A stretch of DNA of 22,153 nucleotides from a virus, in IMG/VR virus record IMGVR_UViG_3300023174_003383, positions 1-22,153 of that record. One strand, 5' to 3'. The position numbers and the translations under genes are program-made. The notes beneath the pieces are model-generated. The model searched no databases, was not told where the DNA came from, and saw only the letters and a program-made list of their open reading frames with translations. Position 1 is the first letter of the stretch; every line of letters starts with the position of its first letter. Shown piece by piece: positions 1 to 22,153 of this stretch.

Positions 1-174
1 GAGTTCTTCTGCTCGGATTTCTTTTTTCTTATTCTCTTCCATCTGATAGATGGTGAGAACGTGCTGGCTGAATCCATTGCCTGGTATAAAGGCTGGACTT
101 TGAAAGTTGTGTATTAGTTCGGCAGATATGGCTATTGAAGGCCAAAGGATAACTGCTACTATTAATTTCTTCAC
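1..174 (-). CDS. csgF: CsgF-like curli assembly protein, N-terminal part (partial)
   Basis: This gene runs off the left edge; 58 codons are visible. The GTG start at 174 has a GGGAG Shine-Dalgarno about 7 nt upstream. Residues 1-18 form a Sec signal peptide (KK, hydrophobic core, ISA before E19). The mature start, with FQSPAF followed by PGNGFSQHVLTI, matches the F-x-NP-x-F...NG pattern at the N-terminus of CsgF, which in curli systems inserts into the outer-membrane CsgG pore. A charged helix (EENKKKEIRAEE) follows, as I recall for phage and marine CsgF-like proteins. CsgG-family genes are known from T4-like cyanophages, so a phage CsgG/CsgF pair is plausible, but CsgG is not in this window. 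The family call rests on a short segment. Alternatively it is another small exported protein. Confidence 0.6.
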   Translation of the reverse strand, partial: MKKLIVAVILWPSIAISAELIHNFQSPAFIPGNGFSQHVLTIYQMEENKKKEIRAEEL

Positions 175-183
175 GGTTCGCTC

Positions 184-210
184 CCGGTAATTGCTGTTAG
201 TATTTACCGG
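184..210 (-). promoter_or_regulatory. 7-bp hairpin with late-promoter-like core before csgF
   Basis: CCGGTAA (184-190) and TTACCGG (204-210) are perfect inverted repeats around a 13-nt loop. On the minus strand the 5' arm and loop contain GGTAAATACT, a late-promoter-like core. The 3' arm runs directly into the GGGAG Shine-Dalgarno of the CsgF-like gene. In a transcript starting upstream the hairpin would partly mask that ribosome binding site; in one starting at the TAAATA element it could not form. This is inference from base pairing only. Confidence 0.4.
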
Positions 211-246
211 AGAGGATGCAGAATTAACTACTGTTAAAACGGTTTC

Positions 247-1578
247 TTATTTTTTCTTTGATGTTTTGGTAACTTTGAGCACTGGATAAGTTTTTTCTAA
301 GTTTTTTACGATATCTGCAGCAGATAGATCTTTTTTGGCTAACTCGTAGACTGTGTTTGTGATCTGTTGTTGGATCGTAGGATCTGTTACATTTCTATTG
401 CCGGTAAATTGTGCGACCCAATTTTGAATTTTGCTCTTGGTTACATCTGTTCTAGCATTCGGCGCTGCGTTTGGCTTTTTATTTGTACCTGTTGGAATTA
501 TAGTCTGTAATTTCTCAGCCGATAGTCTGCTACTCGGTACAATTGTAAATTGTGCGGCTACACGCTGAGTATCGTATGTAACCAGATATTGTGTGCTTAT
601 ATCAAGTCTAAATCCTGCTTCATTAAGTTCTTCGTTATTTCTAAAGAAAATAAAAATAAACGGATCTTTTGAAATATCAATATAAAGTACACCATAATCT
701 CTTTTCTGTGTTAAGTAGTTGCTAAGGCTAGCTTTGGCGAATTCTTGTTTTGCTTGATTATAATCTTCACCTAATAAAGCTACTAGTGCAGCGGATGTAT
801 CGATAGCTGGAAATAATCCTTTTACTACAGGTGTAATTAGTTTTTTAAACAACGGTTTATCGACAGCTGTTTTATACAATTCTTGTATATTGCCTACGTT
901 GATTCCGCTTTTGGAAAATTTGAGATTAAGTGGTTTGATAATGGTATTATCAAAATTAGCTACTGCTGTAAAATAATCAGCCCCTGGCTTTACTTCTTGA
1001 TCTCCAAATCTTGCTCCGCCCGCATCGGTAGTTTTTACCTCAATGGACTTGCCGTCTATTACAAGATCGCCTTTATTATTTTCACCTTTTCCGATTCTTT
1101 TGCTGAATACATTGAGTACAAATTCACCTTTGCCGTGGCCGTATCCTTCTACCCGAGTCAAATCATCTGTTAATTCTTTGATCGCAGCATTACTGTTATA
1201 TCCGTTTACTATTTCAGCAAACGTGTGTTTACCACCTGTTAATAATAATTTGTGATTAATTAATTCGTCAGCCTTCCATTTAGCAAACAAATCCGCACGA
1301 TCTGCAGGAGACATGTCTATGCCAGCAATATACCGTGCTAGTTCGCGTTGTGCTGATCTCACAGTTTCATCTGGAATCTCTGATAGCACTGAATTAATCA
1401 AACCAATTCTGCCACCGGCATTCACATTTTGCAACAAATCCTCAATTTCTTTTAAAGTTTTAAACGCTTCTTCAGTTTGTGGCAGGGATTTAATTTTTTT
1501 CCCTATAATCTGTTGTAAATTAGATAATTTCGTTGAATCACCAACGGGCATTTCGGCTAGTATTTGATAGAATCTCAT
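247..1578 (-). CDS. Large phage protein with PD-(D/E)XK nuclease-like motif
   Basis: This is a 443-residue protein of uncertain function. Residues about 147-195 carry GHGKGEF, then GDLVIDGKSIEVKTT and GGARFG. That gives E152, D171, E180 and K182 in the order E...D-x(8)-E-x-K expected for a PD-(D/E)XK (restriction-endonuclease fold) active site. The N-terminal third is helical and charged and the C-terminus is lysine-rich (KTSKKK). No signal peptide or membrane segment is visible. It starts at ATG 1578, five nt after a GATAAATA late-promoter-like box that overlaps the stop of the bilin reductase, which suggests late expression and perhaps a virion or packaging role. Similar motif-bearing large proteins occur in T4-like marine phages (from memory). 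The nuclease fold is an inference; the acidic and lysine residues are seen directly. Confidence 0.6.
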   Translation of the reverse strand: MRFYQILAEMPVGDSTKLSNLQQIIGKKIKSLPQTEEAFKTLKEIEDLLQNVNAGGRIGLINSVLSEIPDETVRSAQRELARYIAGIDMSPADRADLFAKWKADELINHKLLLTGGKHTFAEIVNGYNSNAAIKELTDDLTRVEGYGHGKGEFVLNVFSKRIGKGENNKGDLVIDGKSIEVKTTDAGGARFGDQEVKPGADYFTAVANFDNTIIKPLNLKFSKSGINVGNIQELYKTAVDKPLFKKLITPVVKGLFPAIDTSAALVALLGEDYNQAKQEFAKASLSNYLTQKRDYGVLYIDISKDPFIFIFFRNNEELNEAGFRLDISTQYLVTYDTQRVAAQFTIVPSSRLSAEKLQTIIPTGTNKKPNAAPNARTDVTKSKIQNWVAQFTGNRNVTDPTIQQQITNTVYELAKKDLSAADIVKNLEKTYPVLKVTKTSKKK

Positions 1579-1583
1579 ACAGT

Positions 1584-1591
1584 TATTTATC
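1584..1591 (-). promoter_or_regulatory. Late-promoter-like box GATAAATA
   Basis: On the minus strand GATAAATA is followed by ACTGT and the ATG at 1578. The box includes the TAA stop of the upstream bilin reductase gene. It resembles the T4-type late promoter core (TATAAATA). With a start site a few nt downstream the mRNA would be almost leaderless; no Shine-Dalgarno is visible between box and ATG. Confidence 0.5.
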
Positions 1592-2270
1592 GGATTTCAG
1601 GGAACAGACATTCCTGTATGAAATGCTGTACATCGTCCTCTGATAGTCCCAAACTAACCATTACACGCGGTGTATGCGGATTACACTTCTGATTCTGTGC
1701 GTAGTAGTTCTGCGCTTGTGTAGTATCTACCGCAGTATTGTTGGTTTCGGCTACTGTGCTTAGATAGTGTTCTATAGTAGTTCGAGCTAGATCTGTGATC
1801 TGTTGTAATTCTTCTGGATCTTGTACGTTGCCCGCGGCTACCATACTGCCGCTGAATATGTTTGTGGCCCACTCAGGTAAAGCACGTTCTTTGCGCCATT
1901 CTAATTTGCTAACTTCTTCAGCAAACCACTGCATCATGGGATGCTCGGGATCGCCTGCTTTGGAATAATCATGAAAACACCCTGTGATCTTGTTCTTACC
2001 AGCAATAACATCAAATCCGTAGATTGGTGCGGGATTATGTGTGTGTGGAAAGATGCAACAATGCATCATCCAAAGTCCTTTAGACTCTCTAGCGTCTACT
2101 ACATCAACGTGAGCACGGCGATACCGATCACTAGTCCACACACGATTAACCCAGCCAGGTTGATTAAATCTTTCCATTCCAGGCTCATTAATCTCTTGAC
2201 CCGTGCGGCTGAAGTTATCTTCCAGTAGATGTTGGATCTCAATTAGTGTGTCCCAAACCTTACTCTCCAC
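1587..2270 (-). CDS. Ferredoxin-dependent bilin reductase (PcyA/PebS/PcyX family)
   Basis: This 227-residue protein is about the length of cyanophage PebS. Enzymes of this family use reduced ferredoxin to convert biliverdin to phycobilins. The core MMHCCIFP...PIYGFDVIAGKNKITGCFHD holds His70 and Asp87, spaced 17 apart exactly as His88 and Asp105 of PcyA. The C-terminal block YYAQNQKCNPHTPRVMVSLGL matches the family motif before the end (LFPEI). Where many relatives have KND(K)T this protein has CNPHT, so the second catalytic Asp (Asp206 of PebS) seems absent. It overlaps the heme oxygenase gene by 11 nt, giving a two-step heme to biliverdin to bilin unit. Phage PcyX enzymes, reported from oceanic viromes, have this context; the subfamily cannot be fixed by eye. 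Confidence 0.9.
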   Translation of the reverse strand: MESKVWDTLIEIQHLLEDNFSRTGQEINEPGMERFNQPGWVNRVWTSDRYRRAHVDVVDARESKGLWMMHCCIFPHTHNPAPIYGFDVIAGKNKITGCFHDYSKAGDPEHPMMQWFAEEVSKLEWRKERALPEWATNIFSGSMVAAGNVQDPEELQQITDLARTTIEHYLSTVAETNNTAVDTTQAQNYYAQNQKCNPHTPRVMVSLGLSEDDVQHFIQECLFPEIR

Positions 2271-2805
2271 GATATAGGTCCCGCATCATCTTGATAGCAT
2301 ATTCAAATGCCACACGAGCTTCGTCCCCTAAATCGTCAGTGAGCAGTTCACGTATGGCCATCTTCATGGCATCGGCGTTTTCGAAGTCGTAGAACTTGCC
2401 ACTGCTGATGTTCGCTACTTGCTTTTTAATGATTTGACCACCGAATAGGTCGCCCATATGGCGGCAGTATAAATGCGCCTTAATAAGATGTTTACGTTCT
2501 GGATCATTGCCTAGTTTGTGTAAGTATGCCTGATACTCTAATGTAGCAGGAGTTAGATAATAGTATTCGCACTCATCTAATTCTGTGAAGTCTGCGTAGA
2601 TGGCCTTAAGTCTTGGCAGATCATGCATGTTGGTAAAAAATCCTTGACGCTTGCTGTACCACTCGATAGGATCGTATACGGCCAAAAGATTATAGAGATA
2701 GTTTCTATAATCTTCTTTACTAATCTTGCCACTCAGCAACATCTTAGCAAATTTAGTTGTTTCTGCTTCGTGATGCAGATCTTTGGTAATTTCTCGTAGA
2801 CTCAT
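2260..2805 (-). CDS. ho1: Heme oxygenase (biliverdin-producing)
   Basis: This protein (181 residues) should cleave heme to biliverdin IX-alpha, CO and iron. It supplies the substrate of the adjoining bilin reductase. The N-terminus REITKDLHHEAETTKFAK aligns with the proximal heme-ligand helix of HO-1 (EVHTQAE), which points to His11 as ligand. The distal helix GDLFGGQIIKK (118-128) matches GDLSGGQVLKK, with the glycines that pack over the heme. The length is somewhat short of bacterial HOs (about 200-240). It overlaps clpS by 4 nt (ATGA) and the bilin reductase by 11 nt, so the three genes are one transcript, probably from the sigma-70 promoter at 3149-3177. Heme oxygenase is a known cyanophage auxiliary gene; nothing in the window suggests a photosynthetic host. 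Confidence 0.92.
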   Translation of the reverse strand: MSLREITKDLHHEAETTKFAKMLLSGKISKEDYRNYLYNLLAVYDPIEWYSKRQGFFTNMHDLPRLKAIYADFTELDECEYYYLTPATLEYQAYLHKLGNDPERKHLIKAHLYCRHMGDLFGGQIIKKQVANISSGKFYDFENADAMKMAIRELLTDDLGDEARVAFEYAIKMMRDLYRGE

Positions 2806-3101
2806 TCTGGATCCACTAATATACGTAATGGAGCTCCGTTTTGTCTTGCCACTGCTGTAGCTTCCATGCCTTTTTGTTCTGCGATTTCGAAACTGTAAAC
2901 ACCAGCTACTCCGCTGCCTGTTTCGTGTATCTCTAGAGTTATATCTTTGGCAGATGACTCTGTATGTTTGAATATGCCAGTCAGCAATTCGATTACTAAT
3001 TCCATTGGAGTAGCATCATCATTGAGCAGCACCACCTTCCATAAGTTGGGAGGTTGTAAATCTACAACTACTGATTCTTCTACTGAAATTTCTGTTGACA
3101 T
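2802..3101 (-). CDS. clpS: ClpS, adaptor of the ClpA(C)P protease
   Basis: This 99-residue protein matches full-length ClpS. In bacteria ClpS docks on ClpA, delivers N-degron substrates and reduces degradation of SsrA-tagged proteins. The core WKVVLLNDDATPMELVIELL (21-40) and the later IHETGSGVAGVYSFEIAEQKG are clear. Asn27, Asp28 and His59 correspond to the N-degron pocket residues Asn34, Asp35 and His66 of E. coli ClpS. The N-terminal about 17 residues are variable, as usual. The start at 3101 has a weak AGGA about 6 nt upstream. It is first in the clpS-HO-bilin reductase unit. Its presence in a phage that also carries a tmRNA is notable, because both act on the same protease. Confidence 0.92.
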   Translation of the reverse strand: MSTEISVEESVVVDLQPPNLWKVVLLNDDATPMELVIELLTGIFKHTESSAKDITLEIHETGSGVAGVYSFEIAEQKGMEATAVARQNGAPLRILVDPE

Positions 3102-3126
3102 ATCGTTCCTATGTTCTGTATTTAAT

Positions 3127-3146
3127 AAGGGAGGATGGCCTCCCTT
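3127..3146 (-). promoter_or_regulatory. 8-bp stem-loop between hsp20 and clpS
   Basis: AAGGGAGG (3127-3134) and CCTCCCTT (3139-3146) pair perfectly around ATGG. There is no U-run after it on either strand, so it is a weak terminator at best. The predicted start of the 3149-3177 promoter falls inside its 5' arm, so a complete hairpin would form only in transcripts reading through from hsp20. A TTAAATAC late-like core follows on the minus strand, before clpS. Confidence 0.5.
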
Positions 3147-3148
3147 AT

Positions 3149-3177
3149 ATTATACTATTTAATATCGACAATGTCAA
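3149..3177 (-). promoter_or_regulatory. Sigma-70 promoter for clpS-HO-bilin reductase
   Basis: Minus strand TTGACA (3172-3177), a 17-bp spacer, and TATAAT (3149-3154) are both perfect consensus hexamers at ideal spacing. The -35 lies within the last codons of hsp20 and the spacer includes its TAG stop. It is an expected early promoter using host RNA polymerase. Confidence 0.85.
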
Positions 3178-3589
3178 TAATTTTCGGCTTAGCAGACTCA
3201 GGAATGTTTCTTACCAATTTAATGGTAAGCATGCCATTCTTTGTTTCTGCACCAATTACCTCGATATGTTCGGCCAAAGGAAATTCTTTGACAAAATCTC
3301 GAGTAGCCAGTCCACGATATATGTATTCTTCTGAAGCATAATCAGTGGCTGTGCTTTCGCCTCTAACCACAAGAACATTGTTTTCAACTGTGACAGCAAT
3401 TTCTGTCTTGTCGAAACCAGTGACTGCTAGTTGAATAGCATATTCGTTTTCGCCAGTTTTAATAATGTTATGTGGGGGATAGTTGTTGGGTACGCTGTTG
3501 GCGTAACGGCGTTCCATTTGATCAAACATGGTATCAAACCCAACGAGTGCTCTGCTTAGAGCATCTAGTTTTGTTAATTGATTGTTCAT
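3155..3589 (-). CDS. hsp20: Small heat-shock protein (Hsp20/IbpA-type)
   Basis: This is a 144-residue alpha-crystallin family holdase that keeps unfolding proteins soluble for DnaK. The N-terminus LSRALVGFDTMFDQMERR and YPPHNI are typical of IbpA-type (class A) proteins. The alpha-crystallin domain runs from about residue 40 (NEYAIQLAVTGFDKTEIAVTV) to about 130 and includes YRGLATRDFVKEFPL and GMLTIKL (family motif G-x-L). The C-terminal IIDIVDI may act as the I-x-I anchor. A strong AAAAGGAGA ribosome site precedes the ATG. The leader shares 17 of 18 nt with the dnaK leader. Hsp20 genes are widespread in T4-like cyanophages; here the gene sits beside dnaK, its functional partner. Confidence 0.93.
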   Translation of the reverse strand: MNNQLTKLDALSRALVGFDTMFDQMERRYANSVPNNYPPHNIIKTGENEYAIQLAVTGFDKTEIAVTVENNVLVVRGESTATDYASEEYIYRGLATRDFVKEFPLAEHIEVIGAETKNGMLTIKLVRNIPESAKPKIIDIVDIK

Positions 3590-3594
3590 TATAG

Positions 3595-3612
3595 TCTCCT
3601 TTTAAAGTAAGA
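3595..3612 (-). repeat. Chaperone leader element, hsp20 copy
   Basis: The minus strand reads TCTTACTTTAAAAGGAGA, ending in the hsp20 Shine-Dalgarno. It matches the dnaK leader (5545-5562) at 17 of 18 positions. UCUU at its 5' end can pair with AGGA in the ribosome site, so a short SD-masking hairpin is possible. Confidence 0.6.
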
Positions 3613-3645
3613 ACAATTGAGGCCTCGAAAGTACCTCAGTTATGA

Positions 3646-5538
3646 TTAGTCTGCCTTCTTCTCTGTGAAGCTGGCATCAACTACATCATCTGGTCCAGGC
3701 TGGGAAGGCTGTGCTGCCTGTTCCTTGGCCTGCTTTTTCTCCAACAATGTTTTCATCGCTGGGAAAACCTTGTTGAGCTCTTCAGTGATCTTTTCAGCAT
3801 CATCACCTTTGGCTGCTGTTTCGACTGCGGCAATCACAGTTTCAATTTCTGTGATTTCTGCTTCTGTGAGCTCTGCACGGAATTCTTCAAGATCTTTTTT
3901 GACTTCGTGTACCTGTGCTTCTGCTGAATTTCTTGTGTCGATCAGTGTACGAGCTTTCTTGTCTGCTTCTGCATTCAACTCTGCGTCTTTAATCATAGCT
4001 TCGATTTCAGCTTCTGATAAACCACTATTGGACTTGATAGTGATCTTGTTTTCTTTGCCTGTGGCCTTGTCTTTGGCTGAAATGTGCATGATACCGTTGG
4101 CATCGATATCAAAGGTAACTTCGACCTGTGGCTGTCCTCTACGTGCAGGAGCAATGCCATCTAGTTTGAATTCACCCAACAACTTGTTGTATTGTACAAG
4201 CTCACGTTCACCTTGGAACACTTTGATATCCACAGCTGGTTGATTGTCTTCGGCTGTGGAGAATGTCTGCTGTCCCTTGGTTGGAATGGTTGTGTTCTTT
4301 TGAATGATCTTTGACATCACACCGCCCATAGTCTCAATGCCTAGGCTCAATGGAGTAACGTCTAGCAATAGAACGTCATTGCGATCACCACCTAACACAG
4401 CACCCTGGATAGCAGCACCAACTGCTACTGCTTCGTCTGGGTTGACATCTTTACGTGGTGCCTTGCCAAACAGCTTTTCAACTTCTTCTTGTACCTTAGG
4501 CATGCGTGTCTGACCGCCTACAAGGATAACTTCGTCGATGTCTGAGGCACTCACGCCTGCATCCTTGAGAGCAGTGCGGCATGGCTCTAATGAGCGTGTG
4601 ATCAGTTCGTCCACTAGTTGTTCAAGTTTGCTGCGACTTAATTTTACTGCTAGATGCTTAGGACCACTTGCATCTGCTGTGATGTAAGGAAGGTTGACAT
4701 CTGTCTGAGCCGAGCTTGACAATTCAATCTTGGCTTTTTCAGCAGCATCTTTAAGACGCTGTAAGGCCAACATGTCTTTGCTTAGATCCACACCTTGATC
4801 TTTCTTGAACTCATCTACCAAGAAATCCATGATGCGTTGGTCAAAGTCTTCACCTCCTAAGAATGTGTCGCCATTAGTTGATAACACTTCAATTTGTTTG
4901 TCTCCATCCACATTGGCTATTTCGATGATCGAAACATCGAATGTACCGCCACCAAGGTCGTAAACAGCAATTTTCCTATCAGCTTTATCATCTTTATCAA
5001 CGCCATAAGCAAGAGCTGCCGCAGTAGGCTCGTTAATAATACGCAGTACTTCCAAGCCTGCGATCTTTCCAGCGTCTTTAGTAGCCTGTCTTTGGCTGTC
5101 GTTAAAGTACGCAGGGACTGTGATAACTGCTTGAGTAACTGTTGTACCAAGATAATCCTCCGCTGTCTGTTTCATTTTACGCAGAACTTCTGCTGAAATC
5201 TGCGGTGGGGCTAGTTCTTTGTCTTGTGCTCGAACCCATGCATCGCCATTAGAGTTTTCATAGATTTCGTAAGGCATTAGGTCGAGATCTTTTTGCACAG
5301 CCTGTTCTTTGAACTTGCGACCAATCAGTCGCTTGCTGGCATAGATTGTGTTTTTGGGATTTGTTACTGCTTGACGCTTGGCTGAGGCGCCAACAATGAT
5401 TTCGTCTTGTGTATAGGCTACGATTGAGGGCGTAGTTCTAGCACCTTCTGAATTTTCAATAACTTTGGATTTTCCATTCTCGATAACAGCCACGCATGAG
5501 TTGGTGGTGCCGAGGTCAATACCGATGATCTTAGACAT
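3646..5538 (-). CDS. dnaK: DnaK (Hsp70) chaperone
   Basis: This is a complete 630-residue Hsp70 (E. coli 638) with the bacterial architecture. The ATPase domain opens with [15 protein letters not shown] and includes [31 protein letters not shown] and [11 protein letters not shown]. The interdomain linker is [19 protein letters not shown]. The substrate-binding domain and helical lid follow, ending in DDVVDASF, the conserved C-terminal DDVVDA signature. It has no frameshift or missing motif, so it should be active with host DnaJ and GrpE, which are not encoded nearby. The start at 5538 has AAGGAGA at good spacing. A full bacterial-type DnaK is unusual in a phage and was probably acquired from a proteobacterial host. 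It might help fold virion proteins or protect during stress; the role is inferred. Confidence 0.96.
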
Positions 5539-5544
5539 TGTCTA

Positions 5545-5562
5545 TCTCCTTATAAAGTAAGA
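5545..5562 (-). repeat. Chaperone leader element, dnaK copy
   Basis: The minus strand reads TCTTACTTTATAAGGAGA directly before dnaK, one mismatch from the hsp20 leader element (3595-3612). Its UCUU and AGGA can pair, as in the hsp20 copy. Confidence 0.6.
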
Positions 5563-5573
5563 TCTAATTGTTT

Positions 5574-5626
5574 GGGCACTATGCCCTATAAACTGCCCTG
5601 TGGTACAGTTTACGATTTTATTTATG
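5574..5626 (-). promoter_or_regulatory. dnaK leader: late-like box and two hairpins
   Basis: The minus strand carries CATAAATA (5619-5626) directly after the mazG stop, which resembles a late promoter core. Then come an AAACTG/CAGTTT stem with a 10-nt loop (about 5590-5611) and a GGGCA/TGCCC stem (5574-5586). No good sigma-70 promoter is visible for dnaK. The hairpins may stabilise the mRNA or regulate translation. No U-run follows, so neither is a normal terminator. Confidence 0.4.
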
Positions 5627-5959
5627 TCAGATATTCTCTAAATTCTGAATATTTGACCATTTTTTCAGCTTTTCTATTTTAGCTGACTGTGCTCGTTCGA
5701 TGTTGGTATAGCTAACAATATCCATGCTGTGTAGAATATCAATCATGGCCATCATATCGCCTAGCTCTTCTTCCAGGTGTTCCCTATTAGTTTTAGGTTT
5801 TCCTGGTTTGAAATTATCTAGTCCGAAGCGGCTGATTTTACTCACTGCTTGAATTACTTCTGCACATTCTTCTTGTAGAATGTCCATTACTTCTTTGGTC
5901 TGTGAATCCATTGTGATTTTAGGAAAATCAATAGGATTATCTGTGTTTGTAAAATGCAT
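5627..5959 (-). CDS. MazG-like nucleotide pyrophosphohydrolase
   Basis: This 110-residue protein has the MazG/all-alpha NTP pyrophosphatase signature. EECAEVIQAVSKISRFG gives E-E-x-x-E, then NREHLEEELGDMMAMIDIL gives the second E-x-x-D metal-binding motif. Such enzymes hydrolyse (d)NTPs or related nucleotides; phage MazG has been proposed to affect alarmone or nucleotide pools. I chose the ATG at 5959 (MHFTNT) because AAAGG lies about 7 nt upstream. An in-frame ATG seven codons earlier would overlap the exonuclease gene. It forms a unit with the upstream exonuclease (4-nt gap), driven by the promoter at 6552-6580. Confidence 0.85.
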   Translation of the reverse strand: MHFTNTDNPIDFPKITMDSQTKEVMDILQEECAEVIQAVSKISRFGLDNFKPGKPKTNREHLEEELGDMMAMIDILHSMDIVSYTNIERAQSAKIEKLKKWSNIQNLENI

Positions 5960-5963
5960 GTTA

Positions 5964-6545
5964 TTACCTTTGATTTGCAAATGGTGCGATATACTCTCCG
6001 TTGCTCATTGTACTGGTACGCAGAGCTTTGTAGACATTTTGTACACCCACTGCTTGATTCCACGCATCTTCAAGAGCATGATGTTTTAATACCGGAGGAC
6101 GATTGGGATTGATACCTACATCAAAAATTGTACGGGTGTCGCGAACTTCCCAGAAACTCCAAGGAATGGCTTTGCCAATTTTACGGAAATACCATTCTAG
6201 AATAGTAACGTCAAATCCGGCACCGTGACTCCATACTCGTTTTCCGCCCCAACAAAACTTATACAGTTGTGTCATTGCTTCTTCGATAGAAACTCTGTTT
6301 GCAGGATCAAATGCTTCGTTCTGAGCTTCCTGTGATTGTGAGGCCCACCAATCTAACGTTGCCTGGCTAACTGTAGCACCAATCCGATCACAACTATCAA
6401 CATCAACACGGACATAAAATTTCTCACATTTCTTTTCGTTTACATCGTCACCAAAGGGATCAAATTTAACTGCTCCGATGGTAAGGATTGTGGCTGAGGG
6501 AAGGACGTCAAGCGTCTCCAAGTCTATCATAATATCTGTGTTCAT
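5964..6545 (-). CDS. DEDDh 3'-5' exonuclease, Rv2179c-like
   Basis: This 193-residue protein is an RNase-H-fold exonuclease related to T4 DexA-like and Rv2179c-like enzymes. Exo I is MIDLETL (Asp8, Glu10), Exo II is HGAGFDVTILEW (Asp112), and Exo III is HHALEDA, with His155 four residues before Asp160 as in DEDDh proteins. GAVKFDPFG near residue 24 is typical of this phage subfamily. The substrate may be DNA or RNA; sequence alone does not decide. The upstream promoter has perfect hexamers and its TATAAT ends 6 nt before the ATG, so the transcript should be leaderless or nearly so. No Shine-Dalgarno is seen. Confidence 0.9.
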   Translation of the reverse strand: MNTDIMIDLETLDVLPSATILTIGAVKFDPFGDDVNEKKCEKFYVRVDVDSCDRIGATVSQATLDWWASQSQEAQNEAFDPANRVSIEEAMTQLYKFCWGGKRVWSHGAGFDVTILEWYFRKIGKAIPWSFWEVRDTRTIFDVGINPNRPPVLKHHALEDAWNQAVGVQNVYKALRTSTMSNGEYIAPFANQR

Positions 6546-6551
6546 GCAGTT

Positions 6552-6580
6552 ATTATACTACCTTTCTGACAGAATGTCAA
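6552..6580 (-). promoter_or_regulatory. Perfect sigma-70 promoter for exonuclease-mazG
   Basis: Minus strand TTGACA (6575-6580), 17 bp, TATAAT (6552-6557), then AACTGC and the ATG at 6545. The expected +1 coincides with the start codon, which implies a leaderless mRNA. Confidence 0.85.
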
Positions 6581-6583
6581 TGA

Positions 6584-6820
6584 TTAATAAAGTTTAGGGG
6601 GGAGTTGTTGATCGCGGAGTTTTTTACGCCAACGTGCTTTGGCAGCACCTTTTTTGCGTTTGCGTTCAGTGGTAGGTTTTTCGTAGAATTCTTTGGCACG
6701 TAAGGTATCTAGTGTGCCTGCGTCTTCAATCTTCTTTTTAAATCGACGTAGAGCCTGATTGATGTTTTCGTTTTCTTTAAGAACAACGCCAGTGCCTTTT
6801 GATTTGCTAAATCTATTCAT
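6584..6820 (-). CDS. rpsU: Ribosomal protein bS21 homologue
   Basis: This 78-residue basic protein matches bS21. [17 protein letters not shown] is the conserved N-terminal S21 block and [22 protein letters not shown] the basic C-terminal region. bS21 binds the 30S platform near the anti-Shine-Dalgarno and aids initiation. S21 genes are known in pelagiphages and other large phages and may bias host ribosomes toward phage mRNAs. The phage copy has an N-terminal extension ([16 protein letters not shown]) compared with typical 70-residue host S21. It overlaps the next upstream gene by 8 nt. Many genes here seem to lack Shine-Dalgarno leaders, which would fit a phage interest in this ribosome site; that link is speculation. 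Confidence 0.9.
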
Positions 6821-7208
6821 GATGATTTGAGACTTTCTCCAATAAAGTTAAAATTTCTTCAATACTATATATAGCACGATCGTTGACCATATGTAAATCT
6901 TTTAGATTGCCAAAATAGTAAGATCGTGGTTGAGCAGCTACCCATCCTATGATTAATTCGATAGCACCGTTATGTTCAGGTGAAGCATTGAATATAATTA
7001 AATCACCTTTGACGATTTTGTCCATCAACCACTCAATAGAATCCCCCATCTTCCAAACATAGTTTATGATGGTATGAGGTAGCGTGGTCTGCATCAATGC
7101 ATTAGAAACAAAAGAACTGTGTTCTTCTGTGAGTTCTACGTGAACAATTCGAATGCCCTGTAACAGGGTATCGTCTGGCGGGGTAACAACTAGGATACGG
7201 TCACTCAT
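6813..7208 (-). CDS. Conserved phage protein of unknown function
   Basis: This 131-residue protein is not assigned to a family. I chose the ATG at 7208 (MSDRILVV) because its ATGA overlaps the stop of the upstream membrane protein; an earlier in-frame ATG would start inside that gene. The pattern is alternating alpha/beta ([45 protein letters not shown]) and resembles Rossmann-like or nucleoside deoxyribosyltransferase-like folds, but no catalytic motif is clear. It is tightly coupled to rpsU. The gene order of membrane protein, this protein, S21 looks like a conserved phage unit, from memory of similar marine phage genomes. Confidence 0.75.
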
Positions 7209-8710
7209 TTCTTGGCATCTTGAATTCGTTGCCAAATAGTACTTTCACTTTGTTCAGCATTCTGAGTATAGTTTTCTTTGATACGCTTGATCTGATTGCC
7301 CTGTTCATCATGTTCCATCCAAGACACATCAGCAACACCACGTTCTTCAGCCCACTCTTTAGCCTTTGCTGATTCTTCTGTGTCCGGATTTTCTTCAGCC
7401 CACTTCTTGGCTTCTACGGCTGCTTCATCCACAAAGTCTGCCTGAGGCTTGAGATAATCGTGCCATGGCAAGTGATCTATAACGCCCTTTTCTAACAATT
7501 GTCTTTGAAACTTAAGACTGGACTCTGGATGATCATGTTTCCATGCAGCCATTGCCTGCTTTTCTGTTTCAGGAACAGACGCTAAAATTTCAGAGTCTTC
7601 AATTTCACGTTCTTGTTCCACAGCCTTTTCGGCTTCTTCAATCATTTTGTTCCATTGTTCAAGCGGTATGTCTTCTACCGTTTCTACGTGCTTTTCCTCA
7701 GGCGCCGTTATATCACCTCCTAGTGCGGTCGGCTGTGTTTCGCTTGGAACTTCTTCTGTGTGTGTTGGTGTTGTGCCCCAGCCGGGTGCTGGATTATATG
7801 CGGATGATGGGAATGGCCAATATGCTGTGGCTGCAGGCCAAGATTGATTTGGAGTAGATTCTTCTTCGAGCTCTACCTCTGGTTCCTCGGGAGCTGGTTC
7901 GGTCTCAACAACTGCTGGAGTTTCTTCTTCTTGTTTTCTGAACCATTGGAAACTATACTGACTGGCCAATAATAGAATCACTGCCAGAGGATCAAATACC
8001 ACAACGATGATAATGATCACCCAGGTAACTGCCTTCTCTAAAATGTTGGCATCTGGATTGTCGCCGTAGATAAATGCCGCAATGTATTTGATTGGCCCTA
8101 CTTCTGCTTCAACCTTGCGTACTTCAGCGGCGATCGGAGCACGTTCTTCGCTGATAGCGGAAATGGTTTTTTGTTCGGCTGCGATCTCAGACTGAAGTCT
8201 AGCACGTTCTTTTTGTTGACTGCGTCTAAGTTGAACTGCTTTGTCAGCACCTTTTTCATCACTGCTTCGACCCATGACTTGGTCCACTGCCTCATCCATC
8301 TGTCTAAGAGCTTTTCGGTTGGCTTCTATGTTGTCTTTGGCTGTTTTAATCTTTTCGTCATATACAGCAATCTTACTTTGAACATCACCGCTGACTAAAC
8401 TTTGATCACTGTGTGCTTTTGATAAGAAACCAAAAATTCCCATGCTGGTGATCAGCATCAATATGGCAATGGCTGCTAGTAGATAGGCTCGAATAAAATA
8501 CGGTGCTCGACTCCAATTTTGTTTGAGCCATACCGTACCGGCCAGTTTGCTGATTTCTAAGGCCACGCCCATCACAATGATTGGAATAACAGCCGCAGAG
8601 AATATGGCCACTAGGCCGGCTACACTATAATAAATGGCCACTGCGGATACCGTCAATCCGCTGAATAAAGTTGACCAGGCAATGAATTTGTCGCTTGTAT
8701 GTATTCTCAT
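7205..8710 (-). CDS. Membrane protein with coiled coil and acidic tail, unknown function
   Basis: This 501-residue protein has hydrophobic stretches at about residues 12-37, 38-56, 74-96 and 228-251. A long charged coiled coil lies between the third and fourth (about 106-205, with KIAVYDEKIKTAKDNIEANRK). After the last segment comes a Pro/Glu-rich region (about 262-340), then an acidic helical C-terminus with repeated KKWAEENP/KEWAEERG-like units. It is likely an inner-membrane protein with a large cytoplasmic tail. Similar architecture is common in marine T4-like phages, without a known role. The late-like TTAG region upstream at 8711-8720 shows no clear promoter. Confidence 0.8.
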   Translation of the reverse strand: MRIHTSDKFIAWSTLFSGLTVSAVAIYYSVAGLVAIFSAAVIPIIVMGVALEISKLAGTVWLKQNWSRAPYFIRAYLLAAIAILMLITSMGIFGFLSKAHSDQSLVSGDVQSKIAVYDEKIKTAKDNIEANRKALRQMDEAVDQVMGRSSDEKGADKAVQLRRSQQKERARLQSEIAAEQKTISAISEERAPIAAEVRKVEAEVGPIKYIAAFIYGDNPDANILEKAVTWVIIIIVVVFDPLAVILLLASQYSFQWFRKQEEETPAVVETEPAPEEPEVELEEESTPNQSWPAATAYWPFPSSAYNPAPGWGTTPTHTEEVPSETQPTALGGDITAPEEKHVETVEDIPLEQWNKMIEEAEKAVEQEREIEDSEILASVPETEKQAMAAWKHDHPESSLKFQRQLLEKGVIDHLPWHDYLKPQADFVDEAAVEAKKWAEENPDTEESAKAKEWAEERGVADVSWMEHDEQGNQIKRIKENYTQNAEQSESTIWQRIQDAKK

Positions 8711-8720
8711 GAACTAATAT

Positions 8721-9149
8721 TTAGCTGGACCAGTGCCACCTATTATCTACTTCGTTAAAGCAGGCAGTGGTTTGTAGATTTTTCTGCATGTTATGAGCAA
8801 TAATGCTAACATGCAGGCGTTTGCATAATGTACCATTCCTAGGAAACTGCCAGGCCACTCTAACTGTGCCGCTGGCATTGTTTTTATACCATCTAGAAAA
8901 TTGACCAGGTTGAACTTCTTCAAGAGCCAGTATCAGAGAACTGTAGTAGGCATCTTTCTGCTCAGCATCAAGACTTTTAAACCAACCAAAGCTGACATTG
9001 AGAACCTGTTCTAGCCAAGGGCTGTTGGTCTCGGTATAGAATTTGGGATTTTCTATGTTGATGGTCTGTGCGTTAGTGGACGTATTCATAACCAACAACA
9101 GCACCGTTGTGGTCAAGAATCTGACAGCTTTTGATTTGTACGTTAACAA
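8721..9149 (-). CDS. Exported protein of unknown function, TTG start
   Basis: A 142-residue protein starts at TTG 9149, inside the upstream lipoprotein gene. TGGAG lies 6 nt before that TTG, and starting there gives a good signal peptide: LTYKSKAVRFL, a hydrophobic core, and cleavage near STNA-Q. A longer GTG-started reading from 9188 has no ribosome site. The mature part contains FYTETNSPWLEQVLNVSFGWFKSL, VRVAWQFPRNGTLCKRLH and two cysteines (CKR and TACF) that may form a disulfide. It is the last gene of a three-gene envelope operon (9899 to 8721). No family is recognised. Confidence 0.7.
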   Translation of the reverse strand: MLTYKSKAVRFLTTTVLLLVMNTSTNAQTINIENPKFYTETNSPWLEQVLNVSFGWFKSLDAEQKDAYYSSLILALEEVQPGQFSRWYKNNASGTVRVAWQFPRNGTLCKRLHVSIIAHNMQKNLQTTACFNEVDNRWHWSS

Positions 9150-9423
9150 GTTTATCTCCAGATTGAACAGTTCTATTTGCAATACCACAATGACTGGCCA
9201 TGCCCATTCTCACAGCAGTGAGCCTTTTGAATTGATCGTCAGTGCATTCAACCAAAGTTTCACTGTTTACACGTTCACCATTCTGTGTCTTGATGGTTTG
9301 GCTGGTATGACAGTACTGAGGTTTCTGTGCCTGCACTTTGGGAGCCGAACCACATCCAGTTAGTGCCATAACGCAGGCCAACATGAATGTAGGTACCACG
9401 GCAATGGCAAGGGCTCGCATCAT
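9073..9423 (-). CDS. Lipoprotein of unknown function
   Basis: This 116-residue protein has a type II signal peptide with lipobox ALTGC (Cys24). The mature part has four further cysteines (QYCHTS, VECTDD, SHCGIAN, KSCQIL), probably two disulfides. The start ATG overlaps the stop of the upstream lipoprotein gene (9420-9423). No enzymatic motif is seen. A second Met directly follows the first, so the exact start may be one codon later. Confidence 0.8.
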   Translation of the reverse strand: MMRALAIAVVPTFMLACVMALTGCGSAPKVQAQKPQYCHTSQTIKTQNGERVNSETLVECTDDQFKRLTAVRMGMASHCGIANRTVQSGDKLVNVQIKSCQILDHNGAVVGYEYVH

Positions 9424-9899
9424 TGCACCTTGGCTTGTTTGGCTTCGGAGATCAATTGCTCAAATACATCTTTCTTCATTTCAAGACGCACATAGGTATA
9501 GTGACGTCCATTCATGGTAAAATGACCTTTTTCGGTTTTTACATGTTTACGGATAGCAGTATCTGTGACTTTGTAAGAAATCATAGTACGAGTAGTTTTC
9601 TTGTCATTGACAATGTCAATCACAGTTTCACTGTTAACTGTACCGTTGATGCGTTTTGCAAAGTTGTTCATTGCGATGGCATCCATCTGTTCTTCTGCGG
9701 CCTGTGCATGAATTGACTCACCTGCGCCACAGGCATAGACCATGTCTTCTTTCCACCAGAACCAACCTTTAACACCTTCTTGAGCACAGTCTTGATACCA
9801 ACTTGGTTGTGCATAGGTCTTGCGATCTGGGATGTCTTTCATTGACGAACAACCTGTAACGGCTGCTGCCAATAAGCCTACTAAAATTGCCTTTTTCAT
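9420..9899 (-). CDS. LPP20-like lipoprotein
   Basis: This 159-residue protein has a clear lipobox VTGC (Cys17) after MKKAILVGLL. The mature part (QPSWYQDCAQEGVKGWFWWK, then AGESIHAQAAEEQMDAIAMNNFAKRI, and a beta-rich end) resembles LPP20-family lipoproteins: an aromatic P-x-W-Y start, then an alanine-rich helix and beta strands. It heads the envelope operon and is driven by the sigma-70 promoter at 9933-9961 with an AAAGG ribosome site. The fold resembles parts of CsgG-related proteins, so with the csgF-like gene at the left edge a curli-type envelope function is conceivable, but it is not shown. Confidence 0.7.
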   Translation of the reverse strand: MKKAILVGLLAAAVTGCSSMKDIPDRKTYAQPSWYQDCAQEGVKGWFWWKEDMVYACGAGESIHAQAAEEQMDAIAMNNFAKRINGTVNSETVIDIVNDKKTTRTMISYKVTDTAIRKHVKTEKGHFTMNGRHYTYVRLEMKKDVFEQLISEAKQAKVQ

Positions 9900-9932
9900 C
9901 GTTTGCCTTTCTGTGTGTGTAACGATAACAAT

Positions 9933-9961
9933 AGTATAGCACCATCATTGACCAAAGTCAA
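9933..9961 (-). promoter_or_regulatory. Sigma-70 promoter for the lipoprotein operon
   Basis: Minus strand TTGACT (9956-9961), 17 bp, TATACT (9933-9938); predicted start near 9926, about 27 nt before the ATG. Confidence 0.8.
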
Positions 9962-9978
9962 CTAGGTGCCTTACCAAT

Positions 9979-10278
9979 TTATTTGAAGAAGATCAATGCC
10001 ATTAGCACAGCTTGGACGATAAATCCAAATCCAATTGTAACAATGTTCAACATGTCTTTTTGGATTGTGGCTTTGATAAACAACAGGGTTAATCCTGTCC
10101 AAACTAGGAGTACTAGATCTACTCCGGGTAGTCTATCTGTGAGCCCTGCCATCACTGCCAACATGCTAGGCACAGTAGCAGAATGTAACACTATGGCTGC
10201 GAGCCAACCAAATGTTTCTGCTGAGATCACAGAGATTTTGGTTTGAACAAAGGCTTTGACTTGATTAATGTCGATCAT
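9979..10278 (-). CDS. Small membrane protein, holin candidate
   Basis: This 99-residue protein has about three hydrophobic segments (23-46, 54-71 and 78-98) with few charges between them and an amphipathic N-terminus. Its ATG overlaps the stop of the SleB-like hydrolase gene (ATGA, 10275-10278), which is the arrangement expected of a holin/endolysin pair. There is no sequence signature beyond size, topology and context, so holin is an inference. Confidence 0.6.
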   Translation of the reverse strand: MIDINQVKAFVQTKISVISAETFGWLAAIVLHSATVPSMLAVMAGLTDRLPGVDLVLLVWTGLTLLFIKATIQKDMLNIVTIGFGFIVQAVLMALIFFK

Positions 10279-10829
10279 ACTTTGGTTCCTTTCTGTTTAT
10301 AAAAAATGTGTTGTCCAATCTGACCTATTTTATCTAGCTGCCATCTCGGGTTAACGTAGGTGGCATGATAGAACAAAGCATCTTTGAGAATAGATAATCT
10401 AAATCCTTCCAAAAGAACTTTTTTGGCGACTTCATAGCTTTCATTATAGGCTTCCTTGTTGATGGGTCTGTTTCTATGTACCGAGTCACATGCCCATGAG
10501 AACTGGCATACAACTTTTTCCATAAACACATTTTTTTGGTACACTACACCGCAGACATCGTTGCCGAAATTACCAGCGGCTACCCGATTCATAGTTACCT
10601 GCGCTACCGCTACTTTGCCTTCAAAGGGCTCATATCCTGCTTCACGGTAAATGTTAATGGCCAAACAGTCTAACTGCTTTTCACGTGTTTGTATTGAAAC
10701 CACGTCTTTGCTGTAGACACCATTCTGCTGTTTTAGTTGTTGAAACTTAGCAGTGGTCATGGTCGTAACTAGACATGCTACTGCGATTAATCCTATTATA
10801 TAGGATACTACTTTAATTGACTTTTCCAT
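10275..10829 (-). CDS. SleB/CwlJ-type cell wall hydrolase
   Basis: This 184-residue protein has an N-terminal membrane segment (about 6-26) that could be a signal anchor or SAR-type signal. The Hydrolase_2 domain starts near residue 53: DCLAINIYREAGYEPFEGKVAVAQVTMNRV. Glu63 is the likely catalytic acid. The later CQFSWACDS and ALFYHATYVNPRW blocks are standard for SleB. The enzyme should cut peptidoglycan glycan strands. It is common in T4-like cyanophages and pelagiphages as the lysis or entry hydrolase. The ribosome site AAGGAGG is strong. Confidence 0.9.
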   Translation of the reverse strand: MEKSIKVVSYIIGLIAVACLVTTMTTAKFQQLKQQNGVYSKDVVSIQTREKQLDCLAINIYREAGYEPFEGKVAVAQVTMNRVAAGNFGNDVCGVVYQKNVFMEKVVCQFSWACDSVHRNRPINKEAYNESYEVAKKVLLEGFRLSILKDALFYHATYVNPRWQLDKIGQIGQHIFYKQKGTKV

Positions 10830-10848
10830 AAGTCCTCCTTAAACTTGG

Positions 10849-10872
10849 TGTGATCCAAAATCATAGATCACA
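10849..10872 (-). promoter_or_regulatory. 7-bp stem-loop before the SleB gene
   Basis: TGTGATC (10849-10855) and GATCACA (10866-10872) pair perfectly with a 10-nt loop. It lies about 20 nt upstream of the hydrolase start and just before its Shine-Dalgarno. It has no U-run, so an mRNA leader element rather than a terminator is likely. Confidence 0.45.
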
Positions 10873-10893
10873 TTACATAAAGGGAGTTAACTT

Positions 10894-11020
10894 CACGAGG
10901 CTCTGAAAGAACCCTACTTTCGTGTAGTTGTCTCCATTGGACGCACAATCTCATAACTTGTGTGCCTTTGGCGACCCTTGGCTTCCCGAAAATACGGGTT
11001 TCTCATTGGCCAAGACCCGC
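10894..11020 (-). ncRNA. Candidate structured RNA in a 296-bp gene-free region
   Basis: Between the SleB gene and the gene ending at 11126 there is no convincing CDS. On the minus strand a 12-position stem, GCGGGTCTTGGC (11009-11020) with GCCAAGGGTCGC (10971-10982), pairs at 11 positions counting G-U. It encloses a CCCG/CGGG hairpin (10985-10998). Downstream are a CACAA/TTGTG hairpin (10944-10962) and a bulged CACG-AAAG/CTTT-CGTG stem (10894-10924). The region has higher GC than its flanks. I cannot match it to a named riboswitch or sRNA. A 30-codon ATG frame passes through the first stem but is probably fortuitous. It could be a 5' leader of the hydrolase gene or an independent sRNA. Confidence 0.4.
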
Positions 11021-11125
11021 GGAACCGTTTCTGCTTTTGACATACTTTGGTTCTACTATCTTAGTTTCTTTGCGAAACGTTTAATATATAGTCGATATTT
11101 TGGATTCATAGACTAAAACCGGCGA

Positions 11126-11518
11126 TTATCGACGCATTTTGGATATATCAACGGCTTGTTCGTCGCTGAATACCGGAACGGCATTGCTCTTGTGCATGGT
11201 GGCAATTCCTTTAACCATTGTGCCAGTATATACTTTTGGGGCAGGCATCGTACAAGCACCCCCAGTAAATGGTAGACTAGGATGTTTGACATCTGTACCA
11301 TAACGACTGTATGGCTTGTTATCTGGTTTCCAAACTTCAGCAGTTAAGGCACGGTTACGTTTCTTTTCTTCTGCTTCAATGCCCCAACGCTTCTGTAGCT
11401 CTTTCCAACTTTCTTCTTGTTCACGAGCTTTTCTTGCATGCTCTGCTGAAGCGAATTTCTTTTTGCCTTTCTTTTTGCCAGTGGTTGAAAGCCACGGACC
11501 TTCTAAATGCATACTCAA
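11126..11518 (-). CDS. Lysine-rich conserved phage protein, unknown function, TTG start
   Basis: This protein (130 residues) begins at TTG 11518, with AGGAG 7 nt before it; an ATG two codons later (MHLEGPW) is too far from that site but remains possible. HLEGPWLSTTGKKKGKKKFASAEHARKA is a basic N-terminus, followed by a coiled-coil stretch (EQEESWKELQKRWGIEAEEKKR). The C-terminus has KVYTGTMVKGIATMHKSNAVPVFSDEQAVDISKMRR. Proteins with this LEGPWLSTTGKKKGKK start and MHKSNAVPVF end recur in phages (from memory), with no assigned role. It is driven by the strong promoter at 11550-11578. Confidence 0.75.
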   Translation of the reverse strand: MSMHLEGPWLSTTGKKKGKKKFASAEHARKAREQEESWKELQKRWGIEAEEKKRNRALTAEVWKPDNKPYSRYGTDVKHPSLPFTGGACTMPAPKVYTGTMVKGIATMHKSNAVPVFSDEQAVDISKMRR

Positions 11519-11549
11519 AATAGAACTCCTAAAAATTTACTGTACACAT

Positions 11550-11578
11550 AGTATAACATCTTTGTCAGTGATTGTCAA
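11550..11578 (-). promoter_or_regulatory. Sigma-70 promoter for the 11126-11518 gene
   Basis: Minus strand TTGACA (11573-11578), 17 bp, TATACT (11550-11555). The -35 lies in the last codons and stop region of the epimerase gene. Confidence 0.8.
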
Positions 11579-12533
11579 TGCCAAAATAGGGATCGTTTGT
11601 TAACCAATCATAGTAATTTTGGAAACCTTGCTCTACATCAATTTTTGGATCAAATCCAAAATCTCTGCGAGCAGCATCTATATTCAATGCTCCTCTACTG
11701 GGGAAATCCAAATCGCGATTACCTACGATGATTTCACCCTGACCTACAACTTTAACTGCTAGATTAGCAGCATCTAATAAACTGTGGCTGTGACTTTTGG
11801 TAATGTTGTAGGTCTTGTTGTCTGTGTTATCCGAAAGTGCGGCAGCTACGATTCCGTCGGCAGCATCATCCACATAGGTAAAGTCTAGAGTTTCACTGGC
11901 ACCGTTAACTTTGAGTGGAATGCCTCGCATGGCGTTGAGAATAAACTTGCTTATCACACGATCTTCTACATCGAGAGGACCATAGACTGCACTGGGACGT
12001 ATGATAGTGTAGGCAAGATTGGTACGACGAGCATAATCTTTAATCAACCACTCCCCTGCCAGTTTAAGAATACCATATTGACCCTGAGGTCGGCATTCTG
12101 CATCTTCAGTGACATCATCTTTGAAATCACCGTAGACCATTGAACTTGAAATATAGATAAACTTTCGAACTTCATATTTGTCGCTGAGATCTAAGAGGTT
12201 TAACAGTCCCTCTGACATGGTTCGACTGCCGCGGCCTGGATGAGCATTTACTACCTTCTGTCGAGGAAAGCTGGCCATATGTATGACTATTTCAGGCTCG
12301 TCAATGCTGAAGCATGACTCCATGGTCCATTTGTTCACTATGTCAAGGCAATAGTAACCTGACAGATCTAATCCCTGTGAACGTTGTGCTATAAGATAAT
12401 CAATTTCTTCCTGAGGAATAATATCATAATTGGTTTTACAATCTATGATACTTACGGTATGTCCTTGATTCTGTAGTCTTTTAACTACGTTATGGCCGAT
12501 GAGTCCTAGGCCACCTGTTACTAAAATATTCAT
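11565..12533 (-). CDS. NAD-dependent sugar epimerase/dehydratase (extended SDR)
   Basis: This 322-residue protein has an N-terminal Rossmann motif TGGLGLIG (Gly7, Gly10, Gly13). The catalytic set is SSSMVYG (129-135) and Tyr153-x3-Lys157 (QYGILK). RPSAVYGP and DFTYVDDAADGIVAA are typical substrate-side motifs of the UDP-glucose 4-epimerase (GalE/WcaG-like) family. It should act on a nucleotide sugar in the cytoplasm, perhaps for host surface glycans or virion modification. Its ATGA overlaps the stop of the SGNH hydrolase gene, so the two are cotranscribed from 12960-12988. The exact sugar cannot be told. Confidence 0.9.
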   Translation of the reverse strand: MNILVTGGLGLIGHNVVKRLQNQGHTVSIIDCKTNYDIIPQEEIDYLIAQRSQGLDLSGYYCLDIVNKWTMESCFSIDEPEIVIHMASFPRQKVVNAHPGRGSRTMSEGLLNLLDLSDKYEVRKFIYISSSMVYGDFKDDVTEDAECRPQGQYGILKLAGEWLIKDYARRTNLAYTIIRPSAVYGPLDVEDRVISKFILNAMRGIPLKVNGASETLDFTYVDDAADGIVAAALSDNTDNKTYNITKSHSHSLLDAANLAVKVVGQGEIIVGNRDLDFPSRGALNIDAARRDFGFDPKIDVEQGFQNYYDWLTNDPYFGIDNH

Positions 12534-12928
12534 TTTGTTTGCTCTGCAATCATTTTGTATCCTTTACCGGTAGGATGTACACCGTCTTTAGATAAATCTG
12601 CAATCCGTACCACCCTATCGTGATACTCATTGGCAATCTTGAATACAATATCAGCAATGTCTTTCTTATTTGCCGGTAGTATCCAATACACGCGATCAGC
12701 TTTGGTTAGCCGTCGAATAGTTTGCAACTCTGATTCTGTCTTAACATACTTATGATCATTGCTGCCTAAGCTGATAATAACAGTCTTGGCAATGTAGGGA
12801 CTCTTGTCTATGTTGGTGTTCAACCATTGATAACTGTTAATGCCGCCTTTAGAATATGAAACACATTCTTGTCGCACTTGGGAAGTGCCTACTGCAATAC
12901 TGTCACCCATAATTAAACAATCTAACAT
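12530..12928 (-). CDS. SGNH/GDSL-type hydrolase
   Basis: This 132-residue protein has the four SGNH blocks: GDSIAVGT (Ser10), KGGINSYQW (Gly28/Gly29), ISLGSNDHK (Asn57) and DGVHPTGKGY (Asp115, His118). It is shorter than most esterases of this fold but retains the complete catalytic set. I chose the ATG at 12928 because GGAGG is 4-5 nt upstream; an ATG eight codons earlier has no ribosome site. The likely activity is deacetylation or ester cleavage on a glycan or lipid. Its coupling to the epimerase suggests a surface-sugar function. No signal peptide is seen, so it acts in the cytoplasm or is a virion part. Confidence 0.85.
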   Translation of the reverse strand: MLDCLIMGDSIAVGTSQVRQECVSYSKGGINSYQWLNTNIDKSPYIAKTVIISLGSNDHKYVKTESELQTIRRLTKADRVYWILPANKKDIADIVFKIANEYHDRVVRIADLSKDGVHPTGKGYKMIAEQTK

Positions 12929-12959
12929 AAGTCCTCCGAAAATTTCAATCATAAAACAT

Positions 12960-12988
12960 ACTATAACATCATTAGAAATTTAAGTCAA
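12960..12988 (-). promoter_or_regulatory. Sigma-70 promoter for SGNH-epimerase
   Basis: Minus strand TTGACT (12983-12988), 17 bp, TATAGT (12960-12965). The -35 directly abuts the U-run of the pqqA terminator (GCTTTTTCTTGAC). Confidence 0.8.
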
Positions 12989-12989
12989 G

Positions 12990-13010
12990 AAAAAGCCCAC
13001 CGAAGTGGGC
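12990..13010 (-). terminator. Rho-independent terminator of pqqA
   Basis: The minus strand reads GCCCAC-TTCG-GTGGGC followed by TTTTTC. A 6-bp GC-rich stem with a UUCG tetraloop and a U-run sits 10 nt after the pqqA stop. Confidence 0.9.
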
Positions 13011-13020
13011 TAGGTCTTTA

Positions 13021-13092
13021 TTATCGATTCATCACGTACATGGTGCATTCGAATCCGTAACGCATTTCAACTGCTTCTGGTTTTGTCCACAT
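13021..13092 (-). CDS. pqqA: PqqA, precursor peptide of pyrroloquinoline quinone
   Basis: This 23-residue peptide starts MWTKPEAVEM and ends YVMNR, nearly the consensus of short PqqA peptides (MWTKP...RxGFEVTMYxxNR). Glu15 and Tyr19, the two residues that PqqE cross-links to build PQQ, are in place as GFE-CTM-Y; Cys16 replaces the usual Val. AAAGGAG stands 7 nt before the ATG. The gene is monocistronic: it has its own -10 element, a 5' hairpin and a terminator. The enzymes PqqB-E are absent here, so the phage would supply substrate to a host pathway. PQQ serves periplasmic dehydrogenases such as methanol dehydrogenase, which suggests a methylotrophic or sugar/alcohol-oxidising host. Confidence 0.9.
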   Translation of the reverse strand: MWTKPEAVEMRYGFECTMYVMNR

Positions 13093-13114
13093 AATAGTAC
13101 TCCTTTTTAATAAA

Positions 13115-13144
13115 CATACTGCATTAGTATGTATCATTATTATA
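13115..13144 (-). promoter_or_regulatory. pqqA promoter -10 and 5'-end hairpin
   Basis: The minus strand has TATAAT (13139-13144) without a good -35 (TGTGTT at 17 bp). The predicted +1 is near 13132. A hairpin CATACT/AGTATG (13115-13131) begins at that point, so the mRNA would carry a stem-loop at its 5' end, then AAAAAGGAG. The other bases from 13145 to 13225 hold nothing I can identify. Confidence 0.55.
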
Positions 13145-13225
13145 TGACGAAATCGCCATAAAACACATAGTGAATATCATTAAAAGGAGTTAGTGTTAGT
13201 ACTGGTTACGGGTTCCAGTGATGCC

Positions 13226-14233
13226 CTATCTTGCACCCGATTTGTCTATTAAGTTGTCTCTAAATATAGTCCAGGCACGTTCCCAAGTCCAACGAGCACT
13301 GCCTTCCCAAACTTTTGTACGATCTAACATTAATGCATCTTTAACTGCCTGTTTCAAATCATCATTCATACAACCAGTGATACCTTCGTCTATGACATCC
13401 AATGGCCCTTGACAAGGATAAGCTGCTACGGGAGTGCCGCAGGCCATGGCTTCAATCATTACTAGCCCGAATGTTTCCCAACGTGAGGGAAATACAAACA
13501 CATCAGCTTGACGATAGTAGTCGCCTAGTTCAACACCACGCTTGGCTCCTACAAACTCTACGCTAGGATAGTTGATCTTGTATTCTTCTAGCATAGGACC
13601 ATCACCTACCATGATCTTGTGTGCGCCTGGATAGTCTAGTTCAAAAAACTTTTCTAAGTTCTTTTCTTTACTCACTCGGCTGACACACACTAAAATATAT
13701 TTTGGATTAGGATCACGTTTGCCAGGATAAAATATATCACGATCAACACCACGGGTCCAAGGAATAACATCTCCATCAAAACCATGTGCTCGTAATTCTT
13801 GAACCATGGTGTCAGTGGTGGTTAATACTTTACCTGCGTGTTTGTGGAACCAACGAACTAAAGGCCAAGTAAGGACTTCAGGAATACCAAATAAGGCTCT
13901 AAGTCCTTCAGGGAACTTAGTATGATAAGCAGTATTGTAGCGAAGATTATGTTTTGAAAGATATTTTCTAGCAGACAGACCAAGAGGACCCTCTGTGGCG
14001 ATATGGATATAATCCGCACCGACCGCCTCAATCTTCTTGCCCATCTGCCGGGTAATGGCAATCTTGACTTCGTTGTAGCCAGGACAATCAAAGTAGCGGA
14101 AGTCCCCGGGAGTAATGTAAACAACGCTATAACCATCCAGAACCGCACAAGCCTCAATGTTTTTGTAGGTAGTGACAACGCCATTGATCTGCTCCGGTAA
14201 GTTATCAGTTATTATCAGTATCGTCTTTGTCAT
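13226..14233 (-). CDS. agt: GT4-family glycosyltransferase, Agt-like (glycolipid synthesis)
   Basis: With the start at ATG 14233 (MTKTILIITDNLPEQ) this is a 335-residue GT-B retaining glycosyltransferase. NLPEQINGVVTTY is the N-terminal acceptor-side loop of GT4 lipid glycosyltransferases. RGVD (161-164), SRVSKEKN (185-192), GDGP (210-213) and E253-x7-E261 in RWETFGLVMIEAMACG are donor-site motifs. It overlaps the end of the PlcP-like gene by 29 nt. In Pi-starved marine bacteria plcP and agt form an operon that replaces phospholipids with glycolipids (MGDG/glucuronosyl-DAG). The same order here suggests the phage carries that pathway. A different lipid or polysaccharide acceptor is possible. 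Confidence 0.8.
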   Translation of the reverse strand: MTKTILIITDNLPEQINGVVTTYKNIEACAVLDGYSVVYITPGDFRYFDCPGYNEVKIAITRQMGKKIEAVGADYIHIATEGPLGLSARKYLSKHNLRYNTAYHTKFPEGLRALFGIPEVLTWPLVRWFHKHAGKVLTTTDTMVQELRAHGFDGDVIPWTRGVDRDIFYPGKRDPNPKYILVCVSRVSKEKNLEKFFELDYPGAHKIMVGDGPMLEEYKINYPSVEFVGAKRGVELGDYYRQADVFVFPSRWETFGLVMIEAMACGTPVAAYPCQGPLDVIDEGITGCMNDDLKQAVKDALMLDRTKVWEGSARWTWERAWTIFRDNLIDKSGAR

Positions 14234-14978
14234 TCTGTTTAGTCCATGTAACAATTTCCCATGTACCATCATGATGTTCTACCAATGCAGTACATGATTC
14301 AACCCAGTCTCCGTCATTCATGTATGTGACTCCGTCTATGTCTTTGATTTCCGCATGATGAATGTGTCCACATATCACACCATCATAGCCACGTTTCTTG
14401 CAGTAGCCTGCTAGATTTTTTTCGAATTGAAACATAAAATCACTGGCCTTCTTGACTCTATGCTTGAGATATTTGCTAAGGCTCCAGTATCCAAAGCCTA
14501 ATTTATGTCGCAGCCAGTTAAACTTGCTGTTCCAGTCTAACACTAGGTCGTACAACTTATCACCCAGAAATGCAAGCCAAGGAGCAAGACGAGTAATACC
14601 ATCAAATAAATCACCATGTGTAACCAAATAGTGTTTTCCATCTGCACCTATATGTTCTGCGTGATTTTGTATTTCAATAAGACCAAATGAGAAACCATAA
14701 GGTATCATTGGCCTCAAAAACTCATCGTGGTTGCCTGCTATGAATACCACACGGGTGCCACGCTTGGCATGTCCTAGAACTCTGCGAACCACATTGGTAT
14801 GGCTCTGTTTCCACCGCCATTTATTTTGTTGTATCTTCCATGCATCGATGATATCTCCTACGAGATACAGCGTGTCGCATGTGTTGTGTTTGAGAAAGTT
14901 GTTGAGCTTGTCTGCTTGACAATCTCGTGTGCCTAAGTGTACGTCAGAAATAAAAATGCTACGATAAGTTTTCTGCAT
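14205..14978 (-). CDS. plcP: PlcP-like metallophosphoesterase (phospholipase C type)
   Basis: This 257-residue calcineurin-like phosphoesterase belongs with PlcP and LpxH-like enzymes. Metal ligands are visible as SDVHLGT (Asp12, His14), VGDIID (Asp42), GNHDE (Asn83, His84), VTHGD (His121) and GHIHH (His205, His207). The long TRDCQADKLNNFLK, YWSLSKYLKHRVKKA and YMNDGDWVESCTALVEH blocks agree closely with rhizobial/SAR11 PlcP as I remember it. PlcP removes phospholipid head groups to leave diacylglycerol, the acceptor for Agt. The alternative, UDP-2,3-diacylglucosamine hydrolase (LpxH), fits the paired glycosyltransferase less well. The start is 5 nt after GATAAATA, so late expression is likely. 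Confidence 0.8.
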   Translation of the reverse strand: MQKTYRSIFISDVHLGTRDCQADKLNNFLKHNTCDTLYLVGDIIDAWKIQQNKWRWKQSHTNVVRRVLGHAKRGTRVVFIAGNHDEFLRPMIPYGFSFGLIEIQNHAEHIGADGKHYLVTHGDLFDGITRLAPWLAFLGDKLYDLVLDWNSKFNWLRHKLGFGYWSLSKYLKHRVKKASDFMFQFEKNLAGYCKKRGYDGVICGHIHHAEIKDIDGVTYMNDGDWVESCTALVEHHDGTWEIVTWTKQNDKDDTDNN

Positions 14979-14983
14979 AGCAG

Positions 14984-14991
14984 TATTTATC
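14984..14991 (-). promoter_or_regulatory. Late-promoter-like box before plcP
   Basis: The minus strand reads GATAAATA, then CTGCT and the ATG at 14978. There is no Shine-Dalgarno in between; a near-leaderless late transcript is predicted. Confidence 0.5.
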
Positions 14992-15030
14992 GTAGCATGG
15001 TGTTACAAAGATTGCAGTTGTATTACAAAC

Positions 15031-15189
15031 TCAGATCCTTACCAGTACCCACTTAGCTGTAAATGGTTTACCTTCGGCCTTGTGTTTCAGTATCTTAGCG
15101 AACTCTTTTTTACGAAGTTCGGAAACCGTTTCTGTATCATGGTCGACGCAAGCCCTGTACAGTTTAGCTAATAGCTTTTTCTGTTTCAT
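15031..15189 (-). CDS. Small basic conserved phage protein, 52 residues
   Basis: This short gene starts at ATG 15189 with a strong AGGAGG eight nt upstream. The product is lysine-rich and helical (KKLLAKLYRACVDHDTETVSEL, then RKKEFAKILKHKAEGKPF, ending in WVLVRI). I recall similar short proteins in marine T4-like phages, with no known function. An AATAAATA late-like box (15210-15217) lies about 20 nt upstream and overlaps the stop of the orphan ahpD tail, so this gene was probably the original downstream neighbour of ahpD before the HNH cassette arrived. The following 52 bp to plcP hold only its promoter. Confidence 0.75.
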   Translation of the reverse strand: MKQKKLLAKLYRACVDHDTETVSELRKKEFAKILKHKAEGKPFTAKWVLVRI

Positions 15190-15209
15190 GGTTGTGTCCT
15201 CCTGTACTT

Positions 15210-15217
15210 TATTTATT
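15210..15217 (-). promoter_or_regulatory. Late-promoter-like box AATAAATA before the 52-residue gene
   Basis: AATAAATA overlaps the TAA of the orphan ahpD tail; AGGAGG and the ATG at 15189 follow, so this transcript would have a normal leader. Confidence 0.45.
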
Positions 15218-15332
15218 AACTGTTTAACACCTTAGCAACAGAATTCATTACGCTAGCAATGCGTCCAATGTCACGAAGTTGTTCCACTGTATAGCCTTCT
15301 GTCTTCAATGTTTCATAATGTGCTTTTACACA
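15216..15332 (-). pseudogene. Orphan 3' end of ahpD (codons 131 to stop)
   Basis: The minus strand encodes a start-less fragment beginning exactly at the second Cys codon of the AhpD CxxC motif (TGT GTA AAA GCA CAT) and reading to VAKVLNS-stop. Over the 37 codons after that Cys, 33 residues equal the intact AhpD at 16454-16960, while 35 of 111 nt differ, nearly all at synonymous sites. It uses CGT/CGC for Arg, as do ahpC and the N-terminal part of ahpD, whereas the intact ahpD end uses AGA. It adjoins the stop of the 15335-15745 gene by 2 nt. It is most simply the original ahpD end, cut off by insertion of the HNH cassette. Confidence 0.88.
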
Positions 15333-15334
15333 GA

Positions 15335-15745
15335 TTAATCTTTATCTTTCAATCTTTCCCACGAGGCATTAGCAGTATCTTGATTTTTCTTAGCATACTT
15401 AGGATCAGTGTCTGCTTGCTTAGAAGTCACTCTATCTACTGCTCGTTTATGAACCTTTGCCAACTGTTTTTGACCTTTAGCAGTATCGCCGTATTCTTCT
15501 AAAGAGCCTTCCGCCACACCTTGATTTTTATTAAATCCAAAATTACCAAACTGACGATAGAATTTTATTGCATCATTAAAATATGCGTTAAATTCTGGGG
15601 TGCCTTTTTTGTACCCAATCTTTGTTAATTCTTGTTCAATATGACGAACTAGTGGCATCTCTGCTTTTAATAACTCTGGTGCGCCTTCCGCCACACCTTG
15701 CTGGTTGGCTTCTATTAAGTTGATGTAATCTCTAAGTGTTTTCAT
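15335..15745 (-). CDS. Phage protein with GVAEG repeats, unknown function
   Basis: A 136-residue protein begins MKTLRDYINLIEANQQGVAEG. It carries the motif NQQGVAEG near residue 14 and NQGVAEGSLEEYG near residue 73. The middle part (LLKAEMPLVRHIEQELTKIGYKKGTPEFNAYFNDAIKFYRQFG) is helical; the C-terminus is charged (KQADTDPKYAKKNQDT). VAE-G and LIE-A fit the loose consensus (hydrophobic-x-E before a small residue) cut by T4-type prohead proteases, so a processed capsid-internal or late protein is possible. I recall MKTLRDYI...QGVAEG starts in other uncultured phage proteins. The gene sits between the HNH gene and the orphan ahpD tail, so it may have come with the cassette. The start at 15745 follows AATAAATA by 7 nt. 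Confidence 0.65.
   Translation of the reverse strand: MKTLRDYINLIEANQQGVAEGAPELLKAEMPLVRHIEQELTKIGYKKGTPEFNAYFNDAIKFYRQFGNFGFNKNQGVAEGSLEEYGDTAKGQKQLAKVHKRAVDRVTSKQADTDPKYAKKNQDTANASWERLKDKD
15506..15523 (-). repeat. 18-nt direct repeat coding QGVAEG, copy 2
   Basis: The minus strand reads CAAGGTGTGGCGGAAGGC, identical to 15683-15700. It is GC-rich compared with its AT-rich surroundings. Confidence 0.85.
15683..15700 (-). repeat. 18-nt direct repeat coding QGVAEG, copy 1
   Basis: Perfect copy of 15506-15523 in the same frame and gene, coding Q-G-V-A-E-G. Confidence 0.85.
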
Positions 15746-15752
15746 AATGTAG

Positions 15753-15760
15753 TATTTATT
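15753..15760 (-). promoter_or_regulatory. Late-promoter-like box before the GVAEG gene
   Basis: AATAAATA includes the TAA stop of the HNH gene and is followed by CTACATT and the ATG at 15745. Confidence 0.45.
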
Positions 15761-16442
15761 CCTTGTTCTTACAGTTATCGCCGTGCCAACGATTGAACAT
15801 TCCGGAACTAACTGTTTTATTACAATGCGGGCAGACTTTTTTGATTTGGCTCGGATGTGTTCCATTTGCCAGTTGATTCTTTACAGATTTGCCGCCCAAA
15901 AAGTTATGGGTTCCTTCTGCTATTCGTTTCTCATTAGTTTGACGGGAAACTGCTCCGCCCAAAAACGGATGTGTTCCGTTCTTGACTTTTTCTAACTCTT
16001 TTTTACGGGCCCAATCTTTATCCAAAAATGTATGGTTGCCTTCGGCTATTCGCTTTAAGTTTCTTTTACTTGCCTTTTCACTATCTTGCCAGTGATGATT
16101 GCCTGCTTCGACTAATCTGTCTTGTGCTTGCTTTTGTATCTTGCCACCAAGAAAGTTATGGGTTCCATTCTCAACTGCTTTGAGTGCTCCTAATCTTGAT
16201 AGATTAGACTTCTCTTCTGGTGTAATATCTAGTGCTCCGGAAATCAACAAACAAGCATACCAGTCTCCTTGACTGTAGTGTATGTCGTAGTGTTCCTGGA
16301 TAGTGACTGCTTTAAGATTTAGAGGATTATTATTAGAGTGATCCCCATCGATGTGATGGATTTCAAAAGATCGTCCATCAGCATCAACGGGGATTTCACC
16401 GTAGTGCTGTTTGTATATTTTTCTATAAGATCGGTCTCTCAT
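15756..16442 (-). CDS. HNH homing endonuclease with GTH/GNH DNA-binding repeats
   Basis: Starting at ATG 16442, five nt after a GATAAATA box, this is a 228-residue protein. The HNH domain is near the N-terminus: FEIHHIDGDHSNNNPLNL (His29-His30, Asn-rich loop), then the second strand and EHYDIHYSQG. Six units of the form G(T/N)H-x-F-L-G-G (GTHNFLGGK, GNHHWQDSE, GNHTFLDKD, GTHPFLGGA, GTHNFLGGK, GTHPS) follow about every 20 residues, as in modular sequence-recognition regions of phage HNH enzymes. The end, CPHC-x(14)-H-x(3)-C, is a probable zinc finger. An in-frame ATG at 16457 would overlap ahpD. It lies directly after a recoded ahpD end and near the orphan ahpD end, so ahpD is its likely target. 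Confidence 0.9.
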   Translation of the reverse strand: MRDRSYRKIYKQHYGEIPVDADGRSFEIHHIDGDHSNNNPLNLKAVTIQEHYDIHYSQGDWYACLLISGALDITPEEKSNLSRLGALKAVENGTHNFLGGKIQKQAQDRLVEAGNHHWQDSEKASKRNLKRIAEGNHTFLDKDWARKKELEKVKNGTHPFLGGAVSRQTNEKRIAEGTHNFLGGKSVKNQLANGTHPSQIKKVCPHCNKTVSSGMFNRWHGDNCKNKE

Positions 16443-16447
16443 AGAAA

Positions 16448-16455
16448 TATTTATC
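16448..16455 (-). promoter_or_regulatory. Late-promoter-like box before the HNH gene
   Basis: GATAAATA overlaps the TGA stop of ahpD (AGT TGA TAAATA) and is followed by TTTCT and the ATG at 16442. Confidence 0.5.
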
Positions 16456-16960
16456 AACTATTCAGCACCTTTGCTACACTATTCATTACTGCCGCTATTC
16501 TGCCGATGTCTCTCAACTGCTCGACAGTATAACCCATAGTCTTCAAACCATCGTAATGGGCTTTTACGCAAAACTCGCATTTACCAACAATGCTTGCAGC
16601 CAAACTGAATGCTTCAAAGTTTGACTTGGTAGTTCCACCATGACTTGCAATAGCATTCATACGTAACTGTGCTGGCAAACCTTTTAGAGCAGGATCATCT
16701 GCCATTTCTACATAAGGATACCATACATTGTTCTGTGCCATGATACTTGCGGCAGTCATTGCTGACTCTGCGTGAACAGGACCATCTGCTAACAAGATAC
16801 TCAACACCTTACCGTTACCAGTTGCAGCCAATGCTGCTACAGCACAGCCTATGGCCACATCTGCATCTAATGTACTACGCAAAAGGACAGCATCAAGATT
16901 TAACTTGGTGTCCTTTGCGTAGTCTGGCAACGCTTCTTTGATAGCGTCATTGAATGCCAT
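16454..16960 (-). CDS. ahpD: AhpD-like alkylhydroperoxidase, with recoded 3' end
   Basis: This 168-residue protein has the AhpD signature GKCEFCVKAHYDG with redox Cys128 and Cys131 and His135. AhpD regenerates AhpC and has weak peroxidase activity itself. The length is usual (about 175). Its start overlaps the last base of the ahpC stop (TAATG), so the pair is one operon from the 17555-17583 promoter. The oddity is in the last 37 codons: they use AGA for Arg, unlike the CGT of the rest of ahpD and ahpC, and differ from the orphan ahpD end at 15216-15332 by 35 of 111 nt but only 4 residues. The end seems to have come with the downstream HNH cassette. Confidence 0.93.
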   Translation of the reverse strand: MAFNDAIKEALPDYAKDTKLNLDAVLLRSTLDADVAIGCAVAALAATGNGKVLSILLADGPVHAESAMTAASIMAQNNVWYPYVEMADDPALKGLPAQLRMNAIASHGGTTKSNFEAFSLAASIVGKCEFCVKAHYDGLKTMGYTVEQLRDIGRIAAVMNSVAKVLNS

Positions 16961-17499
16961 TATAGTGTCTCTCCGCCTACTGTACGGTTACAAGCGCACA
17001 ACTCGCCTGTTTGTAGCGCATCCAATACACGAAGTGTTTCTTCTGGGCTACGACCAACATTTAAGTTGTTGACAGTAACGTGTTGGATAACATTTTCTGG
17101 GTCAACGATGAATGTTGCACGAAGTGCGGCACCTGCTGGAGCATAGAACACACCTAGTTGTTCAATCAATGACAGCTCGCCACGCTGTGTGTCTGCGAAC
17201 TGTGTATGTGTGATCTTTGCAAGATCTGGATGAGACTTCTGCCATGCTACTTTACAGAACTCATTGTCTGTGCTACCTGTTAGTAATACTGCGTCACGGT
17301 CAGCAAAGTCACCAGCCAACTTATCATATGCTACAATCTCTGTAGGACAAACGAATGTGAAGTCCTTTGGGTAGTAAACGATTACTTTCCACTTGCCTGC
17401 GAATGACTCATCTGTGATATCAAAGAATGCATCTTCTGGTTGTCCTGGCTTGACTCCTGTTACTACAAATTTTTCTAACTTATCGCCAACTGTTTTCAT
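16960..17499 (-). CDS. ahpC: AhpC-type 2-Cys peroxiredoxin
   Basis: This 179-residue peroxiredoxin reduces H2O2, peroxynitrite and alkyl hydroperoxides. The peroxidatic site is FTFVCPTEIVAY (Cys51). The C-terminal resolving region ELCACNR has Cys168 and Cys170, as in mycobacterial-type AhpC that is recycled by AhpD. Substrate-site residues (PTE and R117-like RATFIVDPE) are present. An AAGGAGA ribosome site precedes the ATG. It is driven by its own sigma-70-like promoter and has a 5'-end hairpin. Phage carriage may counter oxidative damage late in infection. Confidence 0.95.
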   Translation of the reverse strand: MKTVGDKLEKFVVTGVKPGQPEDAFFDITDESFAGKWKVIVYYPKDFTFVCPTEIVAYDKLAGDFADRDAVLLTGSTDNEFCKVAWQKSHPDLAKITHTQFADTQRGELSLIEQLGVFYAPAGAALRATFIVDPENVIQHVTVNNLNVGRSPEETLRVLDALQTGELCACNRTVGGETL

Positions 17500-17533
17500 A
17501 TCTTCTCCTTGTGTGTGTTGAAAACTAACTCTT

Positions 17534-17547
17534 CAGTGTTTACACTG
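17534..17547 (-). promoter_or_regulatory. 5'-end hairpin of the ahpC mRNA
   Basis: CAGTGT/ACACTG pairs perfectly, just one base after the predicted +1 (about 17548). It probably protects the 5' end. Confidence 0.55.
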
Positions 17548-17554
17548 ATAACTT

Positions 17555-17583
17555 ATTGTAATAGTATTTAATAATAAGATCAA
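17555..17583 (-). promoter_or_regulatory. Sigma-70-like promoter of ahpCD
   Basis: Minus strand TTGATC (17578-17583), 17 bp, TACAAT (17555-17560). A TTAAATAC late-like core lies inside the spacer, so this site could serve in both phases. Confidence 0.7.
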
Positions 17584-17644
17584 GTGTTTTAATTGATTTT
17601 TACAATAATTATTTCTATTAGGCTTATTGATTTTTTAAATAAAG

Positions 17645-17666
17645 AAAAGGACCCGAAGGTCCTTTT
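17645..17666 (-). terminator. Rho-independent terminator after the OMP gene
   Basis: The minus strand reads AAAAGGACC-TTCG-GGTCCTTTT, then CTTT. The 9-bp stem with a UUCG loop lies 13 nt after the stop at 17680. Confidence 0.9.
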
Positions 17667-17679
17667 ATCATAAGTTAGA

Positions 17680-18135
17680 TTAGAAACCTACTTTGATACC
17701 TGCACTGATTACGTTGCCATCAAAGTTGTTAACACGACTTTGGAAAGCTGATTGATAACGGTAGTCTGCTGTCAAAGCAACAGTCTTAGTTACAGCATAG
17801 CTAGCACCTACGCCAACTGAACCTTGCCAACCATTAGAAGTAGTTGTTGGATCTAGGTATGCAACACCGATCTTTGGTGTGATAGTGAAATCACCGAATT
17901 TGGCAACATCATATCCGCCAACTAGGCTCCAACGATTTGTGTCGTTGGTATTTTGAGTATAACGCTCAAAACCACCTGTTACGCTTACTTTGTCAAATTT
18001 CTGACCAACTGTAATTCCAAGACCGTTACGATCCGGAGTTTGGCTGTAGTCACGTTGTGTTGTCAAGCCGATCTCAACAGCAGAAGCTGATCCAACTGCT
18101 AGGGCTAATAGAGTTGCTAGTGCAATTTTCTTCAT
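17680..18135 (-). CDS. Outer-membrane beta-barrel protein
   Basis: This 151-residue protein has a Sec signal peptide (MKKIALATLLALAVGSASA, cleavage before V20). The mature part is about eight amphipathic beta strands (such as GLGITVGQKF, VSVTGGFERY, WSLVGGYDV, GSVGVGASYAV, VALTADYRYQS) and ends in ISAGIKVGF, the C-terminal Phe of the BAM insertion signal. It is probably an 8-stranded porin-like or OmpA/OmpW-size barrel. It is monocistronic, with a strong promoter, 5' hairpin, good ribosome site and terminator, so high expression is expected. Phage-encoded OMPs can alter phage receptors or permeability; the role here is unknown. Confidence 0.85.
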   Translation of the reverse strand: MKKIALATLLALAVGSASAVEIGLTTQRDYSQTPDRNGLGITVGQKFDKVSVTGGFERYTQNTNDTNRWSLVGGYDVAKFGDFTITPKIGVAYLDPTTTSNGWQGSVGVGASYAVTKTVALTADYRYQSAFQSRVNNFDGNVISAGIKVGF

Positions 18136-18155
18136 GTTTAATTCCTTTTAAAATA

Positions 18156-18204
18156 ATGACTATTGTCATCCACTATTATATAGCAGAATCTATATAGAGG
18201 TCAA
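18156..18204 (-). promoter_or_regulatory. Sigma-70 promoter and 5' hairpin of the OMP gene
   Basis: Minus strand TTGACC (18199-18204), 18 bp, TATAAT (18175-18180). The predicted +1 is near 18168; the hairpin ATGAC/GTCAT (18156-18169) begins there. The -35 abuts the U-run of the tmRNA terminator, in the same GCTTTTTCTTGAC string as at 12983-12996. Confidence 0.75.
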
Positions 18205-18205
18205 G

Positions 18206-18232
18206 AAAAAGCGGCATTTTCAGCCGCTTTTT
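18206..18232 (-). terminator. Terminator after the tmRNA
   Basis: On the minus strand the stem GCGGC/GCCGC with loop TGAAAAT is followed by TTTTTC. An A-run on the other side makes it potentially bidirectional. Confidence 0.88.
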
Positions 18233-18619
18233 GGTAGTTTTGTTTACAAGGTATTTCCTACCCCGGACCGCTGTTTTTTAGGCAGCTAGAGCAAATCTGC
18301 TTTCATTAGCAGCACCGCGAACGGTGTTACCAGTGAAGCTCATTGCGCTGAAGTCAAATGTATCTGCGTTTGCATTTACGAGTTTTGCTTGATTAACGGT
18401 CATCGCCTACCGTGTTGCCGTCTCCATTATCTCACCCTGTCGAAACCATGGCAGGCCCATTTAAACACACTTTGGTTTATTAAGAGTTATGACTATGTCA
18501 AAGAGCTCCTGGGATACCAAACCTGATCTTTTTACGGATTCAAGTATGCTTAGGTGGACCTGGCGGGAGTCGAACCCGCGTCCAGAATGCCTTCACTTTG
18601 AAGGGATTACAACAATTCC
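18233..18619 (-). ncRNA. ssrA: Circularly permuted (two-piece) tmRNA
   Basis: Read on the minus strand, the acceptor piece comes first: hairpin CCTTCA/TGAAGG, T-arm GACGCGGGTTCGACTCCCGCC, acceptor strand CAGGTCC, discriminator A and CC, ending at 18553. After about 94 nt of intervening sequence the coding piece begins at 18458 with GGGCCTG, which pairs with CAGGTCC over 7 bp (one G-U), then GGTTTCGACAGGG as in tmRNA 5' ends. The resume codon is GCA in GTAAAT-GCA-AAC. The tag is 31 codons, beginning ANADTFDF and ending ANESRFALAA, then TAA. ALAA is the ClpXP/ClpAP degron. Permuted tmRNAs occur in alphaproteobacteria, some betaproteobacteria and cyanobacteria. Outer ends are approximate. No strong own promoter is visible; transcription from 19064-19092 through csp is likely. 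Confidence 0.93.
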
Positions 18620-18688
18620 TTACATGAAAACTTCAATCAAAACAAATACAACAATTAAAACTGCTACAATGATTTGATATGCTTTCAT
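18620..18688 (-). CDS. 22-residue single-span membrane microprotein
   Basis: Five nt after the csp stop an ATG opens a 22-codon frame: MKAYQ, then IIVAVLIVVFVLI, then EVFM-stop. The product is a single hydrophobic helix with a positively charged N-terminus, so insertion with the N-terminus in the cytoplasm is expected. There is no clear Shine-Dalgarno; the TAAGTAATATG spacing suggests translational coupling to csp. Its stop directly abuts the tmRNA acceptor piece. It may be a real regulatory microprotein (such as a protease or channel modulator), or just part of the tmRNA leader that happens to be open. Confidence 0.5.
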   Translation of the reverse strand: MKAYQIIVAVLIVVFVLIEVFM

Positions 18689-18693
18689 ATTAC

Positions 18694-18897
18694 TTATGCA
18701 GGCTGGATATTACTAGCCTGTTGTCCTTTTTGACCCTGAGTCACTTCAAACCTTACACTTTGACCTTCTTGTAGGCTCTTGAAGCCACTCGAATTAATCT
18801 GTGAAAAGTGAGCAAATAAGTCTGCGCCACCATCGTCCGGAGTAATGAATCCAAAACCTTTGGCGTCGTTAAACCATTTTACTTTTCCTGTTACCAT
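18694..18897 (-). CDS. cspA: Cold-shock protein (CspA family)
   Basis: This 67-residue OB-fold nucleic-acid chaperone is full length. The RNP1-like KGFGFITPD and RNP2-like DLFAHFSQI motifs and the N-terminal GKVKWFND are intact; the end is [14 protein letters not shown]. It binds single-stranded RNA or DNA and melts structure. A likely promoter inside the upstream ybaN-like gene (19064-19092) gives a leader of about 160 nt, close to the length of the regulatory E. coli cspA leader. It is followed by the microprotein and the tmRNA, so the three may be one transcript. AAGGAAAAAAG precedes the ATG. Confidence 0.95.
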
Positions 18898-18939
18898 TTT
18901 ACTTTTTTCCTTGTGTTAAAAATGTTTATCTGTGTGTGT

Positions 18940-19359
18940 TTAAAATTGATTGTTGAACCAACCAACTTTTTTACCTTCTGCAATGCGTTTTTCATATGCT
19001 TCGACACTGCCTGGCCATCTCCAGGCCCAAATTGCCACCAAGCACATAAAGGCTGCTGTATATAGTATACCACGAGTAGGTACGTTTGTCAACCACATTA
19101 TTACCAAACTGCTGGTCATCATGGCCAACATAAAATATTTCATCTTGTTTGGAAATACTCTGCGCTCATTCCAATTGGTCAGGAACGGTCCGAAGATTTT
19201 GTGATTGTACAACCAGGCATGCATCTTTGGCGATCCCTTGGCAAAGCAGTATGCGGCAAACACCACAAAACAACTGTAGGGAATGCCGGGTGTGATCAAT
19301 CCAACATAGGCCATGCCTAGACTAAGAAATCCTAGTATTTTCCAAAATAATTTTTTCAT
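18940..19359 (-). CDS. YbaN/DUF454-family inner-membrane protein
   Basis: This 139-residue protein matches the small YbaN family. The N-terminal helix LFWKILGFLSLGMAYVGLITPGIP with the conserved GLITPGIPYSCFVVFAAYCFAKGSPKMHAWLYNHKIFGPFL is diagnostic. Two further hydrophobic segments (about 75-90 and 97-113) follow. Function is unknown in bacteria. It is found in proteobacteria and probably came from the host. It starts one nt after the spike gene stop (TAATATG) without a clear ribosome site. A strong promoter for the downstream csp lies within its coding sequence. Confidence 0.85.
   Translation of the reverse strand: MKKLFWKILGFLSLGMAYVGLITPGIPYSCFVVFAAYCFAKGSPKMHAWLYNHKIFGPFLTNWNERRVFPNKMKYFMLAMMTSSLVIMWLTNVPTRGILYTAAFMCLVAIWAWRWPGSVEAYEKRIAEGKKVGWFNNQF
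19064..19092 (-). promoter_or_regulatory. Internal sigma-70 promoter for csp-microprotein-tmRNA
   Basis: Minus strand TTGACA (19087-19092), 17 bp, TATACT (19064-19069), inside the ybaN-like gene. The predicted +1 near 19057 gives a leader of about 160 nt before csp. Confidence 0.75.
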
Positions 19360-19360
19360 A

Positions 19361-20356
19361 TTATGCTGCCACTATCCGGTTAGGTACTGCTGATTCAAGA
19401 ATGTCTTGATGTAGATTGACAGTAAACTTGCCACCTGCCGCTCCATTTAATGTTGCCAATGTGCTGGCCACACCTTTTGATTTTCTCACACTGAGCCCGC
19501 CATATGGCAGATTGGGTGCAGCATAACTGACATGTATCCAAACAGTCTGTCCTGGAAGATATTCCAACAGCAATTGATCATACGGTAAATTCTTGCTCAT
19601 CCATACAGCTATATCGTAGTAGGCATGAGCAGGTACTTTTCTAAACTGAAAATCTCCAGCCTGCCCAGTACCGTGTTGTCCGCCACCGATGCCTGCACCG
19701 TGACGATAGGTATTGGTTAAAAATGCATTGGGATATTTTTCTTTGATTGGCTCGTAGATGTTCAGAGCAAATGCCGCTAGATTATTCACGACATTCTGTG
19801 GTCCTGTGACACTAGGATGGCATTGTGCCAGTTGTGCTATGGTCCTAGGATAAGTGACATTTTTAATCATTGTAGCTAGTGTGGTGCCGTTTGGAGTCAG
19901 CACTGTTGTCAGTGCGATATCGCCAGTAACCGCGGCCGAATCTCTTCCTGGGGGTGTTGCTCCAGGTTTTACTCCTTCTGTCTTAGGAGTTGGAGTGGTA
20001 GTTAGTTCTTTGTATTTTTCAGCAGTGATTTTGCCTTCTGCTAGAAATCTATCTGCTTCTGCCTTGCCTGCGGTGTTATCGTCGTCACCTTCAACGTTCT
20101 GCACAGCTGCCACCACAGTTACTCTGGGAACTGATGTAGATGTAAAAGTCCCGTTAGTTACATGTGCATCATACAGTGCGATTACTACGCCATTGGCATA
20201 GACATTTCCAGAATCATAAACAGGTTCTACACGACCGTTGGTACCAAATCTTAGACCCGTGATCGCAGTAAACGGATGTGTATGATTAACTGGAGTATAT
20301 ATACCGCTGGGAGAATTACCAGCTGCTGGACTCGGACTAATGGTTGCTGTAGGCAT
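19361..20356 (-). CDS. Baseplate spike-like protein with C-terminal M15 peptidase
   Basis: This 331-residue protein seems to have two parts. Residues about 17-66 (GIYTPVNHTHPFTAITG, then DSGNVYANGVVIALYDAH) resemble PAAR-like or spike-tip domains (x-NV-x-x-NG). A Pro/Thr-rich linker (about 118-145) follows. The C-terminal part has TNTYRHGAGIGGGQHGTGQAGDFQF (His228, Asp235) and WIHVSY (His275), the H-x(6)-D...H zinc set of M15 DD-peptidases. It would cut peptidoglycan cross-bridges during entry, equivalent to the lysozyme of T4 gp5. No signal peptide is present, as expected for a virion part. The start is 5 nt after a CTTAAATA box that contains the upstream stop. Confidence 0.8.
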   Translation of the reverse strand: MPTATISPSPAAGNSPSGIYTPVNHTHPFTAITGLRFGTNGRVEPVYDSGNVYANGVVIALYDAHVTNGTFTSTSVPRVTVVAAVQNVEGDDDNTAGKAEADRFLAEGKITAEKYKELTTTPTPKTEGVKPGATPPGRDSAAVTGDIALTTVLTPNGTTLATMIKNVTYPRTIAQLAQCHPSVTGPQNVVNNLAAFALNIYEPIKEKYPNAFLTNTYRHGAGIGGGQHGTGQAGDFQFRKVPAHAYYDIAVWMSKNLPYDQLLLEYLPGQTVWIHVSYAAPNLPYGGLSVRKSKGVASTLATLNGAAGGKFTVNLHQDILESAVPNRIVAA

Positions 20357-20361
20357 GCTAC

Positions 20362-20369
20362 TATTTAAG
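20362..20369 (-). promoter_or_regulatory. Late-promoter-like box before the spike gene
   Basis: CTTAAATA includes the TAA of the LSm-like gene and is followed by GTAGC and the ATG at 20356. Confidence 0.45.
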
Positions 20370-20655
20370 CCAATGCAATCCCTGTAGTTGACTGAATAAA
20401 CTGGTCAGCAAACGCTTTATCAGTGGCTTCTGCCACTGTTACTGTTGTTTTTAACAATTTGATCTCTTTGTTAGGATCCACAGTAAACAGATAGGGCATT
20501 AATCCTGGACCTTTTGGACCCATGCCAATTACCTGCGGGGTTTTTAATTTATAATAAGTTGCTCCATCTTCCACTAGTTTGGCCACGATTTCTTCACCAC
20601 TGGTTAGCTTTAATGTGATGACTTCTCCTGCTGATACACCTTTGTCAATTAACAT
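20365..20655 (-). CDS. LSm/Hfq-like small phage protein
   Basis: This 96-residue protein has an Sm-like beta core: GEVITLKLTSGEEIVAKLVEDG (L-x-S/T-G-E-E-I), then YYKLKTPQVIGMGPKGPGLMPYLFTVDP and a terminal strand plus helix (VTVAEATDKAFADQFIQ). Phage proteins with this tSGeEiva...Pyl pattern resemble LSm folds. RNA binding is not shown. The ribosome site AAGGA is well placed. It is coupled to grx (2-nt gap) and to the spike gene. Confidence 0.6.
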   Translation of the reverse strand: MLIDKGVSAGEVITLKLTSGEEIVAKLVEDGATYYKLKTPQVIGMGPKGPGLMPYLFTVDPNKEIKLLKTTVTVAEATDKAFADQFIQSTTGIALA

Positions 20656-20657
20656 GA

Positions 20658-20882
20658 TTATCCTTGTAAATGTTTTTTAAGTTCTGTAAATCCGCCAATC
20701 AAATTTCCATCTAAGAAAATCTGGGGAACAGTTCTTGCATTAGGCACAGCTTCTAAGAGATCCTCTCGTGTGTACCCATGTCCTATCTTTCTTTCTTCAA
20801 TCTCGATGCCTTTTTGTTTCAACAGTGCTTTCGCTTGATCACAATAGGGGCAGTTGTCTTTTGACCATACAACAGCTGTCAT
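20658..20882 (-). CDS. grxC: Glutaredoxin
   Basis: This 74-residue thioredoxin-fold protein has the CPYC active site (Cys11-Cys14), the TVPQIF cis-Pro motif and GGFTEL for glutathione binding. It is shorter than E. coli Grx3 (83) but complete. It probably donates electrons to the phage ribonucleotide reductase, whose beta subunit gene lies two genes upstream. AAAGGA precedes the ATG. Confidence 0.92.
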   Translation of the reverse strand: MTAVVWSKDNCPYCDQAKALLKQKGIEIEERKIGHGYTREDLLEAVPNARTVPQIFLDGNLIGGFTELKKHLQG

Positions 20883-20895
20883 AGTGTTTCCTTTG

Positions 20896-21063
20896 TTAAT
20901 TTGAATAGATCACAGCACCCTTTTTATCCGTGACTCGGACCAACAACACACCCTTACGCTTGTACTGTAAAGCAGCACTGATGGCTGCTTGTTCACTGCT
21001 ATAGGTTCCTATAACAATCCAGCTTTCGTAGGGCGAGTTGCGTTTGTACTGTGCTTTGAACAT
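20896..21063 (-). CDS. Small conserved phage protein, 55 residues
   Basis: An ATG 3 nt after the nrdB stop opens a 55-codon frame: MFKAQYKRNSPYESWIVIGT, then YSSEQAAISAALQYKRKG and VLLVRVTDKKGAVIYSN. It looks like a beta-beta-alpha-beta unit. It is basic and has no membrane segment. No Shine-Dalgarno is visible, so it may be translated by coupling to nrdB. I recall similar small proteins next to nrd or grx in marine phages, without function. A promoter overlapping its start (21066-21095) probably serves grx instead. Confidence 0.65.
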   Translation of the reverse strand: MFKAQYKRNSPYESWIVIGTYSSEQAAISAALQYKRKGVLLVRVTDKKGAVIYSN

Positions 21064-21065
21064 AT

Positions 21066-21095
21066 ATTATATAGCAGGCAGCGCATCATAGTCAA
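21066..21095 (-). promoter_or_regulatory. Sigma-70 promoter at the end of nrdB
   Basis: Minus strand TTGACT (21090-21095), 18 bp, TATAAT (21066-21071; TATATA at 16 bp is an alternative). The +1 falls at or just inside the 55-residue gene, so its RNA would be leaderless for that gene or serve only grx. Confidence 0.6.
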
Positions 21096-22153
21096 GATTT
21101 TCGCTCATGACCCCTATCACATAATTAGTTGATTCGGATTCTTGTAGGGCTGTCTGTTTATTGCTGGTATTAACGTGTTTATTGAACCAAGGAATTGGAG
21201 TAGTGCGCACAGACGGATTCCAATATTTGATGCCAACATCTTTGAGTGCTGACACAGCGGTGTAGTCCACAAATTCTTTGAGAATGTTAGCATTAAGCCC
21301 GATCACAGGCCCTTTCTTAAATAGATAATCGGCCCATGCTTTTTCTTCAGCAATCACATCTTTATAAAGTTCTATGACTTCAGCTTCGCATTCTTTGGCA
21401 ACTGTGACAAATCTTTGATCTTCTTTGATAACTTGATTAATCAAGAACGCAGTCCACCCCTTATGCAACAACTCGTCTTGTAGGATCAATTGAATGATGT
21501 TGCCGTTACCCATAAAGATCTTATTCTCAACCATAGCCAAACTTGTGGCAAAGCTGACCATAAAGCGGAAGGCTTCGAGAGCATAACTGGCATGCAGGGC
21601 TAACCAAATTGCTCGAATATGTTCTTGTTCTGGGACATTCTCGCCCATTTGTTTACGACAGTTGATGATATGCAATGCTTCGTAGTAATCGCCTACTCCA
21701 CTGGCCATATCTATGATTTCTTTGGTGTCATGGATGGTGTTAAACACATCCTTAGGAACATTGTAAATATTACGGATAATATGACTATAACTCTTACTAT
21801 GGATATTAGTTTCAAAGAATGTCCAATTGTAGACCAGTGCTTCCAGTTCAGGTAAACTGATAACAGGCATAAAGATTTGACTTGGGCCACGTCCTTGTAA
21901 ACTATCAAGTGCTGTTTGACGTAGCAGGTTACTGGTAAAGATATGCTTGACAGCATCACTGGCTTCTTTGAAATCGTTTGAATCTTTAGTAAGACTGATT
22001 TCTTCTGGCTGCCAAAAGAAACCACGTGCTGTGGCTTCAAAATCTGCAATTTTCTTGTATTTAACTTCCTCAAACCGTTGGATAGTAACTGGGCCTGCTG
22101 GGTCCAGAAACATCTTACGATTAAGATAGTCTGTCTTGGTGTTTAGGTTGTAC
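21067..22153 (-). CDS. nrdB: Ribonucleotide reductase beta subunit (class I), partial at the 5' end
   Basis: The frame stays open to the right edge (YNLNTKTDYLNR before an internal Met at 22113), so the true start lies outside the window. It has the class I R2 blocks: EATARGFFWQPEEISL, LLRQTALDSLQGR (first Asp ligand), WTFFETNIHSKSYSHIIRN (Glu, His, radical Tyr), YALEAFRFMVSFA (Glu) and LQDELLHKG (Glu, His). It supplies the radical for dNTP synthesis with NrdA, not seen here. One oddity: E. coli has SETIHS, with Glu three residues before His, while here FETNIHS puts them four apart. The C-terminus (NLDYDALPAI) is the subunit-interaction tail. Confidence 0.95.
   Translation of the reverse strand, partial: YNLNTKTDYLNRKMFLDPAGPVTIQRFEEVKYKKIADFEATARGFFWQPEEISLTKDSNDFKEASDAVKHIFTSNLLRQTALDSLQGRGPSQIFMPVISLPELEALVYNWTFFETNIHSKSYSHIIRNIYNVPKDVFNTIHDTKEIIDMASGVGDYYEALHIINCRKQMGENVPEQEHIRAIWLALHASYALEAFRFMVSFATSLAMVENKIFMGNGNIIQLILQDELLHKGWTAFLINQVIKEDQRFVTVAKECEAEVIELYKDVIAEEKAWADYLFKKGPVIGLNANILKEFVDYTAVSALKDVGIKYWNPSVRTTPIPWFNKHVNTSNKQTALQESESTNYVIGVMSENLDYDALPAI

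Follow-up and report, generated by a model that had tools for sequence, protein, structure and literature searches.

The stretch of viral DNA analyzed in this study (hereafter the window, a virus record of 22,153 bases) carries on its minus strand, in the order of transcription, dnaK, an Hsp20 gene, clpS, hemO, and a bilin reductase gene. The overlapping heme oxygenase and bilin reductase genes proposed in the initial annotation are real, since both match Pfam families above Pfam's own cut-offs. The features relevant to the following sections are listed below.

1587..2270, minus strand: PcyX-type ferredoxin-dependent bilin reductase (FDBR), 227 aa, GTG start; Pfam PF05996 (Fe_bilin_red), E = 1e-13
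2260..2805, minus strand: heme oxygenase (HemO) of the "type B" lineage, 181 aa; Pfam PF01126 (Heme_oxygenase), E = 3.4e-23
2802..3101, minus strand: ClpS, ClpAP protease adaptor, 99 aa; Pfam PF02617, E = 9.4e-27
3149..3177, minus strand: sigma-70 promoter of perfect consensus, TTGACA-17-TATAAT (12/12 match), 47 bases upstream of clpS
3155..3589, minus strand: small heat-shock protein of the Hsp20/IbpA type; Pfam PF00011, E = 2e-17
3646..5538, minus strand: DnaK (Hsp70) of the proteobacterial type, 630 aa; NCBIfam NF001413 (982.6 bits) and TIGR02350 (906.3 bits), both over cut-off
16454-16960: AhpD
16960-17499: AhpC
about 18187-18665, minus strand: permuted tmRNA of the betaproteobacterial type; RF01850, 133.5 bits (18306-18665), RF04321, 140.2 bits (18278-18614), and ARAGORN

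The hemO and reductase genes overlap by 11 bases, and the end of clpS lies over the start of hemO by 4 bases. These stop/start overlaps, together with the consensus host-type promoter before clpS, suggest that clpS, hemO, and pcyX may be expressed as one early, translationally coupled unit. The HemO protein has canonical HO-1-like features, namely a proximal His11 and a distal-helix GDLFGG at 118-123, and aligned with HO-1 chains (E about 1e-11) across the proximal His and the GDLSGG helix. The NCBIfam ClpS families matched the window ClpS but below their curated cut-offs; NDD and His, which we take to be the N-degron pocket residues of ClpS, were seen in the sequence by eye.

In addition to AhpC, AhpD, and the permuted tmRNA, the window encodes MazG, ribosomal protein S21, glutaredoxin, and a class I ribonucleotide reductase beta subunit. 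The phage S21 gene (6584-6820) is kept near the cassette in many relatives, and a second perfect TTGACA-17-TATAAT promoter was observed on the minus strand at 6552-6580, just upstream of an exoribonuclease-like gene (5964-6545). No photosynthesis genes were recognized among the window proteins scanned, in agreement with the initial annotation, and no alaS was recognized within the 22 kb.

Family placement of the bilin reductase

In a PDB sequence search with the window reductase, the best solved relative was PcyX (5OWG) with 243 bits, compared with 58 bits for PcyA, and PebS chains gave no match at E up to 0.01. The identity over the alignment was 49.5% to PcyX (5OWG) and 26.8% to PcyA. The catalytic positions Asp56, His70, and Asp87 of the window reductase correspond to Asp55, His69, and Asp86 of 5OWG, counted from the first Met of the 5OWG match, and His70 and Asp87 also align with His88 and Asp105 of PcyA; the His/Asp catalytic pair noted earlier is thus in place. 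The column of the PcyA hallmark Glu76 holds Asp. The initial annotation had further read the sequence CNPHT as a replacement of the second catalytic Asp of PebS-type enzymes. Asn197 does fall on Asp206 of PebS, in a region where the alignment is weak, but N-P-H-T is common to the window (C-N-P-H-T), PcyX 5OWG, and the Pelagibacter phage Mosig, and therefore CNPHT is the normal state of the PcyX family and not a replacement or loss.

A relative of the window reductase is encoded by 381 IMG/VR stretches. The loci kept from the scans are called here freshwater (window-like loci L001-L079), marine jumbo (L086-L089 and L136-L145), and pelagiphage-type (L081 and L146-L225), names that follow the origin of the best-known members and not the sample site of each locus. 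The Asp55/His69/Asp86 pattern was found in 79/79 freshwater, 81/81 pelagiphage-type, and 14/14 marine jumbo loci (Asp86 in 13 of the 14, with one gap), so that Asp55 is kept in all 174 aligned loci; as the viral scans used the best 80 of 381 and the best 80 of 194, more distant relatives, among them any that do not have Asp55, may have escaped this count. Reductases distinct at <95% identity numbered 53 of the 79 in the freshwater group, 10 of the 14 in the marine jumbo group, and 33 of the 81 in the pelagiphage-type group, and owing to such near-copies the locus counts overstate independent cases.

An AlphaFold model of the reductase, built with 21 phage sequences, had a mean pLDDT of 91.9. 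The model fitted 5OWG with Z 24.6 (1.3 Å over 177 residues), PcyA chains with Z about 23.6 (2.7 Å over 218 residues), and PebS with Z about 18.4 (3.4 Å); since the scores for PcyX and PcyA are close, the fold alone separates these two families little. In the tree, three reductase groups were resolved, namely the pelagiphage type, the marine jumbo phages, and the freshwater phages including the window, and in another tree the window was grouped with PcyX and separated from two PcyA rows (100/100), with long branches. The split of PcyX from PcyA and PebS appears firm in these sequence trees, and its depth is not firm, since PebS and PcyA form very long branches. The position of PebS beside L078/L079 in one of them, with a branch length of 10, was disregarded as a long-branch artefact.

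The assignment of the window reductase to the PcyX type, as first suggested in the initial annotation, is therefore supported by sequence, the diagnostic residue Asp56, predicted structure, and tree. From the presence of Asp55 we infer that the product should be phycoerythrobilin (PEB) and not phycocyanobilin (PCB): in the available text of Wegner et al. 2024 (PMC11480375), Asp55 is called PcyX-specific, and its absence is used to explain the PCB product of the enzyme of phage CB_2. We consider it quite unlikely that the reductase is a true PcyA making PCB, like that of the freshwater phage CB_2. The assayed CB_2 enzyme does make PCB (PMC11480375), and the FDBR family is described, in the part of the literature available, as one in which product specificity is not reliably predictable from sequence and regiospecificity shifts easily (PMC13193486). 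However, the CB_2 enzyme is without the Asp55 that the window and all the aligned phage loci possess, the Glu76 of PcyA is Asp in the window, and the tree places the window away from PcyA.

Relatives, gene neighborhood, and host

HemO directly abuts the reductase in 78 of the 79 kept loci, a pairing far beyond chance, and both genes are under purifying selection. The dN/dS values between the window and its relatives were 0.05-0.10 for the reductase (11 comparisons) and 0.03-0.11 for HemO (9 of the 11 comparisons gave a value, and 2 were saturated). A degenerate gene was ruled out by this purifying selection together with the intact catalytic residues. An 85.9-kb contig carries two oppositely oriented Hsp20/HemO/reductase blocks (L018:8645-20656), whose reductases are 87.6% and 85.9% identical to that of the window; two phages may have been joined into a chimera here, or the inverted duplication may be genuine.

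Among 398 sampled Pseudomonadota genomes, an FDBR match was found in one, which is the L089 contig, and plasmids gave no FDBR match. A bacterial PcyX, which four matches on contigs of metagenome-assembled genomes (MAGs; L086-L089) might have indicated, was rejected, since the gene order of L088 and L089 suggests phage contigs; the short contigs L086 and L087 have the same Hsp20-ClpS-HO-FDBR order. The four are binned in Halobacteroidaceae, Pirellulales, Neomarinimicrobiota, and Rickettsiales MAGs, despite their phage gene order, and would be misleading if read as bacterial FDBRs.

The clpS gene lies directly upstream of hemO in 73/79 freshwater and 13/14 marine jumbo loci, and in 0/81 pelagiphage-type loci, 57 of which have at least 1600 bases upstream of the reductase. 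Among loci with enough upstream DNA, Hsp20 is a neighbor in 74/77 freshwater and 12/13 marine jumbo loci, and DnaK in 72/75 and 3/12, respectively. Since the freshwater and marine jumbo loci have a longer gene run in common, co-location alone is no proof of joint function, and the ClpS linkage may be mere synteny. A sigma-70 match of 11-12 upstream of clpS was found in 16 of 76 freshwater loci, compared with 202 of 7600 random picks; the other 60 freshwater loci had no match of 11 or better, nor had any of 13 marine jumbo loci. A carbon-nitrogen hydrolase gene stands between HemO and the reductase in 3 of the 14 marine jumbo loci (L088, at 8919-9974, L089, and L136), and in one freshwater locus this position is occupied by a 515-aa protein that by eye resembles flavin-dependent tryptophan halogenases (L051:8503-10050).

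Two HemO lineages occupy the same slot in the freshwater phages. Type B, found in 19 of the 78 typed loci plus the window, is 70-94% identical to the window HemO, and type A, found in 54, is <55% identical; five in between were counted in neither type, and L001, whose gene runs off the end of its contig, was omitted. The reductases of the same phages are 76-95% identical to that of the window. All type-B sequences group together in the HemO tree (support 100). In the DnaK tree, by contrast, a single clade of the phages that carry them is rejected (p-AU 0.022), with 4 changes, of which firm branches force at least 2. The plain reading of these trees would be that HemO has been exchanged in place, with a HemO kept each time; as such a clade is not rejected in the reductase tree (p-AU 0.079), this exchange rests on the DnaK tree.

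Concerning the phage, a 280-kb IMG/VR contig (G001, locus L003) corresponds to the window in nearly every gene and has an identical predicted tmRNA tag of 31 residues. The G001 terminase large subunit is nearest to those of Pseudomonas and Sinorhizobium jumbo phages, being 53.9% identical over 98% to that of the PA5oct-like Pseudomonas phages (about 286 kb) and about 30% identical to that of Mosig, which indicates a jumbo phage whose terminase is T4-type and which differs from the pelagiphage type. On such sequence affinities, the window phage belongs with the ~280-kb PA5oct-like jumbo phages and not with cyanophages or the pelagiphage Mosig. The shared tag ends in ANESRFALAA, and that of another relative, G002, has 27 residues and ends in ANDAEFAIAA.

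The gene content was surveyed in 20 related contigs, which range from 48 to 400 kb and are possibly fragments, and in the 21 records that these form with the window. The 5-aminolevulinate synthase AlaS was found in 9/20, including the syntenic G001, where alaS lies about 42 kb from the cassette. PF00124 (PsbA/PsbD/PufL/PufM) was found in 0/20, an absence that is no proof in possible fragments; with the same proviso, the phytochrome PHY domain and the 2Fe-2S ferredoxin Fer2 (PF00111) were found in 0/21. To see whether the phage might be a pmoC phage like CB_2, an AmoC/PmoC profile was searched; it matched in 0/21 records, and the control of the same search also matched nowhere. AhpC and AhpD occur also in G001, and no match for them was found in G002.

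Ferrochelatase (PF00762) was recognized in 1/21 records, a 400-kb relative (G009:293319-294278, L228) in which a true ferrochelatase (389.6 bits) occurs with AlaS and the HemO/PcyX pair, so that both ends of heme synthesis and heme breakdown are present on one phage contig. A candidate ferrochelatase in G002, which rested on a 33% match to the "putative ferrochelatase" of Mosig (L081:6354-7124), was dropped since PF00762 had no match in G002; because the Pfam ferrochelatase profile does not recognize this match, the Mosig annotation itself may be wrong.

The host is likely a heterotrophic proteobacterium, as judged from the DnaK type, the permuted tmRNA type, and the G001 terminase; a probably heterotrophic host had been suggested in the initial annotation. 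The window DnaK scored 747-771 bits against PRK13410 and PRK13411, presumably cyanobacterial DnaK models, in both cases under the cut-off. Of 299 sampled Pseudomonadota genomes, the best reach 70-74% identity to it, and 298 gave DnaK matches, so that the comparison discriminates little. In plasmid records, DnaK identity was 74% over 553 residues for Cupriavidus and Neisseria, 68% for Burkholderia, and 66% for Acinetobacter. Of 32 genomes tested, G294 alone had a beta-type tmRNA over cut-off, which argues against simply supposing that the genomes with the best DnaK matches have the tmRNA type of the phage; among the matches listed, the best-DnaK genomes G126, G194, G273, and G318 belong to the same order as G294. 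A betaproteobacterial host is accordingly a lean suggested by these sequences and not a result.

Proposed heme breakdown and its possible benefit

We propose that the pair acts as a two-enzyme line for heme breakdown, which likely supplies iron and removes heme while PcyX serves as a biliverdin sink, and give this explanation a probability of about 0.66. HemO would open heme to biliverdin IXalpha, iron, and CO, and PcyX would reduce biliverdin with four electrons from host ferredoxin via 15,16-dihydrobiliverdin to PEB; the electrons would come from the host, as Fer2 is found in none of the 21 phage records. The benefit in a non-photosynthetic proteobacterium would be heme turnover: the freed iron could be used, for example, by the iron-dependent class I ribonucleotide reductase that the phage itself encodes, loose heme left by damaged or broken-down heme proteins of the host would be removed, and PcyX would clear biliverdin so that HemO keeps turning. 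The retention of a HemO through lineage exchange, the AlaS genes of nearly half the related contigs, the ferrochelatase of one record, and the ribonucleotide reductase beta subunit in the window are consistent with this proposal, and the clpS promoter, which is not conserved in most relatives, counts against it.

The next purpose in rank is that the bilins are antioxidants, and that HemO and PcyX, together with AhpC/AhpD, Hsp20, DnaK, and ClpS, defend the infected cell against oxidative stress and damaged proteins. This explanation, which we regard as unlikely overall, accounts for AhpC and AhpD in the window equally well as iron/heme removal does; both are also present in G001, and chaperones adjoin in most loci. 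However, AhpC/AhpD lie about 14 kb off and had no match in G002, and other large phages also carry chaperones, so that the neighborhood may be plain synteny.

A use of the bilin as the chromophore of a host or phage photoreceptor (a phytochrome or a bilin-binding globin), altering the light sensing of the infected cell, is weakened by the PHY domain, which is absent from the 21 phage records and, among 120 genomes of a candidate host order, that of G294, exceeds the cut-off in only 10. PEB-loaded phytochromes, moreover, fluoresce and are not known to photoswitch. On the other side, a functional Cph1 phytochrome was reported to be assembled with the CB_2 enzymes in E. coli (PMC11480375), and bilin-binding globins are described in heterotrophs (PMC10151467). 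We find this use improbable; among the options that the initial annotation had offered for the bilin, iron release and an antioxidant role thus remain, while the phytochrome chromophore has lost ground.

We hold equally small hope for a further idea, namely that clpS, hemO, and pcyX form a module with which the phage takes control of heme metabolism in the host, so that the phage and not the host would set the flux, freeing charged tRNA-Glu and iron. The phage ClpS would steer host ClpAP, for example to glutamyl-tRNA reductase or host heme proteins, the phage AlaS would replace the tRNA-consuming entry step, free of feedback and bypassing glutamyl-tRNA reductase, and HemO and PcyX would bleed heme off as PEB and iron. 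The turnover of glutamyl-tRNA reductase by Clp is heme-controlled in bacteria. In plants, binding of glutamyl-tRNA reductase by ClpS/ClpF/ClpC leads to its breakdown, and bacterial turnover by Clp and Lon has been described in the same source, as far as its text is available (PMC6597238).

Although cyanophages carry hemO, pebS, and pcyA, a cyanophage pigment set for light harvesting in a photosynthetic host was rejected as hardly credible, given that the reductase is placed with PcyX and not PebS, PF00124 is absent from the 20 related contigs, the G001 terminase is nearest to Pseudomonas/Sinorhizobium jumbo phages, and DnaK is proteobacterial. Heme turnover is the favored purpose.

Comparison with known phage systems

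Phage HemO-PcyX pairs and their co-occurrence with alaS in freshwater phages have already been published (PMC11480375), and phage PcyX is also mentioned in the available parts of PMC10151467 and PMC13193486. As far as the searches go, four points appear to be new, namely the jumbo lineage akin to PA5oct, the freshwater clade with Asp55, the clpS-hemO-pcyX unit next to chaperone genes, and the HemO exchange in one slot, although some of these phages may be among the contigs in the supplements of PMC11480375. No report of a phage clpS-heme oxygenase/chaperone unit was found in the literature searched, from which subscription journals were mostly outside coverage, and the words ClpS, DnaK, jumbo, and chaperone are absent from the main text of PMC11480375. 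The Pseudomonas jumbo phages of the PA5oct/Paride type have terminases akin to that of G001 but are absent from the records with an FDBR match.

The cyanophage enzymes PebS (P-SSM2) and PcyA (P-SSM4) share the superfamily and, by the predicted model, the fold of the window reductase; they differ in that PebS is very remote, the P-SSM4 PcyA is 26% identical, and their hosts are photosynthetic. The PcyX of marine metagenome phages (PcyX_EBK42635, PDB 5OWG) resembles the window reductase in ~50% identity over the full length, the Asp55/His69/Asp86 residues, NPHT, and the predicted fold. Unlike PcyX_EBK42635, the window reductase lies in a separate jumbo-phage clade, behind clpS, with Hsp20 and mostly DnaK. 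The Pelagibacter phage Mosig EXVC030M (MT647606) also has overlapping hemO and pcyX genes and a reductase 51.8% identical to that of the window, but its genome is 141 kb, the pair lies between 2OG-oxygenase genes and neck genes, and it has its own ferredoxin; no ClpS or DnaK product names were found among its annotated features.

The role of heme-to-bilin genes in phages of non-photosynthetic bacteria has been called still enigmatic (PMC11480375), and the retention of a heme oxygenase even when its lineage is swapped bears on why such phages carry them. The present data provide a testable setting for this question in a common freshwater and marine jumbo-phage lineage with a defined three-gene unit including a protease adaptor. 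A published counterpart is the hemO/pcyA/X/valaS cassette of aquatic phages, described by Wegner et al. 2024 also in a "broken" form in which alaS is set apart from the pair on the same contig; G001 and G002 show this arrangement. The CB_2 phage of that report differs, its enzyme being a PcyA without Asp55, while the window relatives have a PA5oct-like backbone, and the PEB predicted for the window reductase differs from the PCB of the assayed freshwater phage enzyme (PMC11480375).

Follow-up and report, generated by a model that had tools for sequence, protein, structure and literature searches.

The window, which is the whole 22,153 nt stretch of DNA analysed here, carries a short gene that was confirmed by its matches to protein family models as encoding PqqA, the precursor peptide of PQQ. 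We consider it probable (roughly 80%) that phage pqqA is a substrate-only auxiliary gene that would top up a consumable PQQ precursor via the host PqqBCDE. This reading draws on the identity, conservation and architecture of the gene, the absence of pqqE and PQQ dehydrogenase genes from longer virus records, and the gene dosage in the hosts. The coding sequence of 23 codons and a stop (MWTKPEAVEMRYGFECTMYVMNR) is found at bases 13021–13092 on the minus strand, with the ATG at 13092–13090 and the stop codon at 13023–13021. The peptide scored above the curated cut-offs of both Pfam PF08042 (28.8 bits, cut-off 21.1, E = 1.2e-6) and NCBIfam TIGR02107 (29 bits, cut-off 20, E = 6.8e-7), and its length falls in the range of about 22–39 aa known for PqqA (PMC2294125). 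The Glu-x-x-x-Tyr motif is present as E15-C-T-M-Y19. The codons for the residues that make up the two halves of the PQQ backbone, GAA for Glu15 (13048–13050, minus strand) and TAC for Tyr19 (13036–13038, minus strand), are intact, as the first-pass annotation had stated. An upstream extension to 38 aa (ATG at 13137) was rejected, as it starts just upstream of the leader hairpin with no ribosome site of its own seen; the 23 aa start was preferred because it has a ribosome site and agrees with the relatives.

IMG/VR was searched for pqqA using degenerate DNA patterns. The first scan recovered at least 120 contigs, and all of the matches listed were PqqA frames with a start codon. In the second, Glu15, residue 16 and Tyr19 were left free, and Glu15 and Tyr19 were nonetheless found unmutated in 120 of the 120 matches listed, though exact patterns are blind to pqqA genes degraded at other positions. 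The two scans together placed pqqA in at least 148 virus contigs besides the window, and no match to the family was found in any of 14 control genomes, so the window reading frame is not a chance occurrence. The frame is also conserved in nine cultured phage records and in three collinear relatives. Neither outcome named beforehand as refuting the first-pass annotation, a frame not conserved in relatives or mutation of Glu15 or Tyr19 in them, was therefore encountered. A different PqqA type, I/V-RLGFE-V/I-TMYF, was found in 10 contigs (L003, L008, L010, L014, L018, L023, L030, L034, L072, L112), several of which have little room upstream of the Shine-Dalgarno sequence; these are probably phages of another PQQ-making host group. 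PqqA of the alphaproteobacterial type was found in only six virus contigs (L285–L290); none was confirmed as a phage and pqqE was over the cut-off in none of the six.

A set of 136 distinct phage pqqA genes, encoding 70 distinct peptides, gave a pN/pS of 0.21 overall and 0.36 at codons unconstrained by the search pattern. Comparison of the window gene with that of the relative L106 revealed six synonymous and two non-synonymous changes, the latter both in codon 16 and altering one residue. These ratios point to purifying selection on phage pqqA. They bear on the alternative that the gene is a recent pick-up from the host, kept by chance with no selected role. Capture would be easy, as the hosts have many pqqA copies, but chance retention fits poorly with purifying selection, with the presence of pqqA in unrelated phage types with differing neighbourhoods, and with its retention in compact 35–45 kb phages that have little spare DNA. 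We regard this alternative as highly improbable.

When the GenBank phage collection was examined using tblastn, PqqA was found in nine Methylophilales phage records representing five phage types (MEP401/402, Venkman, MEP301, P19250A and Melnitz, the last with four isolates), and in an uncultured podovirus from a spring. There was no tblastn match for MEP431–434, HIM624-A or a second Venkman isolate, which may be absent from the collection, and we therefore do not claim that every cultured phage carries pqqA. The first-pass annotation had predicted that so short a gene would be missed by gene calling, and the correct frame is indeed not annotated in the cultured phage genomes examined. No feature is annotated where the gene lies in MEP401, MEP402, Venkman, MEP301 and P19250A, while Melnitz EXVC044M and the spring podovirus have an open reading frame annotated on the other strand in its place. 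In targeted searches of the papers on Melnitz, Venkman, MEP301 and MEP401/402, PQQ did not come up as a function of the phage; the Melnitz paper was found to name it solely as a medium ingredient.

The peptides of MEP301 (MWTSPKATEMRFGFEVTMYVMNK) and P19250A (MWTTPAATEMRFGFEVTMYVMNK) fall outside the search pattern, as Lys4 is changed in both, and so usefully complement the pattern scans. They are also informative about a second alternative, in which the phage peptide acts as a decoy or competitive ligand, occupying PqqD/PqqE and slowing host PQQ synthesis. Phages often disable host functions, the peptide would be expected to bind PqqD/PqqE, and a peptide with Cys16 might conceivably trap the radical enzyme. 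However, Glu15 and Tyr19, which a decoy would have no need to preserve together, are retained in MEP301 and P19250A and in all of the matches listed in the scan that left these codons free. Many phage PqqA peptides are also identical to the host PqqA, and a decoy role therefore appears very unlikely.

Among 50 longer virus records, each contained exactly one pqqA, and neither pqqE over the cut-off nor a PQQ-dependent alcohol dehydrogenase was found in any of the 50. This result is informative, though most of the records are probably fragments and the absence from any one of them carries little weight. Linkage to pqqBCDE, which is usual for PqqA but not required, was thus not seen in these records, and the description of pqqA as a stand-alone gene was borne out. 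The same result argues against the window contig, or many of the contigs, being host DNA misfiled as virus. One database match of this kind was encountered, to Acinetobacter phage MD-2021a, and was rejected because that record is a host pqqABCD cluster. Against misfiling, pqqA is present in cultured lytic phages whose genomes are complete, and the window, itself an IMG/VR virus record, shares with other virus records the order of its phage-type genes, among them NrdB and Hsp20. Misfiling is an extremely unlikely explanation. pqqA lies on viral DNA, is homologous to a metabolic gene of the host and is under purifying selection in phages, as expected of an auxiliary gene, which would also be expressed in infection and change host metabolism.

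Three virus records (L276, L277 and L278) are collinear with the window and all contain pqqA, located in the same block, between AhpC/AhpD on one side and the NDP-epimerase or the conserved open reading frame after it on the other. In the window, the AhpC and AhpD peroxide-defence pair is at 16454–17499 on the minus strand; it neighbours pqqA in L276 and L277 and in L121, where pqqA adjoins AhpD in the 163 kb record that holds it. No structural genes were identified in the 22 kb window fragment, and a megablast search of the window against the phage collection returned a sole match of 33 bases inside the tmRNA.

The imbalance between pqqA and the other pqq genes in the hosts is consistent with a supply role. 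pqqA was found in 185 of 187 Methylophilaceae genomes, with two or more copies in 171 of the 187 and a range of 1–12, while a search of 21 genomes for pqqE found one copy over the cut-off in 19 and two copies in two. Published counts are similar, with 3–12 pqqA per Methylophilaceae genome and the other pqq genes single with one exception (PMC4109929), and unlinked pqqA copies in the hosts are also noted in PMC9851590, which cites Ge et al. 2015. At the protein level PqqA exceeds PqqC/PqqE about 20-fold, and changing Glu to Asp or Tyr to Phe in PqqA abolishes PQQ (PMC2294125). The idea in the first-pass annotation that extra copies could raise cofactor supply is supported indirectly, since hosts with many pqqA usually have one pqqE and since PqqA so exceeds PqqC/PqqE. 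The phage pattern mirrors that of the host, in that the consumed substrate is multiplied and the enzymes are not.

If phage pqqA serves precursor supply, a genuine PqqA precursor would be made from a short self-contained transcript during infection, and the host PqqD/PqqE would join Glu15 to Tyr19. Host proteases would then excise the Glu-Tyr pair, and PqqB/PqqC of the host would complete PQQ. As one PqqA is spent on every PQQ, a consumable peptide could suffice without catalytic enzymes. Where a phage shuts off the host genome or degrades it, the peptide alone might in this way keep the PQQ-dependent methanol dehydrogenase supplied, and the phage would benefit from the raised or sustained level of PQQ. 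As a counterpoint, PQQ enzymes are long-lived, and additional PqqA may make no difference over a single infection. Nor do overexpression studies single out PqqA by itself as the main bottleneck; in Acetobacter, pqqAB gave an increase of 29% and pqqABCDE an eightfold increase (PMC7936290).

The sequences flanking pqqA, all on the minus strand, include most of the expression signals described in the first-pass annotation. The strong ribosome site is AAGGAG (13100–13105), spaced 7 nt from the ATG. The 5′ hairpin, ACATACT-AATGC-AGTATGT (13114–13132), is present in the predicted structure. The intrinsic terminator, AGCCCAC-TTCG-GTGGGCT followed by TTTTC (12994–13011), has a GC-rich 7 bp stem, a UUCG loop and a T-run; two terminator-like sites were found in the region, compared with 0.4 expected from shuffles. 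The proposed promoter element stood only in part, as a -10-like TATAAT is found at 13139–13144 but no -35 is recognisable and a sigma-70 scan did not report the site. The block made up of the -10 and hairpin is kept in three collinear relatives (L004, L106 and L264). The stem is identical to that of the window in all three, whereas the loop is shared by L004 and differs in L106 and L264. All three have terminators at the matching place.

Across the wider set, 99% of 154 phage pqqA genes have a Shine-Dalgarno sequence, while a GC-rich terminator defined by a strict rule was found for 32% of phage pqqA genes, so the full cassette seen in the window is not universal. The -10-like boxes are present in 45% of phage pqqA leaders compared with 14% of host pqqA leaders. 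The mean folding z of the leaders was -1.15 for phage pqqA, -0.49 for other phage genes and -1.32 for host pqqA; the better folding of pqqA leaders is a modest, statistical signal. A 356 kb jumbo-sized record, L021 (IMGVR_UViG_3300023174_000036), has a pqqA leader stem similar to that of the window. A short predicted transcript with a leader hairpin and terminator might suggest that the locus is mainly a small regulatory RNA in which the reading frame is incidental. However, no Rfam match was found at the pqqA locus, conservation is at the amino acid level while the codons vary, and the hairpin sequences differ among phages whose pqqA genes nearly all retain the Shine-Dalgarno sequence. A mainly RNA role is extremely unlikely, and a peptide-coding gene that supplies PQQ precursor is the reading we retain.

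The presence of Cys at residue 16 (codon TGC, 13045–13047, minus strand), where nearly all relatives have Val or Ile, had been flagged as unusual. This was upheld, as the 136 distinct phage pqqA genes include 113 with Val, 21 with Ile and only two with Cys. The second Cys16 gene is in L073, where the peptide background is different and the contig showed no collinearity with the window, and Cys16 has therefore probably arisen twice. In the peptide, residue 16 falls between the reacting pair and does not become part of PQQ, and the Cys16 peptide is a putative PqqE substrate.

Phage PqqA is already known in principle, from one Lake Baikal phage reported in 2020. That virus population, VP_266 (Coutinho et al. 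2020, PMC7678222), is a predicted Methylophilaceae phage that encodes PqqA together with methanol dehydrogenase, with PqqA read as an auxiliary gene for methanol oxidation. The likeness to the window is clear, but VP_266 also encodes the dehydrogenase, whereas the window, like the 50 longer records, has no PQQ-alcohol dehydrogenase or pqqE. The passages of that paper on PqqA do not describe its breadth among phages. A 2026 reservoir study lists pqqA among virus-encoded phosphorus-cycle genes (PMC13188868). The closest cellular counterparts are the stand-alone chromosomal pqqA genes of Methylophilaceae, which also encode 23 aa and lie outside the pqqABCDE operon (PMC4109929; PMC9851590) and in many cases have a folded leader. 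The window copy differs in being on a phage, and -10-like boxes are more common in phage leaders. The PqqA of Acinetobacter also has the Glu-x-x-x-Tyr motif, 23–24 aa and a Trp near the N terminus but, in contrast to the window gene, it is encoded by the first gene of a pqq operon and has Val at residue 16. The Klebsiella PqqA shares all of these features, including the operon position and Val16.

What appears to be new is the breadth of phage pqqA and its absence from the annotations of isolates. In the literature searched, we found no report of pqqA as widespread in methylotroph phages, without PQQ enzymes, in unrelated phage types and missed in cultured genomes. It is likely that nearly all Methylophilales phages carry pqqA, that it has been overlooked in them and that it has been gained repeatedly by unrelated types (podo-, sipho-, myo- and jumbo-sized), with the phage providing a RiPP precursor and the host the enzymes. 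If so, pqqA could be used as a short sequence marker to assign unknown phages to methylotroph hosts. Methylotrophs consume methanol in lakes and coastal seas. The auxiliary genes known from phages mostly specify enzymes, and a phage that carries only the consumed peptide would suggest that the supply of PQQ precursor is one of the limits on infection of methylotrophs. More generally, standard gene calling hides probably functional genes of around 23 codons in phages. As the cultured phages with pqqA include isolates whose hosts are in culture, the idea is directly testable.

The PqqA type, the betaproteobacterial-type tmRNA and the cultured relatives suggest that the host of the window phage belongs to the Methylophilales. 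This is not certain, since the same PqqA type occurs in Methylophaga. Neither AhpD (best match 59% in an order-level sample) nor the tmRNA, which gave no more than short local matches, pointed to a host genus. The nearest NrdB proteins in cultured phages are those of Xanthomonas phage X1 (61%) and Stenotrophomonas phages (54%). The tmRNA, at 18278–18665 on the minus strand, matches both betaproteobacterial and permuted tmRNA models in Rfam, the betaproteobacterial model being the best by E-value, and ARAGORN assigned it an odd, long tag. Two further groups of genes in the window, also on the minus strand, were noted. Overlapping genes at 1587–2805 encode a heme oxygenase (PF01126, 3e-23) together with a bilin reductase of the ferredoxin-dependent kind (PF05996, 1e-13), a bilin-making pair in a phage whose host would be non-photosynthetic. 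A full-length DnaK of 630 aa (3646–5538) lies beside Hsp20 and ClpS in a chaperone and proteolysis cluster, and is conserved (80%) in the collinear record L277.
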